A stretch of DNA of 64,000 bases from Peromyscus leucopus (lineage: Eukaryota > Chordata > Mammalia > Rodentia > Cricetidae): positions 7,095,231-7,159,230 of the forward strand of contig NC_051071.1 in NCBI RefSeq assembly GCF_004664715.2, given 5' to 3'. Every line of letters starts with the position of its first letter. Positions within the stretch are counted from its first letter, which is position 1. Of the stretch, positions 1-64,000 are shown in pieces. Both the position numbers and the translations under genes were made by a program. The notes under the pieces are model-generated. The model made no database searches, was not told the DNA's origin, and saw only the letters and a list, made by a program, of their open reading frames with translations.

Positions 1-894
1 GTTTTTTAGTTTAATGTCTGATTAAAAGCCATTATTGATAGATGTGACCATTTACAATTAGGGACAATCATAAGCAGTTTGGTATTATAAATCTAATGAG
101 GTTCTCACAAGAATTAATTATCCACCAGAGGCCTTTGAACCTTACACATACTCTTTGCATGAGATGCGCATGAACGCATTTGGAAATTATTAAAACAGCA
201 ACACAATGTTTCAATATTGAGTTAAATCTAAAGAGACAAAATTGAAGAAGTAAAACCTATAAATTTTTGTTATGCACTACTAAATAGCAATGGTAATTCT
301 GCTATTAAAACTTACAATCAATATTTATATTTACAGTTGAGTATTAAAACATTAAAATATTCATATAACAGGAATTCAACAATATAGCACAATGATATAG
401 TAGCATTGCTGGATTTGGGAAGAAATGCTTCCAACTGATATCACTTGCCTCCCAAAGACAACTATAAGAAGGTCAACTTTTTAATAGAAAAGTCCCAATT
501 ATCTATGGGGAAATTAATACTCTCATTAATTTCTGGTACAGAAAAATCTAGAGACTGAAATAGAAATTCCCAGGTGCAATGAGATGAGATCCTGTAGAAA
601 TGACAAGTTGTTCATCAGTCATGGAACTAGGTGTGCTTTTGATAAAGATATCTTTTGTCTGAGTATTTTCTAGAAGTTTCATTTATCCTTGAGAAAACAG
701 ACCGCTTCATTAATGGGATGGGATGTGTAGTGATTTTAGAGTACATTTGGTGGCATTTACAAATCATTTGTCCTAAGTTGGGATCTATTCCCAATGTGCT
801 CATTAAATATCATTGTTGATGTCCATTACAATAACATGCTTTTCTCCAAAATATCTAATTTTGTTTATAGTCTATCATTTGTGGTTAATTCACT
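1..894. other. Unrecognised AT-rich intergenic DNA
   Basis: I see no open frame of note, no SINE or LINE consensus and no simple repeat here. The sequence is AT-rich and looks like ordinary diverged intergenic DNA. Very old repeats below visual recognition cannot be excluded. Confidence 0.5.
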
Positions 895-3800
895 TTAATA
901 TATTTTAACATTTTTACTCTCATATATTATATTCCAATGACATTTTTCCCTCCATTTCCTTAACCTAGCTTCTCCCTACATCCCCTCTCCCCCAGATTCA
1001 CCTACTTAGCCTCCCCTCAGAAAAGAGGAGGGCTACCAGGGGCATCTAATAACATGGGATAACAAGCTACAATAAGACCAGGAACATAAATACCATCATA
1101 TAATTGCTGGACCAGAGACCCCAGCAGGAGGAGAAGGGTCACACAAGTAAGCAAAAGAGTCAGGGGCACCTATGTTCCTACTGTCAGGAATCCCACATAA
1201 ACACCAAACTACTCAGCCATAACATATATGCAGAGGAACTGTGTCAGACCCCAACAGACTCCCTGATCTCTGTGAGCCGCAATGAACCCCAGTCAGTTGA
1301 TGCTATATGCCATGTTTCCTTGGTATCCCTGACCCTCTGATTCCTCTGATCCTTCCTTCCCCACCTTCAGAGGAACCCCCAAGCTCTGCCTAACGTTTGG
1401 CTGTGGCACGCTGCATCTGCTTCCATCAGTTGCTAGATGAAGTCTCTCTGGTCTTTGATGATGATTCTGCAAGGCTTTGGTTCCAGAACAAGTAGGACAA
1501 ATTGTAGATTGAAGATTTTGAGACTGGGTTGATGTACCAATACCCCCACTTGAGACTTTTCCTGGTTATAGATGATGGCCCATTCAGGCCCTATGTCCCC
1601 AATTTCTAAGAGTCTTTGCTAGGATTACTCATGTAGATTCCATTATACTAGGCTTCCAACATGCCTTCCAATTCTAGTCATTTCTCCCAATATTTTCTCC
1701 TTCCCCCATACCTGATCTCTACTATTCCCAATGCCATGTACCCCCAGTCCACCCACAAAATCAATTCCATTTTCCCTTCTTAGGGAGATTCTTGTGTCTT
1801 CCATGTCAGAATTATCTTTTACTTTACAACTAATATCTACTTGTAAATGAGTAAATATCATATTTGTATTTTTGGGTAGGACTGGATTACCTTACTCAGG
1901 ATGACTTTTACTATTTCCATCCATTTGTCTGAAAATTTCATGATGTCATTGTTTGACAGCTGAGTAATACTCAGTTGTGCAAATGTATCACATTTTCTTT
2001 ATATATTCTTTGGTTGAGAGATATCTAGGTTGCTGCCACTTTTGGGATATTATGAATAAAATTTCTATAAACATAGGTGAGTAAATATCCTTGTGATAAG
2101 ATGGAATATCCTTTGAGTATATGCCGACAAGTGGTTTAGCTAGGTCTTGAGGTAGATCAATTCCCAATTTTCTGAGAAACCACTGTATTGATTTCCAAAG
2201 TAGCTGTGTAAGTTTTCACTCCCACCAGCAGTGAAGGGGTGTACACTTTGTTCCAAATCCTCCCCAGCATGAGTTGTCATTTGAGTTTTTTATCTTAGCC
2301 ATTCTGACAAGTATAAGATGGAATCAAAGTTATTTTGATTTGCATTTTCCTGATGGCTAAGGATGTTGAACATTTCTTTAAGTGTTTCTTGACCATTTGA
2401 AATTCCTCTGTTTAGAATTCTCTTTTTAGATGTGTACCCTATTTTTAATTGGATTATTTAATTTGTTGATATCTAGTTTCTTGAATTCTTTATATATTTT
2501 GGATATTAGTTTTCTGTGAGATGTGGGGTTGGTGAAAAATCTTTTACCATTCTGTAGGCTGCTGTTTTGTCCTAGTGATGGTGTCCTTTGCCTTAGAGAA
2601 GGTTTTCAGTTTCATGAGGTCCCATTTATTAATTGTTTATCTTAGTGCCTGAACTATTAGTGTTCTATTTAGGAATTGCCTCCTGTGCCAATGCTTTCAC
2701 GGTTATTTTGCACCTTCTCTTCTATAAGTTCAGTATATCTGGATTTATGTTGAGGTCTTTTATTCACATGGACTTGAGTTTGGGGAAGAGTGATAGACGT
2801 GGATATATTTGCATTCTTCTACCTGCCATCACTCATAGAGAACTACACCATTTGTTGAAGATGCTTTCTTTTTCCATTGCATATTTCTGGCTTCTTTATC
2901 AAAAATCAGGTGTCCATAGGTGTGTGGATTTATGTCTGAGACTTCAATTCAATTCCATTGATCCACCTGTCTGTTTGTCTGCCTATACCATGTGGATTTT
3001 ATTACTACATCTCTGCATTACAGCTTGAAATCAGGGATGGTGATACCTCTGCAAGTTCTTTCATTGTATAAAATTGTTTTAGCTATCCTGGTTAGTTTGT
3101 TTGTTTGTTTTTCCATATGAAGTTAAGTTTTGTTTTTTCAAGGTCTGGGATTTTGATGGGAATTGCCTTGAATCTGTACATTGCTTTTGTAGAATGACCA
3201 TTTTTACTATGTCAATTTTGCTGATCAATGAGGATAGATCTTTTCATTTACTGATATCTTCTTCAATTTCCTTCTTCAAAGATTTGAGGTTCTTATCATA
3301 CAGGTCTCTGGCTATTGTGAAGGGTGTTGTTCCCTTGATTTCTTTCTCAGCCCATTTGTCATTTCTGTATAGGATGGATACTGATTTTTTTTAAGTTAAT
3401 CTTGTATCCAGCCACTTCACTGAAGGTGTTTACTAACTGTAGAAGTGTCCTGGTAGTATTTTTGGTGTTGTTTAAGTATACTATCATATCATTTGCAAAT
3501 AATGATACTTTGATATTTTCCTTTCCAATCTATATCCCCTTGATCTCCTTCAGTTATTTTACTACTCTAGATAGAACGTCAAGTACTGTATGGAGTAGAT
3601 ATGCATAGAGTGGACAGCCTTGTCTTGTTTTTTAGTGAAATTGTTTTGAGTTTTCTCTCCATTTACTTTGATGTTGGCTATATGCTTGCTCTAAATTGAT
3701 ATTAGAATAGCTGTACCAGTTTGCTTCTTGTCCATTTGCTATTAAAATATTTTTCTAATGCTTTACTCTGAGGTAATGTCTGTCTTGATATTGAGGTATA

Positions 3801-3946
3801 TATCTTTTATGTAGCAGAAGGACAAATCCTGCTTTGGTATCCATTTTGTTAGCTGGTATCTTTTTATTGGGAAATTGAGTCCCTCCATAGTGAGGGATAT
3901 TAATGACTAATGATTGTTTATTTCTGTTATTTTATTGATGTTGTTT
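895..3946 (-). mobile_element. L1 LINE, 5'-truncated, antisense
   Basis: Read on the minus strand this is the 3' half of a rodent L1. The pyrimidine-rich left part (about 895-1860) is the complement of the G-rich L1 3' UTR, and the rest is the C-terminal part of ORF2. Several L1 phrases are readable in antisense, including the block around 1960-2060 (lone-codon rich, complement of 'cagctgagtaatact...') and the complement of the RT region at 2250-2350. Stops and indels in all frames show it is dead. It ends abruptly in a (TG)n array at 3949, so the 5' breakpoint lies in or next to that array. I found no TSD. Confidence 0.9.
1861..3946 (-). pseudogene. L1 ORF2 C-terminal remnant
   Basis: This part of the L1 corresponds to ORF2 downstream of the RT core, including the Cys-rich C-terminal region, on the minus strand. 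In an active L1 this protein supplies endonuclease and reverse transcriptase; this copy lacks the endonuclease and most of RT and is broken by multiple stops. Plus-strand frames at 2633-3028, 3101-3394 and 3402-3608 are antisense shadows of it and should not be called genes. Confidence 0.8.
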
Positions 3947-3948
3947 TT

Positions 3949-3967
3949 GGTGTGTGTGGGTGGGTGG

Positions 3968-4004
<37 letters not shown>

Positions 4005-4018
4005 TGTGTGTGTGTGTG
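3949..4018. repeat. (TG)n microsatellite, with GGTG and GAG interruptions
   Basis: A 70 bp TG-rich array starts with TGGG units and continues as nearly pure TG. It sits exactly at the 5' truncation point of the antisense L1. Confidence 0.95.
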
Positions 4019-4394
4019 ATGGGCTCCAACTCCATTTATCCTATCTTGGTGGGGAGGGGAAACACTAGAGCCCAGGAAGAGCCAAAGGCAAATCCCAAGT
4101 GGCTCATGAGTATGACAGAAAAGACCTTCCATGAGTCAGCTTTAGTGAGGCAGATCAGTTTATTGAAGACTGTAGAACAATTTATATATCATAGGTCAAG
4201 TAGAGAAAGGAGGATGGATGAACAAGGGAGGGAATGCACCTAATATACCAGAGCACAGGAAAAAGATGAGAGCTTGTGTCCTGAGTCACACAGTGTTTGC
4301 AGGGAGCTTTTGTGCCAGGTCATCCTGCAAATAAGATCGGGCATCTGGGCCTAGAGAAACTCTACAAATAGGTGGAGAGGGAGTCCTGCTGCAA
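4019..4394. other. Unclassified, possibly LTR-retrotransposon-derived
   Basis: The segment contains AGTTTATTGAAG, the complement of an AATAAA-type poly(A) signal and typical of antisense rodent LTRs. I cannot match it to the other LTR families in this window, and no paired end is visible. Confidence 0.3.
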
Positions 4395-4508
4395 AGGAAG
4401 TCCTCTTTATTACTCTGAGTTACAGACAGTTATCAGATGTCATGTGGGAGCTGGGAATCAAATTTGGGTCCCCTTGAAGAGCAGTCAGTGGTTGAGTAAC
4501 TGCTGAGC
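4395..4508 (-). mobile_element. B2/B3-type SINE fragment, antisense
   Basis: The complement of the tRNA-derived B2 head is readable: a GAGCTGGGAATCAAATT-like B box followed by AAGAGCAGTCAGTG and CTGCTGAGC. This is the reverse of the usual 'gctcagtggttaagagc...' promoter region. The 3' tail of the SINE lies to the left and is diverged. Confidence 0.75.
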
Positions 4509-4965
4509 TGTCAAAGACCAGCTTTGGTCCAGGTTCAGGTCCCAAAGGGATGTGTGGAGTCAGTGGGGCAGGGCAGGAGTGAGAGGGAATACACAATCTG
4601 AGTGTGAAAGTGTGAATCAGAATGGCTGCCAGTATTATTTATTGAGAAAAGATTACACCTTTTATACTTTAGAGTTGCACATTAGGATACAATGGGAGAA
4701 AGAGGGCATGTGAGCTGAGGTGTGGATTGAGGTAAGGAGCTGAGGAATCTAGCACTGACCTTGACGATAGGCACCAGTCATATGTTAATGAAGGGCCACA
4801 AGTTCCTCCTGCCAGAGATAAGGAGAGACTGTTTTAGCAAGTGGGAACTTTCCTAAGCCCCGAGGGAACGGAGGACATTATCCAAATGCCTGACCTTGGG
4901 AAAAGGACTTGTGCGGACCTGTACCTGCACTGCGATTTAAGAGCAATTTTCAACCCTCAAGGTGA
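4509..4965 (-). mobile_element. Probable LTR, antisense
   Basis: It begins TGTCAAAGACC directly after the SINE head and includes TATTTATTGAG (complement of a poly(A) signal) and TTTTATACTTTAG (complement of a TATA-like box), with internal-type sequence on its right. This resembles an antisense rodent ERV LTR. The right boundary is uncertain because the terminal CA complement is not clear. Confidence 0.5.
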
Positions 4966-5329
4966 TAATCAGTGAGTTGTTTCTTAAATGTGTCCCTTTG
5001 TGGCATAGTCCTAAAATATGAGGCCATTGCCCTCATGCTCCCAAAAGGGAAGCTCCTAATGTCTTCCTCTTTCCCCATTATACATACCATTCTGATTTCT
5101 CTACACTTATTAGCTGAACTCTTGCCCTTAATGACCTCGGGTTCTGGATCTGAACTGTAGGCACATCATCCTTGGGATCAGGTGTGTCTCCTAAATCTCT
5201 AACTTTGTTGTTCTTGGTGCAATTAGGAGGGCACGGTGGGATTTCTGGTTCCATGGTGGTGGGTATCTTTTTCCAAAAAATTACTTTATTTGGAGAGGCT
5301 GCCATTGTACACATTTTTATTCTATTCAT
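4966..5329 (-). pseudogene. ERV-like 3' internal fragment with an 83-codon frame
   Basis: To the right of the probable LTR, the minus strand has a proline- and charge-rich frame (5078-5329, 83 codons) followed toward the LTR by a purine-rich stretch (complement of CTTCCTCTTTCCCC, 5060-5075) that could be a polypurine tract. Position next to an LTR suggests the end of a retroviral internal region, but I cannot assign the frame to gag, pol or env. Confidence 0.3.
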
Positions 5330-5365
5330 TTCACATGTGCTGTATTAGCCAGTCTATCTTTGTAA

Positions 5366-5412
5366 TGTATGTGTGTGTGTGTGTGTGTGTATTTGTATAT
5401 ATGTGTATATAT
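5366..5412. repeat. (TG)n/(TATG)n microsatellite
   Basis: About 22 bp of pure TG is followed by TATATGTG variants. With the array at 5480-5524 it forms a loose TG...AC inverted pair about 70 bp apart. Confidence 0.9.
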
Positions 5413-5479
5413 GAAGTGATAATCCACATTTGAGAGATAACAGATAATATCTGCCTTTATGAACTTGGGTTATGTCACA

Positions 5480-5524
5480 TGTGTGTATGTGTGTGTTTAC
5501 ATACACACACACACACACACATAT
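5480..5524. repeat. TG/AC microsatellite
   Basis: GTGTGTATGTGTGTG is followed a few bases later by a run of (AC)n and then ATATAT. Confidence 0.9.
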
Positions 5525-5630
5525 ATGATGGCTATGTTTCATTTTTGTAGAGGTAAATAAAATTCAATTGAGTGTGTGGATCATATTTTTCTTATCTATT
5601 CATTGTTGATGAACATTTATTTGCTGTTGT

Positions 5631-6129
5631 AAATAAAGTAGCAATAAAAGCAATGAACTTAGTTGCAGCTCTCTGTAGAATGTAGAATCCTTTTTGAATG
5701 TAGAATCCTTTGGGTATACACTGAGGAATAGTATATCTGGGTCATATGTTAGTTCTATGTTTTGATTTTTGCGGAACCTACAGCCTGGGTTTCCATAGTG
5801 ACAGTACCAGTTTATCCTTCTATCAACAGTAAACCCAGGTTACTGTTCCCTCCATCTTCCCCAGCATTGCTATCATTTATTTTCCAGATGGACATTAAGA
5901 GTGGGATTAGCTTGATCTGGAGGCGGTGGAAATGGGGGGTGGGCTGGGGGGAAGGGGAGGGGGGCAGGAAGGGAGAGAACAAGGGAATCAGTGGCTATTA
6001 TGTAGAACTGAATAGTATTGTAAAATAAATAAAAAAATTTTAAAAAAAGTGGGATTAGGTAGCATCTCAAAATTTTCATTTTCCTGATGCCTAATGCTGT
6101 GTAACACTTTTTAAAATGTTGGCCATTTA

Positions 6130-6138
<9 letters not shown>
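5631..6138. repeat. 508 bp direct repeat, left copy
   Basis: It runs from AAATAAAGTAGC to GGCCATTTATATATTTTT and is repeated at 6529-7037 with an offset of 898-899. The copies look identical except in a G-rich run near 5942-5970 and an A/T run near 6030-6048. The next base on the right is the poly(T) of the retrocopy, so this copy behaves like one half of a very long TSD. Confidence 0.95.
5911..6047 (+). mobile_element. Very short L1 3'-end insertion with TSD
   Basis: About 137 bp of the G-rich L1 3' UTR end (pattern GGAGAGAACAAGGGAATC, then GTGGCT...ATGTA and an A-rich tail) lies inside the old L1. It is flanked by agtgggattag at 5900-5910 and 6048-6058. It is present in both copies of the 508 bp repeat, so it predates that duplication. 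Confidence 0.85.
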
Positions 6139-6177
<39 letters not shown>

Positions 6178-6443
6178 CTTGAATATATTTTATTACACAC
6201 AATGTTTAGTACACCTTAAATGTTTCTTTCTTACAAACTATGTATAGAAAATTTTTATATATCTATTTTTATCTATGTATTCATCCCATCATAATCTTAT
6301 TTCATTTGGGAAATTAAATTTTTATAAAACATAGAGGAATTATCCCAAGTAAGTTAATTCCACAATGAATATTAAATTTCTATTCACATAAAAAGAATCA
6401 TTCACATAACTATCAATTTATTTATTCAATGAATGTAGGATAT
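6134..6443 (-). pseudogene. Retrocopied transcript 3' part (poly(A)-tailed)
   Basis: On the minus strand this is about 270 bp of AT-rich sequence ending in an AATAAA signal (complement at 6189-6194) and, about 17 bases later, a 39-base A run (plus-strand T at 6134-6172). That is the layout of a processed, reverse-transcribed mRNA 3' end. Its 5' side continues directly into the LTR piece at 6444-6530, so the source transcript seems to have run out of an LTR into flanking DNA. I do not recognise a coding region or source gene. Confidence 0.7.
6189..6194 (-). promoter_or_regulatory. Poly(A) signal of the retrocopied transcript
   Basis: TTTATT on the plus strand is AATAAA on the minus strand, placed about 17 bases before the start of the A tail, the usual spacing for cleavage and polyadenylation. 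Confidence 0.7.
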
Positions 6444-6530
6444 TGTAGATGTAACCAACCATCTTATTAAAATAAAAAACACAGAACCAATGTAAAAAAG
6501 AAAGCCGAAAGGTCAGAGCTCAGAGCTAAA
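6444..6530 (-). mobile_element. Family I LTR, 3' terminal piece
   Basis: The plus-strand start TGTAGATGTAACCAACC is the complement of the LTR 3' end (GGTTACATCTACA). The piece matches the last about 87 bases of the LTRs at 29309-29730 and 49309-49762. It stops where the right copy of the 508 bp repeat begins. It forms the 5' end of the retrocopied transcript. Confidence 0.85.
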
Positions 6531-7037
6531 ATAAAGTAGCAATAAAAGCAATGAACTTAGTTGCAGCTCTCTGTAGAATGTAGAATCCTTTTTGAATGTA
6601 GAATCCTTTGGGTATACACTGAGGAATAGTATATCTGGGTCATATGTTAGTTCTATGTTTTGATTTTTGCGGAACCTACAGCCTGGGTTTCCATAGTGAC
6701 AGTACCAGTTTATCCTTCTATCAACAGTAAACCCAGGTTACTGTTCCCTCCATCTTCCCCAGCATTGCTATCATTTATTTTCCAGATGGACATTAAGAGT
6801 GGGATTAGCTTGATCTGGAGGCGGTGGAAATGGGGGGTGGGCTGGGGGGGGGGGGGGAAGGAAGGGAGAGAACAAGGGAATCAGTGGCTATTATGTAGAA
6901 CTGAATAGTATTGTAAAATAAATAAAAAAAAATAAAATAAAAAAAAAGTGGGATTAGGTAGCATCTCAAAATTTTCATTTTCCTGATGCCTAATGCTGTG
7001 TAACACTTTTTAAAATGTTGGCCATTTATATATTTTT
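6529..7037. repeat. 508 bp direct repeat, right copy
   Basis: Second copy of 5631-6138. At its right end the old L1 continues normally (TTTTTGAGAATTCTG), so the original locus reads through this junction. The insert plus one repeat copy is the added material. Confidence 0.95.
6810..6946 (+). mobile_element. Very short L1 3'-end insertion (duplicate)
   Basis: Duplicate of the 5911-6047 element inside the right repeat copy. The G-run has drifted to a long uninterrupted G tract and the A-rich tail has an extra AAATAAAATA-type unit. These are the main visible differences between the repeat copies. Confidence 0.85.
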
Positions 7038-7230
7038 GAGAATTCTGTTTCATTCATTACTCCATTTACTGATTAGGCTATTGTTCTTATTCATTTTTTT
7101 TTTCCTGTGTGTTCTAGGTTTAATCCTCTGTCAGATATGTAACAAGCAAATACTTTCCCCATTCTTTGGGATGCCTCTTCAGTCAACTTACGTTCTCTTT
7201 ACTGTATCAAAGCTTTTGAATATTATTGGG

Positions 7231-8739
7231 CCTTATATGTTTATTCTTGTCACCATGTCCAGAATAATTAAAATCTTCTACAGAAAATATTTTTAAACTC
7301 TACATTCACATTTCTCTAGTTTGTATCATGTTCCATTTTCTTGTTTCATAGTCTTGTATAGAATATTATTTACTTTCTTCTTATTCCTTTTAGTTTTTGA
7401 CAGAACTCTGTAAGTTATGTCAGTTTTCTCTTGTGTTCCATTAACATACATCATTGTCATGGGGTCATTTAAAAGATTATTTCTAGCTCAGTTCTAAAAA
7501 TAGGCCAGTCAGACATCAGCACACAGACAGTTGTCTGGTCTCTGCCTTGTACTTTTCCTGTAATTATACCCTGGAGGAAGGACAGGTTTGACTCAACAGA
7601 ATAAAATCTACCCACTGTCATCAGACTGTCCCCTTCTGGCCTTCAGTGAACAGATCTAGTGTTTACATGGAGCCTCACTGGCCTCTGTCTGCTCGTGATT
7701 CTGAATTAAAAATATCTACAGTGACCATTTCTTTTTCTGAAACTTCACTAAAATTTTAATTTGTTTTTTCAAAAACAAAATGTCGATTGAACTTCAACTT
7801 TCTAGAAGAGAAGAATTAATTATTATACTTATTTATAAATTATATTGGGTTTATAATTCATTATCAGTTTTTGTTCATGTTATAAATGATAAATCTTGGC
7901 TCATGTAATAGATGGTCATGGTATATAACCAACACCATATCTAAACACCACGATTATTTAATTTTTAGCTATAAGATCTCAATAGCATTAAACTGCTTTA
8001 CAGCTTGAACTCAACAAAATCCACCAAAATAAAATTGAAAAAAAAAATATCAATCAAAGCCAGTGATATTTTAAAACATTGCCCTCTTTAAAGAAAAACA
8101 CATTTAGACAGGTCATAAACTTTTGAAAAAGCATTTCAAAATGAATTAAATATTGTGACTCAGTCTAAAGAAACTATAAACTTACATGTTTATTTTCATG
8201 TTATTTGGCTAATGTCTTTCATTAAAGAGTTAGTGACATTGCTTTTGACTAAAATTTTCTTACTAACTGCATATTAAATGGGATCTATTTCTGACTTATG
8301 CTTATAGCTTTCATTTGTATTCAAAGTAAAAAAAATTACACAAGAATAAACATTGCTATTTTATGTAAAAAGTAAAATAGCATGTTGAAAAATAATGGTA
8401 AGCAAAACATAACATTTGAAAATAAAAAGGAAATTGCACACATTTACAGGTTGCAAATAATATTGTATTCTGGTAACTGACTCATAATCAACATAGAAAA
8501 TACTTTTGTGAATATTTATAACTTTTCTAATAATATTTTTCAAATATAGGGTCAGAATTGAGTGCTTGGCTTCACAATCTGCAAAGGAATACAAGACTTG
8601 ATTATCCACATGATATCATTTGTAAGGAAAAATGCATTTTCTTTTACATCAATGGCACATTTTTTATTTTATTTCTTTATAGCAAGATTCTTTCTATCTA
8701 GCTCAAGCTCTAAAGAGTAAAAGAGAGCTGATTGTCCAT
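7231..8739. other. Unrecognised, AT-rich intergenic DNA
   Basis: I see no coding frame or repeat I can name. The block 7490-7710 is less AT-rich and could be an old repeat, but I cannot identify it. Confidence 0.4.
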
Positions 8740-9789
8740 AGCTCCAGCAGCTTTACTGAAGGCAGGCTTGTCCTTGTGACCCCAAGTAGGACACCGCCCA
8801 CCACCCACTAAACCCCTTTAAGCCTGACCAACATCCTCAGAGTGCACACCATCTCCTGGGATCCATATCCTGAACTATAACTTCAGAAGATACTTCTGCT
8901 TTATGGGAAGCAAGGCTGGATTTAGAGTCCTGGGCCCCCAAACCCCAGGGGAGACACACTACTGTACCTGAAGACTCACTAGTCGCCAAAACCCTTGGCC
9001 ACTTAGGCCAGAAGACCAGAGATGAAAGAAAAAACCAATAAACAAAATACTCATTTAACAAAGACAAATGCAAGAATCAATACCTAGACCTATAATCATT
9101 CTGAATCCAGATGCCTAACTGCCAGTGTAAGAACCCAAATGATAATAGAAAGGAATGTGGCACCACCAGAAACAAACTATCCAATGATAGCAAAACCAGA
9201 ATCATCCAGTGCATCTGAAGCACAAGAAAACAACTTAAAAATACCTTTATGAAGATGATAAAGATCCCTAAAGAGGAAATAAAAAAAATCTCTTCAAGAA
9301 ATTGAGGGAAAGACAAACAAACGAATGAATGAATGAAATCAATAAACCCCTGAAAGAAAGCCAAGGGAGAAAATGGTTGAAGGAAACAGTTTAAGACATG
9401 AAAATTGAAATAGAAACAATAAATAAAATACAAATGGAGCATCTTGGCAATGGAAAGTCTGGGTAAGTGATCAGGAATTACAGATGCAAACATCACCAGC
9501 AGGCTACAAGAGATGGAAGAGAGACTCTCAGGCGTTGAAGACACATAGAGAAAATAGTCTCATCTATCAAAGAAAATGTTAAATTTAAAAAAATTCCTAA
9601 CACATAACATCCAAGAAATCTGAGACACTATGAAAAGACCAAACCTAAGAATAATAGAAATGGAAGAAGTATCCCAGCTAAAAAACCCAGAGACTGTATT
9701 TCACAAAATCATAGAAGACAAATTTCCCAACCTAAAGAAGGACAAATCTATGAAGGTTCAAGAAGTTTACAGAACACTATGAATCCCAC
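8740..9789 (+). mobile_element. L1-B: 5' UTR end and ORF1 5' part
   Basis: A sense-strand rodent L1 starts here. The C-rich 5' UTR (about 8740-9030) is followed by ORF1-like A-rich sequence with the GAGATGGAAGAGAGACTCTC-type coiled-coil region near 9510. ORF1 encodes the RNA-binding trimeric L1 protein; here it is broken by stops. The element is interrupted at 9790 by an LTR and resumes at about 10201. Confidence 0.85.
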
Positions 9790-10200
9790 TGTAGGAGAAT
9801 AAGACCACTGCCACAATGTAAAACCAAATGAAAGCAAATTTTAATTAAATACTAGCCAGGTGCATGAGCTCTGGCCAGGTCTATCTCTAGGAAATGGCCC
9901 CCAGTCATGGTTTGCAACATTTTAAGTATTTCCTATCAGGTCCAATCAGGCAAGCATACATCCTGACGTATTTCCTGCACTGAACATCCCACTCACATGT
10001 GATCAAGCACATCCAGTCAAGATGGGTCAAACATACTTGTCTAGGGAAGTGAACACATGTGGCTTTCTATCTCCTATAAACAATAGCATGTCAGAAACTA
10101 TCTGTCCTTGAGCAAGGTGCTTGTTGTTCAGAGGCATTTTTGTTTCATGGATTTCATAGGCATAGCAAGTACAACTAAAAGTATAACTTTGGCTCTCACA
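9790..10200 (-). mobile_element. Family III solo LTR, antisense, inside L1-B
   Basis: It begins TGTAGGAG and ends near GGCTCTCACA. It shares with 52547-52959 and 63536-63990 the ATTAAATACTAGCC-type block, a CCAATCAG box, the CATGTGATCAAGCACATCC block and the AACTATCTGTCCTTGAGCAA block. The L1 ORF1 reading resumes on its right. I see no convincing TSD. Confidence 0.8.
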
Positions 10201-10610
10201 ACAACAAATAGATTGATTGGAAAAGAAAATCATCTCACCACATAATAATCAAAATACCCATCATTCAGAAAAAAGAAAGAATGTTAAAAGCGGTAAGGGA
10301 AAAGATCCAAGTAATATATAAAGATAGACCTATTATAATCATACCTGACTTCTCAACAAAGACCATGAAATCGAGAAGGGTCTGAACTGATGTCTTACAG
10401 ACTCTAAGAGAACACAGATGCCAGTCCAGACTATTATACTTAGCAAAACTGTCAATAACCATAGATGAAGAAAACAAGATATTTCATAACAAAGTCAAAT
10501 TTAAACACTATCTATCCCCAAATTCAGCCCTACTAAAGGTATTAAAAGGAAAATTCCAAGCCCTGGAAGTTAAGTACATACACACAAACACATCAGCAAA
10601 ACCAAAAGAA

Positions 10611-10615
<5 letters not shown>
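10201..10615 (+). mobile_element. L1-B: ORF1 3' part
   Basis: ORF1 sequence resumes: ACATAATAATCAAAATACCC, then AGCGGTAAGGGAAAA and the segment around AGAGAACACAGATGCCAG. It runs into an (AC)n array at 10616. Frames are broken. Confidence 0.85.

Positions 10616-10666
<51 letters not shown>
10616..10666. repeat. (AC)n microsatellite
   Basis: About 50 bp of near-pure AC between L1 ORF1 and the late endonuclease region. It marks the site of an internal L1 deletion. Confidence 0.95.
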
Positions 10667-10672
<6 letters not shown>

Positions 10673-10967
10673 TTACTACCATGAGTACCTCATGGAACTT
10701 TCTCCAAAATTGACCATATACTCAATCCAAAAGTAAATATAAAAAAAAATTGAAATAACTCCCTGTATTTTATCAGATCACTGTGAATTAAAGCTGAATT
10801 TCAACAATCACAAAAACAATGGAAAGCCTATAAACTCATGGAAACTGAACATTTCTCAACTGAATTACCACAAAAGATGGAAAGATCTCCCTTTCTCATG
10901 GATTGGTAGGATTAACATAGTAAAAAGGGCAATCTTACCAAATGCCATCTGCAGATTCAATGCAATT

Positions 10968-11119
10968 CCCATTAAAATGCCAACACAATTCATTACAGAT
11001 CTTAAACAAAAAATATTCAACTTCATATGGAAAAACAAAATACCCATTAAAAATCCCAACACAATTCATTACAAATTTTGAAAGAATAATACTCAACTTC
11101 ATATGGAAAAACAAAATAC
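10968..11119 (+). repeat. 75 bp tandem duplication in L1-B ORF2
   Basis: CCCATTAAAATGCCAACACA... (10968-11042) is repeated at 11043-11119 with period 75. The second copy has several substitutions, so the duplication is not very recent. Both copies end with ATATGGAAAAACAAAATACC. Confidence 0.9.
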
Positions 11120-11660
11120 CGAGAATAGCTAGAACAATCCTGTACAATAAGCTATGCTACAGAGCTACAGTCATAAAAACTTTGTCATATTGACATAAAA
11201 ACAGAAAAGTGGATCAATGGATCTAATTAAAGACAGAGATGTAAGGCTACACACCTATGAACACAAGATTTTCAACAAAGATGCCAAAATTATACAATGG
11301 AAAAAGGAAAGCATCTTCAACAAATGGTGCTAGTCTAATTGAATGTTGTCATGTAGAAGAATGCAAATAGGTCCATATCTATCACCCTGCATAAAATTCA
11401 AATCCAAGCAGATAAAGGACCTCAACAGAAATCCAGATACACTAAACCCAATAGAAGAGAAAGTGAGAAATAGCCTTGAATGCATTGCCAAAGGAGACAA
11501 CTTCAGGAATAGAACATCAACACTGCAGACACTAAGGTCAACAATTAATAAATGGGACTTCATGAAACCAATGTTTCTATTAGACAAAGGACACCATCAT
11601 TAGGACAAAATGACAGCCTAAAGAACGGAAAAAGATCTTCACCAATACTTCATCTGACAG

Positions 11661-11808
11661 TGTCTGTTTTTTTTTGTTGTTGTTGTTTTTTTTTTCCGTT
11701 TTTCAAGACAAGGTCTCTCTGTGTAGTTTTGGTGCCTGTCCTGGATCTCGCTCTGTAGACCAGGCTGGCCTCGAACTCACAGAGATCCGCCTGCCTCTGC
11801 CTCCCACT
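11661..11808 (-). mobile_element. B1 SINE, antisense
   Basis: A T-rich tail at the left is followed by the complement of B1: TGTGTAGTTTTGGTGCCTGT, then GTAGACCAGGCTGGCCTCGA and ACTCACAGAGATCCGCCTGC. B1 is 7SL-derived and transcribed by RNA polymerase III. The 5' head is truncated after GCCTCC. It lies within L1-B. Confidence 0.95.
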
Positions 11809-13621
11809 GATTTTTAAAATATATAAAAAAAACTCAAGAAACTAGACATCAACAAACAATTAATTCAGTTAGAAATTGGAATACAAATCTAAATGGAGGA
11901 TTTTCAACAGAGTACTCTCAAATGGCTGAGAAACATTTAAAGAAATGTTCAACATCCTTAGCCATCAGGGAAATGCAAATCAAAACAACTCTGATATTCC
12001 ATCTTACACTTGTCAGAATAGCTAAGATAAGAAACACAAGGGAGAGCTCATGCTGGGGAGGATGTGGAGCGAGGGGAACACTCCTTCACTGCTGGTGGGA
12101 ATACAAACTTTTACAGCCACTTTGGAAATTAATGAGGCAGTTTCTCAGAAAAGTGGGACACAACTATAGTACTCTTGGGCATATGCTCAAAGGATACTCA
12201 ATCATATCACAAGGATATTTCCTTAACTAAGTTCATAGCAGCTTTATTTGTAAAAGCCAGAACCTGGAGATAGCCTAGGTATCCCTCAACTGAGGAACTG
12301 ATAAAGAAAATGTGGTACATTTACACAATAGAGTATTACTCAGCTATCAAAACAGTGCCATTCTGAAATTTTCAGGCAAATGGATGGAACTAGAAAAAAA
12401 ATTATCCCGAGTGAGGCAACCCAGATGCAGAAAGACAAAGATGGCATGTAATCTCTCATAAGTGAATATTAGCTGTAAAATAAAGGATAACTATGTAACT
12501 ATTCCACAGACCCAGAACGACTAGGTAACAAGGAGAGTTTAAAGGGGAATGTCTGAATCTCCCTGGGAAGGGGATATAGAAGACATTCTGTGAGTGGAAT
12601 AAGGGCAGGTGGGGATGGGAACAGGAACAATCAGGTTAGGGTGGGTAGAGAGTGGAGAGTACTGAAAGAGACTACTGGAAATGGAGGGCATTTTGGGGTC
12701 ACATAAAAACCTGGCACAAGGGAATCTCCCAGGAATCTATAATGATGACTCCAGATAAGACTCAGAGCAATAGCAGATATGTATGTCATCTGAACTGGTC
12801 ATCTCCTGTGATCAGACAAGGATTCAAGTAGAGGGAACAGGACACCAACTCAGCCAAATGACCTTTGACCTACAATATGTCCTGCCTATGGGATATGCTG
12901 GGATAATCTTGGCCTAGAGATTGAGTAAGTTGCCAAACAATGCCTGGTCTAGCCTAAAACTCATGCCAGGAGAGTAAGTCCACCTCTGACACTACTTGAA
13001 TCACCACGATCCACAGCCTGTATGGCTCAGAGACCTAGGATAGAACCAAACACGATTGGAAGGGGAAAAACATGTCAATGTAATGATGCCTAATAATATT
13101 CTGCTAAATCTATAGATTGGTGCTTAGCCCAATTGTTATCAGAAAGGCTTCATCTAACAACTGAAGGAAGCAAATGCAGACCCACAGTTTGGGGAATCCT
13201 GCAAAAGAGGAGGAGAAAGGATTGTAGGAGGCAGATGGGTCAAGGATACTACGAAAACCCACAAAATCAAATAACCTGGGCTCATAGAGGCTCACAGAGA
13301 CAGAATCAACAACCAGGGAGCCTGCATGGACTGACCTAGGCACTCTGCATATATGCTACAGTTGTGTAGCTGGTCCTCTTGTGGAACTTTTAATAGTGGG
13401 AGCAGGTGCTGTCTTTGACCGTTTTACTGGCTGTTGGGACCCTACTTATCACACTGGGTCACTTTGCCCAACCTCAATACATGGGGAGGTGCTTACTCTT
13501 GCTGCAATTTGACATGTATATTTTGTTGATACTCATGGGAGACCTTCTATTTCCTGAACAAAAATGGAGAAAGAATGAATTGGAGGGTAGGAACAGAGGA
13601 GGTGGGGGGAATGACTAGGAG

Positions 13622-13972
13622 TGTAGCTGGAGTTTTCTCTCTGGGTCCTGGCAAGCCCGACAGCCCACTTATAAAATAAACACAGACACGCTTATATTAT
13701 TTACAAACTGTATGGCCATGGCAGGCTTCTTGCTAACTGTTCTTATATCTTAAATTAACCCATTTCTATTAATCTTTAAGTTGCCACGTGGCTCATGGCT
13801 TACGGGTACCTTACATCTTGCTTGTCACGGCAGTGTCTGGCAGCGTCTCTCTGACTCAGCCTTCTACTTCCCAACATTCTCTTCTCTGCTTGTCCCACCT
13901 ATACTTCCTGCCTAGCTACTGGCCAATCAGAATTTTATTTATGCAGAGCAATATCCATAGCATGGGAGGATA
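13622..13972 (-). mobile_element. Family II solo LTR, antisense, inside the L1-B 3' UTR
   Basis: The plus strand starts TGTAGCTGGAG and ends ATATCCATAGCA, giving TG...CA ends on the minus strand. It contains complements of CCAAT (GGCCAATCAG) and AATAAA (TTTTATTTAT) near its 5' end. The flanks are taggag (13616-13621) and tgggag (13973-13978), a 5/6 match. L1 3' UTR sequence lies on both sides. Confidence 0.85.
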
Positions 13973-14009
13973 GGAGGAAGGGGAAATTTTGGCCAGGATA
14001 TAAAATAAA
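13973..14009 (+). mobile_element. L1-B 3' terminus
   Basis: The last bases of the L1 3' UTR (GGAGGAAGGGGAAATTTTGG and AGGATATAAAATAAAT) follow the LTR. The A-rich tail passes into a GATA microsatellite. Confidence 0.75.
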
Positions 14010-14015
14010 TAGATG

Positions 14016-14069
<54 letters not shown>

Positions 14070-14077
14070 TAGATAGA
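14010..14077. repeat. (GATA)n microsatellite grown from an L1 tail
   Basis: About 16 tetranucleotide units, mostly GATA with three GACA units near the right end. Confidence 0.95.
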
Positions 14078-16046
14078 AAATAAAGTGAAAGAAAGCTGAT
14101 TGAACTTTTGCCTGTGTAATTTCAAACATTTTGCTCAACTGTTCAGTTTATCTGTTAAAATGCTACAGTTCTGAATGAAGCTAGAATCTACAAGCTATAT
14201 ACCATTAAAAAAAATTATCTAGCCAGAGAAATAGCATTGTTCAGGCTATTAATTGGCTACACTTTTTTTTTAGTAAAATAAAAAATCCAGAAAAACAGAG
14301 GCAAAATCTCACAGCAAAATGTAGGCGTCTACATAGCTAACTATTTGGGAAAATATTGATATCCTATCATAAGTAAAGGGACTAGATTCAGAAACTTTAT
14401 ACTTGGTGTGAACTGTTTATAATTATAACCAAAAGCCTACATCAAGGATACACTATCATTGTGATTTTTGATGAATTTTTTTGGCTTTTTTTCTTTTATA
14501 CTTCTATTATTCTATTCCTTTAAAAATTTTATATTGACATAAGGATGTCAACTCTATAATAGTCATTTTAAAAATATACCACTGAGAAGATATACACAAG
14601 TATAATGTACTTATTTTTTTGAAGATAACTAGCCTATTATAAAAACCAAAAATAAATAACTATAATTGTGGAGATCAGTAGTGGCAATTAAAAGACTTTG
14701 GACTAGAAAGCTATATTTGTCAACTCTTACAGAAATTTAAAATTCTAACAAAATTGGTAATTCTGAATATTTACTGATTCACAAAGTAGCAATAATTTAA
14801 ATTATTGGGATAAATAAATGGTGCCAAAACTATATTGTAATCATAATAGCATGAATTGAATATGAAGTGAAATATAAAGAAAGCAGTTTTTTACAAGTAA
14901 AAATATCAAATGTATAAATCACTGACAAAAATTATTTGATGTAACCTTAGGATATGAAGATATCATTTTCAGCATCAATGATAGTATGCTCAAACTCTTT
15001 CGCAGAAAAAAATATAGTGATCATCTGGCTAGTATGATGAAAGGAAATGGGAGCAAATCCTCAAGCATATTTGGAAATGAGTAATTCTGGTGGACCATGA
15101 AGTTTAACACATTTTATAAAGCATTAAACACATGGCCCCATATTGCATGGACTATGCCCTCACCAGATACAAACTTCTCAATTTTGAGCATTGGAGAAAT
15201 CAATTATATTTATGATTAGTTTAATTATACATTCAAATAATTGATTAGTATAATATTATTTTCTCTAGTTCAATTATGTAAATTTAGATACTATAAATCC
15301 TAACATTTTAGTGTAGTGGCTTGCACTCATGGTCAGTGATGCAGTGTCATTCAGCTTAAGCATCACTGTTACCTTTATGCTTACTAAGCTCATGATGACA
15401 TGAGGTCATTTTATTGTACATAATAAGCAAAGCCAAAAAAGTAACAAGTTTAAAATGCCTTATAATTCATTAAATTATGTACTGTGGCTTTGATATGTTC
15501 AAGGTATGTTATGAGACCATGAGTGCTGTCACAACTCTAGGTAATATAGATTTCAATTTCACACATGAGTTCAGAGTTCTGAACAATTTTATAAATAAGT
15601 ATTTGACAATATGTTGTCTGTTTCTTAATCAAGTTTATTCTAGACTAAAACTATTTTCATCTTCCTCTATTTGTTCTTAAATTAACAAATGCTGAATGTT
15701 CATCCCAGTAGGCATTATACTGGTTGGCAGGACTGGTACTCTGACCACATATGTTAGACCCATCCAAACCTTGGATTATCCATGCCTTTTATTTAGTGAG
15801 TAAGGCAAAAAAGAAGCTAAGAAAATAATAAGAAATGCATAAAATGAGTAAGTGACTGGGACAAAGTATGCATACATCTTTCTGAAACTCCAGAGAGGCT
15901 GGAAGACTTCATGAGTTCCGACAACATATTTGGAGTGTCCATCTTCCCCAAAGAATTTAGATTTGCCTGTCCCATTACACGAGCCTTATACTTAGATTCT
16001 CTTCTCTCCATCTAGTAATTCTGTTCTCTGGAGAACCCTGAAAGGA

Positions 16047-16048
<2 letters not shown>
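14078..16048. other. Unrecognised AT-rich intergenic DNA
   Basis: I see no repeat family or gene here. The short open frame at 15477-15680 has no recognisable protein features. Confidence 0.5.

Positions 16049-16138
<90 letters not shown>
16049..16138. repeat. Compound (TG)n(AG)n microsatellite
   Basis: About 56 bp of pure TG is followed by about 33 bp of pure GA. Frames in this stretch are artefacts of the repeat. Confidence 0.97.
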
Positions 16139-16141
<3 letters not shown>

Positions 16142-19100
16142 ATCAACTCCCATCTCTTCTTATGAGGAAAGTGGAACCAGAAAAGAAGGATGTGAAAGAG
16201 AAATCCAAGCAAGAGAGGAAGAAACACCAGAGAGTACACTGCTGAAGAATTCCCTGCTCAGCTCTCCAACCTGGTATTTGAAAATGTGGCCCCAAGGCAT
16301 GGGCCATGCAACTTCTAGTTGATTTCACCTGTCCAGATTACCTCCTGCTCCGAATCTTACACTAGTTTCTGGTTTCAGTCTGTCCCATGAATATTGGACT
16401 GCCACCATAGCCAAGGGAAGCCAAGACTTAGTAAGTTTAACTATAAAAAGTAATTATTTGATGTGCAAACTTCATGGATGGTGACAACTAATTACAAGCA
16501 GTGATTTGAGTAATGAATTTAAGTCGAGATTTGGTTACAAAGAACATTGGCTACATTAAATTCTCAGCTCTGAATAGAGAAAGAAAAAGTGATAGCCAGT
16601 ATCTATAAACTGTGGATTTCTTTGCCATATTTTTTGGTGGAGGAATAAGTGTAAAAAGCATTCTATAACTCTGGAAAAACAAGAGATATTTGATAAACTC
16701 CGATTTAAGAAATGCAAGCATTATCTGTGATATTGAGGCCAGTGTAATATTTGAGGCAGCAGAGGAACTTATACGTCTGGTGTAATATGGAACAGAGCTG
16801 ATTGACCCACAGCTGTTTCAGAAGGTTAAGAAAGAACAAAATCAAATGTTTCCCTTACATCTTCTACTGCTAAATAATTTTTCCTAAATGTAAATTAGAT
16901 AGGAAGAAGGTAAAAATTGGTAAAGATTTCGTAACACTTGGCACTGCTTCTGAGAGGTCACAGGAGTCTGGGTGCAGAGGACTAAGCCCATAAGGAGAAA
17001 ATCAAGCACTCCATCAAAGAGTGAAGAGAATGGAAAAGGGAGAGAAGAATAAGAAATAAATGAAGGGATGGTGGTTAGAAGCAGAAAATGCAACAGTGTG
17101 ACCTGGAATTAGAGATGTGAAAGAATTTCAGATGACAACAACTTCATAGTGACCACATCCCTGAAAATATGCCGTGGGGTAGTGGTCATTGGTTATTGCT
17201 TGTAGCATCAGGTGTGAAAAAAGTGACAATGACATCTGATTGGTATGGAACCCCTGACTCCGTGAGTAAGCGCCTAGGTGTCTACATACAACACTGGCAA
17301 GAAGACTTATACATAAGACTGTACTGTGTGCCACAGAGAGCATTGTATCATAAGGAAGGAGATTGGAGCAGGGAGAGAGAGCAGATGCAGATCTGTATCT
17401 GTTTTATCAACTTTGACAAAAAAAGACACACTAAGGAAGATTGTTCCCGTGAAGGTTATGTGGATACATAAAAAAACAGGAAGTATGTACATAGAAGTTA
17501 GATTATGCAAGAGAATTAAGATGCATACAACTGCAGGATATGCCATAATGAGCGACAGAGGATGAGTCCTCTGGGGAGAACCAATGAGCATTAAAATAAT
17601 AGCACAGGTGACAGGAACTGGAGGCAACCTGAGGAGGCCTTGAGCATGAACTGTGAGGAGGAAAGCCTTTTAGAAAGTCATAGAGATAGCAAAATGGAAG
17701 ACTAGAAGAGAAACTGTTCTCCAAGTGATCATGCTCTGCTAATTTTGTAGGTGCTAGAGAGAGAGCTTGGAGAAAATACTTCGTGATATTAAAATATACT
17801 TTGCAGAAATAAGTTGAGTAATGTACATAATTCATTAGAGTCTTATTATAAATGCATTTATTGAAGGAAAAAATACTTTCAAAGCCTAACCAAAAAATAA
17901 AATATCAGTCCACTCTTTCTAAAAATAAATCAGCGGACTTTGCTTGCTCTTATGGTAGTTGTTTCCTACTTAGCTTGTACTAGGAGTAGTCATAAAGTTA
18001 TTCTCATGAACCTTAATATTGACTTTAGCTACATAAGACTTTTTATTGAGAAATGAAACAGTTAATTTGTTTTTCAGCAATGATATAGTTTATTGATAAT
18101 TAAGTCTAAGACTAACTGATTTCACATTTTCAAAATTAATTCAAGATGCAGCAGAACAAAATGTTAGGGACTTTTGATATTTGTTCTGTAACTGAAGGGA
18201 ATCTTGAAGTAAAATATCATTCATTACTACTGTCATTGTGAAATAACCTCCCTACTTTTTGGCTTAAGTGAGCCCTGATCCACATATGAATGAGAAACTG
18301 GAGTTTTAGTTCCTTTTTGGGTTTGTGCTCCCATCTTTATTTTTAGGTTTGGCCAACATTTGTCAAATGTGTGGTAAACTTCTTTATCAAATCTCTAACC
18401 CAATTAAGAGAAAAGTGAAATAGCTTTGCTCTCACTCATGTTTTGAGTTGGTATCTTTAATGTTATAAGGACTCTTAACAGAAGATCAGAGATGATGACA
18501 TGTCTCATATTAAAAAGGACAGGCTGATAAAACTTGGGAAAAATGCAGCTTCTGCTTCCCCTAATTATTTTCAATTCTTCATTTATTTTCTTTAAAGGAG
18601 AAACAATATTTTCTTCCTTTTATTTCTTTAGAAAACTCTGTGGCATTTTACTTAAAGGCTTCTCATAGTACATATGTAAAGTAAGTATGTATCTCTATAT
18701 ATAGTAGAACACTGTGCCCTGGAAATGATTTTCATGAATAGAACTATTTTTCTGTCTCAGGTCTGGAAAAATACAGGGAGGTCAAAAGTAAACATAAATA
18801 CAAGGGTATACAGAGTGAGTCTTTGTTTAAAAAATGTGCTCTTTTGTCATCAAGTTACATTTCCCCAAATAATAACTTTCTATTGAATAACATTCAGTGC
18901 TACAATCCTTCAAACAGCAACTTTAAACAAACTAAGATTTTCATTTAAAGATTAATTAATCCTCTAACACACAGCAAATAGGATAACATTTACTCAAACT
19001 TCATTATTCATTGCAAGTTATGTCCAGATCTTGTGCATCTGGAAGTTTCTGAACATCAGCAGAACACTTAATCATATTTTCTTGACTATGAACAAGACTC

Positions 19101-19801
19101 GTTGGAAGTGGTTGAGAACTCACTGATTTATACAGGATATAGCTATGAGAATTATCAGTTAGATTTCTTTTTACTGAAGATTTGATAATCCCCATGAATT
19201 TTGTGTTCATTTTTTCTTTGCTTTTAATATCTTTGATTATTCAAATAAAATCCTGTTTCAAAACATGTGAGAGCACATTAATGAGATGTGTATATTCATG
19301 GTATTTACAAGATCTTAACTGTAATTTTAGATATTCTAAATAAATACTTGTTTATGTAATTATTTGTATTATAGATTCTCCAATTAAAAATACAACATTC
19401 AATCTAACACTGCTCTTTCTTCTGAAACAAGGACTTAGTTTATCATCATTGGAATGTCCGTGTCTAGACCCACAGTACAAACTCACAGAAACAGCCAACA
19501 TCAACCATGATGGGATCATCAGGTTAGGAACAAGTTTTGCGCTAGAAATAAGACTGTTGAACCCTCAATCTGGTCATAAAATTTTCTCAGTGTAACTTAA
19601 GCATTTTCTTCCTTTCTGTATCATCAATGTCCCATGTCACTAAATCTTCCTTAGTAGCAGTAGAATGTTTGCCTTCTCAACATGTCGGGGGGTGGGGGAG
19701 ACCATAGAAAACTTAAAACCTCCCTTTTCCCCATTTGTGTATGTTTGTTTTTAGTTACCAGCAAGAATGAGAGAGATTATTCATTCCCCTACAACATGTC
19801 C
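16139..19801. other. Unrecognised intergenic DNA
   Basis: Mixed-composition DNA with no repeat I can name. Overlapping frames at 17169-17471, 17307-17627 and 17503-17835 have no recognisable domain and lie on opposite strands, so I treat them as chance. Confidence 0.4.
19004..19210 (-). other. Isolated 68-codon frame of coding-like composition, unknown
   Basis: From an ATG at 19210 the minus strand reads 68 codons rich in Ser, Lys, Asn and Asp, ending DITCNE before a stop. It stays open about eight codons upstream of the ATG. It is not inside a recognised repeat. I see no good splice acceptor or promoter. It could be a last-exon relic or a chance frame. Confidence 0.15.
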
Positions 19802-19895
19802 TGTTATTCAAGATAGGGACATAGCTGAGTAGTAAAACATTTCCTTAGTGCCACTGAGGTGCTGGGTTTGATCCCCAGCATGGGTGAGCTATAGA
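19802..19895 (+). mobile_element. ID-like SINE fragment
   Basis: ATAGCTGAGTAGTAAAACAT is followed by GAGGTGCTGGGTTTGATCCC and CAGCATGGG. These are diverged A- and B-box regions of the tRNA-Ala-derived rodent ID/BC1 family. Confidence 0.7.
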
Positions 19896-19919
19896 CAAAA
19901 GAAGTTGAAAAGACTATCA

Positions 19920-20060
19920 ATTTAATGTGTGCCTGTGTGTACAGTGCACATGTATATATATGTGAATGTGGAGGTCAGAGGTGTTGTTCCTCAAAAACAG
20001 CCCGCTTTGTTGCATGAGATCCAGTCTCTCTGTGGGACCTGGAGTTCACAGATTAGGCTA
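19920..20060 (-). mobile_element. B4-like composite SINE fragment, antisense
   Basis: TG-rich sequence, GGAGGTCAGAGGTGTTG, then ACCTGGAGTTCACAGATT and TAGGCTAGGATGGCTG. This resembles the antisense of a rodent SINE that joins an ID-like and a B1-like part. Family assignment is tentative. Confidence 0.45.
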
Positions 20061-21033
20061 GGATGGCTGATCAGGGAATCCATTGGTTCATTATATATAA
20101 TGTGTGTTGATTTAACTTATACAGGATCTATAATATGCAGTATGATATATATATCTTAATTATCTGTAAAAGCTATTTTTCCCTAGAGATCAGAATATTT
20201 TATTTTAAGCCATTCTACATCCATTTTGATACAGTACACTTGGGTAACGGCAGAACTCACCTGCTGAGATGCTTGCCTCTCTATTAAACAGTCTTCTTGC
20301 CTGAAATCCAATGCTGTAAAAATTATTTTATCATATATTTGATCTATTTTTCTTTATAAATCGGGTCCCTCTAATACCCAGAAGTGTAGGCTGCCAATTC
20401 TTTGGTTTTCTCTTCTTCCCCCTTCCCTTCCTCCTCCTTCTTCTTACAGTTTCTGGATTTTCTATGCCATGTGAAACAACAAAATGTTGGATACTAAGGG
20501 ATCCATGAAATAATTTTAGTTTTCACTGATTGTTTATGATCTCTTTGCACCTTGTTTCTAGGTAAGACTTCAAAGAATGATTCAACATGCCCATGAACTG
20601 CATTCCAGAGATAGCTGTTGTGTTATGTAATTGAGATCAGATGAAAAGGACCAGAGATGACATTTGGAGAACAGCTTGAGTGAAGAAAACTTAATGAATC
20701 TCTGAAGATACATTTTTAATATTAGAGGGGAACTTTAGAAAAATATAGTTATATTTTTATCAAGTCTACAAACTAAGAAAGGATGCTATTTTATACTATT
20801 CTTGTAACCTTTGTCTCCTTGGTGATATCACAAATTTCCTAAATCATGAGGTTTACAATCCTAGCTTATACTTTAAGCTTCATGAAATCTATTTTCCCAA
20901 GATGAATGCTATGTCTACATAACCAGAGTATAACAAAAGCCTCACTTAGGTGGATGATAATATTTTCTGTCAATCAGCTATGATCAGTTAGAATTTTAAA
21001 ATCTATTAAAAGATTTCAAAGTTTATTTAAAAA
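20061..21033. other. Unrecognised intergenic DNA
   Basis: The only feature seen is a pyrimidine-rich run of TTC/CCT at about 20408-20450. Confidence 0.5.
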
Positions 21034-21040
21034 ATTGGAG

Positions 21041-21151
21041 GAGATGGGAATGGGGGGTGGTTTGGGGGAAGGGGGGGCGGAGGGGGGAGAACAAGGGAAT
21101 CTGTGGCTGATATGTAAAATTATATTAAATTATAAAATAATATATATATAA
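21041..21151 (+). mobile_element. Short L1 3'-end insertion, sense
   Basis: GGAGATGGGAATGGGGGGTG, a G-rich run, GGGAGAACAAGGGAATCTGT, then GATATGTAAAATTA and an A-rich tail. It is flanked by aattgga at 21034-21040 and 21152-21158. It forms an imperfect inverted repeat with the antisense L1 end at 21183-21573. Confidence 0.85.
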
Positions 21152-21182
21152 TTGGAACAAGTTTTAAAGATTTATTATTTTT

Positions 21183-21573
21183 TCTTTTTTTCATTTTTTA
21201 AATTTATTTATTAAATTTAATTTTACATATCAGCCACGGATTCCCTTGTTCTTCCCCTCCCACCACCCATTCCCATCTCCTCCAGGGCAAAGACTCCCCA
21301 GAGGATTGAGTTCAACCTGGTAGATTCAGTCCAGGCAGGTCCAGTCCCCTTCTCCCAGGCTGATCCAAGTGTCCCTGTATAAGCCCCAGGTTCCAAACTG
21401 CCAGTTCATGCATGCACTGAGGACAGGACCTGGTCCCACTGTCTGGATGCCTCCCAAGCAGATCAAGCTAATCAACTGTCTTATTTATCCAGATGGCCTG
21501 ATCCAGTTGGGGGCTCCTCAGCTATTGGTTCATAGTTCATGTGTTTCCTTTCGTTTGTATATTTGTCCCTGTG
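21183..21573 (-). mobile_element. L1 3' end, 5'-truncated, antisense, with 16 bp TSD
   Basis: It begins with a poly(T)-rich tail and the complement of the L1 3' UTR end (CATATCAGCCACGGATTCCC). It is flanked by aagatttattattttt at 21167-21182 and again at 21574-21589, a perfect 16 bp TSD. The 391 bp length and A-tail show ordinary L1 target-primed insertion. Confidence 0.95.
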
Positions 21574-21591
21574 AAGATTTATTATTTTTAA

Positions 21592-21593
<2 letters not shown>

Positions 21594-21639
<46 letters not shown>
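21594..21639. repeat. (TG)n microsatellite
   Basis: About 46 bp of pure TG within the B3 SINE body. Confidence 0.97.
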
Positions 21640-21641
<2 letters not shown>

Positions 21642-21823
21642 TGGGTGTGTTGGTATGTGCACATTAGTGCAGATACACATATAGGCTAGAGGTATCACAT
21701 CTCTCTGAAGCTGAGGTTCCTGGCATTTGTGTGCTTGCTCAATGTTGGTCCTGAGATTGGAACTCAGGTTCTCTGTAAGAGCAGTACATGCTCTTAACTG
21801 CTGAGTCATCTTTCCAGTCTCAA

Positions 21824-23702
21824 ACTTGGAATATACTTTTAAAAAGAATATTAGCTTGCTAAAATTATTTTTCAATGATGGATTACTATGTTTCAAGCAG
21901 TACTTTGATCACTTTTTATGACTTTACATAAATTGTCCCAGAAGCTTAGAATTAAATAAAACATGCTCATGCAGTAGAATTTTGGGGACATTTAAGGAAG
22001 AAGGAAAAACATTTTTTTCCCAATTTCAAACTTTGTAGAGTAATTATAAATTTTATTTGAAAAAACATAATTTAAAAGCAAAAGAATCACACGAATAAGA
22101 AAAATTCAATTCTGTATTCAGTTCAAACTAGGACTTTAATAATATGTTCCTGAATGTAGAAAATGTGGACTTCTGGATAGAGTAATTTGCAATAACTTGA
22201 TGCAACTTCCAGAAATAGCAGAAAAGTATTAAACATTTGTATGTGTGAGTGTGAAACAGGGATTGTCCAAAAGCAGCTTTGCTCCATTCGGTCTTGGAGT
22301 CAGTTTGTAAACAGAGACAGAATTAGTGCAGCACCTACTAATCCAGGAGTCTGGGGAGGGGAGCTTGCAGGCTTAGGTGTTTGCAAAGCTGTCACCTGGA
22401 CAGACAGACATTTGTTCCTTCCTAAGAGCTGCAGAGAAAAAAAAAATGCTACCTGTTTGGCTTGTTTGTTTGTTTGTTTGTTTTGCTCTTTTCTTATTCC
22501 ATAATACACTCAGGCATTATTTTTAAAAAGACTAAATCTCCAATCAGAAAAATTTGAGCAAAATACTTTTTCTGATGTGTCACAGGACTGGCTAAGAATT
22601 TAAACAGTGTTTGTCAACAGTTTTAAGAGAAGTTAAAGCTGCTTGCTTGGCGATAGAAGAATTAACTATGTAGTGTCACATTCATTAAAATATTTTAACA
22701 ATTATGAAAATCTTATTATTCATTTTTTTCACTTTTATCTCTATAATTTGTTTTCTTACTCTAAAAAGGAAATTCTTCAAAATGGGTTAAAAAGTCTTAA
22801 GAGGAAAACATAAAATATTTTATAATATAGTTTTTTAATAATAGCAATTCAATATTATGAAACTAAAAATTATGTGTAAAAAGTCTCCTATGTAATTGTC
22901 AGCAAATAAGGACTTAGTTCATTTCATAAGAGGAGTGCAGACAGATATGAAAGCTAGGAGTAAAGAAGCTGAGGGAACACTTCAAGTAAGAAGATAGAAA
23001 ATGACTTTTCAACTGATCTTTGTGGTAAAAGCGATTATAAAAGTGAGTTGCACTGACTGTTTTCTTTACGTTCTAATTTTATCCTGTAATTTTTTTCTCC
23101 AAGAAATAATAAGATAAATTTGAGTGACAAGAATCTTGTTGAATTGTTACTAATTTACTGAATGCTTAATTTGATTTTATGTCTTAATTTGATGGTGTAA
23201 TATAACCTATAGGGAACAATTTAAATAATTTAACTCTTTGTTATTACATGGAAAGAAGATATAAATGCATCATCCAAAAATGTGTTTCAATAAAAGAATA
23301 GAGTATATTTATTAGCCTTTAACCTATCCATGTGATGAATTATCTTAAAGCTTAGAGGCATTCACAACTCAAGAGAGGCCAAGGTATAAAAACAGTACTG
23401 GGGCATAGGCTAACCGTGATCACATAATTATAAATGCTGCATTTCCAAGGGTAATCATCCTCCAATTCCCGAAAGGATCTCCATATTTAACTACAAAGTA
23501 ACTCAGGTTTTTCCAAGTTCAGTATTAAAAATGAACCTCTTATTCCTCAGCTTCAAAACAAGGTATGAGCCAAGAAATGTGATTTCAAAAAGTATAATTA
23601 GGAAGAATAAGATGTGATTACATTATGTTTATCGTATTGCATTTTACATAATCATGGTGGCATTATCATACACTAAGAAATTAATGAATAAAACTCATAT
23701 CA
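21824..23702. other. Unrecognised AT-rich DNA with a (GTTT)n run
   Basis: A short (GTTT)n array lies at 22459-22482. Otherwise no repeat family or gene is seen. Confidence 0.5.
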
Positions 23703-23703
23703 C

Positions 23704-23722
23704 AACACACACACACACACAC
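23704..23722. repeat. Short (AC)n
   Basis: About nine AC units. Confidence 0.9.
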
Positions 23723-23764
23723 GGATAGTTAAACACTCTTTAATAGTAAAATAACTGCTGGAGT

Positions 23765-25110
23765 TATCTCCACTCAGATTTTAAGTTATACTACAGACAT
23801 AAAGTACTAAAAACAGCGTGGTTTGACTTAAAACAGACATGTTGTTGGATGTAATTGAGTTGAAGACAGGAACATAATTCTACACACCTACAAATACCTG
23901 GTTCTTTACTAGAAGCCAAAAATATACACGGGAGAAAAGGCAGCATCTTCAGTGAGTGCTGGTCAAACTGGATGGCTGTATGCTGAAGAGTGCAAGTAGA
24001 CCCATATCCATAACTGTGCACAAAATACAGATTCAAATGGATGGAGGAACTCAGCATGGGTCCAGATGCCCTGTATGTGATAGAAGAGAAAATAGGGACC
24101 AGACTGCAACTTATTAGTGCATGAAAAAGTTTTCTGAACAGGACACCAATAAGATACAGACACTAAGACAACAATTAATATATGAGCCTCATAAAGGTAA
24201 AATCTTTAGTATAGCAAAGGATAAAAATCATTTTGGCAAAGATACAGAAAAGAAAAGAATCAGCATCTAGAATATACAAATAACTTTAAAGATGAACATC
24301 AAGAAAACAAATAATCCCATAAAATTTGAGTAAAGAACTAAATAAAGAATTCTCAAAGGATGAAATGCAAATGGCTGAAAAACACTTAAAAATGCTCAAC
24401 ATCTTCAGTCATCAGGGAAGTGCAAATCAAACTTATCTTGAGATTTCATCTTAGTACAGAGAAAATGGCAAAGATCAATAAAACAAATGTCAGCACATGC
24501 TGGAGAGGATGTGGAGAAAGTGTAAACAGTTATTGCTGATGGGAGTACAAACAGAAATAATTGCTATGAAAATCATTGTGGAGCTTTCTCAAAAATTATA
24601 TCTACATCTCCTGGGCAGATACCCAACGGAGTCTACATCTTAGTACAGAGATACTGCTCATCCATTTCACTGCTGCTCTATTCATAATATCCAGAAAGTA
24701 GAAACATTGTAGGTGTCTATCAAGTGATAAGTGGATGGTGAAAATGGGGTGCATTTATACTATTTATAACTATTATTTAGTTGATTAGAAAAATGAAATT
24801 TTCAGGTACGTGGTTGGCACTAGAAACATCGTCCTCAGTAAGTTAAGTCAGACCCAGAAACACAAACATTACATGTGTACTAGTATACATTGATGTTAGG
24901 CAGTAAAGGGCTGAAAGTTGGCAATACGAACTTTCAAGGAAGGATAAATACAATGAAAGGAAAATCATGGTAGAAATATCAAATGAGAGGGCAAGGGAAG
25001 GTATGGTAGAGGAGGAAGTGTGGAAGGGGTAACTGAAACTAACAGTACCCCTTAACCTTAATGCTCAAATATATTCTCCTATATGAAGTATGTAACATTG
25101 ATCTTTGAAA
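23765..25110 (+). mobile_element. Older L1, ORF2 3' region and 3' UTR, sense
   Basis: Late ORF2 phrases are readable: GCAAATGGCTGAAAAACAC, CATCAGGGAAGTGCAAATCA, TGCTGGAGAGGATGTGGAG and AAATTTTCAGGTACGTGG. It is diverged, with multiple stops, and looks older than L1-B and the 27 kb L1. It lacks the upstream RT and endonuclease regions. Confidence 0.85.
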
Positions 25111-27255
25111 TAATGAGGCCCTGGTTAGCCTTTTCCTATGAACAAATCAGAGCATTAACCCTGCATATTTTCTGGCTTTAAGAACATTAAATTAACAAGT
25201 GAACCTTTTTTAATCTGACTCCAATTTACATAAAAAGTGTGACAATGGTTCATGAATCTGTTATGGAACAAATAGGAAAATTATATCACAATGTGATCAC
25301 ATAAACTGAAACTGGGAAATATCAAATTTGAAAACATATCAGAGAAAAAGCATGAATTCTTTTGGCTTTGAGAGCCATAAAAATAAAAATAGTATATAAA
25401 ATCATAGGAGAAAATGTAGATGTTGATCACATTTACCATCCAAATTAATTTAGATCAGATGTAGATATTACAAAGGAAGGTAATCTACAAAGACACATTT
25501 AGATCTAATTTGAAACTTATTTACAAAGTAAAGCAAGCTGTTTGAAATGTATCTCTGTGACCTTTTTTTAGCTGTCAGATAATGAAAGGTCCAGATTCTT
25601 GGCAGTAAACTGTGACCTCATTTTGCAGCACAATGCTGATATTCTTCAGTGAATAGATGCACATAAAGTCTGAAGAAACAAAGAAAAAACAAAGTCAAAT
25701 AAAGCTTTTCATATCAGAACATCTTAAAATCCTCCAGAGAAATTAATTAAAAATTTGGTTAGGCAAATTGCCACTGTCCTTCTTTATGAATGCACACCAC
25801 TAATTATTTTTAAGTTAAATAAAGGGCAGAAATTATAGCCACCTTTGAAATCACTAGTGAACATCACAAAACATGACTTTCATCAATTTTTCAAATACAC
25901 ATTATTGTAGAATTATACATAATATAATCTTACAATTATATGAAATCAGATTAGTTATTTTAAAGCAAAATATTATTTTAATCTCCAGATATATAAAATT
26001 TATTGAAACATTCATAACTTCCTCTATGCAGTACCCTATATTCCCATTAGCAAGATCATCAAATTAAATATATGTGATGTGGTATCTGCAAAGAAATATT
26101 GCTGAAGTATGAGTCTTGTTATTGGTGGAGAAATATTAAATGCAATTAAAAACACCCAAATATAATTACCCCACAATGTTATGCTGCATTTGTCATCTCT
26201 TATACCAGCCTGGACAATAATCATAAAAGGCATTAATGTTGCTGTGTAACTCAGGCAAGTTTACATTTTTTACTCTTTGGCAAGTAACTTTGCACCCAGA
26301 ATGTTTTATTGTCAATAGGAGAATAGTAATAACTACTTAACTTAGAAAGAAGGTATAGATAAATTTTATGCCAATGAAAAATATCTAATAAGATATTTTT
26401 AATGACTGAATTTAACAAAATATCGTTATTATTAAATTTTTCAGTGAATAAATATGGGAAACTTTTATTTTTATATTTTGAGTTTTGAAAGTTTCATCTC
26501 CAATTACACAGTAAATAATTGAGTTATAAAGTAATTTTGACTTTATGGTCCAAGACTAAGAAAAGGATAATTTTCATGAAAATGTTGAAATAATGGATTT
26601 TCAAATGGGCAATAGTAAAAACACATATTAAAATAGAATGCTATTCCATAATCTGAAGCAAGCAGCCCAGACACGCAGTCCATTAAGTGCTCCAGTTCTG
26701 GGAACATCCCTGTTATCCTTCATTCACACTTGTAGAACATCAGACCAGTATCTTTAGCAATGATTAATGCTAGCAGAAAAATAACCTCTTCAATAATCAT
26801 CACACAAGTCCAGGACCTGATAGTTAAACATTCCCATTTTTGTTCCTGGTATCAGGGTGGGACACAGATGCTAACTCTGCACTGCCATCACCTTACACAG
26901 AATGCTTCTGCTAATCTGTCAACTTTCCTAAAACAACATCCTCCAGTTAGCAGTTATCTGAACACTTCGCTACGTTTGTCTGTAAGAAGTTCTCACTATG
27001 CCTCTTTGCCACTGCTAATATCAAGCAATTGTGGTGGGTTCCCTTTGTAAGTCAACTTATTCTTTCTTGTTTGGTTGGTCCTAAATGACTTCCCAATTAT
27101 CATTTTTGCCATTGCTTTGATTTGTGGAAAATTGCATGGTTTATATAGACTATTCTACACAGAATCAATATGGTTTATGGTATATCTCTGCTAACCAATT
27201 TAGTTATTTATGAAATTAACTAATTCTGATATTTTTGGCAAGAATAATGCCCTGT
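25111..27255. other. Unrecognised AT-rich intergenic DNA
   Basis: No repeat or gene is recognised. The slightly less AT-rich part at 26650-27050 may be an old repeat I cannot name. Confidence 0.45.
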
Positions 27256-27270
27256 GGGCTAAGTTTTCTT

Positions 27271-28659
27271 TCTTTTTTTACACAAATAATTTTTTACTTT
27301 ACTTTAATTAATTTTGTATCCTGACCACTGCCTCCCCTCCCTCCTCACCTCCCACTCCCCATTCACACCTCCCCTTTGACCCCCAAATCCACCCCTTCTC
27401 CATATTCCTTCAGAAAGGTTAGGCCTCCCATCGGCATCAGCAAAGCATGGCATATCAAGCTGCCATAAGACCAAGTGCCTACTCCTGTATTCAGGCTGGG
27501 CAAGGCAATCCAGCATGAGAAATAGGTTCCCAAGAGCCAACCAAAATACCATGGACAGACCTGCTCCCATTGCTAGGAATCCCACAAATAGATCAAGCTA
27601 CACAAATGTCACATATATGCAGAGGGGTTAGATCAGTCCCATGTAGGCTCCCTGGTTGTTGGTTCAGACTCTGTGAGTTCTCATGTGCCAGGCTAGCTCT
27701 TCCTGTGGGTTTTCCTGGGATGTTCCTGACCCCTCTGGCTCTTACAATCCATCCTCACTCATTAGCAGAACTCCCTGAGCTTGGCCCAATATTTGGCTGT
27801 GGGTCTCTGAATCTGCCTCCATCAGTCACCTCCATCTGGATGAAGGCTCTCCAATGACAACCTGGAAAGTCATCAATTTGATCACAGGAGATGGCCAGTT
27901 TAGACATCCGCTGCTGCCAGGAGTCTTAGCTGGGCCCATCCTTTTAGACTCCTAGGAATTTCAATTGTATCAGGCTTCTACCAGACACATAAAGCTCCCC
28001 TTTCTAGTCATCTCTGTCAGCACCCTTCCCCTCTGCCTGCCTGCAACCTGATCCCTCAAGTTTTCATGCCCACCTGCCCCTAGTTTACCCAGGAGATCTC
28101 CCCTATTTCCCCTTCCCAGGGAGATTTATGCATTTCCCTTAGGCTTTGCCTGTTACCTAGCCTCTCTGGGTCTGTAGATTGTAGCATCTTTACATCTAAT
28201 ATCCACTTATGAGTGAGTACATACCATGCTTTTCTTTCTGGGTCTGGGTTACCTTACTCCCTATTATGTTTTTCTAATTCAAACCATTTGCCTTCAATTT
28301 CCTGGTGTCATTGTTTTAAACAGCTGATTAATACTCCATTGTACAAATGTACCACATTTTCTTTATCCATTCTTCAGTTGAGGGGCATCTAGGTTGTTTC
28401 CAGGTTCTTGTTATTATGAATAATACTGCTATGAACATAGTTGAGCATGTGTCCTTGTAGTATACTTGAGTATCCTTTGGGTATATGTCAAATAGTAGTA
28501 TTTCTGGGTCTTGAGGAAGACTGATTCCTAATTTTCTGAGAAACCATCATATTGATTTCCAAAGTGGCCATACAAGTTTGCACTCCCACCAGCAATGAGG
28601 AGTGTTCCCCTTGCTCCACATCTCCCCGAGCATGAGTTGTCATTTGTGTTTTTTATCTT
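27271..28659 (-). mobile_element. L1 3' UTR and ORF2 end, antisense, 5'-truncated, with TSD
   Basis: A T-rich tail (27271-27310) leads into the complement of the rodent L1 3' UTR and then the end of ORF2 (TGTACAAATGTACCACATTTTC type block near 28340). It is flanked by gggctaagttttctt (27256-27270) and gggctaagctttctt (28660-28674), a 14/15 match. A 1389 bp truncated L1 insertion. Confidence 0.95.
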
Positions 28660-28674
28660 GGGCTAAGCTTTCTT

Positions 28675-29302
28675 AAGTAATTGATAGAGACTGAGCTGTG
28701 AGATAGCACAAATGATTATCCTCTCAAATAAGATTCACAGATTCAGAGAGCTTGATAAGTATAAGTATGTAAATGATACTAGGTCAGGGGAAGGACAGGA
28801 CAATGTTTGGAACCTGTGGTGATCCCTTCCCACACTGGGTTGTGCTTTATAGGCCAGATACTATACAAAGCCTTTATGCCAAGACTTGTGGGTCTGGTTA
28901 ATATATAGGAAACATTCTGTTAGCAATTTTTTTTTAATTTTGCTCCCTGTGATAGTATATAAATAATTTAGAACTCTATACATATTCATACCTCATAAAT
29001 CTGGGTTATATGTTTGTTTGTAATTAACAATCCTAAAGCAAGGATTTTCTGATGGCATTATTTCAGGAAAAATGAATCCCTTCCTAAAATATGTTGTGAA
29101 ATCTACTTAGTAAGACATAAATTTTACATAAATTTTCAAGACAATTAAATAAGATCACATTCTTATTTTTTTTAACCTCAGATAATACCAATAATTAATG
29201 AAAACAAAACAAATCACGTTTCAATCCTTTCATTTTTCCCCTCTCTTCTGCTCTTATATACTTTAAAGTATAGGAAAACACTTGAAGGGTCTTAGCAAAA
29301 TA
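28675..29302. other. Unrecognised intergenic DNA
   Basis: AT-rich DNA without a repeat or gene I recognise. Confidence 0.5.
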
Positions 29303-29308
29303 CTTAGT

Positions 29309-29730
29309 TGTGGTGGTATTCTAATTGTACTGAAATGTGATTTTGATTGTATGTTAATAAATAAAGTTACCCGGGGGTCAGAGCTATTAGAGCCATAGCA
29401 AAAGTGTGGCGGTGGTGGCACACGCCTTTAATCCCATAGATCTCTGTATGTTCATGGATACAGCCAGCATTGGAGACATATGCCTTTAAGACCTGGGGAG
29501 CTGTACATACAGACAGTGACGAGGCAGTCACGTGTTTGGGTTTACAACCAATGAGAAGGCAGAACAAAATACTATAAGAAGACGGACAGACAGGATATAG
29601 CTCTCTTTCGGGAAGCTGGGACACCGCAGGAGGAAGGGTGAGATTTTAGCTCTGAGCTCTGACCTCTCGGCTTTCTCTTTTACATTGGTTCTGTGTTTCT
29701 TATTTAATAAGACTGTTGGTTACATCTATA
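29309..29730 (+). mobile_element. Family I solo LTR with B1-like insert, 6 bp TSD
   Basis: It starts TGTGGTGGTATTC and ends GGTTACATCTATA (terminal CA mutated to TA). It is flanked by a perfect 6 bp TSD, cttagt (29303-29308 and 29731-29736), typical of class II ERV integrase. It carries CCAAT (ACAACCAATGAGAAGG), a TATA-like ACTATAAGAAG, and TTTAATAAGA near the 3' end. The 5' third contains B1-like sequence in sense (GGTGGTGGCACACGCCTTTA). Confidence 0.9.
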
Positions 29731-29736
29731 CTTAGT

Positions 29737-30400
29737 TGTTGATTTTTAATAAAAATTATACAATTTAAATCGAGAATATCTTAATACATTAGAAAATACT
29801 ATATTTATTGACTAAATTGCTTAGTTTTTTTCTTTTTCATTTTTTAAACGTGTACATTGAGGAAAATCAGTAGATAAAACATAGAGTAATTATTGCTGCG
29901 TTGGTTATTTTTGGAACACAAAGCCAACTATGCTTAATTTCCAATAAAATAAGTTTTTAATATGAAAATCCAGCCTTATTAATGGATCACCACTCATTTG
30001 AACAATCCTCTCTGTGTTTCTACTACACTCATGGAAGTAAGGTCAACAAGAATCATACTGGAGATGAGATCTTGCCTCCAATAAATGCTTCTGTGGAGAC
30101 ACATATTTTCATTGTCTCTTTAGCCCAAATGTATGTGGACATTCTCAGGAAAGCTAAAATATATACAAATGTCTTTAAATAGCTTCCTCTGTGTATGATA
30201 CATTGCTTTTTAATGGGAGATATGAATAAATATCTTTTATTTGCATTAGGGCACTGAAAACAAGCTAAATACATTCTCCTTAAGTTCAGTTTGGTAAATA
30301 AGTATCTATTGCAGTTTTCACAGGAGTAGAGAATGGGTTACTCATAGGCTGCTGTGTCACCCAAAACCCCATCTCAGCATGAGCGAAGAATCAAGAATTC
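29737..30400. other. Unrecognised intergenic DNA
   Basis: AT-rich DNA; overlapping short frames on both strands near 29982-30274 show no domain. Confidence 0.5.
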
Positions 30401-31975
30401 TTTTTGGGAGGGCTCAAGGAAAAGTGAAACTTTTAGGAAGCTCCTAGAAAGGGCCTACCCAACCCAACAATTGTTTACCACTAACACTTACACAACCTCA
30501 ACATGCCTGTGAATTCTTGCAACTTTCTTACAATCCTGAACCTAATGCATTTCCTAAGTTTTGCATCTACTGGGAAAAAGACACAGGTTTGCTGGCTAGG
30601 AAAGCAGGTAGGTTATCTTTACCTCTCCTCTTTTCTTCCAAACCCTATCTCCCAGCTGCCTCCCCAGAAATGTGGGAGACCACCTTCTGTGGGCTCTAGT
30701 CTCTCTCTGCCCCCATTCCTGTCAGAAGACAACATGGATCCTGATGGTACAACCTGCTTTCATCTCTCTTGTGGACCCCCTCAGTGCCCTAATTCATCCC
30801 CATTACTGAGTGTCAGCTCCAAATACTTAGAAACACATTTTAACCAGGATTCCCAGTGCCATAGCTGACAGTATCACAGAAGCCTTCACTACAGGGCAAG
30901 CCCACCCTGTAGAGATTAACCACAGATCAGAAGATATATGGAATAAATAATATTAGAACCAGCAAATCAAAAAAAAAAAAAAGAAGAAGAAGAAGAAACA
31001 AGAAAGCACATATCATCACAACAAAATAACAGAAATAAAAAAAAAAAAAACACTATACACTAGACGGTGGTGGTGCACACCTTTAGTCCCAGCACTTGGG
31101 AGGCAGAGCCAGGTGGAGCTCTGTGAGTTCGAGGCCAGCCTGGTCTACAGAGTGAGATCCAGGACAGGCACCAAAGCTACACAGAGAAACTCTGTCTCGA
31201 AAAACAAAACAAAACAAAAAGTAAAAGAAAACACTACTCTTTGACATCTCTCAAAATCAATAGTCTTAATTCCCCAATAAAAGGACACAAATTAAAAAAT
31301 GGGTTTGAAAACAGGATGTATCCTTCTTCTATACCCCAAAAATGCACCTTAACATCAAGGATAAAAGGTTGGAACAAGGTATTCCAAACAAACAGATGTA
31401 AGAAAAAAGCTTGCTTAACCATTTTATATCTGACAAAATAGATTTCAAACCAAAATTAATAAGAAGAGATAGGAAAGTACACTACTTACTCACCAAATAA
31501 AAAATACACTAAGAGGGCATTTCAATTATTTACATCTATACATCAAACCAAAGACACACAAGTTTGTAAAAGAAATGCTAATACAGCTACTTCTACAGTT
31601 TTAGTAACATATTGACCCTCACAGAGTGATAGAGGATGTCTATAATAACATACCCTTGCCAATGGACAGGTAATTTAGTTCAAAGAAAAACTAAACAGAG
31701 AAAGGAAGGAGCTAATTGACAACATAAACCAGATGGACCTGATAGATGTGCACAGACATTTCATCTAAACACTAAAGTATATACCTTCTTCTCAGTAACT
31801 CATGGAACTTTCTTCAAAACTTACCATATATTCAAACACAATCCAAGTCTCAACAGATACAAGAAAATTAAAATAGCGCCCTGCATCCTATCTGATGTTC
31901 ATTGATTAAAGCTGGTATCAACAACAACAGAAACAGAAAGCTTACAAACTCATAGCAACTGAAAAACTCAATAAT
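30401..31975 (+). mobile_element. L1-C: 5' region and ORF2 endonuclease part
   Basis: GC-richer sequence at about 30401-30950 resembles an L1 5' UTR. It runs through an A-rich GAAGAAG stretch into the start of ORF2 (AAAATCAATAGTCTTAATTC, CCCCAATAAAAGGACACA) and through the endonuclease domain to about 31975, where L1 similarity stops. A B1 is inserted just before ORF2. Little or no ORF1 is visible between the 5' region and ORF2. The open frame at 30503-30868 lies in the 5' region and is probably not a gene. Confidence 0.75.
31060..31220 (+). mobile_element. Full-length B1 SINE, sense
   Basis: Head CTAGACGGTGGTGGTGCACA with the Pol III A-box region, GAGTTCGAGGCCAGCCTGGT (B box), AGGACAGGCACCAAAGCTAC, and an A-rich CAAAA tail. 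It is flanked by short aaaacacta-type repeats (before 31056 and after 31228) consistent with a TSD. Confidence 0.95.
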
Positions 31976-32049
31976 GAATGAAAAAAATGTCTCCAGTACA
32001 TTTTATATACTATAAATGGTTTATATCTATGCAATTTATTGGTCAAAGG

Positions 32050-34026
32050 GGCCCATGGGAATCCCCAAATGATTAAGGCTATTGCCAAGGTTCCTGGTCA
32101 CTCTCTAAAAACTGATTGCAAGATCCATTTATATAACTCATTAAACATGGAGAAGTAAAGCTGGTGCCTACCTAGAACATTCATCCCTATGGACAATTCA
32201 TGGCCTTGGAAGGTAGTGTGCATGCTAAAAGAGGAAGGTAAACACAAACCCAGCAACAAACCATTTGATCTACAACAGTGAGCTTCCTGCAGAGTGCACT
32301 GGTACAATAGTGGAACAAAGCTTGTGGGAGTAACCAACCATGATCTGATGTGATTTAATGACTTCTCCATGAATTAGAACCTATCTTTGATGCTTCTTTG
32401 GTGGCCATGGACCTGAAAGTAGATGGGCTGGGGATGTATTGGAAAACAAAATACTATGGTTGTGCTAAATGAACGTGGCAATACAATGACTCTACTCATA
32501 AACCAGTTCCTTGCTCAACCATCATCAGAGAATTTTTCTCCTGCAGCAAATGGGAACAAATACAAACACCCACAGACAATTTTAAGAGAGTGAGAGACAT
32601 TGGAACACTCATCTGTAAATGGGATGTCTCCATGAGATACCTCCCCTCAGGGCTCAGAGAGCTCTGTGGAAGAGAGGGAGTAAGAATAAGAGCCAGGGAA
32701 GATGGAGAACTACAAGGAAACAAGGATTTATACCACCTCTGGCTCCTACATGCATGAACTCACAGAGACTGTGGCAGCATGCACAGGCCTGAATGGGTCT
32801 TTATAAGATGGGATCATACCGGTGATAGAAAGGGACACACATCTCCCGTCCCATTGCAGAAGTTATCGCCAATTGATATCACTTTGAAATGAAAATTAGT
32901 TTTCTCCAAGGGAGTCTCACTGAAGAAATAAACTACTTTTAAGTATAGGTCCCATTAGCAGCAGTAGATGGCCAACACAAAACAAACTCAGGCATCCTTG
33001 AAAGTTCTCATAATGCCATGTCAGGTGTCAGGGCATTTTGTTTTGTTTTGTTTTGTTTTTATAAACATTAGAATTTCTTTGCATATGTGTTATGGCTTCT
33101 GGTTTTGTTGTTGTTGTTTTGTTTTGTTTTTAGGGAAATCCTGTGTGTCTGAAAGTATGTTGAAAGCATGTGTTTTTATGTCAATATGTGTTTCTTATTC
33201 CTCTTTTGGCTCTTTTTCTTCTGTTTTTTCTTGTACATTATCTGAGTTGTTCAGTTATAAACCCAAGCCATAGTATCCTCTGGCATAGCAAGATCACTAG
33301 GCTTTTATGGAGTCATAAAGGCAGGTAAGAATTTTTTTCAGGCAGTGGCTGTTGGGCTTTTTTCATAACTCAAATGAGTGCTAATGATTGGTTAGTCAAG
33401 AAGGGAATCTATGGGCTCAATCGACATTCTTAGAAGTAGTTAGGTAAGAAATTAGGAGTCTATTAGTAAGTCTATCACCTTTAGTGAGACTTCACTAAAG
33501 AAGGAAGGTCTCACCCTAAATTGTACAAGAAATAAAGCTATCCTCCTGACCTAGGAGACAGGTGTGGTTTTGTTTGGTCTTGGATGCTTGATAGGTATTT
33601 TAGATAAATACACAGTTAGTACTTCTTGGAAGCATGCATAGCATTACAAGAAAAATCACTGTAAGAACCAGCTAATATGCATACAAAAGCTAATATATCA
33701 CTAAGACTTCGTAAGCCATGGCTTGACCTTTGGAGAAGTCCTTGACTTTTCCAAGTAGTAGCTTTTGTGATAGTAGCTGAATTCCATTACGTTTTCTTGC
33801 AGCTTGCAGCAGTTTTTTGTTTATATGAATTTTGATTTGTTTGTTTTGGTTTTTATCTTACTATATTTTATTATTTTTTCTTAGATTCTGGTTTGTTTTT
33901 TAAAGAGAGACAGAGAAGGTGTTGATCCAGAAGGGAAGGAAATGGGGAGAAACTAGGAGGACTTTGGGGAGGGAAAAATATAATCAACATATTGTATGAA
34001 AAAATATTTTCTCAATAAAAAAACAA
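32050..34026 (+). mobile_element. L1-C: 3' UTR
   Basis: A long rodent-type L1 3' UTR: ACAGTGAGCTTCCTGCAGAG, CTCCCCTCAGGGCTCAGAGA, TGAACTCACAGAGACTG, then GTTTT-rich sequence and the end AGAAACTAGGAGGAC with ATGAAAAAATATTTTCTCAA and AATAAA. Almost all of ORF2 between the endonuclease (ends 31975) and here is missing. A non-L1 block at about 33255-33825 interrupts it. Confidence 0.8.
33255..33825. other. Non-L1 block inside the L1-C 3' UTR
   Basis: L1 3' UTR similarity stops at TTGTACATTATCTG and resumes at TTTGATTTGTTTGTTTTGG. The intervening about 570 bp includes a small inverted pair (TTTAGTGAGACTTCACTAAAG near 33480). I cannot place it in a family; it may be an old LTR insertion. Confidence 0.4.
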
Positions 34027-34480
34027 ATTGTATGAGCAAGTTAAGACCACATATACATATGTATATTATATATACATTCATAAGTATATTGTGTCTATGG
34101 GCATTCCTCTTCCATACTGGAGCAATGTTTCAATTGGGAGTAAATATTTACACGACAACATGTCAATGTAAGTGTGATAATTTCAAAATTCTCAGGCAAG
34201 ATGCCAGTATCAGAGAAGTAAAACATCTTCATGGTTGATTACAGTGAACAACAGAGTAAAAACTGACAGCTTGAAAAGATTAAACAGCTGCATCCACAGC
34301 AGAGTATGAAATACATTGAACATGGTGATCTGTTTATGTTTCTACACTGCATTTTAAACAGTTATTTTCTGTGTATATCTGTGATGTTAGTGATTGAATG
34401 CAGGAATTTGTACATGTTAAGCAAATGTGCTAACTCAGAGATATATTCTTGACCATTTAATAGCTTTTCAGAGTGGTATG
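34027..34480. other. Unrecognised intergenic DNA
   Basis: Nothing recognised between the L1-C tail and the microsatellite. Confidence 0.5.
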
Positions 34481-34528
<48 letters not shown>

Positions 34529-34533
34529 ATGTG
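34481..34533. repeat. (TG)n microsatellite
   Basis: About 50 bp of TG with one CG and one CA interruption. Confidence 0.95.
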
Positions 34534-34616
34534 TTTCTTTTATTTCATAAAATGATATAGAATTCTGAAAGGCTCTTGGAAGTTGTTGTCAACTGATTTC
34601 CATTAGTTACAGTGAC

Positions 34617-35053
34617 TGCCCGTAAGCCATGGCTGTCCTAACCAGAGACTGCAGCTCTACTGCTCCCAGCAGTGGTTTGGCTGCTAGGGCCGCAGCCCGA
34701 GGGGCTCTGTTTCCCCAGGCACCACTCTTTCAAAGCTGCTAAGGGAAACTTTATCTAGATCTCTATCCCTCTAAAGAACTTATGATTCAAAGGTTAAGGT
34801 AGAATTCTGCTCACTCAGAGAGGCCAAATAGCAAGTAGCTAACCTTGCTGGCATCTCCCAAAAAACCCTAATCCTTCTCTCATCTCCCACTTAAAAAACC
34901 CTCGCTTCACATGATTTCTCCTTATCACTTCCTGTCAACTACTTGCTGACTCAGCCTCCTACTCACAGGTTAATTTCATTTAATCAAACACATCTTTGTT
35001 GTTAATAAAATCAATAGGAAAAAATGCAAAACACTTTAAAATAACATTCCACA
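34617..35053 (-). mobile_element. 3' LTR of ERV-B
   Basis: On the minus strand it starts TGTGGAATG immediately after a polypurine tract (GGAAAAAAAGAGGAGATAT, complement of 35054-35072) and ends about CGGGCA. PPT-LTR adjacency shows this is the 3' LTR of a minus-strand provirus whose internal region lies to the right. It is a diverged relative of family II. The left boundary is approximate. Confidence 0.7.
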
Positions 35054-35625
35054 ATATCTCCTCTTTTTTTCCAAACAAAAACGAAAGGTTCTAACACAGT
35101 AAGACTGTATACAATAAGAACAATTATAAAGTAAAGATTTCATTCACAATGTACTGAATTCCAATTCATTTGTGTCTGATAAATTTAAAGAAAATTACTC
35201 CAAAATCTACCCTATCTTAATGAATCCAGAATTTTATATGTAATTCACTTTTTATTATATCTAAAGAAACTTCAACTATAACTCTCTAGTCTTCAAATCT
35301 ATTTAAAAAACCCAAAGGATATAATATTATTTAAGTAAACACAAAGTACATTGCAAACAAGTTCCAAAACTCTAAAAATGACAGAGACATCTGACTGCTT
35401 GGACAGTCATCCAAAGTTCCTCTGTAACATTGGAGCATCCATCTTCAGCCTATAGGCCTCATAGTATCTGGCAGACTTTTCAATAAAGCAGGAAATTTGA
35501 AAGATTGTCCTATCTATATTAGTAAAATTTATCAATCACTTTCTTCTGTGTCTTGCAGAATGTCTGGCAGTTTCTTCTGTGAAGTAGAAACCCTCAAAGA
35601 CCATCCTGCCTTGTTTTGACAAAGT

Positions 35626-35820
35626 TCAACAATCACTTAACTGTGGGTCCTGCAAGTACAATTTATATGATATATCATCAAGCCATCCAGGCAAAAGCAG
35701 CTTCTTGCCCAAATGGCTAGGCTTGTCACATTGAAAGCAAGCTCCATAAAGAATTTCTTCAATACTGGTTATCTCTGAAGTATATTGGTGCTGCCAGGAA
35801 CAGATGTATCTCATTGTCAT
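35626..35820 (-). pseudogene. Short frame shared with ERV-C, function unknown
   Basis: A 64-codon frame begins MTMRYICSWQHQYTSE and ends at a stop. ERV-C carries a related frame starting at about 59213 on the minus strand (MTMRHICSWQDQYTSE), which diverges later. It has a CFQC pair and no clear signal peptide or membrane segment. It could be an env relic or an accessory frame of this retrovirus group. Conservation of frame between two independently decayed copies is suggestive only. Confidence 0.4.
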
Positions 35821-36450
35821 GAAAAGGCTTAAGTTAACAAAACATTTTAAATGTCATATTCTGTAGGTCTTTGAAAGTTTGCAAACCATCTATGTAAAAT
35901 AAATCTCAATATGATCTGGAAAGCATACCTAACATATCTACAAATTTGATTGTTATAAATGACTAGCCAATAATCTATGTTTCTGGTTATCCTATATAAA
36001 TTATAATAATAGCTATCAAAAACAAGAACTTCACCTTACATTTCCAAATGAACTACATAAACACAATACCTCAAACAAAATAGAAACATGCATACAATAT
36101 GTTGTAACAAAAATAAACTTAAATTTTTATCACTATACAAAAATCCCCCAAACAGGAACAGAAACATACATACAGTGTGTTGCAAAAAAATTACCATGAA
36201 TTTGTGTCAATATAAAAAAGTTCTTACAAATACAAAGTATTTCAGATCAATAGTTGCCCCATAATTTATAGTAGATTCAATAGTCTGCCCTATTATTTAA
36301 AGTAGGTTCAATAATCTACCATTCTATCTTATCATTCCTATATCCCCCTCTTTTTTCTCAAATATATCCCTGAATGTAATATCATTCATATAATGTCTTC
36401 CCAATAACAGTAACAATTAATAAACAAATCTCATAAATGATGACAATCAT

Positions 36451-36989
36451 TTAAGGTTGATATATTGTGCATCCCAATAAACTTATTTGGGGGTCAGAGA
36501 ACAGAATAACCACTATATAAAACATAGAGGTTAGGCAGTGGTAGCACACACCTTCAATCCTAGCATTCTAGAGGCAGAGATCCATCTAAATCTCTGTGAG
36601 TTCAAGGCCACACTGGAAACAGCCAGGCATTGTGACACACACCTTTAATCCTAGCACTTGAGATATCATGTCTTGCTTGAAAAAGACACATGCCTTTAAT
36701 CCTAGGAAGTGATGGCAGGAAGTAGAAAAGTATATAAGGAATGAAGACCAGGAACTAGAGGCTTTTAAGCTTTGAGGCTTTTAGCAGCAGTTCACCTCAG
36801 ATCCATTCAGGTGAGGACTCAGAAGCTTTCAGTCTGAAGATTCATGGAAACAGGATCCAATGAGGAGTTGCCAAGGTGAGGTTATCTCTGATCTTTCAGA
36901 ATTCACCCCAATACCTGGCTCCTTTTTTTTTTGTTGTTGTTGTTGATTTTTTTTTTTTATTAATAAGACCTTTTAAGATTTGTGCTACA
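36451..36989 (+). mobile_element. Family I solo LTR inserted in ERV-B (opposite strand)
   Basis: It begins TTAAGGTTGATATATTG (aligning to TGTGGTGATATTTTG of the family) and ends TTTGTGCTACA, flanked by (a)atcat on both sides. The unoccupied site is visible in ERV-C near 59850. It contains a TATA box (AAGTATATAAGGAATG), two B1-like heads (GCACACACCTTCAATCC and ACACACCTTTAATCC), and AATAAG near the 3' end. Confidence 0.85.
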
Positions 36990-37224
36990 ATCATCCATAA
37001 CCCACCAAATGACCAAATACCATTTTCCCTACCTCTTAGGGATGTGGGTGTTTTGTTCCCAACATTACTTCCTGTTGTCTGGGGTTGATGATAGCCTGAA
37101 AAAACTGAGATATCAGCCAAGTCCTGAGAAAACCAGCTGCAACATTCATCATCCAGTCTCTGTGTAATGGAACAGTGCAAAGCTTATCTGAAATCCTGGC
37201 TAGAGTATCCTGTGAGACTGAATC

Positions 37225-37280
37225 ACTGGCTGGAGAGATGGCTCAGCCATTAAAGGCTAGGCTCACAACCAAAAATATAA
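37225..37280 (+). mobile_element. Short tRNA-derived SINE insertion in ERV-B
   Basis: CTGGAGAGATGGCTCAGCCA with TTAAAGGCTAGGCTCACAAC, a B2-like head with a short body. It is flanked by gagactgaatc (37214-37224) and gagactgaacc (37281-37291), and is absent from the matching position in ERV-C (about 60110). Confidence 0.8.
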
Positions 37281-37849
37281 GAGACTGAACCCACTCAGTA
37301 AGCAACTTTAGAGTTATCCTGAGCAGTTGGTAGTCCAATAGTCATCTTTACGTGGTGCTTGTTCCCTTAATGGCATTACCACAATCAAAATAGTATAATC
37401 ATTGTGAGGTCCTATCTTCTATTAGAAACGTAAAAGTTTGCTGTTATGACTGGTCAAGGTCCACTGCTGAAAACTTAAATATTTTAAATGTCATACACAG
37501 AATGGTTTTATAAGTCTAGAGCTAATATTTATGAAACATTTTAAGTAGTTAAATAAAACAAAAGAATTATGAGATTATTAGCAATAGAAAAGACCCTAAA
37601 TTTTGGTTTTCTTCTGTTCCAGATCAGCTGGCTGTTCTGACATGAGACAGAGATTTTGGATTTTCCTTTAGCAAACATGCTTGAGTTCAGAGAAGGAGAG
37701 AGTCATGCCCCAACCCTAAAGTCAGCTTTGAATTTTAATTAAATTAGGGCTATAAAGAGATTATTTCCCTGTTGTAGTTGTAAAGGACAACAAAAACAAA
37801 TATTTAGGAAGACTTATGAAATTTTATTTTGTTGGAAATATGCCATACT

Positions 37850-38972
37850 ATATAATATATTATATTAGGCTAGTTTGACTCTTAGCTATGTCTTCTTCAC
37901 ATCAGGAAAGCTCTCCAGTTCAACTCTATTCTTTATCAATCTTGATAGTATCCATAGTTTTTCTTCTCCTGTGGAAACAAAAGCAAAAGCTCTCCTTCAA
38001 TGTACCATATATACTGGTTTCCATTCTGAGTTTAATACATCATTAAAAATTTAGATTGATCTAATTAATCATTTTTTTATTATCCAATGTTTCTCTGCAG
38101 TTGTTCTATTTTCATAAGCATTTAAAAAATTAAAGTTAATAAAGTATTGTGTAATCTATGTCTGTGTGTTTTTATTACTGCATTCTGTTTTTTAAGCATT
38201 TCTTTTAGAGTTTGATTAGTTCTTTCTATAGCTGCTTACCCTGTAGTGTTGAGTGGTAGACCTGTAATATAATTTATGTTATAATATGCAAAAATGTTTC
38301 ATTTTACAAGACTGAAGCATTGTCAGTCTTAATTTATACAGGTATCCACAGAATGGCCATAACTTCTAATAGATAGGTAATTAAAAAACCAGCCTTTTCA
38401 GAACTCAAAGCATTAAAATCCTAAATATGCATTTATGGTATGGTGTACATATTTTAATTTTCAAAATTCTTCAAAATGAAGCACATCCATTTGCCAAACT
38501 TTATTTCTTTAAGTATCCTTTGGGTTACTTCCTGCAGGTAGTGGAGTTTTGTTATACAAGGAATAAGCAGGACATTTTCTTTTAATTTCCTTGGCTTGTT
38601 GCCAAGTGATAGAAAAATCCTTTCTCAAACCTTTGCTATTGACATGGTATTTTTTATGAAACTCTGAGACCTCCAGCACATTTCCTATTAGTATGTGGTT
38701 AACTTCATCATATCATTGTACTGGAGGCCCTGGAAAACCCATACAGAATCTGATATGTGTTATACATATGGGCTAATTCATATTTCTAACTATTTTCTGT
38801 AATTGTATAAATAACAGAGTTAATTCTGACTTATGAGAAATAAATTCAGTGGTTTCAATATGTAAGAAAACTTTCTGCATATTGAGAGTCAGTAATTATA
38901 TTAAGAGGTTCTGAAAATCTAATAATACCATGAGACTAGCCCACAATTCTGATTTCTGAACTGAATCATAAG
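37850..38972 (-). pseudogene. ERV-B pol: RNase H and integrase remnants
   Basis: Minus-strand frames, with many stops, read RNase H-like text near 38880-38970 (reaching a SQYAE-like motif after a Thr/Asp region) and integrase-like text further left (KTDNASV, consistent with the second catalytic Asp of DDE, near 38320). The matching RT half lies at 45761-46870, beyond the ERV-A insertion. Confidence 0.65.
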
Positions 38973-39163
38973 GTCTTTTGTTGCTCCCTTAGGGGAGGGG
39001 GTGAGAATGCATGGCACCAATGACATAGATGCTGGGAGTCAGTTGAAGGCAGACAGCAGATTCATTTATTCAATAATGGGAAAGCCCTTATATACCCTCT
39101 TCTCAGCACCCAGGCTTTGTCCCAATCTGGTGACATTGCATGGTCATCCCTCATTGGCTAGGA

Positions 39164-39295
39164 ATGATCAGGCACTCTGACAGCAATCAGGAACTTTGAC
39201 AGCACCTGTTGCTAGGTACTCAGGCTGACTCTGCATGATCAAGAACTCTGACAGTGATCAGGAACTCTGACAGCACTTGTTGCTAGGCTCTCAGG
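39164..39295 (-). repeat. 71 bp tandem duplication in ERV-A 3' LTR U3
   Basis: ATGATCAGGCACTCTGACAG... (39164-39234) is repeated from 39235 (ATGATCAAGAACTCTGACAG...). The 5' LTR has a single, shortened version. Tandem U3 repeats of this size in retroviral LTRs are commonly enhancer duplications. Confidence 0.85.
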
Positions 39296-39602
39296 TGTGG
39301 GAGACTAGCCCCCACACTTATTTACCCTAGAAACTCTTAAGGATTGAGGGACAAGAGACTTAGTTAGAAACAGGGAGGAGTGAAAACAGAGAGAAAACAC
39401 AAGACAGACCCAGGTAGACCTGGACCCTTAGCCACCAGCCGAGAACTTTATTCCAAAGGTCTATTTATTACAATGCCAAGGGGTGGAGCAAAAGACATCC
39501 CCTTGCTAGTTACAGTCACCTGGTACCCAGGCCCATGGTCCAATCAACCTCTTATGCAGTCCTGCTGGGTACAGTCACTAGGAAACCTACTGGGCTCCAA
39601 CA
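39296..39602 (-). mobile_element. Solo LTR nested in ERV-A 3' LTR, perfect 6 bp TSD
   Basis: The plus strand reads TGTGGGAGACTAG...GGGCTCCAACA, so the minus strand has TG...CA ends. It is flanked on both sides by ctcagg (39290-39295 and 39603-39608). It contains two AATAAA complements (GAACTTTATTCC and CTATTTATTAC). It belongs to none of families I-III. Confidence 0.93.
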
Positions 39603-40012
39603 CTCAGGCAGACTCCAGGTTGGCTCATAAGGAAGTATATTATGTGCATGCCTTGGCAACTGGTTTGAGCCAATTTCCTTGACCCTATTGCCCAGTCCTA
39701 CTATATATCCACCCTTTTATTGTATAACATGAGCACTTAGTGGGAGTTGGAGTTTTTTGCTCTAGCCTTGTTGACCCTAATTGGACTATGTCTGTCTTAG
39801 ATGGGCTTGTGAAACAAGCTCTTACCCATCATTGACTATCAGCCCTTGAAGGGCATCCTTTCCTGGTGAGTCACTTCAGATGGGGAGGATCAGGCAATAG
39901 CCTTTTGAATTCAGAAAGTCAGGTATGTATAACCTCCTATGGAGGGCTATGAGTTGGATGCCATTAACACTTGTAGAGTCACCTTAGTGGCTGCCCATTG
40001 TTGCCAGATGTG

Positions 40013-40324
40013 CTATAGAAGACACTTAAAAAGAAGAAAGATTAAAAGCATCACCTTACCAATCAAAATGTAAATAAAAATCCAGGAGGGATCAAACAAC
40101 CTTTTTATATTACACCAAAACTTTTCAAAAAATAAAGAGTCAAAGGCCACAACCTCTGCTCTTGCCTGATTTAATTGGAAATTTTCATGTGTTAGCTGTA
40201 AGGAAGAATATAGAAATTTAGCTGACCATGGGCTGTTAATATATTTAGCTAGCTCCAAGGCTGCTAAACTAAGGTTCCTCATCTCAAAAGGTATCATACA
40301 AAATAAGGAAAAACAAGGGTCCAC
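40013..40324 (-). pseudogene. ERV-A env transmembrane-like remnant
   Basis: A 103-codon minus-strand frame just upstream of the 3' LTR ends with a strongly hydrophobic run (WIFIYILIGKVMLLIFLLF) preceded by charged and aromatic residues. The position between integrase and the 3' LTR and the single C-terminal membrane segment fit the end of a retroviral TM subunit. I see no complete Env. Confidence 0.5.
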
Positions 40325-40639
40325 AAGTCTCCAGCTTTTAGAGGGGCAATGAGTGCAAGAAAGGAAGAAAGGGGAGTTTATGTATTACTCATCATGGGTT
40401 ATTATCTCCTTGGTGGTAGCAGGCTAATCTGTGGCCAGTAACACATCTCTTGCTGGGTTATATTGGTATATTGGCACTCTGAGGAAAAACACAAACATAT
40501 CTTCCAGAGGTTAACAGGGGGGCTGGTGGCTGCTCTTGGAGGGAAACATGATCTCTCCATCTTACCATGGGCAGGGACATGTTCCTTGGCAGAGACACCC
40601 AGTGCTTGTAAGCAGGCTGAGCCCTTTGTCATAAAAACT

Positions 40640-41285
40640 GAGAAAGTTCATATGGAAAAGGACCTCTGTTAAGGCCAGATGAGGATCTCACCTAGCCTCT
40701 GGTGAGACAGTCTTTGCTAACATCTCCTTAAGAGCTCTTTTAGTATTTTCCACAATGGCTTGCCCCTACAGATAGTAGGGGACACCAGGTGTATGGAAAA
40801 TCTTCCAGAACCCAGTAAGTCATTGAATTGTTGAGAGGCATAGACAGGACCATTGTCAGTCTTCAGTGCCCAAGGTACCCCCATAACTATCATGGCTGAC
40901 TTAAGGGCCTTGATAACATTGATGGCTTTTCTCCAGAAAGAACAGGGGCATAAACAAAGGAGGAGCAGGTATTTATTATCACATGAACATATTTAAGATT
41001 GCCAAAGGGGGCATGATGTGTGACATCTGTTTGTCAGATGGTGTTAGGCAACAAGCCCCGGGGATTAACCCCTGAACATTGAAGCTGTCCTAAGTGGGCA
41101 AAAGGGGTACAAGTTGTACATATCCAGGACAAATATTTATATTGGGAAACCGGTAATACTAAAAGAAGTCTATGCAAATTCTGTGGAGACAGATAGAACT
41201 CCTGATGAAGAGCCCTAGCTTGCTCTAGGAGATTCATACTGGCTCTTAATATGATGGTGTCTGTGACCTCATTTTCTTGAGTCAA
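40640..41285 (-). pseudogene. ERV-A integrase remnant
   Basis: The frame at 41034-41285 carries the N-terminal zinc-binding region (His residues in ALHQEF and NLHRL, then the CTTC Cys pair) followed by the GVNPRGLLPN linker. A second piece has the core Asp in TDNGPVY (complement ending 40860), and, in another frame, VEN with the catalytic Glu (codon complement 40748-40750). The first core Asp is not placed. Frameshifts separate the pieces. Confidence 0.8.
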
Positions 41286-41299
41286 TATTCTGGGTAATT

Positions 41300-41660
41300 T
41301 GAAGTGAGATCTAATGTATGACTGGTATCAACACTCAGTTCTTTGATTAGGACATCTTGTATGAGCACCATGGTACTGCTGATGGAGGTCAGTGAGTCTT
41401 TAACTGCCTGTTAAAAGAAAAGGCCAGCACAAGAACTGCCTGTTCAGCATACTAACTATCAGAAAAAAATATAAATGGGCTCAGTCTGGCACTCCACTAG
41501 AACCTTTAGGAGGGCTAATAGCTCACCCAATTGAACAGAACCAGGGTTAGAAATAACATATATAACATCTTTGGAGCCAGGATTCTTAATAAGAGCACCA
41601 TGTCTGTTTTTATTGGAATCTGAAGAGACTGGGGTGGCATGAAGTATAGGAGTGGAGGAG
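41300..41660 (-). pseudogene. ERV-A RNase H-like remnant
   Basis: Broken minus-strand frames include SVQLGELLALLKVL, which resembles the helix carrying the conserved Glu of retroviral RNase H. It sits between RT/connection and integrase, as expected for pol. Confidence 0.55.
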
Positions 41661-41800
41661 GGGACTTCATGGGGTTATTGGAAATGTGGGGAGTTTTGCT
41701 AAGATGTTATTTTTTGGCAAATGATTGTCAATAGTTCCTGTGAATCTTGTAGCCATTTCCTAGAATAAGATAGAATCTGTCCAAAGGGATTGGGTATCCT

Positions 41801-42850
41801 TTAAGGAAAAGGGGAGGACAAGCTTATCTGGCTCTCTTCCATCTGTTCCTTATGGCCAAATTGGAAGGACTGATCAAACTCAGAAGTGACTTTATACAGG
41901 TCAAAATGTGCTTGGTGTATCCATAGGAAGAGCCCAGGTTGCCATAATACTCCCCCAAATCTCCTGGATGTCTGTAAAAACATTGATAATAAGGGTCTTT
42001 GGGGATCATGCTGTTGCAAGGTGTAGATGGTTAGAATGGCCAAAAACTTTTGTAGCATATCTTTAGCTTCTTGTGTAAGCCTAACCTTAGTGGAAGGGCA
42101 GGTGAGGCCCTCCAACAATGAAAAGAGGAGTCTTATCTCTTGGTCAGGGATGGGTAGAAAGATTCAAGTCAATTAACTATGATACAAAATTGTTGTAATT
42201 CTGAGAGTGAGTACAATTCCTTTATTTCCTATTTAAAAGAAAGGGTGTGGACTTGCTTAACAATGGAAAAACCTGAAAAGGCAAAAGGGGAGTACCATTT
42301 AGACCTTATCTGGAGTCACCATCAGATATAATGATGCAAGATCATTTAATACTCCCTTGGCAGTCTTTTGCAAGTAGGCTGCATCTGGGTGTGTCAGGAG
42401 GAGATCATCCATATAATGGATCAAAAGAACATCCTGGGGACATTGACCAATGCTTGTGAAACATATACCTGGCAAATAGTGGGGCTATGCTTCATTCCTT
42501 GGGGCAAAACAGTCCATTGATCTCTCTTAGCTGGTTTATGCATATTAGGTTCCTACACAGTAAAGGCAAAATGGTCTTGATCCTGCAGCACCAGAGGAAT
42601 TTGAAAAAAACATTCCTTAATATCTGAAGTTGATATATAATAAGATGGAAGAATAGCATTAAGGTGGGGAGGGCCTGGCTGTGTAGACCCTATTTTTTCC
42701 ACTAGACTCCACAAAGATCCTTCAGGAGGCAGTAGTGTCCTGATTTCTTGGGGAAACAAATATGGGGGTGTCATGTTTACTTGTGGATTGTTCTATGTGC
42801 CCTGTCTTTAGCTGTTCTGCATCTAATTCCTTTAGGATTGACAGCTTGGG
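41801..42850 (-). pseudogene. ERV-A reverse transcriptase remnant
   Basis: The catalytic YMDD motif is intact (complement of 42404-42415), followed by LLLTHPD. Upstream, STSDIKECFFQIPL (within 42553-42774) is the motif A region with its Asp. The frame at 41801-42118 holds connection-like text (HDPQRPLL, WQPGLFLWIHQ). The enzyme would copy viral RNA into DNA, but stops and frameshifts break it into at least three pieces. Confidence 0.88.
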
Positions 42851-43173
42851 TTCAATTATAGGTCACTGTTCCATCTATACTTCTTGATCCAAGAGCCACA
42901 TCAATGTAATGTGGCTAGGTAGCTCAATTGTGGTGGAGTTCATAGAGACAGTGGCTCTTAGAATTGGGAGTGCAATTCTCATGCAGAGTTGCAGACCACA
43001 AGACCCAACTTTCCATGGACCTTGATGTCATCAAAAAAGGCTCTGTCAACTGTAGTTAGGACAACATCCATGTTCTGTAAAATATCTCTGCCCCACAGGT
43101 TCCTGGGTACAGTGAAAATGATATGGCAAATGGTTCCCAATTGCCATGAAGATCCTTTCAATGGACCTGATGG

Positions 43174-43345
43174 TCATCTTAGAAGCCTGTGGCCTCCCAT
43201 CAGTGATATGATGGGGGGGCTGAGTTTAATCTTCCAATGAGGGCAGCCAAGTGCCTTAGTCTCAGTTAAAATAGTTGTGTTGGCACCCATGTCAACCAGG
43301 CCTTTGACAGCTTGTCCATCAAGATAGATAGTTAGCACTGGGGAG
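43174..43345 (-). pseudogene. ERV-A protease remnant
   Basis: The minus strand reads LTIYLDGQAVKGLVDMGAN, with the aspartic-protease active site changed from D-T/S-G to DMG (complement of 43279-43293), so the motif is damaged. The domain is cut from its upstream part by the solo LTR at 43346-43749. Confidence 0.8.
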
Positions 43346-43749
43346 TGCTGTGGGATATCTTTCTGTATGCTGTGAATGTGTGTTGCTCTGATTGGTTTAT
43401 AAATAAAGCTGCTTGGCCAATGGTGAAGCAGAATAAGGTTAGGCAGTATATACAAATTGAAGAGGAGGAAAAGAAAAGGAGAAATAAGAGAGATGCTTTG
43501 AGCTGCCACCAGGAGAAGCAAGATATGAAAGTACCATTAAGCCACAAAACCACATGGCAATTTTTATATAAATAGAAATGGGTTAAGTTATAAGAGCTAG
43601 CTATCCAGAAGCTTGAGCCATAGACCATCCAGTTTGTAAATAATATAAGCCTCTGTGTGTTTACTTGGGACTAAGCAGCTTCAGGACACAAGTGAGAGAG
43701 ATTTGTTAGACCTCCAGTCAGGCAGGACACAAGAAAACTTCTGACTACA
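43346..43749 (+). mobile_element. Family II solo LTR inside ERV-A (opposite strand)
   Basis: It starts TGCTGTGGGATATC and ends CTTCTGACTACA. It includes CTCTGATTGGTTTATAAATA (CCAAT complement and AATAAA-like), and AATATAAGCCTCTGTGTG near the 3' end. ERV-A protease and nucleocapsid lie on either side. The flanks ggggag and gatgag match only 4/6. Confidence 0.88.
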
Positions 43750-43899
43750 GATGAGTATGGAAAATGAGCATTGTCCAGTAGATTTTTGGATTACCAGACA
43801 CTTCTCTTACTGGTGGAGCTGAGAAGTAGCCCACATGGAGTTTAAAGGGGCTAGTGGTTTGGCTGGCTGTGACCTACAATCCTTTGCCCAATGAAATCT

Positions 43900-44760
43900 C
43901 TTTTTGTATCTGAGCATCAGTTCCTAGGTTTTGCCTGGGGCAGTCATGCCACAAGTGGCCTGATTTGCCACATCCCCAACAAGTTCTATCTACCTAGGTG
44001 TCTTTGGGAGTGTCATTAGCATGTTGCCTGTCAACAACCAGAGTGTCCAGGGAGGTGGTAAAAGCAGCAGTGGGACTGGTGTTGCAGGTGAGATCTCTGG
44101 TGGCCTGTACGCATTTATGTATGTCTTCATCTCACATGGCTGCAACCCCATTACACATTTGGGCATTGAGCCCTTTCCAAGTCAGCTATTTAATCAACAT
44201 ATCTCTTGTGGTGTCCACATCCACTCTGTACTCTACTGCCTCATTGACATGGGCTAGAAAGTCTGTGAAGAGCTCCCCTAGCTGTTGGATAAGATTGCAA
44301 AAGCAAGCCGAGGGATCACAGGGAGTGCAGGCTCTGAAGGCCTTGAGGGTCAGGTCTGAGACCTATTGAAAATAGGCATTCAAGCCATTCTGTGTCTGGC
44401 ACACAGGATGGACATATTCCCTGCACCCTGTGACCATATCATGGGTCATCAGGACATTAAGTAAGATGTTCATCTGTGCTTGGGATTCTGCCTGATCATC
44501 ATAGGCCAATCTCCAACTGAGAAAGACCACAGGCTCCAACACAGCTTTAAGCAAATGGTATCAATCAAAATAAGTTTGAAACTGCATGGACCATTGAGCA
44601 AGGACCTTTTGGAAGTAGGAGGAATCTGGGTTTGACACATTGCCTGAAGGAGAATTCAGCTACCAGGGTGGGAATCCAGGGCTGGTCATCAGCATTTGGG
44701 CCCACATTCAGTGGGAAGTCTTCTATGTGTCTACAGACAAACAGTGGCACAAGCTATAAG
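43900..44760 (-). pseudogene. ERV-A gag capsid-nucleocapsid remnant
   Basis: A CCHC zinc knuckle is intact (complement of 43940-43981: C-W-G-C-G-K-S-G-H-L-W-H-D-C), the hallmark of retroviral nucleocapsid. Capsid-like text lies at 44363-44554 (VFLSWRLAYDDQAESQAQ) and 44250-44290 (QQLGELFTDFLAHVNEAV, major-homology-like neighbourhood). Several stops interrupt it. Confidence 0.8.
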
Positions 44761-45404
44761 GGTTGTAAGATGCCTGGCATTGTGGGAGAGTAGCCACCTC
44801 CTGAGACAGGCAGATATTGGAGAAGATCACCCTAAGAATACTTCATTAGAGGCTTAGCTGCCCTCAGTGGTGATGGAGCAGAGCAGGGAGCAGCACATGA
44901 CTTAATGACAGCTGTGTTCTCCTTGACAGATTTTGCAGGGCCAAATTGTCTGGTTCTTCATCACCAGATATTGTAGAGATATCCAAAACAGAAGGGGTGG
45001 GGTTGATAAAAACCTTACCCATCTTTTAGAAGGAAACATCAAGCAAACAACAGTCAGAAGATGACAGTCAGAAGGGGCGGAAATTTGTATCAGACCCTTA
45101 TGTCTTGTGCTTAATGGGGGCTTCCATGATTTTTTTAGGTAATGGCCATATGCCCACATGGAGTCCCACAATGAGGAATGGCACTCAGGAACTGAACCTT
45201 GGATCCACCTACTGGGGGTGTCATACAGCACAAAAGAAGGAAATAAATGGGGGTCCCAATGCTTACCTGCCAAAAGGACCAAAAGAACCCAACACTGAGG
45301 GGCCTTCTCACCAAAACACACCATCTTGTGGGCACTGTCCAGCACCTGTAAGTGAAGTGAGGGAGTCGATTAGAACCTGCACTGGAAAAGAGAAAGTAAC
45401 AGAA
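44761..45404 (-). mobile_element. ERV-A 5' leader and matrix region
   Basis: Sequence between the PBS-like site and recognisable capsid. A 147-codon minus-strand frame at 44902-45345 has no feature I can name. The gag start is not identified. Confidence 0.45.
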
Positions 45405-45423
45405 GCACCACTTTCAGGTGCCA
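45405..45423 (-). promoter_or_regulatory. ERV-A primer-binding-site-like sequence
   Basis: The minus strand reads TGGCACCTGAAAGTGGTGC just inside the 5' LTR. TGG-C-CC-GAA positions agree with lysine-tRNA type PBSs of betaretroviruses, with several mismatches. Confidence 0.5.
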
Positions 45424-45439
45424 GATATTTCTGGATCCT

Positions 45440-45754
45440 AACGGCTCCCTCAGAGGAGGGGATGAGAAGGTGTGGCATCAATGACACAGATACTGGGAGT
45501 CAGCTGAAGGCAAACAGTAGACTTGTTTATTCAATAATGGGGAAGGCCTTAAATATCCTCTTCCTAGCACCCAGACTGTGTCTCAATCTGGTGACATTGT
45601 GTGGTCTTCCCTCATTGGCTGGGCATGATCAGGAACTCTTACAGAACCTATTGCTAGCCATACTCCAGGTTGGCTCATAAGGAAGTACATTATATGCATG
45701 TCATGGCAATGGTTTGAGCCAATTTCCTAGACCCCATGGGCCTGTCCTACTACA
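45440..45754 (-). mobile_element. ERV-A 5' LTR
   Basis: The minus strand starts TGTAGTAGGACAGG. It contains AGCCAATGAGGG (CCAAT), GATATTTAAGG (TATA-like) and TTGAATAAACAAG (poly(A) signal). About 315 bp. The 3' end next to the PBS is mutated, so the exact end is approximate. Confidence 0.85.
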
Positions 45755-45760
45755 GGCTTT

Positions 45761-46870
45761 GAGTCACTTTACTTATTTTCCCTGACTTATAACCTGTCAT
45801 TCCTGATATATTTGTAGCAGTACAGGGGCTCCAGGAATTGAGGTATCTTTTACTATATGAAGTAAAATCCAATTAGTTATTTTTTTTAATAAACTAAAAT
45901 ATCTTGCTTTTTGGATATTTGCTACTTATCTTTGCCAAAAAATTAAATTACTGCAAACTCTTTGCCAACTTTCAATTTCTGCCCATAATGAAGGAATTTC
46001 AGCATTAGTAAAAGGTACTATAATTTATGCTGGGTCCATTCCTGTTAAATGATGAAGTCTCAATTTTGTTTTTAGAATCAACTCAGAAACCTTTCCCACA
46101 TGTCTTCATTTTTTACTCTGTGTGCTAAAAATATCCACTCTGATATAACATCTTCCCTTGCATTAAAATCTTTGTAGGGAAATGTATAGAGGGTAAATTA
46201 ACCAGAATGTAATCAAGCTCCAGATCCACATGATCCACATGTGTACCCTGTAATTTCTTTTCTACCAAAGCCAATTCTCTTTCAGCTTCCATTGATAATT
46301 TCCTGAGACTATTTAAGTCCTTGTCATCTTTTAAGGTTTGAAACAAATTACTCAGTGCTTGAGTTGTCACTCCAATAGTGGGCCAGAGATACATAATGTC
46401 TCTCAGCAATATTTGAAAGTCATTAAGAGTCTGCAATTGATCTCTTCTGATTTGTACTTTTCAGAGTTGGATATTTTGTAAACCTATTTTATATCCTAAA
46501 TAATTAGTAGAATCTCCTCTTTGTATTTTTTTCAGAAGCATTTGGTAATCCCCAGCAAGGCAAAATTTTCTTTACTTCTTAAATATTTTCTCTAAAGTAT
46601 CTACATTTGAATCATCTAGCAAAATATCATCCACATAATGGTAATTTATTAATGATAGTGTACATGAATTATTTTCAATGGCTACCATACAAAATATTGG
46701 CACAGGGTGGGGTGGTTTAACCTCCCTTGTAGGAGAACCTTCCACTAATATCTCTTAACAGGCTGAGAATTGTAAGTAGTCACAATGAAGACAATTTTTT
46801 TCTCTACTCTAGTAGATCTGTCTTATTTTCCAGGAATATTTAGCAGTTATAAGTGAAAAAGGCTCAACTC
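45761..46870 (-). pseudogene. ERV-B pol: reverse transcriptase half
   Basis: A YVDD catalytic motif (complement of 46626-46637) is followed leftward by the thumb/connection frame 46125-46436 (LRDIMYLWPTIGVTTQALSN, then KLSMEAERELALVEKKLQ). The upstream part (46700-46860) reads RT fingers/palm with frameshifts. ERV-B gag and 5' LTR are not visible to the right, so this provirus is 5'-truncated. Confidence 0.8.
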
Positions 46871-49204
46871 TGAATTGAAAATGCCTTATCTCTTTTTACC
46901 TGTATTTTACAGATTTACACACATGTAGTTTCAGAAAAAAAAATCAATCTAAATTAGTACCAAATAGTACTGTGTCTCCTGAAGCTAGTGAACTACCTGA
47001 TATACCAGGACAAATAAAGAAAAGAAGGAAAAAATATTACTTTTTTTTTTTACATTGAGAACATATAGCAACTGTGTTTTGGAGTATTTTACAGATTTAA
47101 AGTTATAAATATGAAAAGTTTTAGCTTGAATAAACTATATGAAGTGATGCAAGAGGTTGGCTTCACCTGTAGGAATTATGTGTCTAGAGGTGTCATTTGA
47201 ATGTGTAGATGTAACTCTGGAGCCAGAGAGGCAAAGTGTAGTAGGAAAAAATTAAAAAACATTTTTTTTAATTAAAACAAAACAAAACACAAGATAACTC
47301 ACTGTTCTTGGGAAGAAAGACAGGAACGCATGTTCCCAGACAGGCTCCCAATTAGCATTACCAGAAAAGTTTTTGAATAGAACCTGTGCCCTAGTCCCAC
47401 ACAGGACGAACTAAAGTATGGCTTTTTTGGTGAGTCTTTGGAGCAGATCTTTTGAAGTCTACCTAAATGATAGGTAGTCATATTGCATATTGCAGTCAAA
47501 GCTGAAACTCACTTTGAGACTACTCACCAAATTTCATATCACACTTTTTAAAGATGTGTGCCTACCTTTGTTGTCAGTGAACAACACTGCTTCTTAACTA
47601 ACTTCATTTAGTTTGATTTGATCTTTCATTTCTATAAGTAAAATTTTGTTTGTTTATATTTTTTTGTTTGTCTGTTGTTTGGACACCTGGATGACCAAAG
47701 CTATATTTGACTCTTGGCTATCAATCACTATTTAATTTGCTGCTGTGTTATAAAAGTTGCAACTAATTGAAGTGGAAGAGTTTGATTATATGCTCAGGCT
47801 TCTCATAATTAAATTATTCTCCAACTTCTTATTGTTGTAATTTGTGAAATTCAGAACAATTTATCAAGAATACAATGTATTTTCTGCCATTGAATAATTA
47901 AGAACTTATGCATGTTTTCCATGAAGAGATGATATCTTGCTGTAAAACATGGATCCTTTTGTCTTGGGACAAGGTAGATCTGAGGTGTCCGGAGAACCCT
48001 GGTCAAGATCTTGGTTAGTAAATAGCTGTGTATGTGTGTTCTTCAAGTACAGCATGGCCAACACAAACTCAACAGGTAGCAACCAGTATGAAGAACACCC
48101 TGCATGTCTTACCCTACCTTGCAGTTAGCAAGTCCAGTGACAAACTATGACAGCTGAACATCTACCGTAGCTATAGTCACATAGTCCTCAGAATGTGAAC
48201 AGTGGATATAGTAATAAAACAGCAAATGGATATCTAAGAGGGAACAAGTTAATGTAAGGTTGGAGAAGCTGGCATGATAAGTAAAGATCTCTGCATTAGT
48301 CAACTTTAAATTTAAAACACATGATTATATGGGTATCTGTACAGATATTGATTAAATAAAATATACTTTTTACCTACATTAAAATAAAACTCTACAAGTT
48401 TCCACACTCAAACTAATTTAGATCAGTTTAGCTTACAGTTATCCATTGCCCATTAAGGGAATACAACATGGAATGTTCATAAGCTTGAGAGAACCACCTG
48501 ACAAATAATTATAAATTCAGTGACACATACTATTTGGAAGATGAAACAAACTAAAATAAACTTAAAATAAATAATAAAGCTTATTACTGCATTCTAAAGA
48601 CTTTTGTTTGCATGTGTTTCCCTAAGAGATTGGCCTATTAGTGAGTACACAATCTAAGTTTTTCTGAATTATATCAATTAAGGCCTTGCTAATAGCTATG
48701 AATCATTTTTTTTCTCCACAAAAGAATCTTGTGCAACAAATAGAATATAAGCTGATTATTTTGTACTGTTAGATGGAAGAATTAAAAGATAAAAATATTC
48801 TAAAAGTTGTCAGTATTCTGATAAAATTGGCTTGGTAGTTAAAAAAATAAAATGTGAAGTAAGTTTTTTTGTATTACTGAAGGCTTATGTATCAGGTTTA
48901 TTTGCGTGGAGTATATTTTTCCTACATAGTGAATATAAATCTACCAAACTTTTAAATATATGTGCAGTTGAGTCAGTGAGTCATTTCTCCTTAGATAGCT
49001 GGTGAACACAACTGTGCTTAGATGAAAAGAATTTCCCATCCAAGCAAACCCTAACTGTATGTCACCTATTTTACAGCTGATTCCATCAACTGCTCTTCAG
49101 ATGAAGAAAAGTGTGTGTTCCTTATTCATTAGTTACTCAAGTTAAAAAGCACTTTCATTTACTGGCTGAAGCTCCATAGTCTTAGTTTTAAGATACATGA
49201 TTCA

Positions 49205-49243
<39 letters not shown>

Positions 49244-49302
49244 GTCTAAATATTCACATTTATTTATTTACACTTTTTTTTTTTTTACCTAGATCTTAAA
49301 AT
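46871..49302. other. Unrecognised AT-rich intergenic DNA
   Basis: No gene or repeat family identified. It includes a 35-base A run at 49207-49241 that may be the tail of an old retroposon. Confidence 0.45.
49207..49241. repeat. Poly(A) run
   Basis: 35 consecutive A residues; no retroposon body is recognised upstream. Confidence 0.95.
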
Positions 49303-49308
49303 GATTTT

Positions 49309-49762
49309 ATGGTAATATTTTATTTGTACTGAAATGTGATTTTATTTGTATGTTAATAAATAAAGTTGCCTGGGGGTCAGAGCTAACAGCAAGCCATAGC
49401 AGAGCAGGCTGTTGGTGGCAGAAGCCTTTAATCCCAGCTCTTGTGAGGCAGAGCTATGCGGATCTCTGTATATTCAAGGATACAGCCAGCATGGAGACAC
49501 ATGGCTTTAATCTCAATACCAACCATAGAAATCCTGGAGGTCTGTACAGACAGGCAGTGATGAGGAGGTCATGTGGTTGGGTTTACAACCAATGAGAAGG
49601 CAGAACAGAAAGTCTATATAAAGACAAACACACAGAAGTAGGTCTCTTGGCTGAAGAGGATAGCTGCAGCAGTGAAGGGTAAGGCTCTTAGCTCTGACCT
49701 CTTGGGCTTTCATCTTTGCATTGGCTCTGTGTTTCTTATTTAATAAGATGGTTACTTCTACA
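49309..49762 (+). mobile_element. Family I solo LTR with B1-like insert, perfect 6 bp TSD
   Basis: Flanked by gatttt at 49303-49308 and 49763-49768. It shows CCAAT (ACAACCAATGAGAAGG), a strong TATA box (GTCTATATAAAGAC), B1-like sequence in the 5' part (AGCCTTTAATCCCAGCTC) and TATTTAATAAGATGG before the ...TTCTACA end. The initial TG is lost. Confidence 0.92.
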
Positions 49763-49768
49763 GATTTT

Positions 49769-50794
49769 CACAATATTTTTAATGATTTTTCAAAAAAATC
49801 ATTCTGAGAACAATGTATGGCTTATAAATTATCCATGTGTTTAAAATGATTTAGAGGTTTTTCAGACTAATTGATGCCAAAGTGCAATTTTAACCTTAGT
49901 AATCTAGATAATGACCCTTATCCTTTACTTTTATCTCCTTATAGGCTACCTGTATGATGGCATAAGTGTTTGCACTGATGCATGTATTCCTGCTCCATAC
50001 ATAGTTTGTATAAAATCAGTACTAATAGCACAGTCCTTCTCTTTACACATGGTGAACACACTGTGTGTGATATCTCAGGAAGTCATTGAATTACTTTTTT
50101 GTAACCATTTGAGCCACAATATTTAAAGTAATGATGTTTTCGGTATTTACGTATATAATAATAATATGAAGCAAATACAGAAATAAAATCCCCACACCCT
50201 TTGATTTCTTTCAGAGCGATTATTAATATCATTCCTCTTGTGCATATCTTCTTACAAATTCAAAGACATTATGAGTTAAACATCATTCTACAGCTCATAT
50301 TCTGAATGATGGTGATAAATGGTGTCACAAAGTAGAGAAGGAAAGTTTCTTGCCATGCTAATCACTCCACTGAATGATTAGGTAGAATTAGAATCCCTAA
50401 ATGCTTCTTGATCACAAGTTGCTGTCTGTCTGTAGCATCCAAAGCTGGTTAGTTCCAAATCCTCTTCCTAAACTAACTTCCATAAAATCAACAAATGAGT
50501 GCCTTAATATTTGCCAACTTGATGAGTTAGATGGAGTATCTGGTCTCAAAGCATCACAAAGGATGAGAACAAAATTCTATAACTGGTTTTAATGTATTTA
50601 ACAATCATACTTTTGACACATGATTATAATTTGCCTATATTAACTAACTTAGTAGCATATGTTCAAAATCTAAAGACCTCTCACATTGCCTGATCTCTTA
50701 AATATTCTCTCATATCCTTGGAGGTCTCTTATTGAAGATCAAGCCTTGACATGCAGACCTTTGAGGACATTTGTTCAAACTATAGCAGAAGTGA
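49769..50794. other. Unrecognised intergenic DNA
   Basis: AT-rich; no gene or repeat recognised. Confidence 0.5.
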
Positions 50795-50875
50795 ATCATC
50801 ATCATCATCACCATCATCACCACCTACCACACCATCATCATCATCATCATCATCATCATCAGTAGTAGTAGTAGT
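50795..50875. repeat. (CAT)n/(TAG)n trinucleotide microsatellite
   Basis: ATC/CAT units with CAC interruptions are followed by about five TAG units. The reading 'SSSSS' in one frame is a product of the repeat. Confidence 0.95.
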
Positions 50876-50879
50876 ATAC

Positions 50880-51160
50880 TGTATGTGTGTTTTCAGTATG
50901 GATGTAGGTACATATGTGCAGTGGTGCACATGTAGGAGGTCAGTGCACAACTGCAGATATCAGTCTCTACCTTCGACCTTGTTTAAAATGGGGTCTTTTT
51001 TGTTTACTATTGTGTATGTCAAGCTAGCTGGCCTGTGAGCTTGTGTAGATTCTCCTGTCTTTGACTCTAGCTCCCCATGTGGGCATACTATAATTGCAGC
51101 TAGGAGGTATTGTATCCAGCTCTTATGTCCATTCTTGGAATCTGAACTTACTGCTTACTG
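50880..51160 (-). mobile_element. B4-like composite SINE, antisense
   Basis: GTGCACATGTAGGAGGTCAG, a TGGGGTCTTTTTTGTTT B1-like stretch with AAGCTAGCTGGCCTGTGAG, and TTCTTGGAATCTGAACTTAC at the right end. Same organisation as 19920-20060. Assignment is tentative. Confidence 0.45.
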
Positions 51161-51374
51161 GCTTGCTTCCCCTGTCTTGCTCAGCCTGCTTTCATACAGA
51201 ACCCAGGACCACCAGCCCAGCAGAACTACCCACAATGGACTAGGCTCGCCTCTATCAATCACTAATTAAGAAAATGATTTACAGCCAGCTCTTGAGAAGG
51301 TATTATCTCAATTGAGGTTGCCTCCTTTCAAATAAGTCTAGTTTGTGAGTTGACATAAGACTGACCAGTACATA

Positions 51375-52535
51375 TACAAAGGGACCTTTCTTTTCTGACC
51401 CAGTCTATTTGGTTTTCTGTGTGCTTCTAGTATCTTGATAGGCATCTCCTTTAGGTCAAGGAGATTTTCTTCTATGATATTGTTGAAATATTTTCTATGC
51501 CTTTGATCTGAGCTTTTTTTCTCCTTCCTCTATTCCTATTATTCTTAGTTTTGGTATTTTCATAGTGTCTCAGATTTCTTGGATATTTTGTGCCTAGAGG
51601 TTTTTTTTTATTATTTAACATTTTCTTTGATTGAGGTAATCATTTCTTCTCTTTTTTCTTTAGTGCTTGGGATTCTCTTTTCCATTTCTTGTTTCTGTTG
51701 ATGAGGCTTGCTTCCTAGATTCCTTTGCAAGTTCCTAAATTTTTCATTTCCAGATTTCCCTTGATCTGAGTTTTCTTTATTGATTTTGTTTTCACAGGTT
51801 CTAAAGTGTTCATTCATTTCCTCCTAATCTTGTTTGTGTTTTCATAGATTTCTTTAAGGGATTTAATTTGTGCCCTCTTCACAGTTTTCTAGCATGTTTA
51901 CAAAGGATATTTTAAAGTCCTTGTGCTGTGCTTCTGATATGTTACATTTTCAGGTCCTACTCAAGCAGGGTTGCTGGGCTTTGATGGGGAATTACTCTCT
52001 TGACTGTTACTGATTGTGTTTTTATCCTGTCATCTATGCATCTGGGTACAGGATGAATTTAATTATTGGTGCAGATATCTGATCTTGTCTTTGTTAGGTG
52101 GGTGTTTTGTTCCTTGGCTTTTGTTGGCCTCATTGGTTCTTAGGAGGGTGGGCGACTATGGTTTGCCTTGTAGGGAATACTTCTGAGATTCTGCCAGGTT
52201 TGGCCACTGGGGATTCTGGGTTGAATGCATTTCTAGAAATTTTGAGTTGACATTTATGAATGAGGATGGGCTAGAATCAAGGAGGGGGTGCTAAAGTTAT
52301 CCATAGGAGGAAGAAAGCAGTGTTCCACCAGGATCTGCTCATTGTCCTAGGAATTGGGATAGAGAAGTGAGGCAACAACAGTTGTCTGCTATGGAGCTGT
52401 GAAGGAGACTGGGAGATTGGATTTGGAGGAGAGGAGGGAGAGTGAAGATCTGAATGAAGCCTATCTGCTTCTGGCCTACTTGCTTCTCTGGCTGGCTTGG
52501 CTAATGGATTCCTAGGGAATGTCTACTGGAGTAAG
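51375..52535 (-). mobile_element. L1-D: 5' UTR and ORF1 N-terminal region, antisense
   Basis: The minus strand reads an L1 5' UTR (about 52535-51960) and the start of ORF1, with a frame at 51611-51817 rich in Lys/Glu/Gln (KQEMEKRIPSTKEKREEMI), typical of the ORF1 coiled coil. The rest of ORF1 and all of ORF2 are missing on the left. It abuts the ERV-D LTR. Confidence 0.8.
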
Positions 52536-52546
52536 GTTCATCTCAC

Positions 52547-52959
52547 TGAATGAAAATAAGGTTACTGCCATAATTTTTTGAGTCATATTTTAAGAAAGTT
52601 TTATTAAATACCAGCCAGGACTATGGGTACTGGTCAGGACCATACCCAAGACCCATGCTCAGAATATGGCACCAAATTACATTACTCAGGGACTTATAAA
52701 GTCAAGCCCCACAAACCTATGCATTTCCTTTCTTTGTCCAATCAGAGGTAAGCAATCATACTGATGTAATTCCTGCCTACATACCTCCTCCCTGCATGTG
52801 ATCAAGCACATCCTGTGCAATTGGGACATCTAAGCTGGTTTATATGAACAATAGTCCCCAGAATTCCAGGAAGTTATCTGTCTTTGAGCAAGTGGGACTT
52901 AGAGGTTAGAGGAATTTTTTACAGAGTAAGTTAAACATAAAACATAATGTTAGCCGTCA
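52547..52959 (-). mobile_element. Family III LTR, 3' LTR of ERV-D
   Basis: The plus strand begins TGAATGAAAATAAGG and ends GTTAGCCGTCA; the minus strand starts TGACGGCTAAC directly after AATGGGGGAAG (polypurine tract, complement of 52960-52970). It contains the complements of CCAAT (TCCAATCAGAGG), TATA-like (CTTATAAAG) and poly(A) (TTTTATTAAAT). PPT adjacency marks it as a 3' LTR. Confidence 0.82.
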
Positions 52960-55900
52960 CTTCCCCCATTGAGTGATACCCTGAGTCAAATCATTGACTC
53001 TGTGGTGGGTGCCTGTTCATACTGGAATATTATAACCATCAATTAATGGTACCCAGACAAGAATTTATGTGTCTAGCAGGCATAAATGATGAAGGGCCAA
53101 CAGTAATTAGCAGGAACAGAAGGGCCAATGGTCCTGTGATGGCTTACATTAGGGTTACTATCGAGGAGGAGCCTGAAAATGAGAATGGGAACCAGTCATT
53201 TATTTAATTTTGGTCCCTCCCTTTTTAATTTTTTCTTCTTCTTTATTCTATTTTTTTATTTTTATTTCTTTTGTTTTTGCACAGCCAAATTATTTCTAAT
53301 GATTCTCAAGTAGTTTGTACAGAAACTACATTTTTTTCTTAGTCACACAATAGCTTCCTTGTCATGCATAGAGCAGGCCAAGTATCATATCATATTGTAC
53401 AATTACCTTCCTAATGGTTTTAGCAGGTACCTATTCTGATATGCCAAAAGGCACTATATGTAGATATTTGTCCCATTTGCTATGGAGTTTCCTTTCTACC
53501 TAACATTGTAGCATTTTGTTGAGGATAAGGAGAGATATATTCTCTTCTGTAACCGTTTCTTAGTTGAAATTAGAACTTCATTGTCAGGGTCCAGGAAGGC
53601 TGGAAAGTTGGGCTTGACTGGGATTCAGGCAATGGGAAATTCATCAGAAACATCTCATTTACTAACCCACCTGAGGCACAGAGAGCAATCACAATGACTA
53701 CACTGGCTCATATCAGCTTTCAGCAATTCCAGGGCTTTCAAGTTTGGTAGGACTAATTGGGTTGGTGTGGTGTAGATCATTTTTGGAGTAGGTTGTAGTC
53801 TGCAGTTGATTCCTGGGTGGTATTTTTCAGCTGAGTGGAAATCTGAGGGGAGAAATATAAGACTAGGGATAGAAGTTCAAGTTTAAGAGCTAAAGGAAAA
53901 TCTGTTATTTGAAACTTCCAGTTCCATGGTCCTGGTAGTTGGAGGAGGGGAGGACCCCATGACCAGGAAAAGGAGAAGAGATCCCACCCTCAGAAATAGG
54001 TAGGTAAGGGAAACTTGGCTATTGCTTGACAGTTGCACTTATCTGGGTTCGTTTGACCTGTGAAAAGAGGATCCAAGTCTTAGAACTCCCTTGACTCCCT
54101 GAAGCTTACATGATTTTTTTAGTTTATAAAAAGAGATGGCAGTGCTTCATCAGGGCTAGGTTAATAGCTTATCAGCACTTCATTTATTAATGTTAAAACT
54201 CTGACCCTTTGAAATATTAGTATAGCAACAGCATAGAAGAAAGAAATTTGAAACATTTCTCATCTTAAATTACCATATTTATATAAACTTAAAACCTTTT
54301 TTTAGTCACTAGACACAAATGGTTATTTACTGAGAGCAGCTATTGCAAATCAAGTTATTTTAAATGAAGAAATAGTAAAAAGTTACATGCACAGCCTATT
54401 TATCCTTTAATACGAAGCCTGTTGGCAAGGCAAACGTGTGATTTGCTTTTCTCATTAATAGCTCTAGAAAAAGCAAGGTCTGATTTTTAATATATGAAAT
54501 TCATTGACCAGGCAGCTGCTGCTAAACTGATAAAGCTAGAGTTAGCTGTTAACACCATCAGAGACCTAAGAAGTGTAAATTATATCAGGAAGTATGAACC
54601 AAATCACCTATGTATCAATTAAAATGACAGAAACTTGCCCACTATCTTGATGGCTCCCCTGCAGTCTTAGTGGCTTCACTGGGGAAAGTGGTCTTAAGTC
54701 TTCAGCCGTCACATAAGACAGCATTATATTATCACTTGCTGCACAGAACTGCATGCGCCTTCAGCTGCCAGATCCAGATTGTCTAAGAGATTATCCTGTG
54801 GAGAAGGAACTTGGGAAAATTGAGCTACCTTAGCCATGCAGAATAGGACAGTCAACCCAAAGTATCCATAGTTTGGGCAGAACCCTAGTGGCAGGTGAGG
54901 CATGGGGCAGTTTTTCCCAGTGTTTAGTGTCACCACAGTCCAAGTCATTGGCACACCTGTCTTTTTTGGAGACCTTAGGGTCACCTCTATGAGTTTGTAT
55001 TTCTGTCTATTACATGAAGCTTTTGCCATTAAACACTTTAAATGCCATATTCAGCAGATCTCTGAAGAGTTTTAAGAGCGAATTATTGAGTATACCTTGC
55101 TTTAAGCAAACTTTATTTGTTTTTAATTATTTGCTTTAAGCTTACTCTTGGAAAACATATATTAGAAGCTAAATAAATACTATTCCTGTGAATAAATTAC
55201 ATTAGTACTTAGCATGACTACAACTATAATTCTGAACACACTAATTTGATCATTTATAAGCTGACTATTAAGTTGTAATCTTAATTACCTTTAATAGTGT
55301 ATAAAAAGTCAGTAGCTTTTATAAGATTAGGATTTGGATTTTTATGCTTCTTATGGTTAGCATTAAGAAATTATAAATTTTAAAATTGAAGCTAATTTGG
55401 TATCAAAATAAAACTTTAAATCATAAATACAATCAAAAGGCAACTTTACTTTTTCTTGTTCTGTCATAGTACCCCATTATAGAATATCATAGCTCCTTGT
55501 ATGATTCAGTTTGTCAAAATAGCTGAAGTTTAACAAAGTTAGCGAAGACAAAGAGGCTAAACAGACATTCTTACATCAGGCTCTGCTGGCTTGAATAGAT
55601 GTTAGGTAAAGCATTCTATGGACTCTTTACCATGCATGAGATAGGAATATCCTAGTTTCTGTTTAGTGTTTTATGCTCATAACTGTGATGCTAACTATTA
55701 GCCTTCTATTTATTTATTTAAAGATTATATAGTAATAAAGACATCAAAATATACAATATTTTATAAGCTATCAATATCCCATAGTCTTATAAATTCAAAT
55801 ACTTCTAAAATTGTTTCTTAAAATACGTCAATGTTGTTATTTAATGTAAATCTTTGTAAAATTCTAACATCTCCTATTTTAAAAATTTCAAAATGTCAAT

Positions 55901-57357
55901 TATAGATTCCTGCAATATCAAAAAACAAATAAGTAAAGTACCTTTTTTTTAAATCTGGGAGTGAGGGGTTGTCAAATTCTACCAGTGTAAACATCTCAAT
56001 GTCCAATATCTCAGGTTCACTCAGGATCCTCTGGCTTCCCCAAGGGGCTTGGGTAACCTCTCCAGCTCTGCCCTTTGAAGCACACACAGCCTGTCTTCTA
56101 GGATCTAGCCAGCTTCATTCCACTGTAGTTGCTGTTTCTAGTGGCCATCAAATGGTGCTGGCATCTCCAAAACTGCTTGGGTCTCCCATTACAATTAAGC
56201 TCTCTTTAGGAACTCCAGCCCTGCCACACAGTGCAAGCTTCAGCTGTTCCTCATGACCTCTTCATGACTTTAAATCAAATACCACCTGGGTAACTCTTAC
56301 ATTACAAAATTCAGTTGCCAGCAAGAGGCACATTCTTGTATATAAATGCATCAAGGTGCAGCTTTAATAGCTTATTAAACAAGCATTGTTCTTAGATCCT
56401 ACCTTTCATAAAACTTGCTTTTGTGATTTCATCTTTAAGACAAGAATAGTCATACAAAAACTCATCTGAATCTAAAATATGTTAGAAATTGGTGCCTCCT
56501 TGGTTGGCCTATGCCATTTGGTCACCTCTAATCAAGATGGCAGTGAAGTGATATGGCATCTATCCTCTCTAACCTTAGTAAAGCTGGCTACTAGCTATGT
56601 GTTTGCCTCCATCCCAGTGGGAGTCATTAGCGAAAATCATGACAAGCCACATGATGCTTACATCTTAATGGGATCATCAACCAAGATGGTGTCATGCCAC
56701 ATGGTTCCTTTAAAATTACCTATATAGAGGATTTTACCTATCCACCCTCTGTGTTATAAGTTTTAAGTTAACTTTTTTGTTACAGATTTTACAGAATTTT
56801 TATGCAAATAAACATAAATCTTGAGGTATAGAAAGTTTATATAATACTCTTACAGGTCTTGAGATACAGTTTATATATTAGCAAAAGTTTTAGGCAGTTA
56901 AGTGCAACCAATAGTCTGCATTTTTTTAAGAGCTGTTTCATTTTGCTTTCTTTTCCCTGTCATAAATCAGGAGTATCTCATGACATAAGATAGAGAAGAA
57001 ACTTTTCAATAAGCACGCTTGGGTTTAGAGAAGGAAGAGCCATAATCCAATTCCAGAGCCAGATTTTCAATAAAGTAGAACAACATAAAACAATTTTAAT
57101 ATCCACACCCCAAAGACATTTGAATCCTTACTAAACTGAATCCAGTGACCAGAAAACTCAGAAATAAGAAAGTTTGAGCCCTGGCCACAAAGTAGCCATG
57201 GCAAACAGTGATAAAGACAGCAAAAACAAAACCAATAAACAGAACATAGAAAGTAGAAGAAATAGAGATGGTAAAAATGAAACCAAAAACAAGACAAAAA
57301 CACAAAACAATCAAGACACAAAACCAGAACAAGAAACGTGGCTGAGAGATGCACCAT
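52960..57357 (-). mobile_element. ERV-D 3' internal region
   Basis: Retroviral internal DNA upstream of the 3' LTR. Around 54980-55100 it matches the ATGCCATATT block of ERV-B and ERV-C, and around 56940-57060 it matches ERV-B 37600-37730 (CATGAGACAGAG/CATAAGATAGAG and the GCTTGAGTTCAGAGAAGGA block). No gag, RT or integrase motif is seen. The frame at 54724-55029 (101 codons, minus) is unrecognised. Confidence 0.6.
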
Positions 57358-57721
57358 TGTAAGTGGAGGCAGAGCTATTCTTTGTCAGGACTGCCTGGTC
57401 CCAAGTAATCACACAGAAGTTTATATTAAAGTCAAAATGTTTGGACAATGGCTCAGGCTTATGTTAACTAGCGTTTACATTTAAATTAACCATTTATACT
57501 AATCTGATTGCCATGTGGTCCATGGTGTACTGCTCTTCTGACATCTTGTTTCTTCGGTGGCTTCTTGCATCTCCCCCAACTCTGCCCCTCTTTCTCTGAG
57601 TTCTTATTTTGATTCTTCTGTCTAATCCTATTCTGCCTTGCCATAAGCCAAAAGGGCTTTATTATCAACCAATGAGAGCAACACACATTCACAGTGTACA
57701 GAAGGATCATCCCCCAGCACA
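57358..57721 (-). mobile_element. Family II LTR, antisense
   Basis: The minus strand starts TGTGCTGGGGG after a purine tract (AGGGGAAAAAAGTGAGACTT) and ends CACTTACA. On the left, ATGGTGCATC could be a decayed PBS, in which case it would be a 5' LTR for ERV-D. On the right, the PPT-like tract makes it look like a 3' LTR. The two readings conflict. Confidence 0.8.
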
Positions 57722-57807
57722 AAGTCTCACTTTTTTCCCCTGAAAGGGGAAGTAATGGGTATCATCAGACTCTTCCTTGTCTCAGATCGCCATCTCAACA
57801 GAACCAG
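57722..57807 (-). mobile_element. 86 bp internal remnant between two family II LTRs
   Basis: It contains a PPT-like purine run next to the left LTR and TGGTTCTGTTGAG next to the right LTR. It could be all that remains of an internally deleted provirus, or a short piece between two independent insertions. Confidence 0.4.
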
Positions 57808-58561
57808 TGTAGACAACAATTTTTTTCCAGCTGCACCCAGCCCCACAGTCTGGATGATCTCTCCTACACATTGTCCCACAGCCACTTATAAAATAATTAC
57901 TCAGAGACTTAATATTAATTACAAACTGTACGGCCTATGGCTTAGGCTTCTTGCTAGCTAGCTCTTACAACTTAACTCAACCCTTTTCTATTAATCTATG
58001 TTTTGCCACATGGCTTTGTGGCATTACCTGTTCACTCACATCTTGCTTCTCCTGGCAGTGGCTTGGAACATCTGCTGACTCAGCCTTTCTTCTCTCTCTA
58101 TCTCTCATGAATTTCCTGCCTGACTCCATCCTGTCCTGCTATGGACCAACACAGCTTTAGTTATTAACCAATGGAAACAACATATAATCACAGCATATAG
58201 AAAGACATCCCCTGGAGAGTCAGTCCAGCCTGGTAGACTCAGCCAAGGCAGATCAGTCCCCTCCTCCCTACACCTAGGCTGAGCAAAGTGTCCTAGCATA
58301 GGCCCCAGGCTCCAAAAAGCCAGTCCATGCACCAAGGACAGGTCCCGGCTCCACTGCCTGGGGGCCTCCCAAACAGTTCAAGCTAATCAACTGTCTCACT
58401 TATCCAGGGGAGACCTTGCCTTGGAGGAGGTGAGAATGGGGAGTGGATGGGGGGGAGGATAGGGGGTAAGAGGAGGGAGGACGGGGGAATCCGTGGCTGA
58501 TACGTGAAATTAAGTTAATTATAAAATAAAAATATGAAAAAAAGAAAGACATCCCATAGCA
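57808..58561 (-). mobile_element. Family II LTR at the 3' end of ERV-C, with L1 insertion
   Basis: The plus strand begins TGTAGACAAC; the minus strand starts TGCTATGGGATGTC right after AAAAGGGGAAG (PPT, complement of 58562-58572). Removing the L1 and one TSD copy leaves about 410 bp, the usual size of the family. Confidence 0.85.
58212..58542 (+). mobile_element. Twin-primed (5'-inverted) L1 3' end with 13 bp TSD
   Basis: Bases 58212 to about 58408 are L1 3' UTR in antisense; from about 58409 the adjoining L1 3' end runs in sense to an A-rich tail. Together they form a contiguous L1 end with the 5' part flipped. It is flanked by agaaagacatccc at 58199-58211 and 58543-58555. Confidence 0.93.
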
Positions 58562-60440
58562 CTTCCCCTTTTATGTCTAATCAAAAGGTAAGGTTTTCAT
58601 TTTAACATAGTAAATTACATATGACAAAACAGTTATCAAGCAAGAATTACAGTTACAATATCTAGTCTGTATTTGGCAAAATTAAAGAAAATATTTTATC
58701 ATTAATCCAATTTTTGTGAGTCTAAAGATTTATATCTAATTTATTCTTTATCATGACTAAGGAAAACTATAACTGTCTAGTCTTCAACTACACCAAAGAT
58801 CCCAGAAGGATATAATATTACCTAAGTAAACAAGAAGTGCAGCCAAGCAACTTTCAAAAAATGTGAGAAATGACAGAAACAGCTGACGCCTGGACAGTCA
58901 CCCAAGTTTCTTCTGCAATGTTAGGGAATCCATCCTTGGCCTCCAGGCCTAGCATATCTGACAGATTTTTCTGTGAAGCAGGATATTCTGAAGGGCCTTC
59001 CTACCTTGTCCTGGCAAAGTTTGGCAGTCCTTTCTTTTGTGTCCTGTTTGTCCATTTGGACAGCATACTATCAGCAATCAAACCAAAGGCACTTTCTTGC
59101 CCAGTGACTTCCTTTTGACACAAAGAAAGTAAACTCCATATGGAATTTCTTTGATGCTCATCATCTTCTCTGAAGTATATTGGTCCTGCCAGGAGCAGAT
59201 ATGTCTCATTGTCATAAAAAAGGGATTTCTGTTATTAAAACATCTTAAATGCCATATTCTGTAGATTATTAAAATGTTTGAGATGACCTGTCTATCTAAA
59301 ATATATCTGTTTGACTTTGAAAACTTACCTAACCTGACTACAAGTTCAATTTGAATAAGTAACTGCTAACTCACATTTCTTTATATCCTAATTAGTTGGT
59401 AATAATAACTCAACTAGAAATTTGCATTATATTGTTAAATGAGCTGTCAGGTATAATACCTTGAACAAGAGTAGAAACATATGTACAGTATATTCTAACA
59501 AAAATAATCTCAACTTTGTATCAATATATAAAATTTCTATACAACTTATAAAATCTAATCCAATGCAAAATATTTAAAACTAGTAGTTGCTTTCTAAAAA
59601 TAGATTCAATAATCTACCTTCTTATATTATTGTACCCATATTCTATGTTTTTTCTTTTCAGAGTAGATTCAATTATCTAACCTTTTATCCTATTATTTCT
59701 TATCTTTTTTTCTCATAGTAGATTCAATAATCTAACTTTTGTTTTATAATGTCTGTATCCTCTTTTTTCTTTTACAAATCTTAATCTAATCTCCTTTGCT
59801 TAGATTTTTACCTGACCATTATCAATAACAACTTATAACTAAACATCATAAATAATGATAATTATCAATAACCCATTGAATGACCAAAAGCTTCCCACAC
59901 ACACACCTCTTGGAAATGTGGATGTCATCTTAAATTTATTTCCTGCTCTCTAGGGGAGAAGGTATCTTTAAAGGATTCTAAAAAGAAAAACAAATGGGTT
60001 AATTATCAAGTTCTGGGAGAGGTAGCTGTATCATTTGTTGTTCAGTCTCTATATAATGGGAAAGTGCAGGGTTTGTCTCAAGTCCTAGCTATAGTAATCT
60101 GTGAGGCTGGATCATCTCAGCTAGCCATCTCAAAATTGTCCTGAGCAGTTTGTAGTTCAAAGCTAATCTTTAGGTAGTGTTTTTAATCTTAGTGGCATTA
60201 TCATAGCCCATGTGGTGTCATCATTGTGGGATCCCATCATCGAGATTTCAGAGATAGCAATACATCAGATTATTCCTTTTCTTGGTAAATTTTTCTGGGT
60301 AATTCTCCCTTTTTCTTTGGATGCTTATTTGTCTAATGGTCTTTAAATTCTTCAAGATGGTTGTTTTCTTTTCCAAAAAAGACAAAAACAAAAACCTTCC
60401 ACGATCCTAACTTTGGGGAGTTTCCTAATCTAGTTTTTTA
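58562..60440 (-). mobile_element. ERV-C 3' internal region
   Basis: Collinear with ERV-B 35054-37450 but without the LTR and SINE that interrupt ERV-B, so it shows the empty sites. It joins directly to the end of gag at about 60440 with no protease, RT or integrase between, so pol is deleted. Confidence 0.7.
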
Positions 60441-60449
60441 TTAACTTTT

Positions 60450-61915
60450 GATTTATGGTTTCTCCTTGTTTTTTGGTTCTCTCTTCTATAGCTGTTCTAT
60501 CACCCTGAGCAGTATTGTTTTTACAATGGCATTAGATTATTTAATTGTTCTGAGAAGGAGTTTCTTCCACGATGACAAAAATGAGTGAACAAAATTTGAT
60601 GTGGGGGCCTGTGAGAGGCCCCACAAGGCATTTGCCAATGGCAAACCCAAAAGATTATCTTGTCTGTCCCTTGTTGATCTACATTCATTAGTCCAGCATC
60701 TGCCTTTGCCATACTTTCTGTATAATCCAGAAGGGAGGGGCATTGTGTTGGGGTTATTCCTTGAAGAAACATTATTTCTAGGAACTCCCTGCTTACAGTC
60801 CCTTTTTTAGGTGACCTTGTTTACCAAAACTGAGACATTTGACATTCTAATTTTCCTTCAAACCTCTGAAAATCACCTCTCCTCTCCAAGCATCATCATA
60901 GCCATGAGATTCAATATTGACTGTATCTTGGATCCATTCCTCTAGGGTGCTGATCTTGCCTTCAATGTCCTAATTACTCTTTTGCATTATGCATTGGCAT
61001 TTTCAAAAACCAAAGATCCAGTTACTATTTGTCTAGCATCTGATTTTGTTATCATTCTATTTACTATTGAAGTCAATCTTTGGAAGAAATCAGTGAAGGT
61101 ATATTTTGGGCCCTGTATAACTTTAATAAATGACTCAGTTTTCTTTCCTACTTCTTCAATTTTGTTCCAAGTATTCAAGGCTGCTGTGCAGCATAAAGCC
61201 AGGGTGTAGTCATCATATAATGATTGCCTTTGTACATCAGTATAATTGCCTCTCCAAGATGTTGATATTGGCAAATTTCAATATTTCTAGCCCTACTTTA
61301 TTGTTCAATGGTCTTAGCCTCATTCTTCTACAAAATCCTCCATTGTAATTGGGGTCCAGCCTCCAAAACTGCTGTAACCAAATATTTTCAGTCTTGAGAA
61401 ATAAGTCTAATGCAAGTTAACCATGAATTTAACATCTGCTTCACAAAGAGTGGGTGCATGCCATATGAGACTATTGCTTCCTTGAATCTCCTCATATCTA
61501 ACATTTTCACAGGAGTCCATTCAGCTCTTAAACAATCTTCAGGATATCTATTATTTGGCAGTTCCTGTAAGGTTACTGGATAAATTAAAGTTAGTTGTTT
61601 GAAAGCCTTGGTTGTTTTTCTGTAACCTTATAATTCAATGTTGATATTGGTTCTCCTTTAAATTCCTCTGTCTGGGTCTGTTTAATAAGTTTTTCTAAGA
61701 CTTGTATCTTGGTATCATATCAACCAGCTTGGCACTCATATAAACCAATTTTTTTTAGGGATAAAACAAGAATGATCAAACTGATAGTGTTTAAAATTGA
61801 TATTATGTAAATCCCTTAAGTTAAATATACTCTCATTTAATTGTTCCATTTTCAAACCATCTAGCATATTATCAAACAGAGACCAAACTCCCTCCAATGT
61901 TAAAATGTTTCCCAT
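60450..61915 (-). pseudogene. ERV-C gag remnant
   Basis: The ATG at 61915 (minus) is followed by a glycine and a MGNILT start fitting an N-myristoylation signal. The first frame stops after about 57 codons. Capsid text lies at 61470-61420 and 60987-61274, the latter with a major-homology-region-like IQGPKYTFTDFFQRL (about 61086-61130). Two degraded zinc knuckles follow near 60850 and 60700 (for example YRKYGKGRCWTNEC, with Cys/His positions lost). Many stops. Confidence 0.8.
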
Positions 61916-62340
61916 GTTTTAATGTGGGAAAAAAACTCTCTCTCTGACTTTTTTTAAACTAATTCCCTCTTTAAGCAATCCTAATTGACTCACCAAATAT
62001 GCTGAAAATTATGATTGATGGTGATGAAGTGAGGTAGCTACCTAGTGTGGTAGCAGCCTGAGGAGGGGCTCCAGTGAATGCCACAACCCACCATAAGAAG
62101 GAAGAAGCCAAAGAATCATCTGTCTGCACAAGGGAACATGGAAAAGTGGCTAACTCCAGTGGTTTTTTAAGAGCCCAAAAGCCTATGGAATTTGTTGCAG
62201 ATAGGCTGCAACATCAACTTAGGCAGGGTAGGAACTCCAGCCTAGGCAGGGTGGAAATTCTGGTCACATGCAGCTCTGGACTGAGCCAACAGCTGTAAAG
62301 CCACAGGCAAGCAGCATTTTTCATGAATTCATGCCCCCAA
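61916..62340 (-). mobile_element. ERV-C 5' leader
   Basis: About 425 bp between PBS and the gag ATG. A large untranslated leader of this size is normal; packaging signals cannot be identified by eye. Confidence 0.55.
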
Positions 62341-62352
62341 AGTTGGGCACCA
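62341..62352 (-). promoter_or_regulatory. ERV-C primer-binding site
   Basis: The minus strand reads TGGTGCCCAACT five bases inside the LTR end, followed by TTGGGGGC. This fits a lysine-tRNA (1,2)-type PBS with one mismatch in the first eleven bases. Confidence 0.7.
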
Positions 62353-62357
62353 GATAT

Positions 62358-62841
62358 TGTACAATTCTTAATTGGTCTTATAATAAAAACCCAGATCCAG
62401 ATATCAGGGTAAATCTGATAAAAGATTTTTATCTGAGAGAAGCAGAATAAGCCACAGACACCACCTCTTACCTCACCAACTCCTCAGCTTGAAAGAGCCA
62501 GAGATTATATCTTCTGAAGCCTTATTTTTCTTTCTCTGCTCAGCCATATCACTTTCTGTTTCAACCTTCCTAAAACTGGGATTAATGGTATGTGATCCTA
62601 AGTGCTGGAATTAAAGACATGTGTCATTACTGCCTGGCTGTTTCTCTTTTAGACTAAATTATTATTGTGTAGCCCAGTGTGGCCTTGAATTCACAGAAAT
62701 CCAGATGGATCTCTGGCTCTGCCTCCCCAGTGCTAGGATTAAGGGTGTGCGCCATCACTATCTGATCTCTATGTCTAACTCCATAGCTAGCTCTGTCCTC
62801 TGATCTTCAGGCAAGATTTATTTGTTCAAAATATCACCACA
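62358..62841 (-). mobile_element. Family I LTR, 5' LTR of ERV-C
   Basis: The minus strand starts TGTGGTGATATTTTG and ends AATTGTACA directly before the PBS. Two B1-like heads in sense (GATGGCGCACACCCTTAATC and ACACATGTCTTTAATTCC) lie in its 5' part. It does not match the family II LTR at the other end of ERV-C. Confidence 0.85.
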
Positions 62842-62905
62842 CATTAGGGATCACAAAAAAAAATTACTATGGCTTACCAGGAAAGGCCTCCATAGATACT
62901 TGCTG

Positions 62906-62948
<43 letters not shown>

Positions 62949-62956
62949 CACAGCAG
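62842..62956. repeat. Short spacer with a 40-base poly(T)
   Basis: T at 62907-62946 is followed by agca and the TSD of the next LTR. The T run may be the tail of a minus-strand retroposon whose body is the preceding about 60 bp. Confidence 0.7.
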
Positions 62957-63357
62957 TGATGGGAGAATGTCTTTCTGTATGCTATAAAAATGTGTTGCTC
63001 TGATTGGTTGATAAATAAAATGCTGTTTGGCCAGTAGCTAGGCAGAAAGTATGGACAGAATAAGCAGACAAAAAGAATTATGGGAAGGAAAAACAGAACT
63101 GAGGAGGAGACACCAGCCTTCTGTCCAGGGAGCAGCATGTAATGGCACACAGATAAAGCCATGGAAAATGTGGCAACACATAGATTAACAAAAATGGGCT
63201 GAGTTTAAGTGTAAGAGCCAGTCAGTAGTAGTTAGCCTGAGCTAATGGTCGAGCAGTTTTAATTAATATTAAGCCTCTGTGTGTTTACTTGGGTCTAAGT
63301 GGCTGCAGGACTGCAGAATCGCAGGAGCTGGGTGGGACCAGGAAATCTTCAGCTACA
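62957..63357 (+). mobile_element. Family II solo LTR, perfect 6 bp TSD
   Basis: It starts TGATGGGAGAATGTC and ends TTCAGCTACA, flanked by cagcag at 62951-62956 and 63358-63363. It has GCTCTGATTGGTTGATAAAT near the 5' end and TTAATATTAAGCCTCTGTGT near the 3' end. The best-preserved family II copy here. Confidence 0.95.
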
Positions 63358-63535
63358 CAGCAGTTCACTCTGATGTTCTGCAAAACTGAAAGCATGCCTC
63401 AGAGCCTTGGGACATCTCAAAGTGCATGACTTCTGAGGTGGCCCCTTAGCTCAGGAGTCCTAGAGAAAAGATATGGCTTTAGAATTTGGGTGGTAGTCTG
63501 ATCTCATTGGGACCTCCAGAAAACGTTAATCCTAC
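63358..63535. other. Unrecognised spacer
   Basis: About 180 bp of mixed composition between two LTRs, not assigned. Confidence 0.4.
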
Positions 63536-63990
63536 TGGGTTAGATTATCACTAACACAATTTTTGAGCCAAATTTGAAACAAGTTTTATTAAATACTGGT
63601 CAGGACCATGGATACTGGCCAGATATATATCCAAGATCCATTCTCAGAATCTGGTGACAAATTACATTAGTCAGAGGCTTATAAAGGCAAAATCCACGAG
63701 GCTACATATTTGCTACCTTCATCTAACCAGAAGCAAGCAAACATCCTGACATACTTTCTGCCTGTATGTCTCCTGCCTGCATGTGATCAAGCACGCATCC
63801 TGTGCAGCATGGACAACCAAGCTTTTTTATAGAAGTAAAAACATGTGGTTTCTTATCTTACATGAATAACACCCCCAACATTCCAGGAAATTATCTGTCT
63901 TTGGGCAAGTGGGGTTTACAGGTTAGAGACACTTTTGTTTTATAATACTCTTAAGTAGGGCAATTTAAACTTAAAACATAATGTTAGCCA
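63536..63990 (-). mobile_element. Family III LTR, antisense, near the window end
   Basis: It begins TGGGTTAGATT and ends ATGTTAGCCA. It shares with 52547-52959 the TTTTATTAAATACTGGTCAG block, CATGTGATCAAGCACGCATC and AAATTATCTGTCTTTGGGCA. Only ten bases remain to its right, with no purine tract, so solo or proviral status cannot be decided. Confidence 0.85.
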
Positions 63991-64000
63991 CTAAATTGGC

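Follow-up and report, generated by a model that had tools for sequence, protein, structure and literature searches.

How did two almost identical copies of about half a kilobase of old L1 sequence come to stand on either side of a short, poly(A)-tailed insert? The target-site duplication (TSD) of an L1 insertion is usually ~15 bp long, and the direct repeats at this locus exceed that length by far. All positions given here are those of the window, namely the whole 64,000-nucleotide stretch of Peromyscus leucopus DNA that was analyzed, and published work is cited by PMC number from excerpts of each paper.

Two Near-Identical Blocks in Direct Orientation

The left target copy occupies positions 5631-6138 (508 bp) and the right target copy positions 6529-7037 (509 bp). 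Neither is assigned a strand, and each was delimited by gapped alignment and by its continuity with an old L1, leftward for the left copy and rightward for the right copy. When the two blocks were aligned in direct orientation, 500 of the 514 columns were identical, and the 14 differing columns comprised 11 gap columns and 3 mismatches. The two near-identical blocks of 508 bp described in the initial annotation were thus confirmed. A chance origin of the similarity is excluded, because 403 of the 408 30-mers that occur exactly twice in the whole 64-kb window, more than 60 bp apart, start in the duplication locus, and because the block pair is the only pair with at least 95% identity in the window (self-BLAST, E 1e-10).

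The differences between the blocks were confined to two tracts, one G-rich (5950-5965) and one A/T-rich (6030-6041). It had been suggested that the copies differ mainly in homopolymer runs; the differences do lie in low-complexity tracts only, but not all of them are changes in homopolymer length: there is also a C/A change, and the A/T pattern is rearranged. Substitutions outside simple repeats, the count that the initial annotation had proposed as a check, amounted to 0 in 441 sites, these sites being the blocks minus 5940-5971 and 6014-6048. The tract differences may have arisen by slippage at G-rich or A-rich DNA, during or after the event, or by consensus error.

Both differing tracts are located within a nested L1 3'-end piece on the + strand (5911-6047 in the left block and 6809-6946 in the right block, ends placed by eye). 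Since this piece is present in both blocks, it is older than the large duplication. It has a TSD of its own, an 11-bp exact repeat at 5900-5910 and 6048-6058 that reaches 14 bp with one mismatch (by eye), and it serves as an example of an ordinary insertion at this position. The G-rich tract of the piece, one of the two places where the blocks differ, is also predicted to be G-quadruplex-capable.

If rates between 8e-9 and 2.2e-9 per site per year are assumed, 0 differences in 441 sites put the 95% upper limit on the age at 0.42-1.54 My. If the locus is real, the event is therefore young, below roughly 0.4-1.5 My, unless gene conversion kept the copies alike, which would make the age estimate too young.

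The uneven pattern of differences, with several in the tracts and none at the 441 clean sites, could also be given by sequencing or assembly error. Reads from a short-TSD insertion, or from haplotypes with and without the insert, might have been joined so that 508 bp appears twice; consensus errors would give differences of just this distribution, and the pure T39 run of the insert is hard to assemble. Diverged haplotypes, however, should differ in complex sequence too, and a false join need not put the end of a block at an L1-type site beside the tail. In addition, the window contains no N, and its other long pure runs (A35 and T40) have no exact direct repeat of at least 7 bp within 2 kb. 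An assembly artefact is accordingly considered unlikely.

Content of the Insert and Its LTR Relatives

The insert (6139-6528, minus strand) is all of the DNA between the blocks, and it consists of a 356-nt retrocopy and a 34-nt A tail. The tail is pure and, together with 5 T of the target, forms a 39-T run at 6134-6172 (minus strand; seen in the sequence and reported by TRF as 39 copies of T). An AATAAA poly(A) signal (6189-6194, minus strand, by eye) is located 16 nt upstream of the tail. The 3' part of the retrocopied transcript is a non-LTR segment of 271 nt (6173-6443, minus strand), for which no BLAST match was found elsewhere in the window (E 1e-3). The 5' part (6444-6528, minus strand) was identified by BLAST as the final 85 nt of an LTR that ends in ..ACATCTACA. 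A poly(T), a transcript-like segment and an LTR end, which had been read from the letters earlier, are therefore what the insert contains.

The matches to the LTR part fall at the 3' ends of two apparently solo LTRs. By BLAST, positions 6446-6528 of the insert aligned with 29,647-29,728 at 92.8% over 83 columns, and the LTR part aligned with 49,684-49,753 at 87.3% over 71 columns. The first LTR (29309-29730, + strand) is flanked by 6-bp CTTAGT repeats and the second, of the same kind (49309-49762, + strand), by 6-bp GATTTT repeats, with the boundaries set by eye in both cases.

Because the insert crosses the LTR end into 271 nt that have no copy in the window, so that its 5' part is an LTR end and its 3' part an unrelated flank, it is most simply read as a transcript that would have begun within an LTR, or run through one, before terminating at a poly(A) site of the adjacent DNA. 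The insert starts ~74 nt downstream of CTATAAG, the TATA-like box of the 29.3-kb LTR; the retrocopy is thus probably 5'-truncated, the other possibility being that its RNA began further upstream. A source locus for the insert was not found within the window by BLAST, and two exact patterns (one for the insert and one for the related LTR) gave 0 matches in viral_contigs, a collection in which the host locus would not be expected.

The idea that the insert has a special RNA fold was rejected (z -0.96, with 16 of 100 shuffles folding equally well), and a search of the whole window against Rfam at gathering thresholds gave 0 matches. The two solo LTRs were found to belong to one family (73.6% alike over 469 columns, self-BLAST), and both contain a stretch resembling a B1 SINE (GCCTTTAATCCCA..).

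The Target Locus Before the Insertion

The blocks belong to an old L1, which we take to lie antisense on the + strand. This L1 is decayed and probably frame-shifted, so its continuity across the block ends was judged by DNA alignment. In a PDB search with X-stopped translations, covering two of the six frames (one per outer junction), no match to L1 ORF2p was obtained. To represent the empty site, a script fused the flanks around a single block in which the nested piece was masked, and 100 dinucleotide shuffles with the mask in place served as controls.

When the whole empty site was aligned with six stretches of the window, four of them outscored all 100 shuffles. The scores were 130.4 (shuffle maximum 81.9) for 1500-3300 plus and 95.1 (77.6) for 23600-25000 minus, with alignments that span both outer junctions, and 101.2 (69.1) for 27300-28800 plus and 91.2 (73.2) for 10800-13000 minus, with alignments that end within the block. 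For the opposite strands of matching stretches, 27300-28800 minus and 23600-25000 plus, 96 and 54 of the 100 shuffles, respectively, scored as well. Alignments centered on the single junctions were also scored. Against 1500-3300, the left junction reached 83.1 (shuffle maximum 52.6) and the right junction 75.0 (55.2). At the left junction the same four stretches beat all 100 shuffles, 23600-25000 minus narrowly (54.0 versus 50.5). At the right junction three stretches did so, 27300-28800 plus by only 46.3 versus 46.2, and for 10800-13000 minus 4 of the 100 shuffles were as good.

Since alignments of the joined flanks to other L1 copies run through both outer junctions, the locus, as judged from these alignments, carried one block before the insertion, and what it gained is the insert together with exactly one block. 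Both outer junctions are continuous with the old L1, and the only new junctions are the two inner ones, at which no short direct repeat flanking the insert was seen by eye. The view of the initial annotation that the right block runs on into the old L1, that one repeat copy was added with the insert and that the arrangement has the geometry of a TSD is borne out by these results. A control on the 7 homopolymer runs of at least 12 in the window gave, besides the run at 6134, a maximum of 7 bp; it did not recover ordinary TSDs and is of low information. The pure A35 and T40 runs mentioned above, with no exact direct repeat of at least 7 bp beside them within 2 kb, lie at 49207-49241 and 62907-62946.

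The same junctions bear on a different order of events, in which a normal retrocopy landed exactly at the block junction of an already existing duplication, or in which a short-TSD retrocopy was remodelled by recombination into a 'pseudo-TSD'. Explanations of this kind are discussed in an excerpt of PMC5488345 for HERV-K and LTR elements with flanking repeats of 111-250 bp. Insertion exactly at the block junction would, however, be a coincidence, and a later retrocopy should bear its own short TSD, of which the inspection by eye gave no sign. Remodelling would need a second copy of the segment, and within the window there is none beyond the two blocks. Such histories appear extremely improbable.

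Sequences at the Putative Nick Sites

On the tail side, the + strand reads TATATTTTT/GAGAATT, and the tail meets the target at TTTTT/GA. The putative first nick, TTTT/GA on the + strand (7034-7039, between 7037 and 7038 of the right copy), is the candidate primer site for the poly(A) tail, as a nick after T5 would leave the correct primer for an A tail. The site is of the L1-endonuclease type, TTTT/G being in the L1 site set; that it is not the canonical TTTT/AA counts against an L1 origin. According to the available text of PMC12016303, TTTT/A, TTTT/G and TTTC/A are found at 63.4% of 897 germline L1 insertions. In the window, these three motifs together make up 0.89% of strand-positions, and T5 before a non-T makes up 0.33%.

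These frequencies are relevant to ordinary break repair, by which a 0.5-kb tandem duplication could have caught a free cDNA at its junction without the L1 endonuclease. The resulting geometry (block, insert, block) would be the same, and the capture of reverse-transcribed mRNA at breaks in mouse zygotes is described in the part of PMC4516963 consulted. Capture of this kind predicts neither a full A tail nor a tail that starts at T5/GA, a context as infrequent as just stated, and it is regarded as very unlikely here.

On the 5' side, the sequence is CTTTATTT/ACAACA on the minus strand and CTTTATTTTAGCTCTG across the junction. The candidate second nick, 5'-TATTT/ACAA, would lie on the minus strand at 5627-5635, between 5631 and 5630. 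The 29.3-kb LTR reads ATTTTAGCTCTG, and 3-4 bases could be shared with the target; the self-BLAST alignment with the 29.6-kb LTR runs to 6532, matching the next 4 target bases. The cDNA end was probably joined through this microhomology of 3-4 nt, depending on the LTR that served as the source, and the 49.3-kb LTR differs at the candidate microhomology position.

Proposed Course of the Insertion

The best reading of the locus, to which a probability of roughly 0.7 is given, is that L1 made a target-primed insertion in trans and that the two nicks lay 508 bp from each other. An L1 ribonucleoprotein would have taken up a polyadenylated RNA in trans, consisting of the LTR end followed by adjoining DNA and ending at the downstream poly(A) signal. 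The + strand of the old L1 would have been nicked at TTTTT/GA, and reverse transcription, primed on the A tail, would have halted within the LTR. The minus strand would then have been opened 508 bp away rather than ~15 bp away, with the cDNA end joining there, and fill-in of both overhangs would have produced two 508-bp target copies, one on each side of the insert.

Of the three options left by the initial annotation (a very long TSD, a tandem duplication that captured the insert, or an assembly artefact), the long TSD proved the best supported. It is preferred over chance capture because the tail starts at an endonuclease-type site, the insert has both a poly(A) signal and a tail, and its 5' end is likely truncated. 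The locus has the poly(A) tail and signal, the endonuclease-type tail site and the flanking TSD of an L1 trans-retrocopy, but its TSD measures 508 bp where ~5-30 bp is usual. TSD length is typical of L1-mediated retrocopies and does not define them, and long TSDs are among those reported in the available part of PMC5223499. Nevertheless, 508 bp is far outside the lengths reported for natural retrocopies in the excerpts consulted (10-31 bp in equids), and this, like the uneven pattern of block differences, counts against the best reading, which draws on a single assembled sequence with no source locus identified within the window.

The same product would be expected if the end of the target-primed first-strand cDNA had become attached to a nick or break already present ~0.5 kb away on the sister chromatid, with duplication of the intervening segment. 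The junction evidence fits this course and the long TSD equally, and such bridging has been proposed for a 22.6-Mb tandem duplication in a tumour, whose junction holds a small L1 and shows a TTT/A motif (PMC7058536, in excerpt). It requires, however, a second break in the sister near the first, and over a distance of 0.5 kb it is simpler to assume that one duplex was nicked twice; bridging between sister chromatids is therefore thought rather improbable.

Comparison With Known Insertions

Direct target duplications of half a kilobase to kilobases have been obtained in human cells deficient in nucleotide excision repair (XPA, XPC, XPD) and in a minority of HeLa events, and the locus resembles them in this respect. 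As given in the excerpts of PMC5223499, de novo L1 insertions in repair-deficient cells had a median TSD of 1495 bp, and XPC-deficient cells yielded TSDs of 275, 277 and 503 bp and more. XPD-complemented cells had a median of 14 bp, with 3 of 9 still above 100 bp, and TSDs above 100 bp made up at most 10% of events in HeLa cells. The majority of the large-TSD insertions in that source lay at typical L1 sites and most had long A tails, as here. They were, however, made by an engineered L1 in cultured human cells, some at atypical sites (9 of 26 in XPC- cells) and some tailless, whereas here an endogenous non-L1 transcript is found in a genome assembly. The same excerpts propose that excision-repair proteins normally help to hold the second nick close, and suggest that without them a distal, unrelated nick completes the insertion.

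Three other systems show partial likeness, each as described in the available text of its source. The Cenpw cDNA in mouse Poc1a (PMC4619696) is likewise a polyadenylated RNA copied in trans, with an L1-type tail site and a duplicated target, but it has a 15-bp TSD and a nearly full-length mRNA, whereas here the TSD is 508 bp and the transcript contains an LTR and is probably 5'-truncated. L1-mediated tandem duplications in tumours (PMC7058536) likewise have one small insert, made by L1, where the copies of a direct duplication meet; the tumour event covers 22.6 Mb and is somatic, and the present one covers 0.5 kb in a genome assembly. HERV-K (HML-2) elements with flanking repeats of 111 and 250 bp (PMC5488345) also have unusually long, near-identical repeats around a retroelement, yet they are LTR retrovirus insertions and not a poly(A)-tailed retrocopy, and the authors consider that some such repeats may be products of recombination.

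Surveys of TSDs, as far as their excerpts show, are partly blind to long ones. TSDs of 5-30 bp only were gathered in PMC2912911, and TSDs of 5-25 bp in PMC12016303. Equid retroCNVs had TSDs of 10-31 bp with a median of 17, determined for 316 of 437 (PMC10249811), and canonical human mobile-element insertions had a median TSD of 21 bp (PMC12350158). Long TSDs in HeLa cells were formerly attributed to peculiarities of these cells, and shorter and longer TSDs were said to need further study in vivo (PMC2912911). Among the titles and abstract starts of the matches listed in a literature search, none dealt with a natural processed retrocopy whose TSD measures hundreds of bp, which is weak evidence of absence, subscription journals being thinly covered there.

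The locus is thus, apparently, a natural addition to a class documented mainly in cultured cells, and it merits a genome-wide count rather than the claim of a new mechanism. We raise only tentatively, as a somewhat doubtful extension, that L1 insertion with a half-kilobase stagger, known so far chiefly from cultured cells that are repair-deficient or transformed, also occurs in the mammalian germ line and is overlooked, since surveys count TSDs only to ~30 bp or class these loci with tandem duplications, and that the tract differences are a scar left when long fill-in synthesis in the same event altered these tracts. Second-strand cleavage during L1 insertion is poorly understood, both in its mechanism and in its position. 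An apparently young natural case with both junctions intact offers a concrete locus for gauging the germline frequency, and it suggests a search rule: a T-run, a retrocopy and a repeat of 50-5000 bp. Events of this kind could be one more route to the duplication of exons or regulatory DNA.

Other Repeats in the Window

At least two SINEs that we take to be B1-like occur in the window, whose sequence reads as rodent-like and probably cricetid-like. The stretch 21066-21274 aligns in self-BLAST with the reverse complement of itself at 74.3% over 218 columns and consists of L1 3'-end-like pieces in inverted orientation that form a palindrome-like pair. Two tandem repeats were reported by TRF. One, at 10964-11120, has a period of 76 and 2.1 copies in an L1-like region; the other is an array at 39164-39295 with a 71-bp period and 1.9 copies, that contains 19-bp subunits with an ACTCTGACAG motif.
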